From: Parahaliea mediterranea
Lineage (GTDB): Bacteria; Pseudomonadota; Gammaproteobacteria; Pseudomonadales; Halieaceae
Assembly (NCBI RefSeq): GCF_017255185.1
Contig: NZ_JAFKCZ010000001.1
Coordinates: forward strand, 62,001-126,000
Direction: 5' to 3'
Length of the DNA stretch: 64,000 bases
The notes below the pieces were generated by a model that saw only the letters and a program-made list of their open reading frames with translations, was not told the origin of the DNA and did no database searches. The position numbers were made by a program, and so were the translations under genes. Of this stretch, positions 1-64,000 are shown piece after piece (position 1 is the stretch's first letter; every line of letters starts with the position of its first letter).

Positions 1-807
1 GAGCAGGGTGGCGAGGGCATTTTCCGCCAGTGTGCGCAGGCGCTCCAGTTCCAGCAGGCCGTTGCGCAGCGCATCGATTTCCGCCTCCTGCTGCAATACA
101 CGGGTTTGCGGCGCGACCCCCTCGTCGTGCAGTGAGCGGTAGATGCCGGCGATCTGTTCGTTGCGGACCAGGGCCTGCCGCTGCCGGTACAGTTGTTCAT
201 CGTATTGGCGCAGGGTGAAATAGAGGCTGGAAAGATCGGAGATCAGCGTCAGGTAGCCCGCGCGCCAATCGGCGCCGGTGGCGCGCAACTCCGCTTCCTG
301 CGCCCGCACGCCCTTTTCCAGCTTGCCCCAGATGTCCAGCTCCCAACCGATGGCGGTGGCGCCGCTGTAGCTGGTGACGGCCTGTCCGCCGCCGCTTTGC
401 TGGGCGTTCGCACCCAGCGCCGCATCCACGGTAGGCAGGCGCGCGGCGTTGGCCTGCCCGATGGCCGCCTCGGCGACCCCGATCCGGGCGCCCAGTATCT
501 GCAGGTCGATGTTGTTGTCGAGGGCCCGCTGTATCAGCTGGTCCAGGTAGGGATCATTGAACCCGCGCCACCAGTCCGGCCGCACCGAGTACTCGTCGGC
601 CACCTCGACCCCGAGGCCGTCCCGCCAGGTGGATTTGCCCGGGGAGTCCGGGCGCTGGTAGTCCGGGCCGGCGAGGTTGCCGCAGGCGGCAATTCCCGCG
701 ATCAGCGAACCGCCAATGAATTGCCGCAGAAACCGGGCAGCGGATGCCCCCCGAAGGCTGGAGTTGGTCCGGGGTTCGGGTTGCCGCTGTACCATCACGT
801 TTCCCAT
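1..807 (-). CDS. NodT-family outer-membrane efflux lipoprotein (partial)
   Basis: Outer-membrane channel subunit of a tripartite efflux or secretion pump (TolC/OprM/NodT family). The gene runs off the left edge, so only about 269 N-terminal residues are visible. The N-terminus has a hydrophobic stretch ending in a lipobox IAAC (Cys42), followed by GPDYQRP and WWRGFNDPYLDQLI, which are typical of NodT-type lipoproteins, and then the helical OEP repeat region. The start chosen is the ATG at 805-807; an in-frame ATG four codons later is also possible. It lies downstream of two double-glycine peptide genes on the same strand, but a strong terminator separates them, so it probably has its own promoter. 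Substrate unknown; partner pump genes would lie beyond the edge. Confidence 0.85.
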   Translation of the reverse strand, partial: MGNVMVQRQPEPRTNSSLRGASAARFLRQFIGGSLIAGIAACGNLAGPDYQRPDSPGKSTWRDGLGVEVADEYSVRPDWWRGFNDPYLDQLIQRALDNNIDLQILGARIGVAEAAIGQANAARLPTVDAALGANAQQSGGGQAVTSYSGATAIGWELDIWGKLEKGVRAQEAELRATGADWRAGYLTLISDLSSLYFTLRQYDEQLYRQRQALVRNEQIAGIYRSLHDEGVAPQTRVLQQEAEIDALRNGLLELERLRTLAENALATLL

Positions 808-935
808 ACTCCGATTCCGTCGATCTCTCGGTAAGGCGCGGGCCAGACAGCAAAAGACATAGCGGAAGGGCTACCAAAAAAAGCTAGACCATGGCCCCGA
901 CAGCGTCAACAGCGCCGCCCCGCGCGGGTTTGCAC

Positions 936-967
936 AAAAAAGCGCGAAGGCCCGGAGGCCTTCGCGC
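936..967 (-). terminator. Rho-independent terminator after the double-glycine peptide genes
   Basis: An 11-bp perfect stem (GCGCGAAGGCC pairing with GGCCTTCGCGC) with a 4-base loop is followed, in the minus direction, by six T residues. It lies just beyond the stop of the 990-1298 gene and should end its transcript. Confidence 0.85.
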
Positions 968-989
968 CACGGTCGCGGTGACGCCGGTC

Positions 990-1298
990 CTAGCTGACCC
1001 AGGTGTTGCCGATATCGAACAGGTCCATGTAGTTGCTCTGGGTCTGGTGCTGGCTCACCGGGGCGTACACGACACCGTTGCCGCCGCTGATGGCCTGGTT
1101 GTTGGTGACCGCGCCGGCATTGGCCTGGGACAGTCCGAAGCCGAAGGCCTGGTCCACGTCCGCCACGCGGCTGTCCACGCGGGTGGAGAAGTCCAGCAGG
1201 GCGGACAGTCGCTCCTGTGCCAGCGTACCGCCCTTGATGCCGCGCATGTCCTTGCTCTCGAGTTCCTTGCTGACGGAAAGGTCGTTGTATTTCAGCAT
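990..1298 (-). CDS. Small secreted-type protein with double-glycine leader, paralogue 1
   Basis: 102 residues. Function not recognised. Residues 1-24 look like a double-glycine leader of the kind cut by C39 peptidase domains of ABC exporters: SKELESKDM followed by IKGG, predicting cleavage after Gly24 and a 78-residue product. The product has no Cys and is rich in Asn, Gln and Gly. It shares VADVDQ, FGF, NAG.VTNNQAI, GGNGV.YAPV and IGNT blocks with the protein encoded at 1368-1676. A good ribosome site (AGGAG) lies 8 bases before the ATG. It is the second gene of a two-gene unit that ends at the terminator at 936-967. It could be a bacteriocin-like peptide, a signalling peptide or a surface protein. 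No immunity or modification enzyme is visible in the window. Confidence 0.75.
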   Translation of the reverse strand: MLKYNDLSVSKELESKDMRGIKGGTLAQERLSALLDFSTRVDSRVADVDQAFGFGLSQANAGAVTNNQAISGGNGVVYAPVSQHQTQSNYMDLFDIGNTWVS

Positions 1299-1325
1299 GA
1301 TCGTAATCTCCTGGGGGTGTGGGTC

Positions 1326-1343
1326 GGGGCGGCGAACCGCCCC
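1326..1343 (-). other. Hairpin between the two double-glycine peptide genes
   Basis: A 7-bp perfect stem (GGGGCGG/CCGCCCC) with loop CGAA and no T-tract. It may stabilise the upstream message or reduce read-through into the second gene. Role inferred only. Confidence 0.4.
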
Positions 1344-1367
1344 GGCTTGTTCAGTTGCGCGGTGGGT

Positions 1368-1676
1368 TTACTTGCTGAAACCGCCGCCGACTGTGGTGTT
1401 GCCGATGTGGTCGAGGTACATGTCGTTGTACTGCGACTGGGTCTGGTCCACCGGCGCGTAGATCACGCCGTTGCCACCGCCGATGGCCTGGTTGTTGGTC
1501 ACTTCGCCGGCATTGCCCTGGGCCAGTTTGAAGCCGAAGATTTGGTCGACGTCGGCTACCTTGTTGCTGATGGACGTGGAAGCCAGGATGGCGAAGGGGT
1601 CAAAACCGCCCCGCACCTCGTGCATTTCCTTGCGCTCCAGTTCCTTGCTTACAGTCAGATCGGTCATTTTCAACAT
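1368..1676 (-). CDS. Small secreted-type protein with double-glycine leader, paralogue 2
   Basis: 102 residues, the same length as its paralogue at 990-1298 and collinear with it. The leader (residues 1-24) contains SKELERKEM and VRGG, and cleavage is predicted after Gly24. The core keeps the VADVDQ.FGF, NAGEVTNNQAI, GGNGVIYAPV and HIGNT blocks, has no Cys, and ends with a short Gly-rich tail. Ribosome site GAGAGGAA precedes the ATG. It is the first gene after the sigma-54-type promoter at 1745-1762, with a leader of about 60 bases. Identical leader spacing in both copies suggests a common exporter. Exact role unknown. Confidence 0.75.
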   Translation of the reverse strand: MLKMTDLTVSKELERKEMHEVRGGFDPFAILASTSISNKVADVDQIFGFKLAQGNAGEVTNNQAIGGGNGVIYAPVDQTQSQYNDMYLDHIGNTTVGGGFSK

Positions 1677-1714
1677 GGTCGGTTCCTCTCGGTGTGCTTG
1701 AAAGCCTGTGTTTA

Positions 1715-1733
1715 TGAACGTCTTTCCCGTTCA
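1715..1733 (-). other. Small hairpin in the 5' leader of the double-glycine peptide unit
   Basis: TGAACG pairs with CGTTCA across a 7-base loop, between the predicted transcription start and the first ATG. Possible RNA-level control or mRNA stabilisation; weak evidence. Confidence 0.3.
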
Positions 1734-1744
1734 CACCAGACTTA

Positions 1745-1762
1745 TTGCAGAGGCCGTGCCAA
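1745..1762 (-). promoter_or_regulatory. Sigma-54-type (-24/-12) promoter
   Basis: Read on the minus strand the site is TTGGCACG-GCCT-CTGCAA. It matches the RpoN consensus TGGCACG-N4-TTGCA at all but one position, with GG and GC exactly 12 bases apart. Upstream of it (1777-1818) is a very AT-rich tract that could bind IHF. It lies about 70 bases before the first double-glycine peptide gene. An NtrC-type activator would be required; none is encoded in the window. Confidence 0.65.
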
Positions 1763-1928
1763 GATGGGGCTGGTATCGAATAATTTTTTTAATTTATTGA
1801 AAAACAAGGAGAAATTTTTTACTGCAGTGGGTGCTTGCCCGGTGGTTGGCGGTGCCGGTCGGCGCTGCCCGGCCGGTTCGCCGTGTGAAATCCCAACACT
1901 TCGGGCGACGGTGTTGGTTCCCGGGCAA

Positions 1929-2267
1929 CTAGTCGGCGGGCAGGTCGAGCTGGGTCGCCAGTGCCTCTTCGGTCGGCGCACCGTCCGCCTGGTAGATGAG
2001 GATATTGCTGGCGATGAAAATGGCGTCCCCGGCCCGCAGGCGGTGCGGGGCCGTTAGCGGCTCGCCGTTGACCCGCGTGCCGTTGCGCCCGAGGTTCTCG
2101 ATGGTGTGAGCGCCCTGGTGCGCGGCGATGGTGGCGTGCCGGCGCGACACCCGCGCATCGGCCAGTTGTACCTCGCATTGCGGGTCGCGACCCAACTCGA
2201 TGCGGTCGCCCTCGAGCTTGATCGAGGCCTGCAGGCTGTAGTTGACGTAGAGGTCCAGGCGCGCCAT
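1929..2267 (-). CDS. Small FHA-domain protein
   Basis: 112 residues, essentially a single forkhead-associated domain that binds phosphothreonine peptides. Conserved signature residues are visible: ELGRDP near residue 26, VSRRHA near 40, and LGRNGTRVNG near 59-68. There is no signal peptide or membrane segment, so it is predicted cytoplasmic. It reads away from the cNMP/patatin gene that starts at 2398 and shares a 130-base intergenic region with it. The next gene beyond that encodes a second FHA protein. No Ser/Thr kinase is in the window, so the partner is unknown. Confidence 0.85.
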   Translation of the reverse strand: MARLDLYVNYSLQASIKLEGDRIELGRDPQCEVQLADARVSRRHATIAAHQGAHTIENLGRNGTRVNGEPLTAPHRLRAGDAIFIASNILIYQADGAPTEEALATQLDLPAD

Positions 2268-2397
2268 GGCAGTTTCCCGGGTACATTACCGTGGATGGTA
2301 GCACGCGAGCGGGGCAGCGGGTGCGCGGCGGGAGCGAGGCTATACTGGTTGGGAATCGTCCCAGGCAATTATGCCTCCCGCGGAGGGCGCCGTGGCC

Positions 2398-4281
2398 ATG
2401 AGCGCAGATTCGATGTCCGATAAGTCCCCGCGGGACAGCCTGCGGCACTGGCGCCTGGAGCACCTGCAAATTTACCTGGACCGCCTGTTTGGCCCCTTTG
2501 GTCCGATCCTGCCCCATGTCATGCGGGACATCCAGGGGGAGCTGACCTGGATCAGCCTGCAAAGCGGCGACAGCCTGTACCGGGCCGGTGACGACTGCCG
2601 CGGCGCCTACCTGCTGTTGCTGGGGCGCCTGCAGATCGTCGCGCTCGGCGATAGCGGGGAGGAGCGGGTCGTGGGCAGCGTGCTGGAGGGCGAAACGGTT
2701 GGCGAAACCGCGCTGCTGACCGCCCGCGTGCACGGCGACACGGTCTACGCGGCGCGCGACTGCGAGTTGGTGCTGTTGTCGCCGGCCTGTTTCGAACTGA
2801 TGCTGCAGCGCAACAGCAAGGCGGTCTACAAGCTGGCGCGTATCGTCTGCGACCGGGTATCCCCCGGCGGTCGGGTTTCCCATCCGGCGTCCAGCCCGCC
2901 GGTGCGCGGCATTTGCCTGCTCGGCGCCTCCGGCGAGGTGGGCTTGTCGAACTGGGTGGCGGAGCTCGAGGCCGCCTGTGGACACTACGGTTCCTGCCTG
3001 AGAATACGCCGCGGCGATGTGCTGCGGGAGCTGCGGGCCGACGACAGCGTGCTCCGGGACGAGCGCGGTGTCACCCGCCTGCAGCTCACCCAGTGGCTGC
3101 GCCAGCAGGAGGACCGCTGGCGCTACCTGCTGTACGAGGGCGAGGCCGGCTGGTCGGCCTGGAATGCCCACTGCGTGCGTCACAGCGATACCGTGGTGGT
3201 GGTGGCGGACACCAGCCGGCCAGCGGATTTGCGGGCGCTGGATGCGCACCTGGCCCGGCCGCGCATGCGCTGGCGCCTGGTGTTGCTGCACCCGCCCGGC
3301 ACCGATCGCCCGCGACAGACCCAGCAGTGGTTGCGGTGCTGTGACGCGGCCGCCATCTACCACGTGCGCCGCGGCCATGCCGGTGACCTGGGGCGCCTGG
3401 CCAGGCTCTTGACCGGCAATGCCGTGGGTGTCGTATTCAGCGGCGGCGCGGCGCGCGGCTTTGCCCATCTGGGCGTGCTGCGCGCGCTGGAGGAACTCGG
3501 TATCGCCATCGACATGGTCGGCGGCAGCAGCATGGGCGCCACCGTCGCGGCGATGGTGGCCCAGGGCGCCGGCTATGACGAGGTGAAACAGCGCTGCCGG
3601 CAGGCCTACCGGCGCAAGCTGATTGATTACACCCTGCCCCTGGTGGCCCTGGCGAGCGGGCGGCAGATCAATACGGCTATTCAACGGCAAACGGGGGACT
3701 GGCGGATCGAGGATTTCTGGCTGCCCTTTTTCTGCGTGTCCACGAGCCTTACCCGGGCGCGGGCGGTGGTGCACGACCGGGGCAGCGCCTGGCGGGCGAT
3801 ACGCGGCAGCATCAGTATCCCGGGAGTGCTGCCGCCGGTGTCGTACCGCGGGGAAATCCTCGTGGATGGTGGCGTACTCAACAATCTGCCGGTGGACGTC
3901 ATGCGCGAGATGAATCCATTCGGGCAGATTATCGCGGTGGATGTTTCCGCCCCCAGCGGTCCGGTTGCCGCGGCGGAACTCAAGGCCGAGGTCTCCGGTT
4001 GGCGGCTGCTGGCAAGCCGCCTTTGGCGGCGAATGGCGCGCGGTGGCTCGCCGGGCATTGTCCAGACCATCATGGACTCACTGATGGTCGGGTCGTCGTT
4101 GAATCGCCACCGGAATTTGGAGCGGGGCCTGGCGGATCTGTATCTCAACCTGCATTTGGAGGGTATTGGTATACTGCAGTTCGAGGCCCAGGACGAGGCC
4201 GCGCAACTCGGTTACGAGGGTGCCATTGAGCGTTTGCGGCAGTGGCGGGCGCGGCGGCGTAACGAGGAGGGGCGGCGGTGA
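2398..4281 (+). CDS. Cyclic-nucleotide-binding / patatin-like phospholipase (NTE family)
   Basis: About 627 residues. The N-terminal third (roughly 30-145) is a cNMP-binding regulatory domain. The C-terminal half is a patatin hydrolase with oxyanion loop SGGAARG (about 348-354), nucleophile motif GSSMG (Ser378) and the catalytic Asp in DGG (about 490), so the Ser-Asp dyad is intact. By family it should deacylate phospholipids or lysophospholipids at the inner membrane, like the RssA/NTE group. The start at 2398 is favoured by GGAGG upstream; an in-frame ATG at 2371 lacks a good ribosome site. Its stop overlaps the GTG of the membrane FHA gene at 4278, implying coupled translation. Confidence 0.88.
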   Translation: MSADSMSDKSPRDSLRHWRLEHLQIYLDRLFGPFGPILPHVMRDIQGELTWISLQSGDSLYRAGDDCRGAYLLLLGRLQIVALGDSGEERVVGSVLEGETVGETALLTARVHGDTVYAARDCELVLLSPACFELMLQRNSKAVYKLARIVCDRVSPGGRVSHPASSPPVRGICLLGASGEVGLSNWVAELEAACGHYGSCLRIRRGDVLRELRADDSVLRDERGVTRLQLTQWLRQQEDRWRYLLYEGEAGWSAWNAHCVRHSDTVVVVADTSRPADLRALDAHLARPRMRWRLVLLHPPGTDRPRQTQQWLRCCDAAAIYHVRRGHAGDLGRLARLLTGNAVGVVFSGGAARGFAHLGVLRALEELGIAIDMVGGSSMGATVAAMVAQGAGYDEVKQRCRQAYRRKLIDYTLPLVALASGRQINTAIQRQTGDWRIEDFWLPFFCVSTSLTRARAVVHDRGSAWRAIRGSISIPGVLPPVSYRGEILVDGGVLNNLPVDVMREMNPFGQIIAVDVSAPSGPVAAAELKAEVSGWRLLASRLWRRMARGGSPGIVQTIMDSLMVGSSLNRHRNLERGLADLYLNLHLEGIGILQFEAQDEAAQLGYEGAIERLRQWRARRRNEEGRR

Positions 4282-4895
4282 GCTTACTGCCCAAATTGAG
4301 CCGGCTGATCGTGGAGCTGTCGCGGCGGCGGGTGATTCGTGCCGCGGGTGTCTACCTGGTGACCCTGTGGCTGCTGGCCCAGGGCGTGGCCGATATTTTC
4401 CCTGCCTTCGGGCTGCCGGACTGGAGCGTGCGATCCTTCGTCGGGGTGGGGCTGCTGTTACTGCCCGCGGTCATCGCGCTGGCCTGGCGCTACGATATTA
4501 CCCCCGAGGGCCTGGTGCCCGATTACGGCCTGGACGATACCCAGTCGACGCTGACCGACGTCGGCGACAGCGGGATTATCGCCGTCAGCTGGACCGACTG
4601 GCAGGCCGGGCGACAGACCCGCCGCTTCGACAGCGAGTTTACCGTGGGCCGCGCCCCGGAAAACGTCATCCACCTCGAGGACAAGCGCGTCAGCAGGCAA
4701 CACGCGCGGTTCTACCTCGACCACGGCCACTGGTGGGTGGAGGACCTGGGAAGCGCCAACGGCACCTTTGTCGACGGCGAGCGAATCCAGCGGCGGCGCC
4801 TGGAGGGCGCCGCGGTGGTGCGCCTGCACCGGCAGGGCCCCAAGCTGATGGTGGACGTTCGCACGCCCGGGCTGTCGGACTCCAGCATCGGCTGA
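4278..4895 (+). CDS. Membrane-anchored FHA-domain protein
   Basis: 205 residues. The first 75 contain two membrane segments (about 18-40 and 48-68) framed by RRRVIRAAGVYLV, FPAFGLPDW and ITPEG. This resembles the N-terminal membrane module found in many proteobacterial adenylate-cyclase/TPR proteins. Here it is joined instead to a C-terminal FHA domain (FTVGR, RVSRQHA, DLGSANGTFVDG; about 115-190). The FHA domain is predicted to face the cytoplasm. GTG start overlaps the patatin stop by four bases (GTGA). The tight overlap suggests that it recruits or controls the lipase at the membrane; this is inference. Confidence 0.8.
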   Translation: MSLLPKLSRLIVELSRRRVIRAAGVYLVTLWLLAQGVADIFPAFGLPDWSVRSFVGVGLLLLPAVIALAWRYDITPEGLVPDYGLDDTQSTLTDVGDSGIIAVSWTDWQAGRQTRRFDSEFTVGRAPENVIHLEDKRVSRQHARFYLDHGHWWVEDLGSANGTFVDGERIQRRRLEGAAVVRLHRQGPKLMVDVRTPGLSDSSIG

Positions 4896-4915
4896 GCCGG
4901 CACCCGTCCCCGGGC

Positions 4916-7774
<2,859 letters not shown>

Positions 7775-7811
7775 GGATCACCTGATACAGCGGCTGGGAG
7801 TCAAACGTGAC

Positions 7812-7839
7812 AGTATATGCGGTGGCGCCAGCGTGGCAA
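7812..7839 (-). promoter_or_regulatory. Probable sigma-70 promoter of uvrA
   Basis: On the minus strand, TTGCCA and TATACT are separated by 16 bases, ending about 38 bases before the uvrA ATG. No LexA operator overlaps it. Confidence 0.5.
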
Positions 7840-7892
7840 AACCGCGTGGCTGTGATACGTCGCCTGAACGCACACGGATGCCCCCACCACCC

Positions 7893-8082
7893 CTGTAGGA
7901 CCGAATTCATTCGGCCAAACGAACGCGCTCGGATGTCCCCTCCACCCCTGTAGGGCCGAATTCATTCGGCCAAATGAACGCGCACGGATGTCCCCACCCA
8001 CCCCTGTAGGGCCGAATTCATTCGGCCAAACGAACGCGTCCGGACGTCCCCACCCACCCTGTAGGGCCGAATTCATTCGGCC
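7893..8082 (+). repeat. Four tandem REP-like elements, about 55-bp period
   Basis: Copies start at 7893, 7948, 8004 and 8059. Each has CTGTAGG(G/A) followed by the palindrome CCGAATTCATTCGG and CC. The spacers (about 31 bases, containing GAACGCG and GGA.GTCCCC) are also similar, so the whole 55-bp unit is duplicated. A GTAGG head plus palindrome is the signature of bacterial REP elements mobilised by RAYT (Y1 REP) transposases. No such transposase is in the window. Confidence 0.9.
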
Positions 8083-8104
8083 AAACGGCTGGGCGTGCCA
8101 GTGT

Positions 8105-8128
8105 GGCCGAATGAATTCGGCCCTACAG
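8105..8128 (-). repeat. Inverted REP-like element
   Basis: A fifth copy of the same element in opposite orientation, 22 bases after the fourth. Copies four and five together form a REPIN-like inverted pair able to fold into one long hairpin. Confidence 0.85.
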
Positions 8129-8151
8129 GGAGAGAATGAATTTGGCTCCTT

Positions 8152-8172
8152 CAGGGCGCAAAGCATTGCGCC
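8152..8172. repeat. Diverged REP-like palindrome
   Basis: CAGGGCGCAAAGCATTGCGCC: the stem is changed to GGCGCAA/TTGCGCC and the GTAGG head is degraded to CAGG. A similar stem occurs in the element at 59088-59111. Confidence 0.5.
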
Positions 8173-8274
8173 ACGTAAACTTGCGCGACTCGCGCACGGA
8201 TGTCCCGCGCCGGTGAAACTGGTACCATAGGGCGGCATTTTTTCAGACGAAACCCCGTGATTACCGAGCACCCG

Positions 8275-9471
8275 ATGAACGCCCTCGAGCGGCGCGCCGT
8301 ATCCGCGCTCGCCCTGTTGTACAGCTTCCGCATGCTGGGGCTGTTCATGGTTTTGCCGCTGCTGGCGCTCTACGCCACCGACCTGGAAGGCGCCACGCCG
8401 GCGCTGATTGGTCTCGCCCTGGGGATTTACGGCCTCAGCCAGGCCCTGTTGCAGATTCCCCTGGGCTGGCTGTCGGATCGCGTGGGCCGCAAGCCGGTGA
8501 TTGTCGGCGGGCTGCTGTTGTTCGCCCTCGGCAGCCTGGTGGCGGGCCTGGCGGATTCGGTGCAGGGGGTGATCGCCGGCCGCGCGCTGCAGGGGGCCGG
8601 CGCCATCGCCGGCACCGTCATGGCGCTGGTGGCGGACCTGACCCGGGACGAGCAGCGCACCAAGGCCATGGCCATTGTGGGCGCCAGCATCGGCCTGGCC
8701 TTTACCCTGGCATTGATTTTGGGGCCCCTGGTGGCCGCCTGGGGCGGTCTGTCGGCGGTGTTCTTGCTGACCGTCGCCCTGGCCCTGTTGGGCATTGTCA
8801 TCGTCCTGGGGCTGATTCCCGGCCCGGGCGCGGCGGCTGCGGCGCGCGAAGAGCCCGTCTCCGGGAGCCTGCGGCGCAGCCTGGGGGAACCGGAATTGCT
8901 GCGCCTCAACGCGGGGGTGTTCGTGCTGCACTTCGTGTTGACCGCCAGCTTCCTGGTGATTCCGGGCCTGCTGGAAAGCGGCCTGGGGCTGCCGCGGGAG
9001 CGGCATTGGGAGGCCTACCTGGCGGCGGTCCTGCTGTCGCTGCTGGGGGTGGTGGTGCTGATGCGCCGGGCCGAGCGCGGCGGCCGCCCGCGGCAGGCCT
9101 TCGCCACTGGAATCGGTTTGCTGCTGCTCGCCCTGGGCCTCTTGGCCGAGCTGCCCCGGCCCCTGGCGATCTGCGCCGGACTGTGGCTGTTTTTCGTGGG
9201 CTTCAATTACCTTGAGGCCACGCTGCCGTCGCTGGTCAGCAAGGCGGTATTCGCCGGGGGCCGGGGTACGGCAATGGGGATTTATTCCACCTGCCAGTTC
9301 CTGGGCGCTTTCGCCGGTGGCGCCGTCGGCGGTCTCATCGTCCAGCGCTACGGTGGCTCGGTCCTGCTGCTGACCTGCCTGGGCCTGGTGGTCGCCTGGC
9401 TGTTGCTGGCCCTGCCGCGCCTGGCCTCAGTGGCGGATGCGGCCGCCGGGGGCGAACTGTCCCGCCCGTGA
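8275..9471 (+). CDS. MFS transporter (drug/proton antiporter-like)
   Basis: 398 residues with about twelve predicted membrane helices. The loop 2-3 signature GWLSDRVGRKPV is clear, typical of the DHA1 group of major facilitator exporters. Start chosen at ATG 8275 (MNALERRAV); upstream in-frame GTG codons would add a non-hydrophobic N-terminal tail. The position between uvrA and ssb matches the order uvrA / MFS / ssb known from pseudomonads. Its stop overlaps the GTG of the downstream oxidoreductase (GTGA), so the two are translationally coupled. Substrate unknown. Confidence 0.88.
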   Translation: MNALERRAVSALALLYSFRMLGLFMVLPLLALYATDLEGATPALIGLALGIYGLSQALLQIPLGWLSDRVGRKPVIVGGLLLFALGSLVAGLADSVQGVIAGRALQGAGAIAGTVMALVADLTRDEQRTKAMAIVGASIGLAFTLALILGPLVAAWGGLSAVFLLTVALALLGIVIVLGLIPGPGAAAAAREEPVSGSLRRSLGEPELLRLNAGVFVLHFVLTASFLVIPGLLESGLGLPRERHWEAYLAAVLLSLLGVVVLMRRAERGGRPRQAFATGIGLLLLALGLLAELPRPLAICAGLWLFFVGFNYLEATLPSLVSKAVFAGGRGTAMGIYSTCQFLGAFAGGAVGGLIVQRYGGSVLLLTCLGLVVAWLLLALPRLASVADAAAGGELSRP

Positions 9472-10883
9472 ACTGGCCGGGACGCGAACGCTTCCCCGAT
9501 ATCAGCCTGTGGATGGAGGCCCTGCCTCGCGCCGCGCCCCGCGCGCCCCTGCCCGGTGACCGCCGCTACGATGTGGCCATCGTCGGCGGCGGCTACACCG
9601 GCTTGTGGACAGCGTATTACCTGAAAACCCTGCAGCCCGACCTCGCCCTGTGCGTACTCGAGGCTCGGGTTTGCGGATTTGGCGCCTCCGGCCGCAACGG
9701 CGGCTGGCTGATGGCGGCCCTCGAGGGCGAGCGGGCCCTGCTGGGGGGTATCGATGGCGAGCGCCGGCGTCAGGCCAGGGAGGCGATCCTCGGTATTCTC
9801 CCGGAGGTCGCGCGAGTGCTCGATCGCGAGGGCCTGGAGTGCGATTTTCACCGCGGCGGCGGCCTGTTCGCCGCGGCCCGCTACCCGGAGCAGCTGGCCG
9901 CCCAGCGGGCGGAGCTGGCCGCGCGCCAGGTGTTGGGCTACGGCGAGGCGGACTACCGCTGGCTGGACGCGGACGCGCTGGCGGCAAGATTGCGTATCCG
10001 GCGGCCCCTGGGCGCGGTCTACACCCCGCACATCGCCCGTATTCAGCCGGCGCGGCTGGCTCGGGGGCTCGCCGACTGCGTGACGCGGCTGGGGGTGGAC
10101 GTGTACGAGCAAACCCGTGTCACCGCCTGCGAGCCAGGGGCGCTGGTCACCGACCAAGGGCGGGTCGTCGCGCCGGTGCGGCTGATGGCGGTGGAGGGTT
10201 TCAGCGAGGGGCTGGCCGCCCAGCGCCGGCACGTACTGCCGGTGCAGAGCCGGGTGCTGGCCACCGAGCCGCTGGACGAGGCCCGCTGGCGCGAAATCGG
10301 CCTGGCGCGGCGGGAAGTGTTCTCCGACGCCAGCCCGTTGATCACCTACGCCCAGCGCAGCGCCGATGACCGCCTGGTGTTCGGCTCCCGCGGTAGCTAC
10401 CGCTTCGGCGGTCGTTCGCGCAGCGACTTCCGCGGCGACGGCGCGGCCTTCGCCGCTATCCGCCGGCTGATGCTGGCCTGCCTGCCGCAACTGGCCGACG
10501 TCGATGTCACCCACTGCTGGGGCGGCACCCTGGGGATACCGCGTGGGGGCTGCCCGCACGCGGTGTATGATCCGGCGAGCGGATTCGGTACCGCCGGGGG
10601 CTACCTCGGCGAGGGCGTGGGCGCTTCCAACCTGATGGCCCGCACCCTGGCGGACCTGGTGTTGGAGCGCGACTCCGCGCTGGCGGCCACGCCCTGGGCC
10701 CATCGCGGCCTGCCGCGGCAGGTGCTGCGCCGCTGGGAGCCGGAGCCCCTGCGCTGGCTGGCCTACAAGGCCACCGACTGGGCGCTGGGGCTGGAGGAGG
10801 CCGCTTGCGCCCGCGCCGGGCCGCGCTGGCAGCGCCGGCTACTGGGGCGCGCGTCCGGCCTGCTGGCCGCCCTGCGCGGCTGA
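9468..10883 (+). CDS. FAD-dependent oxidoreductase (DAO family)
   Basis: 471 residues. N-terminal dinucleotide-binding motif VAIVGGGYTGLWTAYYL (about 36-52), then GASGRNGGW, which is characteristic of OrdL / gamma-glutamylputrescine oxidase-like flavoenzymes. Near the C-terminus the motif GGYLGEGVGASN matches the FAD-contacting segment of the family. Predicted to oxidise a secondary or primary amine, possibly an amino acid or polyamine derivative; substrate unknown. Translated from a GTG overlapping the MFS stop. It is an insertion relative to the usual MFS-ssb adjacency in pseudomonads. Confidence 0.85.
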   Translation: MNWPGRERFPDISLWMEALPRAAPRAPLPGDRRYDVAIVGGGYTGLWTAYYLKTLQPDLALCVLEARVCGFGASGRNGGWLMAALEGERALLGGIDGERRRQAREAILGILPEVARVLDREGLECDFHRGGGLFAAARYPEQLAAQRAELAARQVLGYGEADYRWLDADALAARLRIRRPLGAVYTPHIARIQPARLARGLADCVTRLGVDVYEQTRVTACEPGALVTDQGRVVAPVRLMAVEGFSEGLAAQRRHVLPVQSRVLATEPLDEARWREIGLARREVFSDASPLITYAQRSADDRLVFGSRGSYRFGGRSRSDFRGDGAAFAAIRRLMLACLPQLADVDVTHCWGGTLGIPRGGCPHAVYDPASGFGTAGGYLGEGVGASNLMARTLADLVLERDSALAATPWAHRGLPRQVLRRWEPEPLRWLAYKATDWALGLEEAACARAGPRWQRRLLGRASGLLAALRG

Positions 10884-10947
10884 GGACGACGGCCGTATCG
10901 GGCCGACTTTGGCCCGCAATGCTGTCGCATTTGCAGGGCTGGATTGA

Positions 10948-10953
10948 TATAGT
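10948..10953 (+). promoter_or_regulatory. Candidate -10 box for ssb
   Basis: TATAGT about 48 bases before the ssb ATG. No convincing -35 hexamer was found at the usual spacing, and no LexA palindrome. Confidence 0.35.
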
Positions 10954-11000
10954 CTCCCGCTCGATTCCCTTCTCGCACAGTCCACGACAGAGGAACAATT

Positions 11001-11513
11001 ATGGCTTCACGCGGCGTGAATAAAGTCATCCTGGTGGGTAACCTCGGCGCTGATCCCGAGACCCGCTACATGCCCTCCGGCGGCGCGGTGACCAATATCA
11101 ACGTCGCCACCAGCGAGCAGTGGAAGGACAAGCAGACCGGCCAGCCCCAGGAGCGCACCGAATGGCACCGGGTGGTGTTCTTCAACCGCCTGGCGGAGAT
11201 CGCCGGCGAGTACCTGCGCAAGGGCTCCAAGGTCTACGTCGAGGGCTCGCTGCGCACCCGCAAGTGGCAGGGCCAGGACGGACAGGACCGCTATACCACA
11301 GAGATCGTGGCCAACGAGATGCAGATGCTCGACAGCCGCGGTGCCGGCCAGGGCCAGGGCGGCTACGCCCCGCCGCCGCCCCAGTCCCAGGGCGACTACG
11401 GGCAGGCGCCCGCGCCCGCTCCAGCGCCGCAGAAAGCCCCCTCCGGTGGCGGTGGCCAGAGCAGCCCGCCCGCCTCGGACTTTCCCGATTTCGACGACGA
11501 TATTCCCTTCTAG
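11001..11513 (+). CDS. ssb: Single-stranded DNA-binding protein
   Basis: 170 residues. OB-fold domain at about 1-108 ([41 protein letters not shown]). A disordered Gly/Gln/Pro-rich linker follows, then the conserved acidic tip DFDDDIPF that recruits replication and repair partners. AGAGGAA lies before the ATG. It keeps the ssb-near-uvrA neighbourhood common in gammaproteobacteria. Confidence 0.99.
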
Positions 11514-11645
11514 CGCCAACTTCCGCCGGGCCCCGATGGCGAGGGCCCGCGGCGGGCCAGTCAAGCCCCCTTATCGACCGCCCCGGCCCCGCCGCTTAGT
11601 GGGGTGCCCGCTCCGGGCCCCTGTCCGCGGTCGCGGGTTCAGCAC

Positions 11646-12284
11646 TCAGGCCGACTCCAGAACGCCCGCCTCTCGCACCTGCTGGAAGAGTTCGACATCC
11701 CGGGCCAGGGATTGCTCAAGCGCGTTTCTGATGTCGGGGCTCAACTCCATGGCCAGGCTCGGCGCCTTGTTCTTGTGAGGCACCTGGATGGATTTGCCGA
11801 TTCGCTCGCTGAGAAATTCGGCGACCAGGTCGAGGCGGTCCATGCTGTACACCCGGTCCACGCCAATCTCGCCGTTATCCAGTAGCAGGAACTCACTCTG
11901 GGTGGGCAGGTTGGCGAAGGTTGGGCGTTCGCCCTCGCTCATGAAGGCCGTGGCAAATTCGTCAAAGCTCATGTTGCCCGTGTAGTTGTGGGCAAATGGG
12001 TGGTTCGGGTCCCGCAGGTCCTTGCGCTGCCGGTAGCGGTACCAGCTGAATAGCCAGTCGACCGGGTCGCGCATCAGGCAGAACGTGGTGATCCTCAGGT
12101 GCCGCTGTACTTTCCGGGTATAGCCCATGACGAAGGTCTGGAAGTCCTGGGCGTTGATGTGTTTGAAGCGGTCGTTCCCCGAGAAATTGATATTGCAGTG
12201 CTCGGCTATGGCGCTTTCGATGGAGGAGGAAGCGCATTTCGGCATACACAGAAAGGCGAAGCGATGGGCGGTGGACATTTGCAT
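11646..12284 (-). CDS. Sulfotransferase family protein
   Basis: 212 residues. The PAPS-binding loop MPKCASSS lies at residues 14-21 and the 3'-phosphate motif MRDPVDWLFSWY at 71-82, as in family 2 sulfotransferases acting on carbohydrates. No signal peptide, so cytoplasmic. Only one base separates it from the 2OG oxygenase stop (TAG-T-ATG), and GAGGAG inside the upstream gene's end serves as its ribosome site, so the two are co-transcribed. Acceptor unknown; a surface polysaccharide or lipid is plausible given the nucleotide-sugar genes at 18.4-22 kb. Confidence 0.85.
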   Translation of the reverse strand: MQMSTAHRFAFLCMPKCASSSIESAIAEHCNINFSGNDRFKHINAQDFQTFVMGYTRKVQRHLRITTFCLMRDPVDWLFSWYRYRQRKDLRDPNHPFAHNYTGNMSFDEFATAFMSEGERPTFANLPTQSEFLLLDNGEIGVDRVYSMDRLDLVAEFLSERIGKSIQVPHKNKAPSLAMELSPDIRNALEQSLARDVELFQQVREAGVLESA

Positions 12285-12285
12285 A

Positions 12286-13329
12286 CTAGTTGGAGCTCCT
12301 CAGTTTGCGGGCGATTGCCTTGAGTTTGCCCGACAAACCCCCACTGGCATGCCGCTCGGCCCGGGCGAGACTGATGCCATCCAGCACTTTCGCGGCCCCG
12401 GCGGCGTCGTTCCGTTCCAGGCATTCCCTGGCCTCGGCCACCTTGTCCATCAGCCAGGCCGCCTTTTGCTGTTGCTTCTCTGCCCGGCCGGAGTGCTTTA
12501 ACACTTCATTCTGGTAAAAGTTGATCCAGTTGTCGCGCTTGGCAATGCACCCCCGTAGCTCTCTCTCGTGTTCGGGCGCCAGGGTCAATCCCGCGCGGAA
12601 TTTTTCCGGCAGGGGGGGTTGTACATAAAAGGTCGCGTGACGCGGTGCCTGCTCGCTTGCGGGCCGGCTGCGAGAGAACAGGTAAATGGAGATCGATTTT
12701 CGGCTGGTGCCCAATGCCGGTGGAATCTGGATTGGGTCATAGCCGTGCCAGGAGCGCTCAGAGGTTTCCATGATAATGCAGCGATTGAACAGCGGCGCAT
12801 TGCTCACGGTCTGGTTTTGCGACCAGTCGCGCGGATTGGAGTGCAGCTCCAGGTTGCCGCCCCAGGCGCTGTCCCACTCCTTGTTCAGGTAGAACAGCAC
12901 GTTCAGGCGCCGGTGCAGGGGCGGGTTTTCACCGAAGTAGTTGTAATCGATGTGGGGCGCGAGGGTGGCTCCGCTGCGGCTTTCGTGGGTGCCGCCGGTT
13001 TCGTCGGGCAGGGAGATAAGGTCGTCGATGCCGGTGATTTTCTCGATGGCACCGATAAAGTCCCGGGACACGAGAAAGTCGCAAAACTGGTTGTAAAAGG
13101 GGCTGATGGCGCGCATCTTCTTGTTGACCGCCTTGGGGCCGACCTTGCCCATATCGCCCCGGGCCAGTTCTTCATCGAAGGGCGGGAATTCCGACAACAG
13201 GCGTTCGGCGGCATCCTCGCTGAAAAAATCGTCGATAACCACGTGCGGAAAGGGCCGCGCCTCGCGGTAATGTGTGGCCCAGGTGCCGAGCCCGTCTGTA
13301 ACCTGTTGCGAAAACATGAAATATCCCAT
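12286..13329 (-). CDS. 2OG-Fe(II) oxygenase with helical C-terminal extension
   Basis: 347 residues. Iron ligands H126-x-D128 (PHIDYNYF) and H195 (SWHGYD), with Arg210 (SRKSISIYLFSR) for 2-oxoglutarate, so the active site is complete. The N-terminal segment FPHVVIDDFFSEDAAERLL is typical of the prolyl-4-hydroxylase-like group. Residues from about 235 to 347 form a charged, helix-rich tail of unknown role. GGAG lies 6 bases before the ATG at 13329. Operonic with the sulfotransferase, suggesting hydroxylation and sulfation of the same product. Confidence 0.85.
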   Translation of the reverse strand: MGYFMFSQQVTDGLGTWATHYREARPFPHVVIDDFFSEDAAERLLSEFPPFDEELARGDMGKVGPKAVNKKMRAISPFYNQFCDFLVSRDFIGAIEKITGIDDLISLPDETGGTHESRSGATLAPHIDYNYFGENPPLHRRLNVLFYLNKEWDSAWGGNLELHSNPRDWSQNQTVSNAPLFNRCIIMETSERSWHGYDPIQIPPALGTSRKSISIYLFSRSRPASEQAPRHATFYVQPPLPEKFRAGLTLAPEHERELRGCIAKRDNWINFYQNEVLKHSGRAEKQQQKAAWLMDKVAEARECLERNDAAGAAKVLDGISLARAERHASGGLSGKLKAIARKLRSSN

Positions 13330-13540
13330 TCAATTCTCCGCCCGGCCACTATCGCGTCGCGGTGACCTGCCCCTCGAGGAGGGGGCGGAACTTAACATGA
13401 AAATGGACATTGTATAGAATCTGTCGGCAGTGGGCGAAAAAATGCCCGCGGTCTCTTGCGCTCGCCTGGCGAGTACCCACCCATCACAGCGGGATTCAAT
13501 TTTGCAAACAGCCTCCCGATGGCTCAACGGATAGATTCTG

Positions 13541-14413
13541 GTGCGCGTATTACTCATAGGGGCGGATACATCCCTGGGGCTGGCCCTGGAAAGCCACTTG
13601 CAGCGCTGGGGGCGCCACGAGCTGGAGACGGTGAGTTTTTCCGCCAGTCGCTGGAAGAGCGAGCGCCACGCCAAGAAAGCCGTGCGTCGCGCCCGCCCGG
13701 ACATCATTGTCGACGCCCGCATCCAGGGCGCCGTGGACAGCGGCGAGCAGCTGTTCGACCTGGATGTCGACCGCTGCCTGTGGCTGGCCAAGGTCTGCCA
13801 GCGCAGCGAGGCCGCCTACCTGTTGCTCTCTAGCGCGCGCGTCTTCGCCGGTGACCAGGAGCGGCCCTACAACGAGCAGGACGAGCCGGACAGCGAGGAG
13901 ACCGTGGGCGGGATGCTGCGGCGCAGCGAGGAGCTGGTGCGCGAGCGTTGCGAGAACCATGTCATTCTGCGCCTGGGGCCGGTGTTCGCGCACCGCGGCC
14001 GCAATATTCTCACCCACATGCTGGATCAGCTGATGCAGGGCGGGGAGCTCGGTCTCGACACCGGCTTGCGGGGCTGCCCGGTGGCCGCCCCCGATGCCGC
14101 GCGCGTGGTGTCGGGCATGCTCGACCAGCTGGGTGCCGGCGCCGAAGCGCGGGGGAATTTTCACTACTGCAGCGCGGACGCCACCAATTGCTACGAGTTT
14201 GCCGAGGTGTTGCTGGCCTCGGCCTCCCAGTTCCAGGAGTTCGGCCCGGGGGCCGTGGCGCTGCGGGAGCGGGAGGCCGGTCACAAGCTCAGCCGCCGGC
14301 TTGACTGCAATCGCCTGCGCAATACTTTTGCCATCAAGCAGGTGCCGTGGCGCGGCTATGTCGCGGATACGGTAAAGTTGTATTTCGAGCAGTTACAGAA
14401 TTCGGAGCACTAG
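13541..14413 (+). CDS. RmlD-like sugar-nucleotide reductase homologue, probably non-catalytic
   Basis: 290 residues, GTG start. The fold follows dTDP-4-dehydrorhamnose reductase: RVLLIGADTSLG at the N-terminus, SSARVFAGDQERPYNEQDEPD in place of the family's STDYVFDG..PY.E.D, and LRLGPVFA. The central Gly of the nucleotide-binding GxxGxxG is Thr10, and the catalytic YxxxK is missing: there is no Tyr or Lys between residues 112 and 170. It ends two bases before the moaB ATG, so they are probably co-transcribed. Likely a regulatory or binding subunit, in the manner of the MAT2B protein; inference. Confidence 0.75.
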   Translation: MRVLLIGADTSLGLALESHLQRWGRHELETVSFSASRWKSERHAKKAVRRARPDIIVDARIQGAVDSGEQLFDLDVDRCLWLAKVCQRSEAAYLLLSSARVFAGDQERPYNEQDEPDSEETVGGMLRRSEELVRERCENHVILRLGPVFAHRGRNILTHMLDQLMQGGELGLDTGLRGCPVAAPDAARVVSGMLDQLGAGAEARGNFHYCSADATNCYEFAEVLLASASQFQEFGPGAVALREREAGHKLSRRLDCNRLRNTFAIKQVPWRGYVADTVKLYFEQLQNSEH

Positions 14414-14415
14414 CC

Positions 14416-14943
14416 ATGTCACAGCACGCGGATGCGGCCGCCTCCCTGGGGGTGGCGGTCCTCACCGTTTCCGATACGCGCACCCAGGGCAACGACACCT
14501 CGGGGCAGTTCCTGGCCGAGGCCTTGGTCGAGAGCGGCCATCGCGCCCTGGACCGGGTGATCGTCCGGGACGATATTTACCAGATTCGGGCGGTGCTGTC
14601 GGCCTGGATTGCCGACAGTGATATCAATGCCGTGCTGGTGACGGGGGGGACCGGCTTTTCCGGCCGCGACTCCACCCCCGAGGCGGTTGCGCCCCTGTTC
14701 GACAAGGCCATCGACGGCTTTGGCGAGGTGTTCCGCGCGCTGTCCTACGATGAAATCGGCTCCTCCACTATCCAGTCGCGGGCGCTGGCGGGCTTTGCCA
14801 ACAATACCGTTATCTTCTGCATGCCCGGTTCCACCGGCGCCTGCCGTACCGCCTGGAACGGCCTGATCCGCGAGCAGCTCGACGGCGCCCACAAACCCTG
14901 CAATTTTGTCGGTGTGCTCAAGGTGAGCGCGGGGGCTTCGTGA
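14416..14943 (+). CDS. moaB: Molybdenum cofactor biosynthesis protein MoaB
   Basis: 175 residues, a MoaB/Mog-type molybdopterin adenylyltransferase fold. Motifs: TVSDTRTQGNDTSG, the substrate loop TGGTGFSGRDSTPEA, and PGSTGACRTAW. Activates molybdopterin for metal insertion together with MoeA, encoded next. Start at ATG 14416, two bases after the RmlD-like stop. The end overlaps the GTG of moeA by four bases. Confidence 0.93.
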   Translation: MSQHADAAASLGVAVLTVSDTRTQGNDTSGQFLAEALVESGHRALDRVIVRDDIYQIRAVLSAWIADSDINAVLVTGGTGFSGRDSTPEAVAPLFDKAIDGFGEVFRALSYDEIGSSTIQSRALAGFANNTVIFCMPGSTGACRTAWNGLIREQLDGAHKPCNFVGVLKVSAGAS

Positions 14944-16145
14944 GCCCGCTGTTGCCGGTGACGGAAGCGCTGGCGGCCATGCTGGGGCACGCTCCCGCCG
15001 CCCCCGCCGTCCGGGGCGTGGCCCTCGGCGAGGCCCTGGGCGCTATCCTGGCGGAGGATGTGGTCGCCACCATCGACGTGCCGGCACAGGACAATAGCGC
15101 GATGGACGGTTACGCCCTGCGCGCCGCCGATGCGAGCCGGCCGCTGTCTGTGTCCCAGCGCATCCCGGCCGGCACGGCGCCGGAGCCCCTCGCGCCCGGT
15201 ACCGCGGCGCGGATATTTACCGGCGCGCCGATTCCAGCGGGGGCCGATACGGTGGTGATGCAGGAGGACTGCCGGGAGGAGGGGGGCCAGCTGGTCATTG
15301 AGGCGACCCCCGCGCCCGGCGACCATATCCGGCCCCGCGGCCAGGACCTCGCCGCGGGCTCCACGGTGCTGCGCGCGGGACGTCGGCTCAAGCCCCAGGA
15401 TCTGGGCCTACTCGCCTCGGTAGGGGCCGCTTCTGTCGCCATCTATCGTCCGCTGAAGGTGGCTGTGGTCTCCACCGGCGACGAGTTGGTTGAGCCTGAA
15501 GACGGCGCCGCCCTGCGCCCCGGCCAGCTGTTCAACTCCAACCGCTATATGCTGGCGGCCCTGCTCGAGGGGCTGGGCATGCAGGTGATCGACGGCGGTA
15601 TCCTGCCCGACGATGGCCCCGCCACTGGCGCGGCCTTCGAGCGCCTGGCGGGGGAGGCGGACTGTATTATTTCCTCGGGCGGTGTGTCGGTGGGCGAGGA
15701 GGACCATGTCCGCGCCCAGGTGGAGCGCCTGGGCGAACTGACCCTGTGGCGCCTGGCGATCAAGCCGGGCAAGCCCCTGGCCTTCGGCCATGTGCGCGGC
15801 ACGCCGTTTATCGGCCTGCCGGGTAATCCCACCTCGAGTTTCGTGACGTTTTGCCTGCTGGCCCGGCCTTTCCTGCTGAAGTCCCAGGGGGCGAGCGATT
15901 GGGAGCCACTTGCAATCCCGGTGCGGGCGGGCTTCAGTGTCGCGCGGCCGGGTACGCGGCAGGACTACTTGCGGGTGAGCCTGGAACGGCAGGGCGATTC
16001 CCTGGTGGCGCGGCGTTTTGCCAACCAGAGTTCCGGGGTGTTGAGCTCGGTGTGTTTCAGCGATGCGCTGGCGGTGGTGCCGGTGGGGGCTACCGTGTGT
16101 GAGGGTGACCTGGTGGAGGTTCTGCTTCTGGACTCGTTGGCATAG
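14940..16145 (+). CDS. moeA: Molybdopterin molybdenumtransferase MoeA
   Basis: 401 residues, about the usual length. Inserts molybdate into adenylated molybdopterin. Motifs: AQDNSAMDGYALR near the N-terminus, FTGAPIPAGADTVVMQED, STGDEL, SSGGVSVGEEDHV, and GLPGNPTSSFVTF. GTG start within the moaB stop (GTGA). Downstream come two REP-like elements and then the convergent fabB. Confidence 0.96.
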   Translation: MSPLLPVTEALAAMLGHAPAAPAVRGVALGEALGAILAEDVVATIDVPAQDNSAMDGYALRAADASRPLSVSQRIPAGTAPEPLAPGTAARIFTGAPIPAGADTVVMQEDCREEGGQLVIEATPAPGDHIRPRGQDLAAGSTVLRAGRRLKPQDLGLLASVGAASVAIYRPLKVAVVSTGDELVEPEDGAALRPGQLFNSNRYMLAALLEGLGMQVIDGGILPDDGPATGAAFERLAGEADCIISSGGVSVGEEDHVRAQVERLGELTLWRLAIKPGKPLAFGHVRGTPFIGLPGNPTSSFVTFCLLARPFLLKSQGASDWEPLAIPVRAGFSVARPGTRQDYLRVSLERQGDSLVARRFANQSSGVLSSVCFSDALAVVPVGATVCEGDLVEVLLLDSLA

Positions 16146-16156
16146 AGCCGGGGGCC

Positions 16157-16180
16157 GGTCGAATGAATTCGACCCTACAC
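16157..16180 (-). repeat. REP-like element (GGTCG/CGACC stem)
   Basis: Reading on the minus strand: GTGTAGGG then the palindrome TCGAATTCATTCGA with CC. The same family as at 7893-8128, but the outer stem base pair is changed on both sides (GGCC to GGTC/GACC), i.e. a compensated change. Confidence 0.8.
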
Positions 16181-16197
16181 GGGATAGCGTCTTTCCC

Positions 16198-16244
16198 CCT
16201 GTAGGGCGGACAGCGGGCCCCTCTTTTCGGGTCATTCATTCCGC
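16198..16244 (+). repeat. Long-form REP-like element
   Basis: Starts CCTGTAGGGCGGA, continues through GGGCCCCTCTTTTCGGG and ends TCATTCATTCCGC. An inverted near-copy lies at 59158-59203. This is a second class of the family in which a GGGCCCC..CGGG module is inserted between head and palindrome half. Confidence 0.7.
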
Positions 16245-16327
16245 TGGCGCAGGGGGCGAATGCGTTCTACCCCCGCAGGTTCACAGGCCGTCGCGGCCCC
16301 GGGATTGTTGCCCCGGAGGGCTCTTGG

Positions 16328-17554
16328 TCAATCCGCGTATTTCTGGAACACCAGCGACGCATTGGTGCCGCCAAAGCCGAAGCTGTTGGACATCACCCGC
16401 TGCAGGTCCACATTGTCGTGGCGCGTCACGGCGATGGGCAGGCCCTCGGCTTCCGGGTCCAGGTTCTCGATATTGGCCGAGGCGGCGATAAACCCGGCCT
16501 GCTGCATCAGCAGCGAATAGATCGCCTCCTGCACGCCCGCCGCGCCCAGCGAGTGGCCCGACAGCGACTTGGTCGAGCCGATCACCGGAATGTGGTCGCG
16601 GTCCTCGTAGGCCGTGCGCACCGCCTTCAGTTCCTGGATGTCGCCAGCCGGGGTCGAGGTGCCGTGGGCGTTGATATAGTCCACCGCGCCGTCCACCGTC
16701 GCCAGCGCCTGGCGCATGCAGCGGATCGCGCCCTCGCCCGAGGGGGCCACCATGTCATAGCCGTCGGAGGTCGCGCCGTAGCCCACCAGCTCCGCGTAGA
16801 TCTTCGCGCCGCGGGCTTTCGCGTGTTCCAGCTCCTCCAGTACCAGCATGCCGCCGCCGCCGGCGATCACGAAACCGTCGCGGTTGGCGTCGTAGGCGCG
16901 CGAGGCGCGCTCCGGCGTGTCGTTGTACTTGGTGGAGAGGGCGCCCATGGCGTCGAACAGGCTGCTCAGGGTCCAGTGCAGTTCCTCGCCGCCGCCGGCG
17001 AACACCACGTCCTGCTTGCCCATCTGGATCTGCTCCATCGCGTTGCCGATGCAGTGGGCGCTGGTGGAACAGGCGGAGGAGATGGAGTAATTGACGCCCT
17101 TGATCTTGAAGGGCGTGGCCAGGCAGGCCGACACCGTGGAGCCCATGGTCTGGGTCACGCGGTAGGGGCCCACGCGGCGCAGGCCGCGTTCGCGCAGGAT
17201 GTCCGCCGCTTCGGTCTGGCTGGCGGAAGAGGCGCCGCCGGAGCCGGCGATGATGCCGGTGCGCTCGTTGGAGATGTCGCTTTCGGCCAGGCCCGAATCG
17301 GCGATCGCCTGTTGCATGGAGATATAGGCGAAAGCCGCGGCGTCGGCCATGAAGCGCAGTTGCTTGCGGTCGATGTGCTCGCTGACATCGATGTTCGGCG
17401 CTCCGGCTATGTGGGAGCGCATGCCCATGTCGATCTGCTCCTGGCGCAGGCCGATGCCGGAACGGCCCTCGTACAGTGCTTCGGTGACTGACTTCGCATC
17501 GTTGCCCAGGCAGGAAACGATACCCAGGCCGGTGACTACTACTCGTCTGGTCAT
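16328..17554 (-). CDS. fabB: Beta-ketoacyl-ACP synthase I (FabB)
   Basis: 408 residues. Condensing enzyme needed for unsaturated fatty-acid elongation. The Cys-His-His triad is visible: [10 protein letters not shown] (Cys), [11 protein letters not shown] (His) and [14 protein letters not shown] (His), with [13 protein letters not shown] near the C-terminus. It follows fabA by four bases, forming the classical fabA-fabB operon, which supports FabB rather than FabF. Confidence 0.97.
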
Positions 17555-17558
17555 ATGC

Positions 17559-18074
17559 CTAAAAAGACTCCGTGGAACTGAACAGGCCTACCCGCAGGTC
17601 GGCGGCGGTGTAGATTTCGCGACCGTCGACGGACACTGTGCCATCGGCAATGCCCATGATCAGCTTGCGCTCGATCACCCGTTTCATGTGAATGTTATAG
17701 ACCACCTTGTGCGCGCTGGGCAGGATCTGGCCGGTGAATTTCACCTCGCCGGAGCCCAGGGCGCGGCCGCGGCCGGGGTTGCCGCGCCAGCCCAGGAAAA
17801 AGCCCACCAGCTGCCACATGGCGTCCAGGCCCAGGCAGCCGGGCATTACCGGGTCGCCGGGGAAGTGGCATTCGAAGAACCAGAGGTCGGGGTGGATGTC
17901 CAGCTCGGCGACGATCTCGCCCTTGCCGTATTTTCCGCCTTCCGAGCTGATGTGGCTGATGCGATCGAGCATCAGCATCTTGTCCGTTGGCAATTGCGCG
18001 TTGCCGGGGCCGAAGAGTTCTCCCAGGCCGCAGGCGACCAGTTCCTCTTTGGCGTATGCGTGTTTTCCGGTCAT
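17559..18074 (-). CDS. fabA: 3-hydroxydecanoyl-ACP dehydratase/isomerase (FabA)
   Basis: 171 residues, the standard FabA length. Catalyses dehydration and trans-2/cis-3 isomerisation, the branch point to unsaturated fatty acids. Catalytic His lies in [13 protein letters not shown] and Asp in LGLDAMWQL. The chosen start is ATG 18074 (MTGKHAYAK); the frame stays open upstream but without homology. First gene of the fabAB operon. Confidence 0.97.
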
Positions 18075-18360
18075 AGGGTTTCCGATCGTGCCCTGGATTG
18101 GGGTTGGGCGCCCCGGTTTGGGGCAGGGTAGCCGGCGGCGCCGGGTTATTGCGATGCCCATTCTAATGCCTGAGCCACACAAGTCCAGCGTGGGCGGTGG
18201 GGGCGTCGGTGGCCCTGGCGTGGGGCGATCGGCTACACTGTCCAGCCGTTGGCCCGAATCGGCGCAATCCTTGCAAGGCTCCCGGTCGGGAGTGCCGCAA
18301 AGGGGTGTCGTGGTGTTGCGAGGACGGCCGGGGAATGTATCCACCTGACAAAGGCAAACT

Positions 18361-19803
18361 ATGCTAGTTCCAGTTCTATTGTCCGGCGGCGTCGGCAGCC
18401 GCCTGTGGCCCGTATCCCGCGAACTCCACCCCAAGCAACTGTTGCCCCTGGCGGGGGAGCTGTCGATGCTGCAGGAGACCCTGCGGCGCACCCGGGGGCT
18501 GGAGGCGGCGCCGCCGGTGGTGGTGTGCAACGAGGATCACCGTTTCATGGTCGCCGAGCAGTTGCGGCAGGTCGGCGCCGAGCCCGCCGCCCTGATCCTG
18601 GAGCCGGCGGGGCGCAACACCGCGCCGGCGGTGGCATTGGCGGCCCTGCAACTGCAGGCCACCGACCCCGAGGCGGTGATGCTGGTGCTGCCGGCGGACC
18701 ATTTGATACAGCAAGTGGATGCCTTTGCCGAGGCGGTGGCCCGCGCCCTGCCGCTGGCGCAATCGGGGCGCCTGATGACCTTCGGCGTGGTGCCGGACCG
18801 GGCCGAGACCGGCTACGGCTATATCCGCTGTGGCAGCGAATTGTCGACGGGGGTGTTCGAGCTGGAGCAGTTCGTGGAAAAGCCCGATAGTGATACCGCG
18901 CAGGGTTACCTGGATAGCGGCGATTTCCTGTGGAACAGCGGCATGTTCCTGATGCGCGCCGCCACCTACCTGGAGCAGCTCGAGGCGCAGGCGCCGGCGA
19001 TGATGGCGGCCTGTCGCGAAGCCATGGCCGGCGCCGCCAGCGACATGGATTTCGTGCGTCCGGACGCGGAGGCTTTTCGCGCCTGTCCCGCCGACAGTAT
19101 CGACTATGCGGTAATGGAGCACACCGCGCTGGGCGGCGTGGCGGCCCTGGACTGCGGCTGGTCGGATATCGGGGCCTGGTCGGCGCTGTGGGAGGTCGCC
19201 GAGCGCGATGAGAGCGGCAATGTCGTTGCCGGTGACGTGCTGCTGGACAACTGCACGGGCAGCTACCTGCGCAGCGAATCCCGCCTGGTGGCCGCCACCG
19301 GGGTGTCCGATCTGGTGGTGGTGGAAACCGCCGACGCGGTATTGGTGGCGGACCGCAACAAGGTGCAGGACGTGAAGCGCCTGGTGAACGCGCTCAAGGC
19401 GCAAAGCCGTCCCGAGGCGGAGCTGCACGCCCGCGTCTACCGCCCCTGGGGCTCCTACGAAACCCTGGTGTGCGCCGAGCGCTTCCAGGTCAAGCGCATC
19501 ATCGTCAACCCCGGGCAAAAACTGTCCCTGCAAATGCACCACCACCGCGCCGAGCACTGGGTCGTGGTCAGCGGCACGGCGGAAGTCACCTGCGAGGACC
19601 GGGTCTTCATGCTGGCGGAGGACGAGTCGACCTACATCCCGCTGGGCCACAAGCACCGGCTCGCCAACCCCGGGCGCATTCCCCTGGAGTTGATCGAGGT
19701 GCAGTCGGGCACCTATCTGGGCGAGGATGACATTGTCAGATTTGAAGACGTCTACGGCCGGGGCGAACAACCTTCCGGCCACAGCGAGGAGATCGACACA
19801 TGA
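18361..19803 (+). CDS. Mannose-1-phosphate guanylyltransferase / mannose-6-phosphate isomerase
   Basis: 480 residues, the bifunctional AlgA/ManC type. The N-terminal nucleotidyltransferase has [14 protein letters not shown] (the family usually has SGGSGTRLWP), FVEKPD and NSGMFL. The C-terminal cupin-type isomerase (about 355-470) has [24 protein letters not shown] and the metal-binding His residues. Makes GDP-mannose from fructose-6-phosphate with the phosphomannomutase at 20636. Overlaps galU by four bases (ATGA). AAAGG precedes the ATG. Confidence 0.94.
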
Positions 19804-20627
19804 TCAAGAAATGCCTGTTCCCGGTTGCCGGTTACGGCACGCGGTTTTTGCCCGCCACCAAGAGCATGCCCAAGGAAATGTTGCCGATCGTCAACAAGCC
19901 GCTGGTGCAGTACGGCGTGGAGGAGGCCATTGAGGCGGGCATGACCACCTGCGCCCTGGTGACCGGGCGCGGCAAGCGCGCCATTGCCGACCATTTCGAT
20001 ATCAGCTTTGAGCTGGAGCAGCAGATCTCGGGAACCGGCAAGGAAAAGTACCTGGAGAGTATCCGCGACGTGCTGGAGAAGGGGGTGTTCACCATGGTGC
20101 GCCAGCGCGAGATGCTGGGTCTCGGCCACGCCATCCTCACCGGCGAGGTGCTGGTCGGCAACGAGCCCTTCGGCGTGGTGCTGTCGGACGACCTTTGCCT
20201 CAACGACGGCATGGGCGTGCTCAGCCAGATGGCGGAGCTGTACAACCAGTTTCGCTGTTCCATCGTGGCCATCCAGGAGGTGCCCCGGGAGGATGTGCAC
20301 AAGTACGGGGTCATTGCCGGCGAGAGTCTCAAGGACGGTATCTTCCGCGTCGACGAAATGGTGGAAAAGCCCGATCCCGACAAGGCGCCCTCCAACCTGG
20401 CGATCATTGGCCGCTATATCCTCACGCCGGATATTTTCGACATCATCCGCGAAACGCCCCCCGGCGCCAACGGCGAGGTGCAGCTCACCGACGCCCTGCA
20501 GACCCAGGCCCGCAAGGGCTGCGTGATGGCCTACCAGTTCAAGGGGCGGCGCTTCGACTGCGGCAGCGTGCCGGGCTTCGTGGAAGCCACCAATTTCGTG
20601 TATGAAAACATCTACCAGCAAGACTAG
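19800..20627 (+). CDS. galU: UTP-glucose-1-phosphate uridylyltransferase (GalU)
   Basis: 275 residues. Makes UDP-glucose. Motifs: [20 protein letters not shown] at the N-terminus, [27 protein letters not shown] and GRYILTP. Its ATG overlaps the upstream stop (ATGA); the mutase gene follows after eight bases. Together the three genes supply GDP-mannose and UDP-glucose for polysaccharide or LPS. Confidence 0.97.
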
Positions 20628-20635
20628 GGGGTTCC

Positions 20636-22000
20636 GTGGCTGAGTTAACCTGCTTCAAGGCCTACGATGTCCGCGGCCGTATCCCGGACCAGCTCAACGA
20701 GGATATCGCCCGCCGTATTGGTCGCGCCTACGCCGAGGTGGTGAAGCCGCGCAAGGTGGTGGTGGGGCACGACATCCGTCTCACCAGCGAGTCGATCAAG
20801 GCGGCGTTGACCGAGGGCCTTCTGGAACAGGGGGTGGATGTCTACGACATCGGCCAGAGCGGTACCGAGGAAATTTACTTCGCCACCTCCCACGCGGGGA
20901 TGGACGGGGGTATCGCGGTCACCGCCAGCCACAACCCCAAGGACTACAACGGCATGAAGTTCGTGCGCGAGGGATCGCGGCCGATCTCCGGTGATACCGG
21001 CCTGTTCGATATCCGCGACCTGGCGGCGCAAGGCAGCTTTACACCGGCGGCCAGGCCGGGCCAGCGCCACGCGCTCGATACCGACCAGGCCTATATCGAA
21101 CACCTGCTGGGCTATGTCGACCCGCCGTCGCTGAAGCCCTTGAAAATCGTGGTGGACGCGGGCAACGGCGGCGCCGGCCGCATCGTCGACCTGCTGGAGC
21201 CGCACCTGCCCTTCGAATTCATCAAGCTGCACCACGAGCCCGACGGCAACTTTCCCAACGGCGTGCCCAACCCGCTGCTGGAGGAGAACCGCGCCGCCAC
21301 CATCGCCGCGGTGCGCGAGCACGGCGCCGACCTGGGCATCGCCTGGGACGGCGACTTCGATCGCTGCTTTTTCTTCGACGAGCGGGGCGATTTCGTCGAG
21401 GGTTACTACCTGGTGGGCCTGCTGGCGGAGTCCTTCCTCAAGCGCGAACCGGGAGCGGGCATCGTCCACGATCCCCGGCTGACCTGGAATACCGTGGCCA
21501 TCACCGAGGCGCTGGGCGGGCGAGCAATCCAGAGCAAGACCGGCCACGCCTTCATCAAGGAACGCATGCGGCTGGAGAACGCGGTGTACGGCGGCGAAAT
21601 GAGCGCCCACCACTATTTCCGCGACTTTGCCTACTGCGATAGCGGCATGATTCCCTGGCTACTGGTAACCGGGCTGATGTCGAGTCGCGGCCAGTCACTG
21701 GCCGCGATGGTCGCCGAGCGCGTGGCGGCCTACCCCTGCAGCGGCGAGATCAACCGCACCATCGACGATCCGGCGGCGGTGCTGGCGAAGGTGGAGGCTC
21801 GCTACGCCGGAGTCGCCGAGAGTATCGAGAAAATCGACGGTCTCAGCATGAGCTTCGGTGACTGGCGTTTCAACCTGCGTATGTCCAACACCGAGCCGGT
21901 GGTGCGCCTGAATGTGGAGAGCCGCGGCGACCGGGCGTTAATGCAGGCGAAGACCGGGGAGCTGCTGGACATGATGGCGGAGGCTGGCCAGCCGGCTTAG
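20636..22000 (+). CDS. Phosphomannomutase / phosphoglucomutase
   Basis: 454 residues, AlgC/ManB type. The phosphoserine loop [14 protein letters not shown], the metal loop [12 protein letters not shown], the sugar-binding [10 protein letters not shown] and the phosphate-binding [12 protein letters not shown] are all present. GTG start with GGGG just upstream. Interconverts 6- and 1-phosphates of mannose and glucose, feeding the two upstream nucleotidyltransferases. Last gene of the operon; followed by hairpins and the convergent porin gene. Confidence 0.94.
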
Positions 22001-22052
22001 CGGCCAGGTGTGGCATGCCGGCGGCGGGGAGTGCTCGCCGGCAGGTAAACGG

Positions 22053-22113
22053 CGGCACCGGCTTGAGAGGCGGTGCCGCGCGCTGCGGGCGGGCTATTTT
22101 TCAACAGCCCGCC
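22053..22113. terminator. Paired hairpins between convergent mutase and porin genes
   Basis: Two stems: CGGCACCG/CGGTGCCG (22053-22078) and GGCGGGCT/AGCCCGCC (22088-22113, loop containing TTTTT). They lie between two converging stops and probably act as a bidirectional terminator. No classical T-tract follows on either side. Confidence 0.5.
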
Positions 22114-22118
22114 GGGGC

Positions 22119-23564
22119 CTAGAAAGCGGCGTTGATTCCCAGCATCAGGATGTTGGAGTCCGCGTCGGCGTCGCTGTGGGTCTGGCCATCGGGCACGTTG
22201 CCGCCGCTGATAAAGTTGAGCGGTACATAGCCCTCGGTCCTGATCAGCTCCGCAAACAGTTTGGTGGATGGCGTGAGGAAGCCGGCAACCCCCAGAACCC
22301 ATTGGTCTTGCCGCTCCCAGGGCGAACCGCCGGGACCGGATTCGAAGCGGCTGAAATCCGCGGACCAGTCGACGCGGTAGCCATTGAATTCGCTGCTGAT
22401 ACGCCCGCCCACATCCCAGCTGCTGACCTTGGCCGGGTCAAACTGGGGGATGCTGGGGTTGTAGGTGCCCGGCCACAGCTCCTCGGTCTTGGCGTATTCC
22501 GCCTGTACCATCCAGTTACTGCCGATCAGTTGCGTGTAGGCATCGTAGGCGCCGTTTTCCTCCTCGCAGCTTTCGAAGTGCACAACCGGGTAGTCCTGGC
22601 AATAGGGGCTGCCCTTGAGATAGGAGGCGCCGACGACCCACTGGGTGTCATCCTCAACCTGGAAACGGTAGTTGATGTCGGCGGCAAAGTTATTCAGTTT
22701 GCTGGGCACATTGCTGCCATCGACCGGCACGTTGGCGGCGCGAAACTGGGCCCCGCCCTGAATCCCCATCAGTTTGATACTCAGGCCGTTATTGAGGTAG
22801 CCGGCGTTGATGCCATAGGCAAGGCCGCCAAAGGCGTGCCATACCGTGGAGGCGGTGAAGGGGTTGGGGGTGTCGGTCAGGCCAAAGGGTGTCGCCATTT
22901 TACCCAGGGACAGGTAGAAGGGAGACGCGTCCAAATTCCCCAGCATCACATAGCCGCGGCGCACCTGAACCTGGTTGCGATTGACGTCGGTGATGGTGCC
23001 GGCGCCGAAGCTCTGTTCCGGGTCGTAGAGCATCTCGATGTAGGCGCTGATCCAGTCGCCGAGATTGGCGGTCAGCGCGATTTGCGCCGAGTGCAGCACG
23101 GCCTCAGACACCGTCTTGGTGCGCTGGTTGGAGGAGGTGGGGTGGCGCATCAAATAGCCGAATTTACTCTCGGTGGTTGACTTCTGGTAGTTGGCTATGG
23201 GTGTCACCGCGGCGCTCAGGTACACGCTGTTTTTATCGATGCCGCCGTTCCTCTTGCTTTCCAGGATCAGCTCTTGCTTGCGGTTGATGTTGGTGGTGGG
23301 GTCGAGAATGGCGTAGCTGTAGTCGTGATCGAGTTTGATATACCCGCCCAGGTTTGGCGTGGTGCCGTCTTTTTGCCCACTCTGTTGCGTTGCCGTTGTG
23401 TCTGCGCCCTCTTCGAGCGCCGCGATACGCTGTTTGAGTTGGGCGTTTTCGCTGGCCAACAGCTCCAGTTTGGCGGCGAGCTCTTCCAGAGTGGGTGCGG
23501 CATGTGCAGACATGCTGCCTGCCAGCGTGGCGGCAAGAGCCAGTGATAGCCTGGTTTTTTTCAT
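22119..23564 (-). CDS. Outer-membrane porin, LbtU/DUF3573-like
   Basis: 481 residues. Signal peptide at 1-23 (ends SMSAHA), then a coiled coil (about 27-56, LEELAAKLELLASENAQLKQ) and a beta-rich body ending in aromatic Phe (MLGINAAF), as expected for an outer-membrane barrel. The coiled coil plus barrel layout matches the LbtU-type siderophore porins and the DUF3573 family. Start at ATG 23564. It follows two IPTL-CTERM genes on the same strand, after a 278-base spacer with a strong hairpin. Substrate not known; it may have its own promoter. Confidence 0.75.
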   Translation of the reverse strand: MKKTRLSLALAATLAGSMSAHAAPTLEELAAKLELLASENAQLKQRIAALEEGADTTATQQSGQKDGTTPNLGGYIKLDHDYSYAILDPTTNINRKQELILESKRNGGIDKNSVYLSAAVTPIANYQKSTTESKFGYLMRHPTSSNQRTKTVSEAVLHSAQIALTANLGDWISAYIEMLYDPEQSFGAGTITDVNRNQVQVRRGYVMLGNLDASPFYLSLGKMATPFGLTDTPNPFTASTVWHAFGGLAYGINAGYLNNGLSIKLMGIQGGAQFRAANVPVDGSNVPSKLNNFAADINYRFQVEDDTQWVVGASYLKGSPYCQDYPVVHFESCEEENGAYDAYTQLIGSNWMVQAEYAKTEELWPGTYNPSIPQFDPAKVSSWDVGGRISSEFNGYRVDWSADFSRFESGPGGSPWERQDQWVLGVAGFLTPSTKLFAELIRTEGYVPLNFISGGNVPDGQTHSDADADSNILMLGINAAF

Positions 23565-23723
23565 TGTTAAGTCCTTTTTTTGTGCTGAAATCTTTTTTTT
23601 TGAAGATATTCTTCCGTGAAGAATCTTGGCCAAAAAATGCCGAATGGCATGTATTTGTGCCATCGCATCGTTATCGGCGGTTGCGGATGATACTTGAGCC
23701 GGCGCGGGGAGGGGAAGAATCTT

Positions 23724-23757
23724 GGTGCCCGGACGGACGCTAGCCAGTCCGGGCACC
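23724..23757. terminator. Strong hairpin between IPTL-CTERM gene A and the porin gene
   Basis: 11-bp perfect stem GGTGCCCGGAC/GTCCGGGCACC. A TTTT run follows on the plus side; in the minus (transcribed) direction no T-tract follows. It may still end or attenuate transcription of the upstream operon. The rest of 23565-23842 is AT-rich near the porin start and probably holds the porin promoter. Confidence 0.5.
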
Positions 23758-23842
23758 TTTTCAGAATTGAGGTGAAGCCCTATTCGCGCGGTTGACGCTC
23801 CAGCCGCGCCAGGGCGATTTTTCGCTCGCCGTCGATCCGTGC

Positions 23843-25885
23843 CTACCCGCGGACGCGACGGGCGCCGTACCACCCGGTGAGTCCCGCAAGCAGGATCAGC
23901 AGCCACGGTGAAAGCACGGGGATCGGCTGGGTCGCGCCGGTTCCCGAATCTGTCGCCATGGCGGCGATGGTTACCGGGTCGCGGATCACTCCGTCGGTGG
24001 CGTCGACATCGTAGGGACCGTTGTCCACCACGGTGTAGGTGGCGGTCTGGCCGGAGATGCTCGCGCCGGCCACGGCAATCCACTCGTCGCCCATCAGTTT
24101 GTACAGTCGACCTCCCGCCGGGGGTGTTTCGCCGAAGTCGATGCTGACCTCCACGGATTCGGCGCCGCCACCTGTCGAACACCCGACCAGGGTAAAGGAC
24201 GCCAGCCTCGACAGGGCACTGCCCGGCAGCGCCGGTGAAGCGGGCACCGGCGCGACATCCAGCGCATCGATCTCGCAGGTGGAGGCACCAAAGCCCGGGG
24301 TGATGGTCAGGGTGACACCTTTGGTGGCTACGCGATTGCGGACATGGGGGAAGGCGTCGCTGTTGTCGCCGATACCGTCGCCGTCGGTGTCGTGGGTTTC
24401 ACCGGGGTCGTTGGGAAAGGCGTCGTCAGTGTCGCGCACGCCATCGCCGTCGGCGTCCGGGCAGCCTTGGGCGCTGGCGTCGCCGGCGGTGGTCGGGCAG
24501 GCGTCGGAGGCGTCGGGAATGCCATCGCCGTCGGCATCCGGGCAGCCATCGGCGCTGGCGTCGCCGGCGATGGCGGGGCAGGCATCGATGTCGTCGGTGA
24601 TGCCGTCACCGTCGCTGTCGGGCTTGAAGATGCGGGCGACAATCCCCTGGCTGTCACCGGGGCCGTTGCCACTCCAGGCAACCGTGACCAGGCCGGCGTC
24701 GTTGATATCGACAACAGGCATTTCCTGGTCGCCGGCCGTTGTTTGGTTGACCCGTGTTTCGACTCCTTGCGGGTTCCCGTTTCTGTCGAAGGTGCGCATA
24801 TAGACACCGGTCCCGGAAGCATCGGACCCCATCCAGACGATAACGAATTCCCCCGTCTCGTTGATGGCGACACGGCCGTGCTGTTGATCACCCGTTGTCA
24901 CCGAATTGACCCGTACCGGCGCGGCATGCAGGGCGTTGCCGGAGGCGTTGAGGCGACGCATGAAAATGTCGGTGCCGTCGGCGCCGCTGTCATCGCTGTG
25001 CCAGACCACAATGGCGTTGCCGAAGCGATCTATGCCAACGGATGGCGAATGCAGCGGCGGTGGCTGGGTATTGGCATCGTTGACGATGACCTCATTGAAT
25101 TTCGGGGTGTTCACGTCGTTGTACAAACGGAAGTAGGCATTGGCGTTGGTTTGATCCATCCAGGCATAGCCGATCTGGCCCGATGCGTTGATGGAGATGG
25201 TGGGGGCCCCCTGGTTGCCGGGGAGGGTATTGGTGTTGATCTTGGCCGAATTGGCTCGTTTCATCCCATCGGAAAACCGGTAGGCTGTGCGGCCCACGTC
25301 CTCGCCGTCACCAGTGAAGATGTTCTCGCCGCCGAAGGTCACGATAAACTCCCCGCCCCTGAAGTCCACGGCGGAGCTCCGCTGGTGTCCGTCCAGAATG
25401 TTGGGCACGTCGACGGCCTGCTCCAGGGGAATGCCATTGTGATCGAAGCGGCGCAGCATGACGCCATCACTATTCCAGTGGTTAAGGTCGCCACCGTTCG
25501 CCTCGAGGCGCGTAAACGTGAGCACCACGTTGCCAGTGTTGTCTATGGCGGCGTTGACCCGCTCGGCCTTGCCGACGCCACCGGAGAATTCCGGTGTGAG
25601 CGGGGTTCCGTCCGAATCAAACACCCGGGCACTGACGCCATTGTCGTCGGTCCAGCTCATCACCCAGTTGCCGGCAGCATTCATGTGCAGTGCCGAGCCA
25701 CTGGCAGCGTCAATACGCTGTGCACCGGTGGCGTTGCTGTTGACCCTGAATTCCGTACCCCCCTTGAGCGCGGCGAAACCTGTGTCTGGCAGGAGGGCTA
25801 TCAGCGCCGCGGTGGCGGCCGCGGCCATGGACCTGCCGCGGCCTTGTTGGGTGGACAGGGTTTGGGGGGGGCGAGACAACTGCAT
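23843..25885 (-). CDS. Secreted IPTL-CTERM protein with TSP3 repeats (A)
   Basis: 680 residues. An N-terminal hydrophobic signal (about 18-40) leads into a beta-rich region of WxGS- and VNQTTAGDQ-type repeats resembling a propeller. Then come calcium-binding thrombospondin type 3 repeats (DADGDGIPD, DTDGDGIGD, CPD), a domain ending NGPYDVDATDGVIRDPV that matches the choice-of-anchor U type, and a C-terminal IPVLSPW, hydrophobic helix, RRVRG. The last element is an IPTL-CTERM sorting signal, normally processed by exosortase H. Separated by only 18 bases from its larger paralogue upstream. Ligand unknown. Confidence 0.82.
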   Translation of the reverse strand: MQLSRPPQTLSTQQGRGRSMAAAATAALIALLPDTGFAALKGGTEFRVNSNATGAQRIDAASGSALHMNAAGNWVMSWTDDNGVSARVFDSDGTPLTPEFSGGVGKAERVNAAIDNTGNVVLTFTRLEANGGDLNHWNSDGVMLRRFDHNGIPLEQAVDVPNILDGHQRSSAVDFRGGEFIVTFGGENIFTGDGEDVGRTAYRFSDGMKRANSAKINTNTLPGNQGAPTISINASGQIGYAWMDQTNANAYFRLYNDVNTPKFNEVIVNDANTQPPPLHSPSVGIDRFGNAIVVWHSDDSGADGTDIFMRRLNASGNALHAAPVRVNSVTTGDQQHGRVAINETGEFVIVWMGSDASGTGVYMRTFDRNGNPQGVETRVNQTTAGDQEMPVVDINDAGLVTVAWSGNGPGDSQGIVARIFKPDSDGDGITDDIDACPAIAGDASADGCPDADGDGIPDASDACPTTAGDASAQGCPDADGDGVRDTDDAFPNDPGETHDTDGDGIGDNSDAFPHVRNRVATKGVTLTITPGFGASTCEIDALDVAPVPASPALPGSALSRLASFTLVGCSTGGGAESVEVSIDFGETPPAGGRLYKLMGDEWIAVAGASISGQTATYTVVDNGPYDVDATDGVIRDPVTIAAMATDSGTGATQPIPVLSPWLLILLAGLTGWYGARRVRG

Positions 25886-25903
25886 CTTGAATTCCTTGAA
25901 CAG

Positions 25904-28447
25904 TCAGTTTTGGTGGTTGGAAGAGGTCGCGCGGGCGCGCAGGCGACGGAAGCCCAGTCCGCCCGACAGCGCCGCGAGAAGGGCGAGCGCCCACGTTGGC
26001 AGTGTCGGTACCGGGGTCGCGGCGGCGGGGGCTTGCGCGGGGGGCAGGGCGACAGTCACCGGGTCGCGGATCACACCCGCCGTGGGATCGAGGTCGTAGG
26101 GCCCGTTGTCGGCCAGGGTGTAGGTGGCGACGGAGCCACTGATGCTGGCGCCCGTTATCGCCACCCACCGGGAGTCGAGCAGCTTGTAGAGCACACCGTC
26201 CGCTGGCAGCGCCTCCCCGAAGTCAATGCGGATCTGCACCGTTTCGGGAGTGCCGCCGCCGTGGCAGTTTGTCAGTACAAAGGCGGCCATGCGCGAAAGG
26301 CCATCACCCGGCAACGGGGGAGCGGTGCCCAGGGGCGCGAGTCCGAAACTGCTCACGCTGCAGGTGGAAGCGCTGTCGGCCGGGCTTGTATCCAGGGTTG
26401 CCGCGCCGGCGGTGGCGCGGGTGATCGCGTGGGGATACGGATCGCCGTTGTCGCCCGCGCCGTCGCCGTCGCTGTCGGTGTGCTCGCCGGGGTCGTTGGG
26501 GAAGGCGTCGTCGGTGTCGCGCACGCCGTCGCCATCGGCGTCGGGGCAGCCGTTGGCGCTGGCATCTCCGGGCACCGCGGGGCAGGCGTCGCCGTTGTCG
26601 CCGATGCCATCGGCATCGCTGTCGGTGTGCTCGCCGGGGTCGTTGGGGAAGGCGTCGTCGGTGTCGCGCACGCCGTCGCCATCGGCGTCGGGGCAGCCGT
26701 TGGCGCTGGCATCCCCGGGCACCGCGGGGCAGGCATCGCCGTTGTCGCCGATGCCATCGGCATCGCTGTCGGTGTGCTCGCCGGGGTCGTTGGGGAAGGC
26801 GTCGTCCGCGTCGCGCACGCCGTCGCCATCGGCGTCGGGGCAGCCGTTGGCGCTGGCATCCCCGGGTATCGCGGGGCAGGCGTCGCCGTTGTCGCCGATG
26901 CCATCGGCATCGCTGTCGGTGTGCTCGCCGGGGTCGTTGGGGAAGGCGTCGTCCGCGTCGCGCACGCCGTCGCCATCGGCGTCGGGGCAGCCGTTGGCGC
27001 TGGCATCCCCGGGTATCGCGGGGCAGGCGTCGCCGTTGTCGCCGATGCCATCGGCATCGCTGTCGGTGTGCTCGCCGGGGTCGTTGGGGAAGGCGTCGTC
27101 CGCGTCGCGCACGCCGTCGCCATCGGCGTCGGGGCAGCCGTTGGCGCTGGCGTCGCCGGGTATCGCGGGGCAGGCATCGACATCGTCGGCAATACCGTCA
27201 CTGTCGGTGTCGGGCTTGAACACCCGGGCGAAGATTCCATCGTCATCCCCCGGGCCCCGTCCGCTCCAGGCCACCGCGATGCGCCCGCTGTCATCGATGC
27301 CGACGACCGGATTGGACTGTTTGCCGGAAACGGTTTGGTTGACCGGAATATCCCCGCTTTTCGGCGTTCCGCTGGCATCGAAAAGGCGCATGCGGACCTC
27401 CTCGGGCTCGTAGAAGCCGTCGCCCTCTTCGGGGGTCGCCCAGGCAATCACGAAATTGCCCGCGGTGTTGACGGCCACGGCGGGTAGTGACTGATCGCCG
27501 GCTGTCGTTACGTTGACCCTTACAGGGGCGCCGTCGATCGGGTTGCCCGAGGCGTCGTAGCGGCGCATGTAGATATCGTATTTGTCGCTGCCAGAACCGA
27601 AACCCGACCAGGTCACGATAGATTCGCCCACACTGTTAATGGCCAGGCCGGGGGCGGCATCCAATCGGGTTTGCGTTGTCGCGGTGCTGACGATGGCTTC
27701 ACCGGCAACCGGGTTGCCTCCGGCATCGTAGCTGCGGAACCGCACCGTGAGCGTGGTGTCGTCGAGCCACGCATAGGCGGCTTGTCCCGCCGGGTTTACG
27801 TCCAGTGAAAGCTGGGTCCGGTTGCTGAAGCCGTTGCTATTCACCGGGGTTGCCGCAGTGAGGGGGAGGCCGTCCTGGAAGCGGTAACGCTTGCGCCCCA
27901 TGTCCTGGCCAGCGCCGCCGGCTATGCTCTCGCCGCCAAAGGCAACGATGATGTCGCCGCCGGCGAAGTCCGCCGTGGCCATGTATTGGTGGCCAGTGGT
28001 GTTGTCGGGTATGTCGATGGCCGGGCCGAGGGGGACGCCGTTACTGTCGAAGCGGCGCAGCATGGTGCCCTCGCCCGTCCCGCCGTTCAGGTCGCCGCCC
28101 CTGCCCGCGGTTCTCGAGAACGTCAGCACCACGTTGTCGGATGCGTCTATCGCGGCACCGACGCCGAAGGTGCCTAAGTTGATGCCGCCGTCCAGGATGC
28201 CGCCCAGGGCCTGGCCGTCGGCGTCATAGACGCGCGCGTATGGCCTGGCGTTGTCGCTCCAGCCTATCACCCAGTGGCCGCCGGGTGTCATGCGCAGGGC
28301 ACCCTTGGTGCCGGGAAAGTTGACCTGCAAGCCGGAGGGCGAGTCGTTGACTCTGAATTCCGCCTGGCCCACGACCGCGGCGAAACTCTCAGAGGCCGAG
28401 AGGCCATATAAAAGGAATGCGGCGATGCCGGTGAGTCGTGGACGCAT
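25904..28447 (-). CDS. Secreted IPTL-CTERM protein with expanded TSP3 repeats (B)
   Basis: 847 residues, same plan as the neighbouring 680-residue paralogue: signal peptide (1-23), propeller-like beta repeats (about 24-420), TSP3 region, choice-of-anchor U-like domain (NGPYDLDPTAGVIRDPV), then VPTLPTW, hydrophobic helix and an Arg-rich tail. It differs by five tandem 49-residue TSP3 units, each with DADGDGVRD, DAFPNDPGE and DSDADGIGD, implying many bound calcium ions and a rigid stalk. Predicted cell-surface or outer-membrane display. It follows the dipeptidase gene by 53 bases on the same strand. Confidence 0.82.
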   Translation of the reverse strand: MRPRLTGIAAFLLYGLSASESFAAVVGQAEFRVNDSPSGLQVNFPGTKGALRMTPGGHWVIGWSDNARPYARVYDADGQALGGILDGGINLGTFGVGAAIDASDNVVLTFSRTAGRGGDLNGGTGEGTMLRRFDSNGVPLGPAIDIPDNTTGHQYMATADFAGGDIIVAFGGESIAGGAGQDMGRKRYRFQDGLPLTAATPVNSNGFSNRTQLSLDVNPAGQAAYAWLDDTTLTVRFRSYDAGGNPVAGEAIVSTATTQTRLDAAPGLAINSVGESIVTWSGFGSGSDKYDIYMRRYDASGNPIDGAPVRVNVTTAGDQSLPAVAVNTAGNFVIAWATPEEGDGFYEPEEVRMRLFDASGTPKSGDIPVNQTVSGKQSNPVVGIDDSGRIAVAWSGRGPGDDDGIFARVFKPDTDSDGIADDVDACPAIPGDASANGCPDADGDGVRDADDAFPNDPGEHTDSDADGIGDNGDACPAIPGDASANGCPDADGDGVRDADDAFPNDPGEHTDSDADGIGDNGDACPAIPGDASANGCPDADGDGVRDADDAFPNDPGEHTDSDADGIGDNGDACPAVPGDASANGCPDADGDGVRDTDDAFPNDPGEHTDSDADGIGDNGDACPAVPGDASANGCPDADGDGVRDTDDAFPNDPGEHTDSDGDGAGDNGDPYPHAITRATAGAATLDTSPADSASTCSVSSFGLAPLGTAPPLPGDGLSRMAAFVLTNCHGGGTPETVQIRIDFGEALPADGVLYKLLDSRWVAITGASISGSVATYTLADNGPYDLDPTAGVIRDPVTVALPPAQAPAAATPVPTLPTWALALLAALSGGLGFRRLRARATSSNHQN
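26434..27168 (-). repeat. Five tandem 147-bp repeats inside IPTL-CTERM gene B
   Basis: Units start every 147 bases (26434, 26581, 26728, 26875, 27022), keeping frame (49 codons). They are almost identical. In protein order the first three have PAIP and VRDADD, the last two PAVP and VRDTDD, indicating recent duplication in two sub-blocks. Confidence 0.9.
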
Positions 28448-28500
28448 GGTGGTAACCTCCAGTGCAGATACGTAGAGTTGGAAATGTTGTCGGCAGCAAT

Positions 28501-29694
28501 CTAGCCGGCGGGCGTATCGCCCGCAGGCAGGTTTTCTCGCAGGAAACGCACCATATTGCCGCCCATGACCTGGCGGATTTCGCCTTCGCTGAACCCGGCT
28601 TCCAGCATCCCTTGGGTCAGCGTGGCCAGTTCCGCGCTGTCGATATGGGTGGTGGTGCCGCCGTCGAAGTCGGAGCCGAGGGCGATATGGTCGATGCCAA
28701 AGCGGTCAATGCCGTAGCGCAGGGAGGCCACGATGCCCTCGGGTGAGGCATCGCAGATGGCCTTGGCCCAGAAGCCCACCGCCACCAGGCCGCCGGCATC
28801 GACGATACGCTGTACGAGGGCGTCGGGAATGTTGCGGGGTTTGTCGCAGTTGCCCCGAAAGCCGGTGTGGCTGACCACCGGGGGACGTTTGCTGATCGCC
28901 AGAACGTCGGCGACCACGGCTTCGGAGGCATGCGCGAGGTCGATGATCATATCGAGCGCGTCCATGCGCTCCACGACTTCGCGGCCAAAGGGGGTCAGCC
29001 CGCCTTTGGTCTGTCCATGCAGGGAGCCGCCCAGGGCATTATCGAAAAAGTGCTGCAGGCCGATCATGCGGAATCCCCGCTCGTACAGGCGGTCTAGCGA
29101 ACCGATACGGCCCTCCAGCGCATGTCCGCCCTCGACGCCGAGCAGGCCACCGATTACGGCTTCGCCGGCGGCGCGACGCGCCAGCAGTTGTTTCAGGTCC
29201 TCCTGGCTGCGGATGACCATCAAGGCCTCCGGCGCCTGCGCCGCCACGGCCAGCAGGCGGTCGCCCTGCAGCAGTGTGCGCTCGGTCAGGTCGCTCCAGG
29301 CCCGGAGGGGCCAGGTCTGAAGCAGGGCCTGCAGGAGCATCGCGTCGGGTGTGTCGGCATTGTTGCTGACGTGGTCGCGGAACATCGGGACTTTCGACAC
29401 CGTGGTAAACATCTGTAGCGCGACATTGCCCTCGCGCAGGCGCGGAATGTCCACATGCCCCGTGTCGGCCCGTTCGAGCAGGTCGGGGCGCCACATCAGC
29501 GTATCGGCGTGCCAGTCACCGACGACAAGGCTGGCGTGCAGGCGGCGCGCGTCGGCGGAGATGTCGGCGGGTGCATGATCGACCACCCGGTTGGTGCGGG
29601 CCTCGATAAAACTCCCCCCGTACTGGAACACCAGGGCAAGCGGCAGCGCCAGCAGGACTGCGGCGATACTGGTGCGGCGAAGTGTGGGGCTCAC
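28501..29694 (-). CDS. Membrane dipeptidase, M19 (renal dipeptidase) family
   Basis: About 397 residues. Zinc hydrolase of dipeptides, including D-amino-acid-containing and modified ones. Metal motifs: GDWHADTL near the N-terminus, LGVEGGHALEG (bridging Glu), DLAHAS, VVSHTGFRG and LGSDFDGG. An N-terminal hydrophobic segment (about 8-25) suggests export or membrane anchoring. Start placed at GTG 29694 because AGAGGA lies just before it; the frame extends to a TTG at 29721. Sits between a TonB receptor and two surface proteins, fitting peptide uptake and breakdown. Confidence 0.88.
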   Translation of the reverse strand: MSPTLRRTSIAAVLLALPLALVFQYGGSFIEARTNRVVDHAPADISADARRLHASLVVGDWHADTLMWRPDLLERADTGHVDIPRLREGNVALQMFTTVSKVPMFRDHVSNNADTPDAMLLQALLQTWPLRAWSDLTERTLLQGDRLLAVAAQAPEALMVIRSQEDLKQLLARRAAGEAVIGGLLGVEGGHALEGRIGSLDRLYERGFRMIGLQHFFDNALGGSLHGQTKGGLTPFGREVVERMDALDMIIDLAHASEAVVADVLAISKRPPVVSHTGFRGNCDKPRNIPDALVQRIVDAGGLVAVGFWAKAICDASPEGIVASLRYGIDRFGIDHIALGSDFDGGTTTHIDSAELATLTQGMLEAGFSEGEIRQVMGGNMVRFLRENLPAGDTPAG

Positions 29695-29763
29695 GTCAGA
29701 TCCTCTGTCGGGGTTGAACAAGCCACCGCCCCCGAGGGGGCTCGCGGTGGCTGCGGTCCGGGT

Positions 29764-32070
29764 TTAGAAGTACTTTTTGATCGAAACGCCGGCCTGGCGG
29801 GGCGCGCCGTAGATCTCGTAGCCGACGCCGAGTCCGCTGGTCAGGAAGTCGGCGTTGACCCGGTAGGTCTTGTCGGTGAGGTTCTTGACGTAGGCCGAGA
29901 ACTTCCAGTCGCCGGGGGTAAGGTAGTCAACGCGGGCGTTGACCAGGGTGTAGCCGTCGAGCTTGAGATCGGCCAGCGGTTCATCGGCGGGGTTGATCGC
30001 GGAGTAGGTGTCGCCCTGGTAGCTGAGATCGATGCGGGTATTGATATCGTGCCCGCCGGCCAGGTTGAACGCGTACTCGAGCCCCAGCGTCGCCGACCAG
30101 TCCGGCGTTCGCGGGAATACGGTCTGTTCATCGATATCCACGGCGGTTTCGCCGATCTGGGTGTACTCCGCGTCGAGATAGCCCAGGCTGGCGTCGATGC
30201 GCAGCGAAGGCGTCAGCTGGGCCAGGAGATCGATTTCGAGTCCGCGGATTTCCGCCTCGGCGGCGTTGCCCACGGTGTTTACCACGTCGCCGCCGATAAC
30301 CTGGGTCGTCTCGGTCTGGATGTCGCTGTATTCACTCTGGAACAGGGTGGCGTTCAGGCGCAGGCGTTGATCCCACCACTCGGAACGCATGCCCAGTTCC
30401 GCGGTCCAGACTTCTTCCGGCTCATAGGGCTGGATGCCGCCGTTGGGGAGCAGGGGGTTGAGCCGTCCGTTGAAGCCGCCGCTCTTGTAGCCCTGGGCGG
30501 CGGAAACGTAGGTCATGAGATCGTCGTGCCACTGAAATTCCAGGCTCAGGCGCGGGGTGAGCGAGGTCCAGGTATCGCTGTTGCGCCCGGTGGCGACCAC
30601 GCGCTCGTCGGGAAAGCCACTGGCGAAGGTCTGTACGCCCGACAGTGTCTTTTCTTCTTTTGACCAGCGCAGTCCGGCCGTGGTGCTCAGCCGGTCGGTA
30701 ATACGGAAGGTGCCCTGGCCGAAGACCGCGCTGGATTCGGACTCCAGTTCGGTGACCATGTTGCGTCGGAAATCGGTGCTCAGTGCGGGGACGACCGCGG
30801 CCAGGCCGAGGTCCAGAAGCGAGCCCAGGCGCTGGCTGGTGACGTCGCGTTCGCCGTCCTCGGAGAAGTAGAACACCCCGGCGACCCAGTCCAGGCGCGT
30901 GTCGAAGGCACTGCCGCTGAGCTGAAGTTCCTGTCCCCACTGGGTTTGCTCGTTTTCCTCGAACTGGTCGAATATGCGGGCTTGCAGGCCGTCCAGGTCG
31001 ATGCCGATTTCGTTCTCGAGCGAGCGGTAGGAGGTAATCGACTTGACGCCGATCTCTCCGATGTCCCACATCAGGGTAAGCCCGCTTCCCCAGACGTCCA
31101 GGTTGGCGGTTTCCCCGAAGGTGCTCGCGGTGGTGTAGGGGTCACCGGGCACGCCGGCGGCGTCGGCCAGTGGCAGTGGCAGGCCCGCGCTCTGCACGAC
31201 CGCATTGTAGAAGCCGGCGAGATTCACCGGGTTGAGGGAAGGCTGCGGTACGAAGGGGTGGCGCGGTGAGCCGTTGCTGCGTGAGCGCGTGGTGTCGAAA
31301 GACCAGCGGGCCTCCACGCGGTCGCCCCGCCAGTCGAGCTGTACGAGGCCCGCGCGCAGGTCTTCGTCGGCCCGCTTGCTGCTGGCGGGCTGCGCGCCGA
31401 ATTCCGGTGCGAGCGGTTTCGCCTGGCCCCAGCCATCGCTGCTCCGACGGGTGAGGGCGACCTTGCTGAACAGCTGGTCGCTCAGGGGCAGGCTGACACT
31501 GCCGCCGACATCCAGGCGCTGGTCTTCCCCCATGGTGGTGTAGGCGGAACCCTCAAACTGTTCGGCGGGGCGCTTGCTGTCGAGCTTGATCGCCCCGGCC
31601 ACTGTGTTTTTACCGAACAGGGTGCCCTGGGGGCCCTTCAGGACCTCAATCCGCTCGACGTCCAGCACATTCAGCAGGCCGCCGACCGCGCGGGGAATCA
31701 ACACCCCGTCCACGTACATCGTGACCGCGGGGTCGGTGAAGATACGGAAGTCCTGCTGGCCGACCCCCCGAATGTAGATGTTGGCGGCCGCCGAGCCGGC
31801 CTGGGCGTCCGGGGCGATGCTGACATTGGGCACCAGGGGGCCGATGTCTTCGATATTGCGGATCGAGCGCTGTTCAATGGCCTCTGCCCCGAAGGCGCTT
31901 ACCGCCACCGGTGTGGCTTGAAGATCTTCCGTTTTGCGCCGGGCGGTGACGACAACTTCCTCCAGCATGGCGACGTTCTCCGTCGCTGCCGATGTCTGGG
32001 GCAAATAGGTGCCCAGCAACGCCGCGACCGTCAGGGACAGGGGGCGCCCAATGGCAGGTGGATATCTCAT
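29764..32070 (-). CDS. TonB-dependent outer-membrane receptor
   Basis: 768 residues. Signal peptide, then a TonB box-like EEVVVTARRK (about 38-47), plug domain (IRGVGQQDFRI, VDGVLIPR, VEVLKGPQGTLFGKNTVAGAI) and a 22-strand-type barrel ending in Phe (ISIKKYF). Energised by TonB for uptake of a scarce, large substrate. Start at ATG 32070 with GAGG 11 bases upstream. Probably first gene of a minus-strand unit with the dipeptidase and the two IPTL-CTERM proteins; reads away from a LysR regulator. Substrate inferred as peptide-like from context only. Confidence 0.9.
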   Translation of the reverse strand: MRYPPAIGRPLSLTVAALLGTYLPQTSAATENVAMLEEVVVTARRKTEDLQATPVAVSAFGAEAIEQRSIRNIEDIGPLVPNVSIAPDAQAGSAAANIYIRGVGQQDFRIFTDPAVTMYVDGVLIPRAVGGLLNVLDVERIEVLKGPQGTLFGKNTVAGAIKLDSKRPAEQFEGSAYTTMGEDQRLDVGGSVSLPLSDQLFSKVALTRRSSDGWGQAKPLAPEFGAQPASSKRADEDLRAGLVQLDWRGDRVEARWSFDTTRSRSNGSPRHPFVPQPSLNPVNLAGFYNAVVQSAGLPLPLADAAGVPGDPYTTASTFGETANLDVWGSGLTLMWDIGEIGVKSITSYRSLENEIGIDLDGLQARIFDQFEENEQTQWGQELQLSGSAFDTRLDWVAGVFYFSEDGERDVTSQRLGSLLDLGLAAVVPALSTDFRRNMVTELESESSAVFGQGTFRITDRLSTTAGLRWSKEEKTLSGVQTFASGFPDERVVATGRNSDTWTSLTPRLSLEFQWHDDLMTYVSAAQGYKSGGFNGRLNPLLPNGGIQPYEPEEVWTAELGMRSEWWDQRLRLNATLFQSEYSDIQTETTQVIGGDVVNTVGNAAEAEIRGLEIDLLAQLTPSLRIDASLGYLDAEYTQIGETAVDIDEQTVFPRTPDWSATLGLEYAFNLAGGHDINTRIDLSYQGDTYSAINPADEPLADLKLDGYTLVNARVDYLTPGDWKFSAYVKNLTDKTYRVNADFLTSGLGVGYEIYGAPRQAGVSIKKYF

Positions 32071-32219
32071 GGTTTTGTGCACCTCGGGTTGGCTGTTCGT
32101 TGTTATATGCGTCCCGGTGGGGACTGCGGGGAGTAGCCTATTGAGTCCAGGGCATAGATACCAATGATATTATTTGTGTTATATATAGCTTTTGTATATG
32201 GATGGGGAAAGCTCCGCCA
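32071..32219. promoter_or_regulatory. AT-rich divergent control region, TonB receptor / LysR
   Basis: 149 bases shared by the two divergent genes. The stretch 32155-32200 is unusually AT-rich (several TATATA-like and TATTAT runs) against a GC-rich background. This is the expected place for a LysR binding site and both promoters. I could not assign exact boxes. Confidence 0.5.
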
Positions 32220-33140
32220 ATGAGTCGTCTCAACCTCAGGCGCCTGGAGATATTCCAGGCGGTCTATGAACAGGGCTCGGTCAGCGCGGCGGCGAGGCTG
32301 CTCAATATCACCCAGCCTTCGGTCAGCCGCATGCTGAAAGATTTCGAGCTGGATCTCGGCTTCAAGCTGTTTGAGCTGGAGCGCGGCAAGTTGCGGCCAA
32401 CCCCGGAGGCCGATCACCTGCACGGGGAGAGCGTGCCGGTGTTTTCGCAGGTGGCGCATGTTGCGCAGGTGGTTGAGCAATTAAAGGGGGCGCCGGAGGG
32501 GGTGCTGCGGGTCGCCGTTGCCCCTTACCTGGGTTATGACATTCTGCCCAAGGCCGCCCTGAGGTTTGCGGATAGTTATCCGCGGGCGCGGCTGCACCTG
32601 GCAATCAAGAGTCTCGGCGATCAACGCAACGCCTTGAAGCAGGGCAGGATTGACCTGGGTATCGCCATGGTGCCCCAGGCGGTGCCGGGTATCAGCCATC
32701 AAACGCTGGGCAAGGGCGCATTCGTCTGTTTGGTGCCGGAGGGGCACCCCCTGGAATCGGCAGCCGTGATCGCGGCCGAGGACCTGGAGCGAGAGCGCCG
32801 TATTACGGGGGAAGCGGGCTCGCCATTGGTCAGGGCGCTATCGCGAAACAGCGGGCTGGACATTGAGCAGGACAAGCCGATTTCCGTGAGCTCGTCATAC
32901 CTGGTCGCCCGCTTGGCGAGCCTGGATCGCAGTGTCATGCTGGCGGATATGTTCACGGCGGCCCACTGCCGGGGGCGCGGTAGCATCAGGCCGTATGAAA
33001 GACAGATAGAATTCAATATTGCCGTTCAGCACCTCAGTATCCGCTCGCTGTCCCACATGCAGCGTGTCTTTCTGGATTATTTCACCGAAGCAATGTCCGA
33101 GTTCATGCGCGAAAACAACGTGTACCCCACCCCGGGATAA
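32220..33140 (+). CDS. LysR-family transcriptional regulator
   Basis: 306 residues. N-terminal winged helix-turn-helix (about 4-63: LRRLEIFQAVYEQGSVSAAARLLNITQ) and a C-terminal LysR substrate domain (VLRVAVAPYLGYDILPKAALRF, GRIDLGIAM). ATG 32220 (MSRLNLRRLE) chosen because the HTH begins immediately after it; ATG 32202 is six codons upstream. Divergent from the TonB receptor, so it probably controls the receptor/dipeptidase/IPTL-CTERM series. Effector unknown. Confidence 0.88.
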   Translation: MSRLNLRRLEIFQAVYEQGSVSAAARLLNITQPSVSRMLKDFELDLGFKLFELERGKLRPTPEADHLHGESVPVFSQVAHVAQVVEQLKGAPEGVLRVAVAPYLGYDILPKAALRFADSYPRARLHLAIKSLGDQRNALKQGRIDLGIAMVPQAVPGISHQTLGKGAFVCLVPEGHPLESAAVIAAEDLERERRITGEAGSPLVRALSRNSGLDIEQDKPISVSSSYLVARLASLDRSVMLADMFTAAHCRGRGSIRPYERQIEFNIAVQHLSIRSLSHMQRVFLDYFTEAMSEFMRENNVYPTPG

Positions 33141-33168
33141 AGTTGTCCGGTCGGGCCTGGTGTTGGCG

Positions 33169-33193
33169 GCGGGCCAGTCCGCGCCTGGCCCGC
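33169..33193. terminator. Hairpin between lysR and pgi stops
   Basis: GCGGGCCAG pairs perfectly with CTGGCCCGC around a 7-base loop. It touches the pgi stop codon and sits between two converging genes. No clear T-tract. Confidence 0.5.
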
Positions 33194-34833
33194 TAGCGCT
33201 GTGCTCGACGCCATGCCTGCAGCAGCCGTTCGGTCGCCGCGTCCAGCCCCGGTCGCGGCGCATCGTCATCCATGCGGGCCAGGATGCTGCTGCTGATTTC
33301 CTTGCCCAGTTCGACTCCCCACTGATCGAAGGGGTTGATGCCCCATAGCTGGCCGCTGCAGAAGGTGCGGTGCTCGTAGAGGGCAATCAGCGCGCCCAGG
33401 CTGTGCGGCGTGACCGCCTCGAAGCTGATCACGCTGTGGGGCCGGTTGCCCGGCATGACCAGGTGGGGCGCCAGGCGTGCGGCTTCGGCCTCGTCCAGGC
33501 CGCGGGCCAGCAGCGAGGTCCGGGCCGCTTCCTCGCTCCGGCCCACCAGCAGGGCGCGGCTCTGGGCCAGGCAGTTGGCCACCAGGCGGCGGTGCTGCCG
33601 CGCCATCCCGGTGTGGGTGGTCAGCGGCAGGATAAAGTCCGCCGGGCACGGCCGGGTGCCCTGGTGCAGTAACTGGTGGAAGGAGTGCTGGCCCATGGTG
33701 CCGGCGGAGCCCCACAGCACCGGGCCGGTGTCGTAGTCCAGTGCCGTGCCGTCGGCCGCCACCCGCTTGCCATTGCTCTCCATGGTCAGTTGCTGCAGGA
33801 AATCCGGCAGCCGCGCCAGGCCCTGGTCGTAGGGCAGCACGACGTGGTTGCCGGCGCCGAGCAGGTTGCAGTTCCACACTTCCAGCAGGCTCATCAGCAT
33901 AGGCAGGTTGTCCGCCACCGGGGCCGTGGCGAAATGCGCGTCCATCGCCGCGGCGCCGCCCAGGAAGGCCTCGAAGTGCTCCCAGCCGATGGCGATGGCG
34001 CAACTCAGGCCCACCGCCGACCACACCGAGTAGCGGCCTCCCACCCAGTCCCACATGGGCAGGCAGTTGTCTCTGGAGATGCCAAATTCGGCCGCCGCCT
34101 CGAGATTGGTGGTGATTGCGAGGAAGTGCTTGTCGAGGTCCGCCGGCGCGGCTCCGGCATTCAGCATCCAGTCCCGGGCGGCGAGGGCGTTGCTCAGCGT
34201 CTCTTCGGTGCGGAAGGACTTGGAGCAAACGATAAACAGGGTGGTGGCCGGGTCCAGTTCGAGCAGGGTGTCCTGCAGGTCGGCGGGATCGACATTGGCC
34301 ACGTAGTGGCAGGCGATGTTGTCGTGGAAGGCCTTGAGCGCGCCGCTGACCAGGCGCGGTCCGAGGTCCGAGCCGCCGATGCCGATATTGACCACGTCGG
34401 TGATGGCCTGCCCGGCGTAGCCGCTGTGCCGTCCCTGGTTCAGGCGCTCGGCCCAGTCGCGCATGCGCGCGCGGGTGTCGCTCACCGCCGCGAACGCGTG
34501 CTCCAGTCCCGGTGGCGCCGCGGGCGCGCGCAGCAGGCTGTGCAGGGCCGGGCGTGCCTCGGTGTTGTTGACCTCGTCTCCGGCGAGCAGCGCCCGCGCC
34601 CTGGCCGGCAGTCGGGCCTGCTCCGCCAGCGCGATCAGGGCGGCGAGTGCCGCCGCGTCCAGCAGTTGCTTGGAGAAGTCCAGGTGCAGGCCCGCGGCCT
34701 CGCGGCAGTAGCTTGTGGCGCGCTCGTGCTGGTCCCGTAACAGATCTTCAATGGCGGTGGATTGCAGGGCGGCCGCCAGCGCTCGCAGCTCCCCGAAGGC
34801 AGGCAAGTCAGTCAGTTTGGTACAGGGTGTCAT
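33193..34833 (-). CDS. pgi: Glucose-6-phosphate isomerase
   Basis: 546 residues, the usual length. Interconverts glucose-6-phosphate and fructose-6-phosphate. Signatures: FVICSKSFRT-like segment (TLFIVCSKSFRTEET), GGRYSVWSAVGLS, SNGKRV, and the C-terminal DQWGVELGK. Start at ATG 34833; a TTG ten codons upstream is less likely. Fructose-6-phosphate is also the end product of the GlcNAc locus at 51-62 kb. Confidence 0.97.
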   Translation of the reverse strand: MTPCTKLTDLPAFGELRALAAALQSTAIEDLLRDQHERATSYCREAAGLHLDFSKQLLDAAALAALIALAEQARLPARARALLAGDEVNNTEARPALHSLLRAPAAPPGLEHAFAAVSDTRARMRDWAERLNQGRHSGYAGQAITDVVNIGIGGSDLGPRLVSGALKAFHDNIACHYVANVDPADLQDTLLELDPATTLFIVCSKSFRTEETLSNALAARDWMLNAGAAPADLDKHFLAITTNLEAAAEFGISRDNCLPMWDWVGGRYSVWSAVGLSCAIAIGWEHFEAFLGGAAAMDAHFATAPVADNLPMLMSLLEVWNCNLLGAGNHVVLPYDQGLARLPDFLQQLTMESNGKRVAADGTALDYDTGPVLWGSAGTMGQHSFHQLLHQGTRPCPADFILPLTTHTGMARQHRRLVANCLAQSRALLVGRSEEAARTSLLARGLDEAEAARLAPHLVMPGNRPHSVISFEAVTPHSLGALIALYEHRTFCSGQLWGINPFDQWGVELGKEISSSILARMDDDAPRPGLDAATERLLQAWRRAQR

Positions 34834-34923
34834 GGCTTTTCCCGGGATGGAGAAAGCGCTCAAGTATAGGGAGGGCCGGCGGCGGGTGTCTAGCCGCCCG
34901 TCGGATCTGGGAGCGTGGCGGGC

Positions 34924-35886
34924 CTAGTGATCCCGGTTGATGGACAGCGCGGTGACCTCCATCAGCGCGTCTTTGGCCGGGCCCGGTGGCAGCATGGACA
35001 AATTGTCCAGGGCCCGGTCGTGGTAGGCCCGCGCCTGTTCGCGGGTATAGGCGCAGCTGCCGCAGCGCCGCACCGCGGCCAGTATGTCGGGCAGGGCCTC
35101 GGCGGATTTGTCGCTGATCGCCTTGCGCACCCGCGCCCGCTCGGTCTCGTTACCGTGCGCCATGACGTGGATCAGTGGCAGGGTGGTCTTGCCTTCGGTG
35201 AGGTCGTCGCCCACGTTCTTGCCCATTGTCGCCGGGTCGCCCTCGTAGTCGAGTACGTCGTCGATCATCTGGAAGGCGATCCCGAGGTCGAGGCCGAAGG
35301 CGGCCATCCGCTCGCGCTCCGCCTTGTCCCTGCCCGACAGGGCCGCGGCGCCGTGGCAGGCCGCGGCGAACAGTACCGCGGTCTTGCGGGTGATGACTTC
35401 CAGGTAGTCGGCCTCGCCGGTATCGGGGTTGCCGGCCCGGGCCAGTTGCAGCACCTCGCCCTCGGCGATGGTGTTGGTGGTGTCGGCCATGTGGCGCAGA
35501 ATGTCCATATTCTCCAGCTGCACCATCAATTGGAAGGCGCGGGTATAGAGGAAGTCTCCCACCAGCACGCTGGGGGCGTTGCCGAATTCGGCGTTGGCGG
35601 TGGGGCGCCCGCGGCGCAGGCTGGAGATGTCCACCACGTCGTCGTGGAGCAGGGTGGCGGTATGGATGAATTCAATCACCGCGGCGAAGGTGATGTGGCG
35701 CTCGCTGCAACCCCCGAAGGCGGCGCCGCACAGCAGGGCCAGCAGCGGCCGCAGGCGCTTGCCCCCGGCGTCGACAATATAGTGGCCGATGTTTTCCACC
35801 ATGGGGACGTCGGAGTGGAGCTGTTCGACAATCAGGCGGTTGACCGCCTCGAACTCCCCGGCGACGCTGGCGCGGATCTGCTGCAT
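34924..35886 (-). CDS. ispB: Octaprenyl diphosphate synthase (polyprenyl synthetase)
   Basis: 320 residues. Makes the ubiquinone side chain. First Asp-rich motif DDVVD at 82-86 with GKRLRP upstream (42-47), second Asp-rich motif DDVLD near 208. Reads away from rplU, an arrangement conserved in pseudomonads, which supports IspB over other prenyl synthases. Confidence 0.95.
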   Translation of the reverse strand: MQQIRASVAGEFEAVNRLIVEQLHSDVPMVENIGHYIVDAGGKRLRPLLALLCGAAFGGCSERHITFAAVIEFIHTATLLHDDVVDISSLRRGRPTANAEFGNAPSVLVGDFLYTRAFQLMVQLENMDILRHMADTTNTIAEGEVLQLARAGNPDTGEADYLEVITRKTAVLFAAACHGAAALSGRDKAERERMAAFGLDLGIAFQMIDDVLDYEGDPATMGKNVGDDLTEGKTTLPLIHVMAHGNETERARVRKAISDKSAEALPDILAAVRRCGSCAYTREQARAYHDRALDNLSMLPPGPAKDALMEVTALSINRDH

Positions 35887-36099
35887 AGGTTGTGGGCGCT
35901 GTAAAAAGTCGTGGCATGCTAGGGTGCACCCGCGAAGCTGTCAAGAATGCCCCGGGGGACCGTCAGGCGCTGGTTTGCGTGGGTAAAACAGCCCTTGCCC
36001 CGAAGGGGTGATTTGAGTAAAATCGCCGCCCTCTGCACCTGCCCTGGGCCCCAGCGGACCGCGGCCGGCTTATTTCAACTGTTTGTGCCTGTCTCTGCC

Positions 36100-36124
36100 C
36101 CCTTGATTTATAAGGGTTTTTTTA
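36100..36124 (+). other. Small stem-loop with T-run in the rplU leader
   Basis: CCCTT pairs with AAGGG around a 7-base loop and is followed by seven T residues, about 34 bases before the L21 start. Short stem, but could be an attenuator controlling the ribosomal operon. The rest of the 271-base ispB-rplU spacer should contain the divergent promoters. Confidence 0.35.
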
Positions 36125-36157
36125 TACCGCGAGCAGGCTAATTGAACGGAGCGCGCA

Positions 36158-36466
36158 ATGTACGCAGTAATTGAGAGCGGTGGCAAGCAGCACCGCGTGG
36201 TTGAGGGCGAGACCCTCAAGCTGGAAAAGATCGAAGTGGCCACTGGCGAGACGGTGGAGTTCGATAAGGTTCTGATGATCGGCGGTGAGGAAGTGAAGAT
36301 CGGCACCCCGGTTCTGGAAGGCGGCAAGGTAACTGCCGAGGTGGTTGGCCATGGTCGTCACGACAAGGTGAAGATCGTTAAGTTTAACCGTCGTAAGCAC
36401 CACCGGAAGGAAACTGGCCACCGCCAGTGGTTCACCGAGGTGAAGATTACCGGTATTACGGGGTAA
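36158..36466 (+). CDS. rplU: 50S ribosomal protein L21
   Basis: 102 residues, the normal length. [14 protein letters not shown] at the start and [14 protein letters not shown]-like basic segment near the end ([14 protein letters not shown]) are diagnostic. First gene of the rplU-rpmA pair; 15 bases separate it from rpmA. Confidence 0.99.
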
Positions 36467-36481
36467 GGGAGGTTATCGACT

Positions 36482-36739
36482 ATGGCACACAAGAAAGCTG
36501 GTGGTAGTACTCGTAACGGTCGCGATTCGGAGAGTAAACGCCTTGGCGTGAAGCGCTTCGGCGGCCAGGAAGTGAGAGCGGGCAACATTCTGGTGCGTCA
36601 GCGCGGCACGCGTTTCCACGCGGGCGAGAATGTGCGTATCGGCAAGGACCATACGCTGTTCGCGACGTCTGACGGCAAGGTGGAGTTCGTGGTCAAGGGC
36701 CCGAACAACCGCAAGTTCGTTCAGGTGGTGAGCGCCTGA
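36482..36739 (+). CDS. rpmA: 50S ribosomal protein L27
   Basis: 85 residues. [21 protein letters not shown] and [10 protein letters not shown] are L27 hallmarks; it sits near the peptidyl-transferase centre. Ends at a strong terminator (36763-36795), so obgE is transcribed separately here. Confidence 0.99.
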
Positions 36740-36762
36740 GCGACAGTTCACTCGAACTGAAC

Positions 36763-36795
36763 AAAAGCCTCGTCGTTTGACGGGGCTTTTTTTTT
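36763..36795 (+). terminator. Rho-independent terminator after rpmA
   Basis: AGCCTCGTC pairs with GACGGGGCT (one G-T pair) around a 4-base loop, followed by a run of nine or so T residues, 24 bases after the rpmA stop. Confidence 0.9.
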
Positions 36796-36897
36796 GTCTG
36801 GTGAATCTGAGGGCTCCGGTTTGGGGATTGCACTTCGTAGCGTGGGCCTGAGGCGGTATCGATTGGGTGTGCTTTAGGGCTGGGGGCTCTGTAGCTC

Positions 36898-37017
36898 GGG
36901 CCCGGGACGGGCGCATGCCTCTCCGGACACGCTACAAGCATGACATCCCTGTCGCGCTCGGCAGCGGCCGTCCCTGGCCGCTGACGGTCCGGAGAGGCAC
37001 GCCCCCGCCTCGGGCCC
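36898..37017. repeat. Inverted repeat 1 (MITE-like or structured element)
   Basis: 30-base arms (36898-36927 and 36988-37017) begin GGGCCCG and end GCCTCTCCGGA, matching at about 26 of 30 positions. Inside them is a second palindrome CAGCGGCC/GGCCGCTG at 36962-36983. The whole can fold into one long hairpin with a branched tip. Confidence 0.75.
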
Positions 37018-37116
37018 TCCTTACGAGCGAGATTCAGCATTTAGGACTTACTGAGTTTCTCTGATTGGGCGTATCTCGAATCGAAGTTGAAAGATTTGGA
37101 TTTGCCTATGAGAGAG

Positions 37117-37230
37117 CGTGCGGGTTGTCCGGGCCCCCTTTCGGGACTGTGTGAGACATGGATGTCGAGCACAAGCCCCCATGGATGGGTTCACGGCGTG
37201 TCCCGGAAGGGGGCCCGGGCAGCCCGTGCG
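37117..37230. repeat. Inverted repeat 2 (MITE-like or structured element)
   Basis: 31-base arms (37117-37147 and 37200-37230) share CGGG.TG.CCGGGCCCCC and end CGGGAC, with about five mismatches, mostly transitions. The 52-base centre contains ACATGGATGT and CCATGGATGG. Confidence 0.75.
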
Positions 37231-37257
37231 CGACAATTGGGCTCCTAAATCAGATAG

Positions 37258-38520
<1,263 letters not shown>

Positions 38521-38543
38521 GTATCAGTGAATAAGGAACGTGT

Positions 38544-39665
38544 GTGACTGAGCGCAATGAGGTAGCCGTCGCCCGACGCTGGGTGGTGAAGGTGGGCAGT
38601 GCACTGCTGACCGACGATGGCCGCGGCCTGGACGAAGGGGTGATCGCGCGCCTGGTGGCGCAGCTGGCGGGCCTGCGCCAGCGCGGCTGCGAGGTGGTGC
38701 TGGTATCCAGCGGCGCGGTGGCCGCGGGGGTGGTGCGCCTGGGCTGGTCGTCGCGGCCCTCGGCGCTGCACGATTTGCAGGCCGCGGCGGCGGTGGGGCA
38801 GTCGGTGCTGGTGCAGAGCTACGAGAACGCGTTCAAGGCCTACGATATCGCCACCGCGCAGGTGTTGCTGGGTCACGACGATGTGATCGCCCGGGATCGC
38901 TACCTCAACGCCCGCGGCACGCTGGGCACCCTGCTCGGCCTGGGGGTGATGCCCATCGTCAACGAAAACGACACGGTGGTGACCGACGAGATTCGCTTTG
39001 GCGACAACGATACCCTGGCGGCGCTGGTGGCCAACCTGATTGACGCCGACGCGCTGTTGCTGCTGACCGACCAGCAGGGCCTGTTCAACGCCGACCCGCG
39101 CCACGATCCCGCGGCGGAGCTGGTGCGCCAGTGCGACGTGCACGCGCCGGAGCTGGACGGCATGGCCGGGGAGGGCGGCGCCCTGGGACGCGGCGGCATG
39201 GTCACCAAGCTGCGGGCCGCGCGCCTGGCGGCGCGTTCGGGTACCGAGACGGTGATCGCCTCCGGCCGGGAGGCGGATATCGTTGAGCGCGTGACCGCCG
39301 GCGAGGATGTGGGCACCTGGCTGCGCACCGGTAAGCGGCCGCAGAACGCCCGCAAGCAGTGGCTGGCGGGGATGGTGCGGGTGCCCGGCAGCGTGGAACT
39401 GGACGACGGCGCGGTGCGGGTGTTGCGCGAGTCCGGCCGCAGCCTGCTGCCGGTGGGGGTGCGCGGGGTGCAGGGCAATTTCCAGCGCGGCGACATGGTG
39501 GCCTGCCGCGACGGCAGTGGCCGCGAAGTGGCCAGGGGATTGATCAATTACAGCGCCGAAGAGGCCCGCCGCCTCCAGGGGCAGCCCTCATCGGCGATCG
39601 AAGGCATTCTCGGCTACCGCGGCGATGACGAGCTGATCCACCGCGACAACCTGGTGGTATTGTAG
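38544..39665 (+). CDS. proB: Glutamate 5-kinase
   Basis: 373 residues. First step of proline synthesis. Amino-acid kinase domain ([53 protein letters not shown]) followed by a C-terminal PUA domain (from about 275). GTG start. Its TAG stop lies inside the GTAGGG head of a REP-like element. Confidence 0.97.
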
Positions 39666-39683
39666 GGTCGAATTCATTCGACC
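39661..39683 (+). repeat. REP-like element overlapping the proB stop codon
   Basis: TGTAGGG then TCGAATTCATTCGA and CC. The TAG of proB is bases 3-5 of the element. Same sequence class as those at 16157 and 59128. It probably doubles as the 3' end structure between the convergent proB and aldehyde dehydrogenase genes. Confidence 0.8.
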
Positions 39684-39709
39684 AGCTTTTCCCCCCGATG
39701 GGGCTTGCC

Positions 39710-41251
39710 CTAGGCCAGCCACCGCCCCAGCGGCGTTTTGCGCCACAGGAAATCCATCATCTTGCGCATGCCCTCGGCGCTTTTTACGCTGTTGGGGTAG
39801 GCGTTGGGCATCTTGCCGCCGAAGCGGTCGATGACGATGGGCATTTCGTGGCAGTAGCCGCGCATGCCCTTCTTGCCGTTGACCTGGCCGAGCCCGGACT
39901 GTTTGCGCCCGCCGAAGGGCGCGGCGGGGATGCCGTAGCTCAGCGCCATGTCGTTGACGCTGCAGGCGCCGGTGTCGATGGCCGCCGCCAGGCGGTAACC
40001 CTTGTCCTTGTCCTTGGTCCACACGTTGCCGTTGAGGCCAAATTCGGAGTCATTGGCCAGGCGCAGGGCCTCCTCCTCGGAGGCGACCTTCTGGATGCAC
40101 ATGACGGGGCCGAAGGTCTCCAGGCGCATGATATCCATGTCGTGGTTCACGTCGGTCATCACCGTGGGCTCGTAGTACAGGCCCGGCAGGTCGGGGTTGC
40201 GGCGACCTCCCGTGTGAATGGTGGCGCCCTTGTCGCGGGCGTCCTCAACGTGGGCCTCGATGATGGCCATCTGGCGGTCCCAGAACACCGCGCCCACGTC
40301 CTCCGCCCAGCCGTGTTGATTGCCCTGTTTGATCTGTTTGCCCTTCTCCAGCACCCGGCGCAGAAACTCGTCGTAAACCGACTCCACCACGTAGATACGC
40401 TCGGTGCCGCAGCAGTAGTGGCCGGTGTTCATGCACGAGCCCAGCCAGGCGCCGTCGGCGGCCCGGTCGAGGTCGGCGTCGGCGCACACGATCATGGCGT
40501 CGTTGCCGCCCAGCTCCAGGGTGCAGGGGATCAGCTGGCTGGCGCAGGCCTCGGCCACTTTGCGGCCGGTGGCCACGCTGCCGGTGAAGGACACTTTGTC
40601 CACCCCGCCGCGAACGATGGCGGCACCGGTGTCACCGTCACCCAGCAGGACTTGTAAAACCCCCTCCGGCAGGCCGGCGTCGCGCAGGAGGGTCTCGGCC
40701 AGTTTGGCGGAGTAGGGGGTGACCTCGGAACCCTTGGCCACCACGGCGTTGCCCGCCAGGATCGCCTGCACCGCCTGGTTCATCACCAGCACGAAGGGCC
40801 CGTTCCAGGGGGTAATCAGGCCGATTACGCCGAGGGGTTTGTAGACGATGCGCAGTTGCTTGGCGATCCCCACGATGCCGGGCACCCGGCGCTTGCGCGG
40901 CCTGAGGAAGTCTTGTGCGTGCTTGGCGTAGTAGCACAGCGAGTCCGCCACCGAGAATATTTCCATGCTCATGGCGTCGGTGCGCGCCTTGCCGGTCTCC
41001 GCCACCACCGTGTCGATGATCTCGTCCTGGCGCTCCAGCAGCAGTTTGAGGGCGCGCTCGGCCACCTTGGCCCGCTCGCGAATGGGCGTGGCGGCCCAGG
41101 CCGGCTGCGCCTGGCGGGCCAGCGCGATGGCGGCCGCGACATCCTCCTCGTTGGCGCACACCAGCTCGCCGCTGGGCTCCAGGGTGAGGGGGCTGCGCAG
41201 CCGCAGGTGACGCCTCGAATCGTCGGATTCTATGGGTTCGTAGATCGCCAT
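39710..41251 (-). CDS. NAD(P)-dependent aldehyde dehydrogenase
   Basis: 513 residues. Oxidises an aldehyde to its acid. GVIGLITPWNGPFVLV, the cofactor segment SFTGSVATGRKV, catalytic Glu in LELGGNDA and catalytic Cys in TGHYCCGTERIYV. C-terminal FGGRKQSGLG is typical. Resembles succinate-semialdehyde- or aliphatic-type enzymes; substrate not assignable. A TetR-type palindrome lies 33 bases upstream of the ATG. Confidence 0.9.
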   Translation of the reverse strand: MAIYEPIESDDSRRHLRLRSPLTLEPSGELVCANEEDVAAAIALARQAQPAWAATPIRERAKVAERALKLLLERQDEIIDTVVAETGKARTDAMSMEIFSVADSLCYYAKHAQDFLRPRKRRVPGIVGIAKQLRIVYKPLGVIGLITPWNGPFVLVMNQAVQAILAGNAVVAKGSEVTPYSAKLAETLLRDAGLPEGVLQVLLGDGDTGAAIVRGGVDKVSFTGSVATGRKVAEACASQLIPCTLELGGNDAMIVCADADLDRAADGAWLGSCMNTGHYCCGTERIYVVESVYDEFLRRVLEKGKQIKQGNQHGWAEDVGAVFWDRQMAIIEAHVEDARDKGATIHTGGRRNPDLPGLYYEPTVMTDVNHDMDIMRLETFGPVMCIQKVASEEEALRLANDSEFGLNGNVWTKDKDKGYRLAAAIDTGACSVNDMALSYGIPAAPFGGRKQSGLGQVNGKKGMRGYCHEMPIVIDRFGGKMPNAYPNSVKSAEGMRKMMDFLWRKTPLGRWLA

Positions 41252-41283
41252 GACTCGGTACTCTGGATGGGGTGTCTGTCCAA

Positions 41284-41299
41284 ACTAATAACCGTTAGT
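41284..41299. promoter_or_regulatory. Operator-like palindrome upstream of the aldehyde dehydrogenase gene
   Basis: ACTAATAACCGTTAGT: ACTAA/TTAGT half-sites with a 6-base centre, 33 bases before the dehydrogenase start. The form is typical of TetR-family operators. No TetR gene lies next to it. Confidence 0.45.
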
Positions 41300-41469
41300 C
41301 TGGGTGTCAATGACCTCTCCGATCGCGGTGATGGCCGCTGTGGCCACTGTGGTTGTTGGGGTCGCGTGCTTCCTGGTTTTTTCGAGGCCGCAGGAGACAC
41401 CGCACATTACAAGTGGTCGGCAATATGAAATAATCGCCCGCTTGCCCGCAGCTTGACTCCGGAAGATCC

Positions 41470-42309
41470 ATGACCGCGTCCCCCGCGCTATTACTCAGCC
41501 TGTATTGCATCGCCATTGCCCTGTTCTCCTTCCTCGGTGGACTGCTGGCCGACCGGGTGCGCATGACCCACACCCGTACCCAGGTGATCATGAGTTTTGT
41601 GTCCGGCCTGATGTTGGGTGTGGCTTTCTACCACCTGGTGCCCCACAGCATGGCGCTCAGGGGAGGCGAGAACGCCGCCGATTTTACGGTGTGGTGGGTG
41701 ATCATTGGCCTGATCAGCATGTTGCTGCTGCTGCGCACCTTTCATTTCCACCAGCACGATTTCAGCCACGAAGAGCACGAGCACCATCACCACGAAACAC
41801 CCTCGGTGCACAGCCTCAGCTGGGTGGGGATTGCGCTCGGCCTGGCCGTGCACACGCTGATCGACGGCGTGGCGCTGGGGGCGGTGCTGCAGGGCGAGGT
41901 CGCCGGGCACGGCCTTGCCGGCCTGCTGGGCATGGGGGTGTTCCTGGCCATCCTGTTGCACAAGCCGCTGGATGCGATGTCGATCATTACGGTGATGGAG
42001 GCCGGGGGCTGGAGCCGCTCGGCGCGTCGCGTCGCCAATGTGGTGTTTGCGTTGATGTGCCCGCTGGGGGCGCTGCTGTTCTATTTCGGGGTGGACCTGC
42101 TGGGGGATGCCCGCCATTACGGCGTGGCGGTGGCGCTGGCCTTTTCCGCCGGCGCGTTCATCTGCATCGCGCTGAGTGACCTCCTGCCCGAGGTGCATTT
42201 TCACAGCCACGACCGGGGCAAGCTCACGCTGGCCTTTCTCGCCGGTATTGCCCTGGCCTACAGTATCGGTAGCCTGGAACCCGCCAGCGCCCACTTGGCG
42301 GCGGGCTAG
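41470..42309 (+). CDS. ZIP-family divalent metal transporter
   Basis: 279 residues, about eight membrane helices. A His-rich cytoplasmic loop (about 97-113, HFHQHDFSHEEHEHHHH) precedes helix 4, which holds the metal-site residues HTLIDGVALG; helix 5 has HKPLDAMS. Matches the ZIP (ZupT-like) import family for Zn or other divalent cations. A 35-base gap leads to the ICMT-like gene, so they may share a message. Confidence 0.88.
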   Translation: MTASPALLLSLYCIAIALFSFLGGLLADRVRMTHTRTQVIMSFVSGLMLGVAFYHLVPHSMALRGGENAADFTVWWVIIGLISMLLLLRTFHFHQHDFSHEEHEHHHHETPSVHSLSWVGIALGLAVHTLIDGVALGAVLQGEVAGHGLAGLLGMGVFLAILLHKPLDAMSIITVMEAGGWSRSARRVANVVFALMCPLGALLFYFGVDLLGDARHYGVAVALAFSAGAFICIALSDLLPEVHFHSHDRGKLTLAFLAGIALAYSIGSLEPASAHLAAG

Positions 42310-42344
42310 CAGTCCGGGTAAACGGAACTCAACTGGAGCGAGCG

Positions 42345-42794
42345 ATGCCGCGTCGAATCATCTATCCCCCGATCTGGCTGGTCATTGGCGTGATCGCCAT
42401 ATTCAGCTTCAATGAGTTCCTGCCGGGGCCGCGCTACACCGGTACCGCGAGCCAGATGGCAGGGGGCGTGCTGCTGGTGGCGGGCCTGCTCCTGCTGATC
42501 CTGGCGGGTGGTTTGTTCAAGCGCGCCGGCACCGACATGGTCCCCTTCAAGAACGTCAGCGCCCTGGTGACCACCGGGGTGTACGCCTGGAGCCGCAATC
42601 CGATGTACCTGGGCATGACCCTGGTGTTGCTGGGCACCGCGGTGACGGTGGGGGCCGCTACCGCCCTGCTGGTGCCGCCGCTGTTCATGGTGATCATCGA
42701 GTTGCGCTATATCCGCCCGGAGGAGGCGATGCTGCGGGGCCTGTTCCCGGAGGATTTTCCCGCCTACTGCCGGCGCGTGCGGCGCTGGCTTTGA
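42345..42794 (+). CDS. Isoprenylcysteine carboxyl methyltransferase-family membrane protein
   Basis: 149 residues with four predicted membrane helices. Contains TTGVYAWSRNPMYLG and the C-terminal E.RYIRPEEAMLRG and FPEDFPAYCRRVRRWL, the conserved SAM-binding half of the ICMT/PEMT superfamily. Bacterial members methylate lipids or small molecules; acceptor unknown. Converges with hemH. Confidence 0.82.
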   Translation: MPRRIIYPPIWLVIGVIAIFSFNEFLPGPRYTGTASQMAGGVLLVAGLLLLILAGGLFKRAGTDMVPFKNVSALVTTGVYAWSRNPMYLGMTLVLLGTAVTVGAATALLVPPLFMVIIELRYIRPEEAMLRGLFPEDFPAYCRRVRRWL

Positions 42795-42824
42795 GTTTCG
42801 CCCCGCGATCCCGCCCCTGAGGCG

Positions 42825-43907
42825 CTAGTTCGGCGCGCCCATGGCCCGGGCGCGCTCGCGGGTGCCTTCCCGCGGCGCCGGCCGCGCCAGCCAGTCGGCG
42901 ATCTGTCCGTCGACAATTTGCCGCAGGGCCTCGATGTGCCCGCGCCCGGCGTTCAGGCAGGGAATGTAGTCGAAGCGCTCGCCCCCCGCCGCCAGGAAGA
43001 CCTCCCGGTTTTCCACCGCGATTTCCTCCAGTGTCTCCAGGCAGTCGGCCGCGAATCCGGGGCAGATCACCTGCACCGAGCGGTTGCCGCTTGCGGGCAG
43101 GCCCTTGAGGGTTTCGTCGGTGTAGGGCTGTAGCCAGGGTTCGCGCCCGAAGCGGGACTGGAAGGCGCTCTGGTACTCGCCCTCCGACAGGCCGAGTTCC
43201 CCGGCCACCAGGCGCGAGGTTTTCAGGCATTGGCAGTGGTAGGGGTCGCCCTGGTCCAGATAGCGCTGGGGCTCGCCGTGATAGGAAAACAGCAGTTGGT
43301 CGGCGCGGCCGTGGTCGGCCCAGTGCGCGCGGACACTGTCGGCGAGAGCGCCGATGTAGGCGGGGTGGTCGTGGTACTGGTTGAGGAAACGCAGCTCCGG
43401 CAGCCAGCGCCGATGGCGGAAATTCGCCGCCACCGCGTCAAAGGTGGAGGCGGTGGTGGGACCGCTGTACTGCGGGTACAGGGGCAGGACCAGCAGCTGT
43501 CTGGCGCCGCGCCGCCACAATGCGTCGAGCCCGCTGGGGATGGACGGATTGCCATAGCGCATGGCGAAGTCCACCACCACGCGTTCCCCGTGGGTCTTGT
43601 GCAGCGCCTCTTGCAGGGCCCGGGCCTGGTCCCGGGTGTGCACCAGCAGGGGCGAGCCCGCCTCTGTCCACACCGTGCGATAGGCGCGGGCGGAGCGGGA
43701 CGGCCGCACATTGAGTATCACCCCGTTGAGGATGCACCACCACAGCAGCCGGGGAACCTCCACCACGCGCGGATCCGAGAGGAATTCGCGCAGGTAACGG
43801 CGCAACGCGCTCCGGGTCGGTGCGTCCGGGGTGCCGAGGTTGACCAGCAAGACGCCGATGCGCGGGGTTTCGCCGTGGTCGTGGTTTTGGGTGCCGAGGT
43901 ATTGCAT
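42825..43907 (-). CDS. hemH: Ferrochelatase
   Basis: 360 residues. Inserts iron into protoporphyrin IX, the last step of haem synthesis. GVLLVNLGTPDAPT near the N-terminus, metal/porphyrin His in LFSYHGEPQRYLDQGDPYHCQC, and Glu in FAADCLETLEEI. ATG 43907 chosen because homology starts about 15 residues later; the frame stays open further upstream without similarity. A clear ribosome site is not seen. Confidence 0.96.
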   Translation of the reverse strand: MQYLGTQNHDHGETPRIGVLLVNLGTPDAPTRSALRRYLREFLSDPRVVEVPRLLWWCILNGVILNVRPSRSARAYRTVWTEAGSPLLVHTRDQARALQEALHKTHGERVVVDFAMRYGNPSIPSGLDALWRRGARQLLVLPLYPQYSGPTTASTFDAVAANFRHRRWLPELRFLNQYHDHPAYIGALADSVRAHWADHGRADQLLFSYHGEPQRYLDQGDPYHCQCLKTSRLVAGELGLSEGEYQSAFQSRFGREPWLQPYTDETLKGLPASGNRSVQVICPGFAADCLETLEEIAVENREVFLAAGGERFDYIPCLNAGRGHIEALRQIVDGQIADWLARPAPREGTRERARAMGAPN

Positions 43908-44154
43908 GCGGGGCCAATATACGTGCGGGCGGCGGGATTGCCAAGCGCGTTGGCGCAGGTGACGCCATCGGCCGCCGCGCCGGCAACTCGTCGCCGCTTT
44001 GTCTCGCTTCGCCGAGGACAGCATGCAGCTCATCGAATGGCTATATCGCGCGCTCGCGCAATTCTCTAACTTGTTCTCCAAGGGCGCTGGCGAACACCGA
44101 TACGCCCCTGGGTCAACGAGCTGTCACAGATGTGTAAAGGTAGGGAGAACTGCA

Positions 44155-44502
44155 ATGAGCAAGGTGCGTATGAGCAAAAAATTCGTGGGACTGGCCGCCG
44201 CGGCGGTCGCCGTTCTGTCGCTGGAGGCAGCCGCCGACAACTACGGCGAGACCCTGGTAAAAAGCAAGGCGGTGCGCAGCGAGACCGTGAGCTTCGAAGA
44301 CCTGGATCTCGGTTCCGTGCAGGGGCGGGAGAGCCTTCACTATCGCCTGCGCGATGCGGCGCGGCGGGTCTGTGGGTCGGATGATTACCGGGTGGCCGGC
44401 GGCCTTGGCGCCGCGGCGGACAACCGGGCCTGCTACGAGCGGGCGATGGGCGACGCCCTCAGCCAGGTCAACGCCGGCCAGGTCGCGGTGGTCATCGACT
44501 GA
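44155..44502 (+). CDS. UrcA-family exported protein
   Basis: 115 residues. Signal peptide to about residue 27 (ends LEAAADN). The mature part follows the UrcA pattern: VSFEDLDLGSVQGRESLHYRLRDAA, then VCG and a second Cys in NRACYERAMGDAL, likely a disulfide. Family function is unknown. AGGGAGA lies before the ATG. Followed by a strong terminator, so probably monocistronic. Confidence 0.82.
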   Translation: MSKVRMSKKFVGLAAAAVAVLSLEAAADNYGETLVKSKAVRSETVSFEDLDLGSVQGRESLHYRLRDAARRVCGSDDYRVAGGLGAAADNRACYERAMGDALSQVNAGQVAVVID

Positions 44503-44681
44503 CCGGATAGGGAATTTGCGCCCGTTACCCCTGGCGGGCGCGAATCGGGTGGCCGGCACCGCAGTGTCCGGCCTTCCGCGGCACCGGGATCCCATCCCCG
44601 GTGTCCAGGGCGGCGGCGCGGGTCAGGCATGCACCCGTCACGCCGCCCGGGGAAGCCCGCTCGGGTTTCTTTCTCCACCCT

Positions 44682-44713
44682 CAAGGGGGCTGTCTTTCGG
44701 GGCAGCCCCCTTG
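44682..44713 (+). terminator. Terminator hairpin after the UrcA-family gene
   Basis: CAAGGGGGCTG pairs perfectly (11 bp) with CAGCCCCCTTG around a 10-base loop, then a T-rich but interrupted tail (TGCTGTTTGTG). Lies between the UrcA gene and the amidohydrolase. Confidence 0.7.
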
Positions 44714-44772
44714 TGCTGTTTGTGCCGGGCAGTGGTAAGGTGTGCAGCGTACTCACCCAATTGAGGATTGCC

Positions 44773-46203
44773 ATGCGCCCCATTGCCTCCCTGGCCGCCG
44801 GCCTGTTACTGGGCACCGTCGCTGCTACCGCCAGTGCCGCGAGCCCCGAACCGATGCTGGATTACCTCGAGCAGAACAGCGACCGCTACGCCCAACTTGC
44901 GCAGTCCATCTGGGACAAGGCGGAACTGGGCTACCTGGAAACCGAAAGCTCCGCCCTGCTGCAGCAGACCCTGGCGCAGGAGGGTTTTGCCGTGGAACAC
45001 GGGGTGGCGGATATCCCCACCGCCTTCATCGCCAGCTATGGTACCGGCGGGCCGGTCATCGCCCTGCTGGCCGAGTTTGACGCCCTGCCCGGCATCTCCC
45101 AGAGCGTGGCGCCGCACCGGGAGGAAATCGAGGGCAAGAACGCCGGTCACGCCTGCGGCCACCACCTGTTCGGCGCCGGCTCCACCGCGGCGGCGGTGGC
45201 GATCAAGCGCTGGCTGGAAGACAACGACGTGCCCGGCACCGTGCGTCTCTATGGCACACCGGCGGAAGAGGGGGGCAGCGGCAAGGTGTATATGGTGCGC
45301 GCCGGCCTGTTCGACGATGTCGACGCGGTGTTGGTGTGGCACCCGGCGGATCGCAACGCCGCCGACCCGGCCACCAGCCTGGCCAATAAGTCCGCCAAGT
45401 TTCGCTTTCACGGCATTTCGTCCCACGCCGCGGTGGCGCCAGAGCGCGGTCGCTCCGCGCTGGACGGGGTCGAGGCGATGAATTTCATGGTCAACATGAT
45501 GCGCGAACATATTCCCCAGGAATCGCGTGTTCACTACGTGATCACCAGTGGCGGCTCGGCGCCCAACGTGGTGCCGGATTTCGCCGAGGTGTTCTACTAT
45601 GTTCGCCACCCGCGCGCGGCGGAATTGCAGAAAATCTGGGCGCGGGTGATGGCCGCCGCCGAGGGCGCGGCCAGCGGCACCGGCACCACGGTGGAGGCGG
45701 AGGTGATCCACGGCAACCACAGCATGCTGCCCAACGAGACCCTGGCCACGGTCATGCACCGACGCCTGGAACAGGTGGGCGGTGTCGAGTACGACGCCGC
45801 CGAGCGCGGTTTCGCGAAGCAAATCGCCGCCAGTATCGAGGGCGCCGAGAAACTCCGGGGCCAGGAGTCCCGGGTGCTGCCGATGGAGTTCGTGCAGGGC
45901 ATGGGCTCCACCGACGTCGGCGATGTCAGCTGGCAGGTGCCGACGGTGGAGATGCGCGCCGCCACCTGGGTACCGGGCACCGCGCCGCACACCTGGCAGG
46001 CCATCGCCGCCGGCGGCACCTCCATCGGCCACAAGGGCATGATGGTGGCGGCCAAGACCATGGCCCTGACCGCGGCGGACCTGTTCCAGGATCCGGCGCT
46101 GGTGGCGGCGGCCAGGGCGGAGTTCGAGGAGCGCCGTGGCGAGGACTTCGACTACGAGCCACTGCTGGGCGACCGCGATCCACCCCTGGACTACCGCCGC
46201 TGA
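44773..46203 (+). CDS. Exported M20-family amidohydrolase
   Basis: 476 residues. Signal peptide 1-23 (ends ATASA), so periplasmic. M20/AbgB-like metal-site motifs: LLAEFDALPGISQ, GHACGHHLFGAGS, GTPAEEGGSGK. Relatives hydrolyse aminoacyl amides such as p-aminobenzoyl-glutamate; the true substrate is unknown. ATG 44773 chosen because it gives a proper signal peptide; the frame extends upstream through the terminator. A small SDR remnant follows after 42 bases. Confidence 0.87.
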   Translation: MRPIASLAAGLLLGTVAATASAASPEPMLDYLEQNSDRYAQLAQSIWDKAELGYLETESSALLQQTLAQEGFAVEHGVADIPTAFIASYGTGGPVIALLAEFDALPGISQSVAPHREEIEGKNAGHACGHHLFGAGSTAAAVAIKRWLEDNDVPGTVRLYGTPAEEGGSGKVYMVRAGLFDDVDAVLVWHPADRNAADPATSLANKSAKFRFHGISSHAAVAPERGRSALDGVEAMNFMVNMMREHIPQESRVHYVITSGGSAPNVVPDFAEVFYYVRHPRAAELQKIWARVMAAAEGAASGTGTTVEAEVIHGNHSMLPNETLATVMHRRLEQVGGVEYDAAERGFAKQIAASIEGAEKLRGQESRVLPMEFVQGMGSTDVGDVSWQVPTVEMRAATWVPGTAPHTWQAIAAGGTSIGHKGMMVAAKTMALTAADLFQDPALVAAARAEFEERRGEDFDYEPLLGDRDPPLDYRR

Positions 46204-46245
46204 AACCCGGCGGGCAGACGAACGATTGAGGCATGGAGCAAGACG

Positions 46246-46347
46246 ATGACCTTGCTGGATAGATTCAGGCAGGACGGGCAGATTGCCCTGGCCGCGGGCG
46301 GCGGCAGGGATATCGATGCCGGCCACGCCCTGGGTGGCGTGGCTTAG
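46246..46347 (+). pseudogene. Remnant of a short-chain dehydrogenase gene
   Basis: 33 codons starting with ATG behind GGAG. MTLLDRFRQDGQIALAAGGG aligns with the usual SDR opening (LDRF.L.GK.ALVTGAGRGIG), but the nucleotide-binding glycines are degraded (AAGGGRDIDAGHALGG) and a TAG ends the frame at 46347, where the dehydrogenase should continue for 200 or more residues. Probably the 5' stump left by a deletion. MarR starts 12 bases later. Confidence 0.6.
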
Positions 46348-46358
46348 GGGCGCCGGGC

Positions 46359-46811
46359 ATGGATGACAGACTCAGCCTGCGGCAGTTCCTGCCCTACCGC
46401 TGCAACAGCCTGGCCCAGCGCATCAGCGTCTCCCTGTCCAGAATCTACGTGCAGCGCTTTGGTATCACCGTGCCCGAATGGCGGGCGCTGGTGACCCTGG
46501 CGGAGTACGGGGAGCTGCAGTCCAAGCAGATTGCGGCGCAAACCGATATGGACAAGGTGCGTGTGTCCCGGGCGGTGGCGACGATGACCGACAAGGGCCT
46601 GATCAGCCGGCGCCCCTGCGACCGCGACAGTCGCGCGGCCTATCTCAAGCTGACCGACGAGGGCCTGGCGCTGTATCGCCGCATAGTTCCCGAGGCCCTG
46701 GCCTGGGAGGAGCAGTTGCTGGCGCCACTGTCGCCCGCCGAGCGGGAATCCCTGTTCGGCCTGCTGGATAAGCTGGACGGGCGCCTGTCGGAATTGTCCT
46801 CCGGCCGCTAG
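46359..46811 (+). CDS. MarR-family transcriptional regulator
   Basis: 150 residues. Winged HTH core: VPEWRALVTLAEYGELQSKQIAAQTDMDK-type region, SRAVATMTDKGLISRRP and wing DRDSRAAYLKLTDEG. Likely responds to a small aromatic or acyl ligand. Lies upstream of the acyl-CoA dehydrogenase pair on the same strand; a palindrome in the spacer (46943-46955) may be its operator. Confidence 0.9.
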   Translation: MDDRLSLRQFLPYRCNSLAQRISVSLSRIYVQRFGITVPEWRALVTLAEYGELQSKQIAAQTDMDKVRVSRAVATMTDKGLISRRPCDRDSRAAYLKLTDEGLALYRRIVPEALAWEEQLLAPLSPAERESLFGLLDKLDGRLSELSSGR

Positions 46812-46942
46812 CGGCCCGGTTCCTGGGGCGCCGGGGGCTGTCCTGTCCGCGCCAATACACTCACCGCTTGCGCGGCCGCGCGAACGGGTCCACGTCGGCC
46901 CACTGGAATTGCCTCGGGTGGTCGCCAGGAGGACATTTTAAG

Positions 46943-46955
46943 TTGACACTGTCAA
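46943..46955. promoter_or_regulatory. Operator-like palindrome between marR and the acyl-CoA dehydrogenase genes
   Basis: TTGACACTGTCAA: perfect 6-bp inverted repeat around one base, about 98 bases before the first dehydrogenase gene. The left half is itself a consensus -35 hexamer, so a bound protein would block it. Confidence 0.45.
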
Positions 46956-47052
46956 TACTAGACACCTCCGGGGGCGGCTTGTAAGGTTTTTGGCTCGCGC
47001 GCCGGGCGGCATCCAGCCCGGGGCGGATAATTATCGAGCGAGGAGCTGTCCC

Positions 47053-48255
47053 GTGAGCGCCACCGACCAGGAACTGAAGGAATTTCGCGGCCAGGTATCC
47101 GCCTGGCTGTCCGACAACAAACCCGCCGACCCCGGCTTCCTGCTGCCGCAGTCCTTCATGGAGGTGGGCACCGAGCAGCAGCTGGACTTCCTGCGGGAGT
47201 GGCAATACCAGGTGTGGAACGCGGGCTACCTGGGCCTGGCCTGGCCCAGGGAGTACGGGGGTGGGGGTGTCGAGCCGGTGTACCAGAACATTGTCGACCA
47301 GGAGATGCGCCGCCACGGCGTGCCGATCTGCTTCAATGTGATCGGTCTTGGCTGGGCCGGCCCGCTGATCAATGATATCGGCACCGAGGAGGAGAAAGCC
47401 CGCTACCTGAAGGGTATTCTCACCGGCGAGGATATCTGGTGCCAGGGCTTCTCCGAGCCGGATCACGGCTCGGACCTGGGCAGCGCCCAGACCCGCGCGG
47501 TGCGCGATGGCGACGATTACGTGATCAACGGCACCAAGATCTGGACCACCCTGGGCAACTACGCCAAGTACATGATCCTGCTGGCGCGAACCAACCCCGA
47601 TGCCGGGCGCAAGTACGATGGCCTGTCTTTCTTCCTGTCGCCCATGCATGTGCCGGGCATCGAGGCGCGGCCGATCCGCAAGTTGACCGGTGAGTACGGC
47701 TTCACCGAGACCTTCTTCACCGACGCCCGCATTCCCGCCGATTGCCTGATGGGCGAGGAAGGACAGGGCTGGAAAATCGCCATGCAAACCCTGCAGTACG
47801 AGCGTGGCGCCGAGGCTGGCGCCGCCGGCGGGCTGGCTTTTGAGCGCATCGTTATCGACGACATGATCGCGCAGCTGCGCGACATGACCCGGGACGGCGA
47901 GCCACTGCTGTCGGAGCCGGTGGTGCGGGACCAGCTGGTGCGCCTGATCATGGAGGAGAAGGCCATCGCCCTGGGTGACAAGCGCGCCGCCATCGCGCCC
48001 CTCAACACCGATTACCCCTTTTCGCTGCAGCTCTCCAACAAGTTGCGTTTTTCCGAGTACGCCCGGCGCATGCGCCAGACAGCGGTGGACCTGCAGGGAG
48101 CGGCGGGCAGTCTCTATGTGGGTGACGAACAGGCCCGGCAGGGCGGTTTCTGGCAGCGCGCCTACTTCAACAGTTTTTCCGCCACCATTGGCGGCGGCAC
48201 CAGCCAGGTTCAGGCCAATATCATCGCCGAGCATGTGCTCGGCCTGCCGAAGTGA
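47053..48255 (+). CDS. Acyl-CoA dehydrogenase (first of a pair)
   Basis: 400 residues. Flavoenzyme oxidising acyl-CoA to enoyl-CoA. Motifs: GLAWPREYGGGGVEPVYQNIVDQE, WCQGFSEPDHGSDLGSAQTRA, INGTKIWTT, and FAD-contacting GGGTSQVQANIIAEHVLGLP at the end. GTG 47053 preceded by GAGGAG. The second dehydrogenase gene starts 10 bases after its stop. Such pairs form heteromeric enzymes in steroid or branched-acyl degradation (FadE28/29 type); the assignment to a heteromer is inference. Confidence 0.9.
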   Translation: MSATDQELKEFRGQVSAWLSDNKPADPGFLLPQSFMEVGTEQQLDFLREWQYQVWNAGYLGLAWPREYGGGGVEPVYQNIVDQEMRRHGVPICFNVIGLGWAGPLINDIGTEEEKARYLKGILTGEDIWCQGFSEPDHGSDLGSAQTRAVRDGDDYVINGTKIWTTLGNYAKYMILLARTNPDAGRKYDGLSFFLSPMHVPGIEARPIRKLTGEYGFTETFFTDARIPADCLMGEEGQGWKIAMQTLQYERGAEAGAAGGLAFERIVIDDMIAQLRDMTRDGEPLLSEPVVRDQLVRLIMEEKAIALGDKRAAIAPLNTDYPFSLQLSNKLRFSEYARRMRQTAVDLQGAAGSLYVGDEQARQGGFWQRAYFNSFSATIGGGTSQVQANIIAEHVLGLPK

Positions 48256-48265
48256 GGAAGCGACC

Positions 48266-49396
48266 ATGAGTGTAACCGCCAATACCACCCTGCGCTTCGA
48301 CGAGGAGCAGGCCATGATCATGGACGTGGCGAGAAATTTCTGCCGCGAAAAATCCCCCATCAGCGCGGTGCGCGCGCAGCTCGATTCCCCGCTGGGTTAC
48401 GACGAGGCCCTGTGGCGGGAAATCGTCCAGCTGGGCTGGACCGGCATCGCCCTGCCGGAACATGTGGGTGGCGCCGGGCTCGGCGTGTCGCACGCGGTGG
48501 CCATTGCCGAGGCCATGGGCCGGGCCATGCTGGGTACCCCTTTCCTCAGCAGTACCCTGGCGGGACAGTTGGTGGCGCGGGCGACGCCGGGACTGCGGGT
48601 GGACGCCTTCCTGGCGGATGTCGCCGCCGGCGTGCCGGCCACGGTGGCCCTGCAGGAGAACCCCGACTGGGGCTCGGACGCCTGCGACTGCCTGTTCGAC
48701 GACCGGGGTGTGCTGCACGGCAGCAAGTGTTTCGTGCCCGACGCGCTGGCGGCGGGCTGGTTCGTGGTGGTCACCCGCCACCGCGGCGCGCCGGCGCTGG
48801 CCCTGGTCAGGGCGGAGCAGTTGCCCGAGGGCGCCATCCGTCCACACACCCTGGTGGATGAAACCCGGCGCGCGGCCACGGTGGATTTCACCGGCGTGCA
48901 GCTCGAACCCGAGGCCATTATCGCCGGCGACCAGGTCACGGTGGCCCTGTGCGACCACTACCTGCTGGGCGCGCTGCTGGTGGCCGCCGATGCCTGCGGC
49001 AGCGCGGGCGCCTGCCTGGACACCACCGTGGAGTACCTCAAGACCCGCAAGCAGTTCGGCAAGCTAATCGGCTCCTACCAGGCCCTCAAACATCCCTGCG
49101 TGGACATACTCACCGGCCTCGACGCGGCGCGCTCCTTCGTCTACCACGCCGCCAGCCTGGTGGGCGACGGCTCCCTGGACCGCGATGCCGAGATCGCCTG
49201 CCGCATGGCCAAGGCCCAGGCCACGGACGCGCTGTGCCAGGCCGGCGACCGGGCGGTGCAGTTCCACGGCGGTATGGGCTTTACCTACGAGTGCGACGCC
49301 CAGCTGTACATCCGCCGGGCCCAGTGGAGCCAGCAGCAGTTCGGCGACGCCCTGCATCACCGCAAGCGCCTGGCGGTGTTGCTGCTGGATCAATAG
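48266..49396 (+). CDS. Acyl-CoA dehydrogenase (second of a pair)
   Basis: 376 residues. Same fold as the 47053 product but divergent: LGWTGIALPEHVGGAGLG near residue 65, KTRKQFGKLIGSYQALKHPCVD, and QFHGGMGFTYECDAQLYIRRAQW at the C-terminus. It lacks the longer N-terminal region and the usual S/T-rich cofactor loop of the first subunit. Likely forms a complex with the upstream partner. Start ATG 48266. Confidence 0.88.
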   Translation: MSVTANTTLRFDEEQAMIMDVARNFCREKSPISAVRAQLDSPLGYDEALWREIVQLGWTGIALPEHVGGAGLGVSHAVAIAEAMGRAMLGTPFLSSTLAGQLVARATPGLRVDAFLADVAAGVPATVALQENPDWGSDACDCLFDDRGVLHGSKCFVPDALAAGWFVVVTRHRGAPALALVRAEQLPEGAIRPHTLVDETRRAATVDFTGVQLEPEAIIAGDQVTVALCDHYLLGALLVAADACGSAGACLDTTVEYLKTRKQFGKLIGSYQALKHPCVDILTGLDAARSFVYHAASLVGDGSLDRDAEIACRMAKAQATDALCQAGDRAVQFHGGMGFTYECDAQLYIRRAQWSQQQFGDALHHRKRLAVLLLDQ

Positions 49397-49405
49397 GCAT
49401 GAATC

Positions 49406-49426
49406 CGCCGGGCGCGGCCCGGCGGA
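49406..49426 (+). terminator. Hairpin after the acyl-CoA dehydrogenase pair
   Basis: CCGCCGGGC pairs with GCCCGGCGG around a short loop, ten bases after the stop. No T-run, so possibly Rho-dependent. Confidence 0.4.
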
Positions 49427-49495
49427 CCATGGTCATCTCGCGCGCGGCTTGCGCTGGTATAGTGTGGCGGTAGTTGAGCGGACAGCGGGCATGCC

Positions 49496-50884
49496 ATGGC
49501 GAAAAAATCCTCCCCCTTCGGACGCAGCGGCCTTGGCCGGGGCCTGAGCGTATCCCTCGCGGGCCTGCGCGCCGGCGGCGCCTTCGCCCTCGACAACGCC
49601 ATCGGGCGGCTGCGCGGGGGGGAGGGGGAACCGCTGGATTCGGCCTTCGCGCGCCGCGAGGCCCGGCGCTTCGTGTCCGAGCTGGGGCGGCTCAAGGGCA
49701 CCTACGTCAAAATCGGCCAGATGCTCGCCCTGCTCGGCGAGCATTTCCTGCCCCCGGCGTTGACCGCGGCCCTGCACGAACTGGAATCCGCCACCGAACC
49801 ATTGCCCTGGTCCGAGGTGGAGCCGCTGCTGCGCGAGGCCCTGGGCCCGCGCTTCGACGAGCTGGAGATAGAGCGCCGCGCGTTGGCGGCGGCCTCCCTG
49901 GCCCAGGTGCACCGGGCCACGGTGCGCGACACCGGCGAACAGATCGTGCTCAAGGTGCAGTACCCGGGCCTGGCGGGGGTGATCGACGCCGACTTCGACG
50001 CCGTGGTGCGCATGTTGCTGCTGGCCCGCTGGGTCCAGGCCGGGCGCGACCTGGACGACTGGCTGGGCAGCATGCGCGAGCAGCTGCACCACGAGATCGA
50101 TTACCGCCGCGAAGCCGACATGATCGCCGAGATGGCGCGCCTGGCGGCGCAGGCCAACGCCGCCGGCGCGCGGCCGGTGCGCTATCACGTTCCCGCGCTG
50201 TACCCGGCGTACTGCGCCGATACCGTGCTGGCACTGGAATTCATCGAGGGCCACCTGGTGACCCGGGCCGAGGTGGCCCAGCTCAGCCAGGCGCGGCGCG
50301 ATGCCCTGGGCGAAGCCATGCTGGAGCTGTTTTTCTTTGAGCTCTACGACTGGGGCCTGCTGCAGACCGACCCCAATTTCGGCAACTACCTGCTGCGCCT
50401 GTCGCCGCAGGGCGATGAGTTGGTACTGCTGGATTTCGGCTCGGTGCTGGTGCCCGACGACGCGTTCCTGTTGCACCTGGGCAACACCATCTCCGCCGGC
50501 ATGGCCGGCGACGAGGACACCCTCGTCGACAGCCTTATCGGGCTTGGCTGCCTGCGCGAGGACAGTGGCGAGGAGGCCCGGCACAGCTTCGCCGCCTTCT
50601 GCATGCGCCTGCTGGAACCCCTGCAGGCGCCGGCGTCGCTGCCGCCGCGATACCTGAACCGGCAGGGCGAATACCGCTGGGGACACTCGCAGTTGATGCG
50701 CCGGGTGGGCAAGCAGGCCGCGAGTTCCGCCGCCACCCGGCACTTCGCCACGCCCACCCGGGAGTTTGCCTTGATCGCGCGCAAGCTGACCGGCGTGTTC
50801 ACCTTCATTGCCGTACTGGGCGCGGAATTCAATGCCCACGGGATGGCGCAGCGCCACATCGAGGCCTGGTTGAAGCGCGACTGA
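49496..50884 (+). CDS. ABC1/AarF/UbiB-family atypical kinase
   Basis: 462 residues. The family's ATP-binding features are present: KGTYVKIGQML (KxGQ), AAASLAQVHRA (Ala-rich loop), the Lys in VLKVQYPG, QTDPNFGNYL and LLDFGS (DFG). Unlike classical UbiB there is no C-terminal pair of membrane helices, closer to the soluble ADCK-like group. Possible role in quinone or lipid metabolism; target unknown. It sits just before the GlcNAc locus but shows no functional tie. Confidence 0.87.
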   Translation: MAKKSSPFGRSGLGRGLSVSLAGLRAGGAFALDNAIGRLRGGEGEPLDSAFARREARRFVSELGRLKGTYVKIGQMLALLGEHFLPPALTAALHELESATEPLPWSEVEPLLREALGPRFDELEIERRALAAASLAQVHRATVRDTGEQIVLKVQYPGLAGVIDADFDAVVRMLLLARWVQAGRDLDDWLGSMREQLHHEIDYRREADMIAEMARLAAQANAAGARPVRYHVPALYPAYCADTVLALEFIEGHLVTRAEVAQLSQARRDALGEAMLELFFFELYDWGLLQTDPNFGNYLLRLSPQGDELVLLDFGSVLVPDDAFLLHLGNTISAGMAGDEDTLVDSLIGLGCLREDSGEEARHSFAAFCMRLLEPLQAPASLPPRYLNRQGEYRWGHSQLMRRVGKQAASSAATRHFATPTREFALIARKLTGVFTFIAVLGAEFNAHGMAQRHIEAWLKRD

Positions 50885-51025
50885 TCCGCGCTGGTCTGAT
50901 CTTGCGCCGGTCTGTCCCTAGGCCTTCTCCCCGCTTTCTCCCGGCCTTTCCCCGGTAAATCAATGGCCTACGGCGCCGGTCGTGGCCGCGTGCCGCGCCG
51001 CGCCGAAAATTTCCGTCGCCGGGTG

Positions 51026-51054
51026 TTGACAACGTTGTCGCGCGCTCGTAGGGT
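51026..51054 (+). promoter_or_regulatory. Sigma-70 promoter of the GlcNAc uptake operon
   Basis: TTGACA (51026-51031), 17-base spacer, TAGGGT (51049-51054). The -35 is a perfect match and overlaps the first operator, and the second operator covers the start region, so repressor binding would block it directly. Confidence 0.7.
51028..51039. promoter_or_regulatory. NagR-type operator 1 (GACAACGTTGTC)
   Basis: Perfect 12-bp palindrome overlapping the -35 box. LacI-family sites have this form with a central CG. Identical to the palindromes at 51062 and 62313. Confidence 0.8.
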
Positions 51055-51061
51055 AGTCTGC

Positions 51062-51073
51062 GACAACGTTGTC
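51062..51073. promoter_or_regulatory. NagR-type operator 2 (GACAACGTTGTC)
   Basis: Second perfect palindrome, 34 bases from the first, close to the predicted transcription start. It is followed eight bases later by TTTGTCACA, a pattern repeated at 62313-62337. Confidence 0.8.
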
Positions 51074-51164
51074 ATAGGTTTGTCACACCAATGCGCTAGG
51101 GCGTGCCCGGATGGCCGGGACACCGTCGATTGAATAAGCAGAACATAGCGAGGGGGGAAATCCC

Positions 51165-53909
51165 GTGAACACGATCCAAACAGCAATTCGTCGCCTTGCC
51201 GGGGGCAATGCCCGGTATCTGCACAGCTCGCTGTCGGTATTGGCCCTGTGCGGCGCAGTCGGTTCCGCCCAGGCCCAGGAGGCCGACGGCGCCGCGCCGG
51301 CACTTGAGGAAGTGGTGGTCACCGGTATCCGCGGCAGTCTCCAGGAGTCGCTCGACACCCGCCGCTACGCCAATGCCATTGTCGACGCCATCAATGCCGA
51401 GGACCTCGGCAAGTTTCCCGACAAGAACGTGGCGGACTCCCTGTCCCGGATCACCGGCGTGTCGGTGACCCGCGGCTTCGGCGAGGGCGAAAAGATTGCC
51501 GTGCGCGGCACCTCGCCCGACCAGAACCGCACCCTGCTCAACGGCGCCGCGGTATCCTCCGCCGACTGGTTCGTGCTGGACAATCCCTCCCGCGCCTTTA
51601 ACTACACCCTGCTGCCGTCCAACATTGTGTCCTCGCTGGAAGTGTACAAAACGCCGCAGGCGGATATGCAGGAAGGCTCCCTGGGCGGCACCGTGGTGCT
51701 GCGCACCCGCCGGCCCCTGGACATGGAGGCCAACGAGGGGGCGCTGCAGCTGCAGGGCATGTATTCCGAGACCTCCGAGGAAGTCGACCCCCTGTTGTCG
51801 GGCCTGTACTCGTGGAAGAACGACGCCGAGACCCTGGGTTTCAACGTCTCCCTGACCAAGCAGGATCGCACCCTGCTGCGCGAGGGCACGGAGATCCTCG
51901 GTTTCGAATATCAGGATTTCGGTCGCGGCAGCACCTGGACACCACGAGCGCTGGGCGACGCCTACTTTACCCAGGATCGCGAGCGCGAGACGGCGCTGGT
52001 CACCGGGCAGTGGCGCCCCACCAAGCAGGGCCAGTTCACCCTGACCTACCTGAACTCCGACCTGGAGGCCGCCAACACCAACCACAACAACTACCAGTGG
52101 CTGAACGGCCAGGCCGGGGGCGGCACCATCGACCCGCAGACCGCGCAGTTGCAGGGCGGTGGCGTGGTGGCGGGCCAGGTCAGCGACAACTACGCCGAGT
52201 ATTACGTGATTGAGCGCGACTCCTACAGCGAGACCGAGTCCATCGATCTCGAGTACCTGCACGACTTCGACGGCGCGCGCATTACCGCGCGAATTGGTCA
52301 TACCGAGGCGGAAGGGGGGACCTCCTCCGACAAGCAATACGGTTTTGACGCTGTCCCGCGACAGCCCGGCTCGTTGTCCGGCACCTCCTTTAACGGCCTC
52401 GATTCCACAGCCTTCGTCGACGGCAGCTCCCAAACCGAGGAGCAGCTGCTCTCCCGCGGCCTGGGCTGGATGATGGAAAACCAGCGCATCATGAGCGACG
52501 AGGAAGACTACGCCACCGTCGACTTCGAGTTCGACACCGATCTGGGCGTATTCCACAGCTTCAAGACCGGCCTGATGTACCGGGATCACGACAAGGGGCA
52601 GTTCCAGAACGGTGTGCGTTTCCACTGGCTGACCGACGCCATGCACTCCGACGACGCCGAGTCCTACGGCGGTGGGGACGACAGGTCCGGCTGGGATCGC
52701 TGGCTGTACGGCAACCTGGATGCCGGCACCCTGGGTGACTACGCCTACAACGAGTCCGGGGCCCCCTATCCCCTGCTGAATGTGGGGCGTGCGGAATCGG
52801 TCATCTTCTCCCGGGATGCCTACGCCAACGCGGCCACCATCCTGTTCCTGCCCGAGACCTGGGACGTGAACGAAAAGATCTACGCCGGCTACTTCAAGGG
52901 CGATTTCGAGGGCGAGGGTTTCCGCGGCAACATCGGCCTGCGGGTGGTGCAAACCGAGGTCGCGTCCCGGGGCTACAACTGGGACGGCGACTGGCTGGCC
53001 GCCAGTATCGACATGATCGGCGGCTACCAGCTGCTGGTTGACTCGATCGACTCCCGCGGCGATTTCAATGTGCGCCAGGAGACCGTTGACCACGAGTACA
53101 CCGAGGTGCTGCCCAACCTGAACGTGGCCTTCGACCTGAGCGAGGACCAGATCCTGCGCCTGTCGGCGGCCAAGGTGATGGCGCGCCCCGATTATCTGCG
53201 CATCGCCAACCAGGAATCGGCCAACACCGAGACCCGCACCGGTACCCGGGGCAACCCGGAGCTGGACCCGGAAACCGCCAACCAGTTCGACGTGGCCTGG
53301 GAGTGGTACTTCGCCGACCAGTCGCTGCTGGCGCTGACCTACTTCACCAAGGACATCGCCGACACGGTGATCTCCAGCACCTCGACCGGCGTGCGTTTTG
53401 ACGAAAAGACCGGCCAGGACGTGGAGGTACAGTTCATCCAGCCGGTCAACGGCAAGGGCGTCGACGTTCAGGGCCTGGAAGTCAGCTACCAGCAAACCTT
53501 CGGCAACTTCGGCGTGGTGGCCAACTACACCTACACCGACGCCGAGAGCCGCGACGATCGCGACCCGGTGAACCGCCCGGGGTCGGGCCTGGTGGAGGGC
53601 AACTCCGAGCACATGGCCAACCTCACCGGCTACTTCGAGAACGACTGGGTCAGTGCCCGGCTGTCCTACAACTACCGCACCGAGTGGTACGACGGCATCT
53701 CCGACTTCGGCTCGGAAATGTACATCGACGACTATGGCCAGCTGGACGCCAACCTCACCTTCACGGTCTGGCAGAACCTGGACCTGGTGCTCGAGGGTAT
53801 CAATATCACCGGCGAGGAGCTGGAGCACTTCCACATCGACACCGGGCGCAAGGCGCGGCTGTACGACAACGGCGCCCGCTATGTGGTGGGGCTGAACTAC
53901 CGATTCTAG
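51165..53909 (+). CDS. TonB-dependent receptor for chito-oligosaccharides (NagP-like)
   Basis: 914 residues, of the Xanthomonas/Caulobacter-type receptor class: EEVVVTGIRGSLQESL, AINAEDLGKFPDKNVADSL and RGTSPDQNRTLLNGAA are its hallmark. Signal peptide cleaves near SAQAQE (about residue 38). The barrel ends in RYVVGLNYRF. GTG start behind GAGGGGGGAA. Operonic with GlcNAc kinase, hexosaminidase and symporter and preceded by two palindromes shared with the LacI regulator's promoter. So the substrate is most likely GlcNAc oligomers; family knowledge plus inference. Confidence 0.9.
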   Translation: MNTIQTAIRRLAGGNARYLHSSLSVLALCGAVGSAQAQEADGAAPALEEVVVTGIRGSLQESLDTRRYANAIVDAINAEDLGKFPDKNVADSLSRITGVSVTRGFGEGEKIAVRGTSPDQNRTLLNGAAVSSADWFVLDNPSRAFNYTLLPSNIVSSLEVYKTPQADMQEGSLGGTVVLRTRRPLDMEANEGALQLQGMYSETSEEVDPLLSGLYSWKNDAETLGFNVSLTKQDRTLLREGTEILGFEYQDFGRGSTWTPRALGDAYFTQDRERETALVTGQWRPTKQGQFTLTYLNSDLEAANTNHNNYQWLNGQAGGGTIDPQTAQLQGGGVVAGQVSDNYAEYYVIERDSYSETESIDLEYLHDFDGARITARIGHTEAEGGTSSDKQYGFDAVPRQPGSLSGTSFNGLDSTAFVDGSSQTEEQLLSRGLGWMMENQRIMSDEEDYATVDFEFDTDLGVFHSFKTGLMYRDHDKGQFQNGVRFHWLTDAMHSDDAESYGGGDDRSGWDRWLYGNLDAGTLGDYAYNESGAPYPLLNVGRAESVIFSRDAYANAATILFLPETWDVNEKIYAGYFKGDFEGEGFRGNIGLRVVQTEVASRGYNWDGDWLAASIDMIGGYQLLVDSIDSRGDFNVRQETVDHEYTEVLPNLNVAFDLSEDQILRLSAAKVMARPDYLRIANQESANTETRTGTRGNPELDPETANQFDVAWEWYFADQSLLALTYFTKDIADTVISSTSTGVRFDEKTGQDVEVQFIQPVNGKGVDVQGLEVSYQQTFGNFGVVANYTYTDAESRDDRDPVNRPGSGLVEGNSEHMANLTGYFENDWVSARLSYNYRTEWYDGISDFGSEMYIDDYGQLDANLTFTVWQNLDLVLEGINITGEELEHFHIDTGRKARLYDNGARYVVGLNYRF

Positions 53910-54073
53910 CGTTGTGTGTCGGGCGTCGCGGTGGCGCCCTGCTTGATAGCCGGGCCAGTAGACCCTGCTTGACCTTGGCTGGTGTGCCAAACCGGGACGC
54001 CAGCTTTTTTTTACCTGGACACTTTGCAAGCGCGGCGCGCCGCGGTGGCGGGGAGTCCCCTGGACGAGTGACC

Positions 54074-54988
54074 ATGAGCATGAACTGTGCACAGGCGGGC
54101 GCCGGCGCGCTGTTCCTCGGGATCGACGGCGGCGGCAGCAAGTGCCGGGCGCTGCTGGCGAACGAAGTCGGGCGTGAACTCGGCTCGGGAACCGCCGGGC
54201 CGGCGAACCCCTTCCAGAACTTCGAACAGGCCTGCGCCTCGATCCGGCAAGCCGCCGACCAGGCGCTCACCGACGCCGGCCTGGCGTCGGCGGATCTGGC
54301 GCGGGTGATCGCCGGGGTCGGCCTGGCGGGGGTCAACATCCCCAGGATTCACCAGCGGATGAGCCAGTGGCGCCACCCATTCGCGGCCATGTACCTGACC
54401 ACCGACATTCATGTCGCCTGCCTTGGCGCGCACGGCGGCGAGGATGGCGCGGTAATCGTTGCCGGCACCGGGTCGGTGGGTTACGTGTGCCGGCATGGAC
54501 GCAGCCACAGCTATGGCGCCCACGGTTTTCCCTTCGGCGACAAGGGCAGCGGCGCCTGGATCGGATTGGAGGCGCTGAAGGCGGCGCTGTTGGCGCTGGA
54601 CGGGCTCGGCCCCGGGACCGCGCTGTTGCCGGCGATTGAGGGCCGGCTCGAAGTCGACGGCTTGGATATCGTGGCACACATGGCCGGCGCGCGCTCCCGG
54701 GATTACGCGGCGCTGGCGCCCCTGGTGCTGGAGTGCGCGGAGCGCGGCGATGCGGTGGCGCTGGACATCGTGCGTGCGGCGGCGGCCTATTTCGACCACC
54801 TGGCCGCTAAACTGCTGGGACACGGGGCCGACCGCTTTGCCCTGCTCGGCGGGCTGGCGCGGCGCATCGCACCCTGGTTGTCGCCCACCTCGCGCGCCGC
54901 GCTGGTGCCCGCTCGCGGGCAGCCGGACCGGGGCGCGCTGGCCTTCGCCATGGCGCGGGCGGCGACAGCCGTGGCGGAGCCGGGCTAA
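54074..54988 (+). CDS. N-acetylglucosamine kinase, BadF/BadG family
   Basis: 304 residues. ASKHA-fold sugar kinase: phosphate-1 loop GIDGGGSKCRALL (about 15-27), phosphate-2 loop VAGTGSVGYV, GFPFGDKGSGAWIG and adenosine motif LLGGLARR. Phosphorylates imported GlcNAc to GlcNAc-6-phosphate, the substrate of NagA encoded on the opposite operon. Start ATG 54074. Nine bases separate it from the hexosaminidase gene. Confidence 0.88.
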   Translation: MSMNCAQAGAGALFLGIDGGGSKCRALLANEVGRELGSGTAGPANPFQNFEQACASIRQAADQALTDAGLASADLARVIAGVGLAGVNIPRIHQRMSQWRHPFAAMYLTTDIHVACLGAHGGEDGAVIVAGTGSVGYVCRHGRSHSYGAHGFPFGDKGSGAWIGLEALKAALLALDGLGPGTALLPAIEGRLEVDGLDIVAHMAGARSRDYAALAPLVLECAERGDAVALDIVRAAAAYFDHLAAKLLGHGADRFALLGGLARRIAPWLSPTSRAALVPARGQPDRGALAFAMARAATAVAEPG

Positions 54989-54997
54989 ACTCGCCCT

Positions 54998-57223
54998 ATG
55001 TCCTGTCCCGTCATTCCGCTCCCCGCCCGTGCGACGCCGGCTTCCGGCGGGTTTGTCCTGACCGCGGCGACCCCGGTGCGGGTCGCCAGCGGAGACCTGG
55101 AGCCGGTGGCGGCCTACCTGCGAGGCCAGCTGCGTTGCGCATCCCACGCGGCGCGCGCCGACGCGGCGTCGGCTGCCAGTCCGCCCGGCATTGACCTGCG
55201 TCTCGACCCGGCCCTGTCTGGGGCGGAAGCCTACGCGCTGCACATCGACGAGGCGGGGATTACCCTGGCGGGCGGCGCCGCCGCCGGTTGCTTTTACGCG
55301 GCGCAGACCCTGCTGCAGTTATTGCCGGTGGAGGTCGCGGCCGGAGGGCTCGTGGCCGGGCGCGACTACCACCTGTCCTGTGGCGAGTACCGGGATGCCC
55401 CGGCCCTGGGCTGGCGGGGCATGCATCTGGACTGCTCGCGGCATTTTTTCCCGCCGGACTTCATCCGCCGGTACATCGACCTGCTGGCCATGCACAAGAT
55501 GAACCGCTTCCACTGGCACCTCACCGACGACCAGGGCTGGCGCCTGGAGATTGCGCGCTACCCGGCGCTGACCCGGATCGGGGCCTGGCGCGATCGCACG
55601 GTGGCGGGCCACACCTCCGATCATCCGCGGCGCTACCGCGAGGAGCGTCACGGCGGCTTCTACAGCCGGCGCGAGGTGCGGGACATTGTCGCCTATGCCC
55701 GCGAGCGGCATGTCGAGGTGGTGCCGGAAATCGATATTCCGGGCCACGCGGCCGCGCTGCTGGCCGCGCACCCGGAACTCGCCTGCCGGCGCCGGGAATT
55801 CCAGGTGGAATCCCATTTCGGCATTTTTCCCGATGTCCTGTGCCCGAGGGAGGAGACCTTTGCCTTTCTCGAGCAGGTGTTTACCGAGGTGGCGGAATTG
55901 TTCCCCGGCGACTACGTACACATCGGCGGCGACGAGGTGGTAAAAACCGCCTGGAGGGAATGCGCGCACTGCCAGCAGCTGATCCGCGACCGGGGTCTCG
56001 GCGACGAGGACGGCCTGCACGGCTACTTTGTCGCCCGCGTGGCGGAGATACTGCGGGGCCTGGGCAAGCGAGTGGTGGCCTGGGACGAGGTGCTCGCTGG
56101 CGCCGTGTCCCGCGACACCACCGTCATGTGCTGGAATAGCGACGCCGGCCGGCGCGCCCTGGAGGCGGGTTATCCGGCGGTGATGACCCCGGTGGACACC
56201 GTGTATTTCGACTTCTACCAGTCCACCTCCCGCGACGAGCCGCGCGCCATCCACGGCCTGTCCACCCTGGGCAGGGTCTATCACTACCGGCCGCAACCGG
56301 CGGGCCTCGGCGGCGGGGAGGGCGGCCGTGTGCTCGGCGCCCAGGGCAACGTGTGGACCGAGTACCTGCCCACCGGGGACGCGGTGTGTTACGCCGCGCT
56401 GCCGCGGATGTCCGCCCTGGCGGAAGCCCTGTGGTGTGGTGAGCGCCGCGACTGGGCCGACTTCTGCGGTCGCCTGCCGGGCCTGCTGGCGCGCTTCGAC
56501 GGCCTGGGCGTCCCCGCCGCGCGCAGTGTCTACAAACCCATGGCCGGGGTGGCGGAATTCTCCATCGACAGGCTGCGCGCGACCCTGGATTGCGAGATGC
56601 CCGGGGTCGCGCTGCACTACACCACCGACGGCAGCGCGCCCCACGCGGGCAGCTCGCGCTATACGGAGCCCGTCGAGGTGAGCGGCTATACCATACTGCG
56701 CGCCGTGGGGATCGACGCGAACGGCGAGCTTCACGGCGACGAACGCCTGCACCTGGTGGCGCACCGGGCGCTGCGCAAGCCGGTGTACCGTTTTCGCGAC
56801 GAGGGCCTGCAGCGGGCGCCGGAACTCGCCCTGCTCACCAACGGTTGCCGTGGCAACGAGCGCATTTTCCATTATCACGAGTGGGCGGCCTTCGACGGCG
56901 CTGAGGTGGACATCGTGCTCGACCTCGAACAGGCCCTGCCGGTGACCTCCCTGGCCTTCAATACCCAGGCCGGCGCCCACCGGCATTTGCCGCGCCCCGC
57001 GGGTGTGCGCCTGTGCGGCTCCGAGGACGGCGTGCACTGGCGCGCGCTGGCGCGCCTGGAGGGCGACGCGATACCCGCCGACGGCGGCGTCACCCTGTGT
57101 TGTGACGGCGAGCCCCAGCGCTACCTGCGCCTGCGGCTGGACAACAGCCAGGGGCACTACAGCCCGGAAACCCGCCGCGAGCAGCGCGCGACGCTCTACC
57201 TCGACGAGCTCGTGGTCTACTGA
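54998..57223 (+). CDS. Beta-N-acetylhexosaminidase, GH20
   Basis: 741 residues. N-terminal GH20b-like domain (about 1-125), then the TIM barrel: GWRGMHLDCSRHF, MNRFHWHLTDDQGWRLEI, and the catalytic Asp-Glu pair in HIGGDEVVK (about 308-316). After the barrel comes a C-terminal chitobiase-like region and a final beta-domain. Releases GlcNAc from the non-reducing ends of chito-oligomers. The N-terminus has no hydrophobic signal sequence and there is no room for one upstream, so it may be cytoplasmic. Confidence 0.93.
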   Translation: MSCPVIPLPARATPASGGFVLTAATPVRVASGDLEPVAAYLRGQLRCASHAARADAASAASPPGIDLRLDPALSGAEAYALHIDEAGITLAGGAAAGCFYAAQTLLQLLPVEVAAGGLVAGRDYHLSCGEYRDAPALGWRGMHLDCSRHFFPPDFIRRYIDLLAMHKMNRFHWHLTDDQGWRLEIARYPALTRIGAWRDRTVAGHTSDHPRRYREERHGGFYSRREVRDIVAYARERHVEVVPEIDIPGHAAALLAAHPELACRRREFQVESHFGIFPDVLCPREETFAFLEQVFTEVAELFPGDYVHIGGDEVVKTAWRECAHCQQLIRDRGLGDEDGLHGYFVARVAEILRGLGKRVVAWDEVLAGAVSRDTTVMCWNSDAGRRALEAGYPAVMTPVDTVYFDFYQSTSRDEPRAIHGLSTLGRVYHYRPQPAGLGGGEGGRVLGAQGNVWTEYLPTGDAVCYAALPRMSALAEALWCGERRDWADFCGRLPGLLARFDGLGVPAARSVYKPMAGVAEFSIDRLRATLDCEMPGVALHYTTDGSAPHAGSSRYTEPVEVSGYTILRAVGIDANGELHGDERLHLVAHRALRKPVYRFRDEGLQRAPELALLTNGCRGNERIFHYHEWAAFDGAEVDIVLDLEQALPVTSLAFNTQAGAHRHLPRPAGVRLCGSEDGVHWRALARLEGDAIPADGGVTLCCDGEPQRYLRLRLDNSQGHYSPETRREQRATLYLDELVVY

Positions 57224-57246
57224 GCAAGTCATAACAAAGGGACATC

Positions 57247-59082
57247 ATGAAGCTCGCCACCATCGACATCCTGATCATCGCCCTGTTCCTGGTCGGCACC
57301 ATCGGCCTGGGGCTGTGGCTGTCGCGCCTGGCCAGCCGCAACCTGCAGACCTATTTCCTGGCCGGCAACGACATCCCCTGGTACATGCTGGGGTTGTCGA
57401 ACGCCTCGGGAATGTTCGATGTCTCCGGCACCATGATCGCGGTGGCCTGGATGTTCGTCTACGGCGTGAAAAGCGCGTGGATTCCCTGGTTGTGGCCGGT
57501 GTGGAACCAGATCATCATGATGATCTTCCTCGCCCTGTGGATGCGCCGCTCGAAGGTGCTGACCGGCGCCGAGTGGATCAGTTTCCGTTTCGGCGACCGC
57601 GGCGGCGCGCGCCTGGCCCACCTCGTCACCGTGTTGTTCGCGGTGATCATCGTGATCGCCTTCATGGCCTACTTCGTGGAGGGGATCGGCAAGTTCTCGG
57701 CCCAGTTCCTGCCCTGGGACCTGGCTTTCAGCCTCGGCGGCGTGCGGTTCAGCAGCGAGGACAGCTACGCCCTGGTCATCATTGGTCTCACCACGCTCTA
57801 CACCCTCAAGGGCGGCTTCTACAGCGTGGTTGGCACCGAGGTCATGCAGTTCCTGGTGATGACCGTGGCCTGCCTGATCGTGGGGGTGATCGCCTTCAAC
57901 GCCACCACCGCGGAGCAGATACGGGCGGCGGTGCCGGAGGGCTGGGACAGCCTGTGGTTCGGCTGGGAACTGGGACTGGACTGGTCCTCGCTGCTGCCCG
58001 CGGCCGATGGCCGTATCGCCGAGGACGGCTACGGGGCCTTTGGTTTCCTGTTCATGCTGATGGTGTTCAAGGGCATCTTCGCCAGTTTGGCGGGTCCGGT
58101 GCCCAGCTATGACATGCAGCGGGTACTGGGCACGCGCTCGCCCTCGGAAGCGGCCAAGATGTTCGGCCTGACGCCGCTGGTGTTGTCCTTCCCGCGCTAT
58201 TTCATGATCGCCGGCATTACCGTACTGGCCCTGGTGTACATGGACAGCAGCGCCCTGGTCGACGCCAGAGGCCGCCTGGACTTTGAACAGGTGCTGCCCT
58301 ACGCCATCTCGGAATACGTGGACGCCGGTTTTCGCGGCCTGCTGCTGGCGGGCCTGCTGGCGGCCTTCATGTCCACCTTCGCCGCCTTTATCAACGCCGG
58401 TTCGGCCTACGTGGTCAACGATATCTACCGCAAGTACATCGACGAGAACGCCAGCGACCGGACCTATGTGCGTTTGGGCTACCTGGTTACCGCCGCGCTG
58501 GTGGTGACGGGCCTGTACTTCGGCTTTGCCGGTGGCAATATCCAGGCTCGCACCGACTGGATCGTGGGCCTGCTCTACGGCAGCTACGTGGCCTCCAACG
58601 TACTCAAGTGGCTGTGGTGGCGCTTCAACGGCTTTGGCTATTTCAGCGGCATGCTGGCGGGCATGCTGGGGGTGGCGCTGATTCCCCCGGCGCTGGAGGC
58701 GGCGGGCTACCAGCTACTGGCCATCCAGCAGTTTCCGCTGCTGCTGGCGGTGGCCCTGCTCGGCAGCGTGGCCGGCTGCCTGCTGACGGCGCCGGTGGAG
58801 TGGGAGCAGCTCAAGCTGTTTTACCGCCAGACCCGGCCCTGGGGTTGGTGGGGGCCGGTGGCGGCGGCGGTGGTGGCCGAGGCCCCGGCTTTTCGACCCA
58901 ACCGGGACTTCGCCCGTGACATGGGCAACGTGCTGGTGGGTATCGTGTGGCAGATGACCCTGGTGGTGATCCCCATGTTCGCCATGATCCGCGCCACCGA
59001 CAGCCTGCTGTGGAGCGTCGGGGTGTTCGCCCTGACCACCTGGCTGTTGAAGAAATACTGGTGGGATCGCCTGGAGGATTAA
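57247..59082 (+). CDS. Sodium:solute symporter (SSS), probable GlcNAc/chitobiose importer
   Basis: 611 residues, about 13-14 membrane helices. SSS-family features: YFLAGNDIPWYMLGLSN-type helix 1-2 region, GAEWISFRFGDRGG and FMSTFAAFINAGSAYVVNDIY. Last gene of the plus-strand operon, 23 bases after the hexosaminidase. Placed to carry GlcNAc or chitobiose across the inner membrane after TonB-dependent entry; specificity is inferred from context. Confidence 0.88.
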   Translation: MKLATIDILIIALFLVGTIGLGLWLSRLASRNLQTYFLAGNDIPWYMLGLSNASGMFDVSGTMIAVAWMFVYGVKSAWIPWLWPVWNQIIMMIFLALWMRRSKVLTGAEWISFRFGDRGGARLAHLVTVLFAVIIVIAFMAYFVEGIGKFSAQFLPWDLAFSLGGVRFSSEDSYALVIIGLTTLYTLKGGFYSVVGTEVMQFLVMTVACLIVGVIAFNATTAEQIRAAVPEGWDSLWFGWELGLDWSSLLPAADGRIAEDGYGAFGFLFMLMVFKGIFASLAGPVPSYDMQRVLGTRSPSEAAKMFGLTPLVLSFPRYFMIAGITVLALVYMDSSALVDARGRLDFEQVLPYAISEYVDAGFRGLLLAGLLAAFMSTFAAFINAGSAYVVNDIYRKYIDENASDRTYVRLGYLVTAALVVTGLYFGFAGGNIQARTDWIVGLLYGSYVASNVLKWLWWRFNGFGYFSGMLAGMLGVALIPPALEAAGYQLLAIQQFPLLLAVALLGSVAGCLLTAPVEWEQLKLFYRQTRPWGWWGPVAAAVVAEAPAFRPNRDFARDMGNVLVGIVWQMTLVVIPMFAMIRATDSLLWSVGVFALTTWLLKKYWWDRLED

Positions 59083-59087
59083 AAAGC

Positions 59088-59111
59088 GGCGCAATGAATT
59101 GCGCCCTACAG
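59088..59111 (-). repeat. REP-like element (GGCGC/GCGCC stem)
   Basis: Inverted copy with stem GGCGCAA/TTGCGCC and CTACAG head (CTGTAGGG on the minus strand). Another compensated stem variant of the family. Confidence 0.75.
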
Positions 59112-59127
59112 GAAGCGCACGCCACCC

Positions 59128-59151
59128 CTGTAGGGTCGAATTCATTCGACC
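59128..59151 (+). repeat. REP-like element (GGTCG/CGACC stem)
   Basis: CTGTAGGG then TCGAATTCATTCGA and CC; the same sequence as at 39661 and, inverted, 16157. Confidence 0.8.
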
Positions 59152-59157
59152 AACAAT

Positions 59158-59203
59158 CGGCGGAATGAATGGCCCGAAAAGAGGGGCCGGCCCTCCGCCC
59201 TAC
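59158..59203 (-). repeat. Long-form REP-like element, inverted
   Basis: On the minus strand it begins GTAGGGCGGA, passes GGCCCCTCTTTTCGGGCC and ends ATTCATTCCGCCG; a near-copy of 16198-16244. The three elements fill the gap between the convergent symporter and nagB genes. Confidence 0.7.
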
Positions 59204-59207
59204 GCGT

Positions 59208-60002
59208 TCATCCCCGCCCCAAACGTGCCAGCAGCGCCTGGTTCTCGCGTTCGATATGCTTGAAAAAATCCGGCTGGCTCAGGTGGCTGGCGGCGTCCTC
59301 GTCCACCAGCACCACGGTTGCCGGGTGCATCTGCAGGATGGAGGCGGGGCACCAGGCGGACACGGGGCCCTCCACCATTGCCTTGACCGCCGCCGCCTTG
59401 CTCTCCCCGGTGGCCAGCAACACCACCAGGCGCGACTCCATGATGGTGCCAATGCCCATGGTGATGGCCATGTGCGGCTGGGGTTCGCCGGCGCGGAAAA
59501 AGCGCGCGTTGTCGTCGATGGTCTCCCGGGTCAGGGTTTTTACCCGGGTGCGGGAGGCGAGGCAGGAGGTGGGCTCGTTGAAGCCGATATGGCCGTTGCG
59601 GCCAATGCCGAGCAGCTGGATGTCGATGCCGCCAGCGTCGACGATGGCGCGCTCGTAGTCCTCGCAGGCGGCGATCGGGTCCGCCGCGTCGCCGGCGGGC
59701 ACGCGGGTATTGCCCGGCGCGATATCGATGTGGTCGAAGAACTCCCGCTGCATGAACTGGCGATAGCTCTGGGGGTGCGTGGCGGGCAGGTCCAGGTACT
59801 CGTCCAGGTTGAAGCTGCGCACCTCGCCAAAGCCCAGCAGCCCGGCGCGGTGGCGGGCGATCAGCTCGCGGTACAGGCTCACCGGCGTGGAGCCGGTGGC
59901 GAGCCCAAGCACCGAGGCCGGCTTGCGCGCCAGTTGCTGCTGGAAGAGGTCGGCGCCGTAGTGGGCGACTGCCGCGGGATTGTCGAGAATCACGACTTTC
60001 AT
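59208..60002 (-). CDS. nagB: Glucosamine-6-phosphate deaminase
   Basis: 264 residues, the usual size. Converts glucosamine-6-phosphate to fructose-6-phosphate and ammonia. [20 protein letters not shown] (catalytic Asp), [13 protein letters not shown] (catalytic His) and TMGIGTIM are present. ATG 60002 overlaps the nagA stop (ATGA). Third gene of the lacI-nagA-nagB operon. Confidence 0.97.
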
Positions 60003-61177
60003 GCTTGTTGGTCCTGTTGTCCCCCTGCCTGGAGGTGTGACTGGTGTTGTCCCGCCGCCCAGGTGTCCAGCACCCGCAGGTCGTTGTCGAGATGCAGCAG
60101 GTCGGCGCGATATCCCGGGGCAATGCGCCCCAGGCGATGTTCTTCTCCCAGGAAGGTGGCCGGATAGCGGGACGCCATGCGCAGGCACTCGACCAGCGGC
60201 AGGCCGACCTCCCGGTGGCAGTAGCGCACCGCGTCGATCATGCCGATGGCGCTGCCCGCCAGGGCGCCCTCGGCATTGACCAGGCGGCCGCCGCGGACCT
60301 CGATGCGCTCGCCGTAGAGCTCGAACCAGTCGCGGCTGTCGCCCACGGTGGCCATGGCGTCGGTCACCAGGCACAGTTTGCCGGCGGGCAGCGCGCGCTG
60401 GGCGACGCGAATACTCGCCGGATGGACGTGGTGGCCGTCGGCGATGATTCCCGCCCAGCAGTCGCCACCGTCGAGGGCCGCGCCCACCGCGCCGGGTTCC
60501 CGGCTCGCCAGGGGGCTCATGGCGTTGAACAGGTGGGTGAAACCGCGCAGGCCCTCCGCGCGCGCCGCCGCGATCTGTTGGTAGCTGGCGTCGGTGTGGC
60601 CGGCGCAGACCCGCACGCCGGCGGCGGTGAGTGTGGCGATGGCGCCAGCTGGCAGGTGCTCCGGGGCCAGGGTCACCACGGTGGGCACCTCGCTCGCCAG
60701 CGCCGCCAGCCAGCGCAGGTCCTCGCTGGAGGGCTCGCGAATCATGTCCGCGCGGTGGGTGCCGCGGCGCGCGGCGGCGAAGAACGGGCCCTCGATGTGA
60801 ATGCCCAGTACACCGGAGTTGCCCGCGGCCATCGCCGCCCGTACCGCCATCGCGGCGGCGCGCTGCACCGCGGGGGTGTCGCTGATGACCGTGGGCAGCA
60901 TGGCGGTGGTTCCGGTGGCGCGGTGGGCGGCCACCATGCGCTCGATCCCCGCCCGGTCGGGGCTGTTGTTCAGCAGTACGCCGCCGCCGCCGTTGACCTG
61001 GATGTCGATAAAGCCCGGGGCCAGAAAGCCCCCGGCCAGCTCAAGGCATGGTGTGCCGGGGGGGATATCGTCCCGGCCGACGATAGCCCGCACCATGTGC
61101 CCGTCCAGCAGAACCGCGCAGCACCCGCGCCACCTGTCGCCGTCGAACAATCGCGGGGTGAGCAGCGCCCGGATCAT
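59999..61177 (-). CDS. nagA: N-acetylglucosamine-6-phosphate deacetylase
   Basis: 392 residues. Amidohydrolase fold: [21 protein letters not shown] (metal Glu), AGHTDAS and FTHLFNAM (metal His residues), [10 protein letters not shown] (catalytic Asp). Deacetylates GlcNAc-6-phosphate. Start and stop overlap its neighbours by four bases on both sides (lacI stop and nagB start), so all three are translationally coupled. Confidence 0.97.
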
Positions 61178-62211
61178 TGCGCGGGGGGGCAGGTCGAGTC
61201 CCGCACCACGAGTGTGGGCAGGAAGCCGTTGTCGGGCAGTGCGTCCGTCGCTGTGTCGGTGCCCTGGCGCGCGGCGCGAATGCTCGCGATCAGGTGGCTG
61301 GCGGCGCTGCCGGCGATCGCGGTATTGGGCTGGTGCGCGGTGGTGAGTTTGGGCCAGGTCTGGCGCGAAAAGGGGCTGTCCTCGAAACCGACGATGGACA
61401 GCTCCTGCGGCACCGCCACCTCGCTGATGCGGGCCGAGAACAGCGCCCCCGCGGCGATCTCGTCGTTGGCCGCGAAAATCGCGGTGGGACGCGGGTCCCC
61501 GGTCAGCAGCTGCCGGGTGCGCTCGGCGCCGGAGTCAAAGTTGAACTCGCCCGGGACGATCAGGGTGTCGTCGCGCTCGATGCCCCTATCCGCCAGGGCA
61601 GCCAGGTAGCCGCGCCGGCGCTCCATGTTGGAGCGGTGGATGTCCTCGCCGCCGAGAAAGGCGATGCGCCGGTGGCCGAGGCCCGCCAGATAATCGGTGA
61701 TGGCGAAGGCCGCCTGGTAGTCGTTGACGAAGATGCAGGGCTCGTTCTCGGCGGGGTCCGCGGTGCCGGATACAATACGCACAAAACTGAGCTTGCGACG
61801 GCGCAGCGCCGCCACCAGCTCCGGAGTCTCTGAAAATGGGGGTGTCAACACCAGGCCGGCGATGTGTCCGTGACTGAGCATCTGTTCCAGTTCTTCCTGC
61901 ACCCCGTCGGATCGGGAGTTTAGCGGGTGGATCAGCAGCTCGTAGCCCTGGGCCCGGCACTCCGCCAGCAGGCCGTGCTGCATTTCGATGACGTAGTGGC
62001 TGTTGGGGTTGTCGTAGATAAAGGCGATGAAGCCCGGCGCCCCCCGCAGCTGGCGGGCGGACAGGTTGGGCTGGTAGTTGAGTTCCTCGATGGCCGCCCA
62101 CACCCGGCGCTGCAAGTCCTCGCCCACCGAGGGCTCCCGATTGATGACCCGGGACACGGTTTTGAAGGAGACGCCGGCGAGCTTGGCGACGTCCTTGATG
62201 GTGGCTTTCAT
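61174..62211 (-). CDS. LacI-family regulator of the GlcNAc locus (NagR-like)
   Basis: 345 residues. HTH at 1-26 (KATIKDVAKLAGVSFKTVSRVIN), hinge helix LSARQLRG (about 51-58), then a periplasmic-binding-like effector domain. First gene of the operon with nagA and nagB. Its upstream region carries GACAACGTTGTC, identical to the two sites before the TonB receptor, indicating autoregulation and control of both operons. The effector is probably GlcNAc-6-phosphate, as known for related NagR proteins; not shown here. Confidence 0.9.
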   Translation of the reverse strand: MKATIKDVAKLAGVSFKTVSRVINREPSVGEDLQRRVWAAIEELNYQPNLSARQLRGAPGFIAFIYDNPNSHYVIEMQHGLLAECRAQGYELLIHPLNSRSDGVQEELEQMLSHGHIAGLVLTPPFSETPELVAALRRRKLSFVRIVSGTADPAENEPCIFVNDYQAAFAITDYLAGLGHRRIAFLGGEDIHRSNMERRRGYLAALADRGIERDDTLIVPGEFNFDSGAERTRQLLTGDPRPTAIFAANDEIAAGALFSARISEVAVPQELSIVGFEDSPFSRQTWPKLTTAHQPNTAIAGSAASHLIASIRAARQGTDTATDALPDNGFLPTLVVRDSTCPPAQ

Positions 62212-62287
62212 TCCGCGCGGTGTCCTCGTGCCTGCGTGGGCGGGCTGGTGAAATGCAGCCTATCGATGCCCGTGGTCCCAAAGGGGC

Positions 62288-62323
62288 AGTGTAACGGAAA
62301 GGTTCCGGTGGTGACAACGTTGT
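62288..62323 (-). promoter_or_regulatory. Probable promoter of the lacI-nagA-nagB operon
   Basis: On the minus strand TTGTCA (inside the operator) is followed by an 18-base spacer and TACACT. The regulator's palindrome overlaps the -35 box. Coordinates approximate. Confidence 0.5.
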
Positions 62324-62324
62324 C
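62313..62324. promoter_or_regulatory. NagR-type operator 3 (GACAACGTTGTC)
   Basis: Perfect copy of the palindromes at 51028 and 51062, about 100 bases before the regulator gene. Like operator 2 it is followed by CAT, a few bases and TTTGTCACA. Confidence 0.8.
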
Positions 62325-62411
62325 ATGGCTTTGTCACAATCGCGGGGCGAGTGTCGCCCCTGCGCGGTTTGGAGGCCGGATTCCCGTATGGCGCGTGCAG
62401 GGCGCCGGGGC

Positions 62412-62417
62412 TATAAT
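62412..62417 (+). promoter_or_regulatory. -10 box of the prolyl hydroxylase-like gene
   Basis: TATAAT, perfect -10 hexamer, 58 bases before the ATG. The -35 position is weak. Confidence 0.4.
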
Positions 62418-62475
62418 CGCGCCGCCCCGAGCGTCCCGCGATCGCGAACCGGACCCGGTCACACTGGAGTCTCCC

Positions 62476-63150
62476 ATGCAAACGCCCGCACCGCAGTCGC
62501 CCGTGTCCGCGACACCGCAGGACGACGGCGCGCTGTTCGACCGTATCGCCGATGCCTTGCGCGAGCGGGGTTACGCGGTGTGCCCCAACGCGCTGCCGCC
62601 TGCCCTCTGCGCGGCGCTGCTGGCGCAACTGCAGGCGATGAACAGCGCCGACTTCTCCCGCGCCGGCGTGGGTCGCGAGGAGGACTGGACGTTGAACAAC
62701 TTCGTGCGTTCGGACGCCATCTGCTGGATCACCGGGGCATCGCCGGCGGGGGGCGACTGGCTGGATTGGGCGAGCCGCTTGCGACAGCACCTCAATCGCC
62801 AGTTGTTGCTGGGCCTGTTTTCCTTCGAGTCCCATTTCGCCCACTATCGCCCCGGTGACTTCTACCGCAAGCACCTCGATGCCTTTCGCGGCGACACCAA
62901 TCGGGTGTTGTCCGTGGTGGCCTATCTCAATCCCGACTGGCAGGCGCCGGACGGTGGCGAGCTGCTGATGTACCTCGACGCCGAAGGCGGAAACACCCTC
63001 AAGGTCCTGCCGGGACTGGGCACGGTGGTGGTGTTTCTCAGCGAGGAGTTTCCCCACGAGGTGTTGCCCGCGCGGCGCGACCGCTACTCCATCGCCGGTT
63101 GGTACCGGGTCAACACCTCCCGCGGCGACCGCATCGATCCGCCGCAGTAG
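62476..63150 (+). CDS. PHD2-like 2OG-Fe(II) prolyl hydroxylase
   Basis: 224 residues. Iron ligands H133-x-D135 (YRKHLDAF) and H194 (EFPHEVLPA), 2-oxoglutarate Arg203 (RYSIAGWY). The segment PHEV.PA....RY.I..WY closely follows human PHD2/EGLN and the bacterial enzyme PPHD, which hydroxylates a proline of EF-Tu in Pseudomonas. So a protein, possibly EF-Tu, is the likely substrate. Reads away from the LacI regulator and is unlikely to belong to the GlcNAc pathway, although one NagR site lies in the shared spacer. Confidence 0.82.
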   Translation: MQTPAPQSPVSATPQDDGALFDRIADALRERGYAVCPNALPPALCAALLAQLQAMNSADFSRAGVGREEDWTLNNFVRSDAICWITGASPAGGDWLDWASRLRQHLNRQLLLGLFSFESHFAHYRPGDFYRKHLDAFRGDTNRVLSVVAYLNPDWQAPDGGELLMYLDAEGGNTLKVLPGLGTVVVFLSEEFPHEVLPARRDRYSIAGWYRVNTSRGDRIDPPQ

Positions 63151-63164
63151 GCCTCGCCCGCGGG

Positions 63165-64000
63165 TCAGGCGACGGCGCTGGGCGCCAGGTAGGTGTGTAC
63201 GAGGTAGGCCGAGTAGGCGCAGAAGCAGACCAGCAGGGCTGCCCCCTCGACGCGGTTGATGCGCCGCGTGCCGCGGCGGAAACTGAAGCCGATCACAAAC
63301 AGCGACACCGTCAACAGGGCCATGATCGACATATCGCGGTTGACGATCGACTTCTCCACCACGAAGGGCTCAATGCTCCCGGCGATACCGACCACCGCCA
63401 GGGTGTTGAACAGGTTGGAGCCGATCACGTTGCCCAGGGCCATGTCGTGCTCGCCCTTGCGCGCCGCCATGATCGACGACACCAGCTCGGGTAGCGAGGT
63501 GCCCACCGCGACGATGGTGAGGCCGATGATCAAATCGCTCACCCCAAAGCCCGTGGCCAGTTCGACCGCGCCCCATACCAGCAGGCGCGAGCTGGCCACC
63601 AGCACCAACAGGCCCGCCACCAGCCACAGCCAGGCGTTTTTGAGGGGCATGACGCGGTCGGGCATTTCCTGTTCCAGCTCGGCCACCAGCGAATCGCCGT
63701 TGCCGCGCATGCCCAGGAAAATGGTCCAGGTCATCAGCGCGGCAAACACCGCCAGCAGCACCAGGGCGTCGGTGCGCGACAGGTGGCCGTCCAGTAACTG
63801 CAGGATGGCCAGTGCGGTGATACCGGTGAGGATGGGCAGTTCCTTGCGCAAAACCTGCGATTGCACCGCGATCGGGCTGATGAGCGCGGTCAGGCCCAGC
63901 ACCAGGGCGATGTTGGTGATGTTGGAACCGTAGGCGTTGCCCAGCGCCAGGCCGGGGTTGCCCTGCAGGGCCGCCAGGGCCGATACCAGCATCTCTGGCG
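63165..64000 (-). CDS. Sodium/calcium exchanger family protein (partial)
   Basis: About 278 residues visible; the N-terminal part lies beyond the right edge. CaCA-family alpha repeats: LGNAYGSNITNIALVLG and, in the second half, VGTSLPELVSSIMAARKGEHDMALGNVIGSNLFNTL. Ten-helix inner-membrane antiporter, YrbG-like. The visible frame continues through PEMLVSALAAL to the window end, so the first alpha repeat is split by the edge. Confidence 0.9.
   Translation of the reverse strand, partial: PEMLVSALAALQGNPGLALGNAYGSNITNIALVLGLTALISPIAVQSQVLRKELPILTGITALAILQLLDGHLSRTDALVLLAVFAALMTWTIFLGMRGNGDSLVAELEQEMPDRVMPLKNAWLWLVAGLLVLVASSRLLVWGAVELATGFGVSDLIIGLTIVAVGTSLPELVSSIMAARKGEHDMALGNVIGSNLFNTLAVVGIAGSIEPFVVEKSIVNRDMSIMALLTVSLFVIGFSFRRGTRRINRVEGAALLVCFCAYSAYLVHTYLAPSAVA

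Follow-up and report, generated by a model that had tools for sequence, protein, structure and literature searches.

Double-glycine-leader proteins of Parahaliea mediterranea as probable substrates of a sigma-54-linked C39 type I secretion cassette

Near one end of the window, as we call the whole stretch of 64,000 nucleotides of the Parahaliea mediterranea genome analysed here, two small genes termed A and B lie one behind the other on the reverse strand, and the question that they raise is what their products are and by what route these might leave the cell. In our reading A and B are probably substrates of a dedicated, sigma-54-switched, peptidase-containing type I secretion system and may assemble into a fibre or matrix. 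What the sequence itself establishes is the order of the genes, their domains and catalytic residues, the motifs that resemble a promoter and an enhancer, and the conservation.

An earlier note on this DNA had described two collinear 102-residue proteins with a 24-residue double-glycine (GG) leader and an Asn/Gln/Gly-rich, Cys-free core of no named family, preceded by a near-perfect RpoN site and followed by a strong terminator, and each part of that description holds. Both genes begin with ATG, the GG is residues 23-24 in both, and the proteins are 62% identical (E 4.7e-28). The mature cores contain no Cys, have a pI of 4.27 and a net charge of -4, and are rich in G as well as in N and Q, which together make up 16.7% of residues versus 5.4, 5.7 and 9.8% in three other window proteins. 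By the GG-leader rule hydrophobic residues stand at -4, -7 and -12 before the cut, and at -12/-7/-4 the residues are L/M/V in A and L/M/I in B, the GG end and hydrophobic positions of a C39/PCAT substrate. When ten peptides (A, B and eight others) were scanned with Pfam and NCBIfam no model matched above cut-off. The features of the locus are collected in Table 1.

Table 1. Features of the A/B locus. L004 is G000:C1:45001-65000 and the window is G000:C1:62001-126000; a window position is the L004 position minus 17000.
Feature	Position	Strand	Remarks
GG-leader protein A	window 1368..1676	(-)	102 aa, 24-aa leader and 78-aa core; first gene past promoter
GG-leader protein B	window 990..1298	(-)	102 aa; second gene
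Sigma-54 -24/-12 promoter-like site	window 1747..1761	(-)	
IHF-like site	window 1790..1802	(-)	
Enhancer-like inverted repeat	window 1893..1917		candidate binding site of the cluster activator
Intrinsic terminator	window 941..968	(-)	after B
FHA-domain protein	window 1929..2267	(-)	112 aa; directly upstream of the enhancer-like repeat; association by position only
Outer-membrane factor (OMF; OEP/NodT family)	window 1..807 (5' part); whole gene L004:16323-17807	(-)	494 aa; first cassette gene
FHA protein	L004:13884-16322	same as A/B	812 aa
HlyD	L004:12510-13883	same as A/B	
PpiC-type PPIase	L004:11747-12496	same as A/B	
cNMP-C39-ABC exporter	L004:8630-11722	same as A/B	1030 aa (frame of 1032 aa); two N-terminal cNMP domains
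AAA+ sigma-54 activator (Sigma54_activat)	L004:7344-8633	same as A/B	end of exporter gene row
Divergent GG protein	L004:7013-7333	(+)	different core; beyond activator
Short GG protein	L004:4861-5034	(-)	57 aa; beyond activator

The promoter-like site, TGGCACGGCCTCTGC, agrees with the -24/-12 consensus at 10 of 11 positions, has its GG and GC elements correctly spaced, and has its first base 85 bp before the ATG of A. It is the sole match to TGGCACGNNNNYTGC in the window; shuffles gave a mean of 0.21 matches and at least one match in 19 of 100, and therefore the site taken alone could be due to chance. Upstream of it lie TTTCAATAAATTA, which fits the IHF consensus WATCAANNNNTTR at 8 of 9 positions, and the inverted repeat CCAACAC-N11-GTGTTGG (CCAACA-N13-TGTTGG), for which shuffles gave a mean of 0.02, so that an enhancer-like and an IHF-like element both accompany the putative promoter. 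The terminator behind B has a 12-bp stem followed by a T run.

Strict -24/-12 sites number 11 in the 5.03-Mb genome, against 6 for a backwards control pattern, and five of the 11 lie within this 16-kb locus (P ~1.5e-10, with locus bounds set after seeing the sites); four of these directly precede GG genes and the fifth precedes a short ORF upstream of a Sel1/caspase gene. The full dyad occurs five times in the genome, three of them in the locus, and only the three locus copies have a -24/-12 site of at least 10/11 within 450 bp. One of these dyads lies between the divergent promoters of C, a further paralogue described below, and of the GG gene on the (+) strand; the promoter of paralogue D has half-sites only, and no site of at least 9/11 was found before the OMF gene.

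The export cassette lies on the same strand, downstream of the A/B terminator and mostly beyond the window. A C39 ABC exporter, which the earlier note had proposed to look for in the genome (98.7% complete) and the lack of which would have told against its reading, is present in the A/B cluster itself with the catalytic Cys, His and Asp of its C39 domain intact; of three C39 matches in the genome it is the only one of ABC length, the others having 249 and 243 aa. The activator at the end of the row shows in its alignment a GAFTGA loop, the motif expected of sigma-54 activators, and the genome has one sigma-54 gene. Pfam recognised neither a sensor nor a receiver domain in the activator, and it is therefore not NtrC-like in the receiver respect: of the NtrC-type activator suggested earlier, the predicted sigma-54 control by an AAA+ protein stands and the likeness to NtrC does not. 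Past the activator are three more A/B paralogues, C, D and E, which with A, B and two genes of other core types bring the GG-leader genes of the cluster to at least seven, and a whole-genome search with A gave five matches, A to E, all in this locus. The secreted peptide pair of the earlier note thus retains its predicted C39-type export and ceases to be a pair, since there are at least seven GG-leader proteins and five linked sigma-54-type sites; a lone pair is ruled out by this larger set. Judged on these sequences, transcription of A and B is very likely to be sigma-54-dependent, and their cleavage by C39 and export are predicted with only slightly less confidence.

Further along the cluster are genes for an autotransporter-domain protein, the Sel1/caspase protein, Ser/Thr kinases and an FHA protein. 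The Sel1-repeat and caspase (C14) protein has a lipoprotein-like start (L018:14230-17505 (-), G000:C1); upstream of its gene, and separated from it by a short ORF, are a dyad at C1:48065-48089 and a -24/-12 site at C1:47929-47943, and such a protein stands beside the cassette in L028 too. Divergent from the FHA gene at 1929-2267 is one for a patatin-like phospholipase with cNMP and NTE P-loop-like domains (window 2371-4281 (+)), a gene similar to which (52% identity) adjoins the cluster of genome G042. PADLOC, run on six proteins of the region including A and B, gave shared-domain matches (ABC, cNMP, AAA+, caspase, phospholipase) that we do not read as a defence system.

How far does this arrangement extend beyond the host? 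The A/B core is rare. Of 140 genomes of the family two have it (the host and G042); among 390 drawn from the order it was found in one (the host itself, G042 evidently not being in the draw), and among 321 drawn from the class in two, the host again and, as a weak match, G705 (E 6e-4). In G042 the gene order is the same as in the host cluster, with four A/B-type genes. A first contig scan with the peptide profile gave no relative, and the activator N-terminus was therefore used as a probe; three of the 321 class genomes and five of the 140 family genomes have this region, and in named genomes it gave 131 relatives. The best 80 of the 131, which are our named loci, come mostly from Paraburkholderia, Caballeronia, Massilia and Noviherbaspirillum (mainly Burkholderiales) and also include Cupriavidus, Aromatoleum, Pandoraea, Halioglobus, Thiogranum and others. 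Together with L004, L015, L019 and L027-L030 they make up 87 loci, among which L015 repeats L032 and L028 repeats L085.

In these 87 loci tblastn found the exporter in 86, the activator in 86 (its presence being due to selection), the PPIase in 83, FHA in 61, HlyD in 61 and OMF in 59; the exporter is in all 80 named loci (best 80 of 131), and FHA, HlyD and OMF genes were not found by tblastn beside the cassette in the Massilia and Noviherbaspirillum loci. The C39 Cys, His and Asp are intact in 85/85 exporter frames of the 87 loci, chosen without a motif filter; another count, 84/84, used frames picked by a motif that includes the Cys. Of 86 loci (L015 left out), 70 have a PP2C phosphatase gene in the vicinity, placed directly 3' of the GG gene in L099 (Paraburkholderia sp. 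BL9I2N2), and the two kinases of the host locus have matches in only 15 loci. Among 1651 plasmid records matched by the exporter in tblastn, 11 cover at least 80% of it, and the four matches at 60-80% identity are all from Burkholderiaceae.

The related cassettes have GG-leader genes of their own. With a strong leader, an ATG and a ribosome site required, such genes are present in 73 of the 80 named loci (best 80 of 131) and absent from seven, where some contigs are short; four loci of Massilia and Duganella have 13 (L040), 11 (L073) and 10 each (L055 and L109). Leader frames with a -24/-12 site of at least 9/11 within 160 bp upstream occur in 71 of the 87 loci, 109 frames in all, of which 11 start with TTG or GTG and some are alternative starts of one gene; the other 16 loci, including those of the same-family genomes G018 and G020, have no such frame. 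For the cassettes of these two genomes (L030 and L029 respectively) no GG gene was found within the 20 kb covered, and their substrates may lie elsewhere.

Altogether 211 distinct peptides share the leader layout, with a consensus that is partly circular because they were selected by leader pattern, and they fall into several core families. Profile comparison related S2 to S4 (97%) and the divergent GG protein of the host locus to S1 (90%, E 1.6e-6). Homology between the A/B core of the window and the Burkholderiales cores S1-S4 was rejected, hhalign giving probabilities of only 0.07-0.12%, and therefore the support from Burkholderiales rests on what the peptides have in common, namely leader, promoter, exporter and an N/Q-rich, near Cys-free composition (N+Q 18.5-24.0%, Cys 0-0.7%).

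Some further GG genes and sites were seen in these loci. Short GG-leader proteins of 57-67 aa, as at L004:4861-5034 (-), occur in many related loci; their leaders are alike and their cores, which begin S/A/T-R after the GG, are too short to relate (hhalign 0.18%). In L039, L040, L055 and L109 GG genes with -24/-12 sites are present in several copies that are identical or nearly so, which points to recent amplification. Loci of Cupriavidus, of a Burkholderiaceae bacterium and of Pandoraea have a second strong -24/-12 site (L042:13059, L043:11012, L044:11956 and L061:12813 (+)), which stands 73-74 bp before an ORF of 157-167 aa; this ORF in L042 encodes an LRAT-domain protein, those of the other three looking alike. 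In Massilia (L040:5367, L107:378 and L109:5366 (-)) a -24/-12 site precedes a conserved ORF of 63-70 aa that starts MNIHKHMEAIFVV and is not of the GG-leader type.

The promoter pattern of the window recurs across the loci. Of 104 sites of at least 10/11 in 86 loci, 64 fall in the upstream windows of GG genes, against 0.2-0.5 expected; 67 of 219 GG genes in the 86 loci have such a site, and we read the remainder as mostly later genes of a row. IHF-like sites (at least 8/9) accompany 45 of 92 promoters versus 3 of 106 other GG starts once duplicates are removed (with duplicates kept, 45/95 promoters, 3/109 other GG starts and 23/475 shuffles). Half-sites of the upstream activator sequence (UAS), TGTTGG or CCAACA, are found at 83 of 92 promoters; the corresponding figures are 23 of 106 for the other GG starts and 251 of 2000 for random stretches. 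Two or more are present at 66/92, 1/106 and 50/2000 respectively. These counts are not independent, since the species are related to one another and the motif was derived from the very promoters at which it was counted, this locus included. CCAACA-N12-15-TGTTGG pairs were counted 30 times across the promoters, other arrangements being rarer.

What the cores might do outside the cell is suggested by their conservation. In the A/B family conservation alternates along the core with period 2 (p 0.003, lag-2 autocorrelation 0.35), and Q78, Q80, Q82 and N84 are invariant in nine sequences; elsewhere alternation is seen in S2+S4 (p < 1e-4), weakly in S1 (p 0.047) and not significantly in S3 (p 0.12). 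Such alternation fits strands with one conserved face, here Q/N-rich; we propose tentatively that the cores assemble into a fibre or matrix outside the cell, perhaps as beta-strand subunits. AlphaFold2 gave no confident fold for A (5 rows, mean pLDDT 42) or for a Noviherbaspirillum peptide (53 rows, mean pLDDT 56), and when two profiles were searched against PDB sequences nothing convincing was found, the best E values being 0.15 and 0.41.

Set beside the curlin motif, the cores resemble curli subunits (CsgA/CsgB) in their conserved, spaced Q/N and strand-like alternation and differ in having a GG leader, apparently in place of a Sec signal. Membership of the curli system was rejected, there being no Pfam curlin match to A or B (E up to 1) and no CsgG in the 98.7% complete genome (E <= 0.001); a fibre-like role is the favoured reading despite this mismatch. 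By description the nearest parallel would be Fap, the functional amyloid of Pseudomonas, reached by a different route. Its subunits are described as having N/Q-rich repeats and its C39 protease, FapD, as needed for secretion, and in P. fluorescens PF07 the fap operon is described as RpoN-dependent with an activator gene, brfA, adjacent to it (PMC5557850, PMC9207406). Whilst Fap components are described as using Sec and the FapF barrel, with FapD a free periplasmic protein (PMC5557850, PMC9207406), here the C39 domain is part of an ABC exporter and the substrates have a canonical GG leader.

The same parts invite another reading, the main rival, in which A, B and their paralogues are bacteriocins or microcins released through the C39 exporter against competitors, and which we think unlikely. 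C39 ABC exporters of the bacteriocin and microcin V type with GG-leader substrates have the PCAT layout, and the present locus resembles it in the leader with hydrophobic -4/-7/-12, in an ABC exporter that carries a catalytic C39 domain, and in HlyD and OMF; many paralogues would also suit a bacteriocin. It differs in the two N-terminal cNMP domains, in the FHA protein, PpiC-type protein and sigma-54 activator of the cassette, and in its substrates, which are acidic, N/Q-rich and encoded in sets of several genes. Also in favour of the rival, NHLP/NHLM models (TIGR03796 and TIGR03794) pick up the exporter and HlyD, a bacteriocin exporter model matches the exporter, and a Paraburkholderia peptide gave one weak match to lactococcin G-beta/enterocin 1071B (E 0.096), all of these below the cut-offs (the exporter reaches 551.8 bits against TIGR03796, cut-off 853.3). 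Against it, A and B match no bacteriocin model in Pfam or NCBIfam, and with E values up to 1 allowed they match none of the NHLP leader models. Class IIb bacteriocins are cationic, whereas the A/B cores are acidic; a non-exhaustive look through the ORF lists showed no small gene of immunity type accompanying each peptide gene, and a conserved alternating Q/N face seems to us unusual for a pore former.

It would seem improbable that A and B act instead as peptide pheromones, signalling outside the cell in a feedback loop that the activator completes. An activator is indeed encoded in the cluster, and HetC of Nostoc PCC 7120, which like the present exporter has a cNMP domain ahead of C39 and ABC, is proposed to export a signalling peptide (PMC10986499). 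However, 78-residue products, five paralogues with two other GG genes, and the 10-13 GG genes of L040, L055, L073 and L109 fit a structural product better, and no sensor of the peptides was identified. HetC is described with one cNMP domain versus two here and with a substrate that is not known, and the main text of the paper makes no mention of HlyD or peptidyl-prolyl (PMC10986499). In vitro ppGpp binds to its cNMP domain, and in vivo the domain is needed, so that by analogy such a domain on a C39 exporter can be regulatory, as HetC shows (PMC10986499). That A and B are precursors of RiPPs with a modifying enzyme elsewhere we consider very improbable, for although the B leader is weakly like the rSAM-RiPP leaders of TIGR04149 (E 0.022) and the PPIase matches TIGR04500 (putative peptide maturation protein), both below cut-off, the cores lack Cys and the scan of cluster proteins revealed no enzyme of the modifying kind.

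In the preferred reading, that of A and B as exported subunits of a fibre or matrix, the activator would bind the CCAACA-N13-TGTTGG repeat, which lies some 131-156 bp upstream of the -24 box. IHF would bend the DNA, and RpoN polymerase would transcribe A and B. The C39 domain of the exporter would then cut after the GG and the 78-aa cores would leave via HlyD and the OEP channel. Once outside, they would join by beta-strands that have a conserved Q/N face and so build up a fibre or matrix of many subunits, like a functional amyloid. Export may depend on phosphorylation or on nucleotide state through the FHA protein, the Ser/Thr kinases, the PP2C phosphatase and the cNMP domains, a gating that we put forward more tentatively still than the assembly of the cores.

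We recognised no description of this cassette in a literature search conducted mostly without subscription papers, and the Azoarcus paper PMC3262810, in the parts available, does not concern it. The ten peptides gave no Pfam or NCBIfam match above cut-off. The combination and its substrates appear to be undescribed, the parts being of known kinds. Most broadly put, this would be an undescribed system, frequent in Burkholderiales and present in some Gammaproteobacteria, that uses C39/ABC type I export in one step, and not Sec/CsgG or Sec/FapF, to make a multi-subunit surface matrix that is rich in N and Q and amyloid-like. A dedicated sigma-54 activator would switch transcription of the subunits via CCAACA-N12-15-TGTTGG, and both phosphorylation (FHA, kinase, PP2C) and the binding of nucleotides to the exporter would gate export; that all of this should hold together is doubtful.

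If the reading is right, substrates, promoter, enhancer and activator would be named for a secretion cassette that is conserved in many Burkholderiales genomes. Fap would then no longer be the only route to N/Q-rich extracellular material that is linked to C39 and RpoN, this being a second, and the roles of cNMP and FHA domains in type I secretion would become directly testable.
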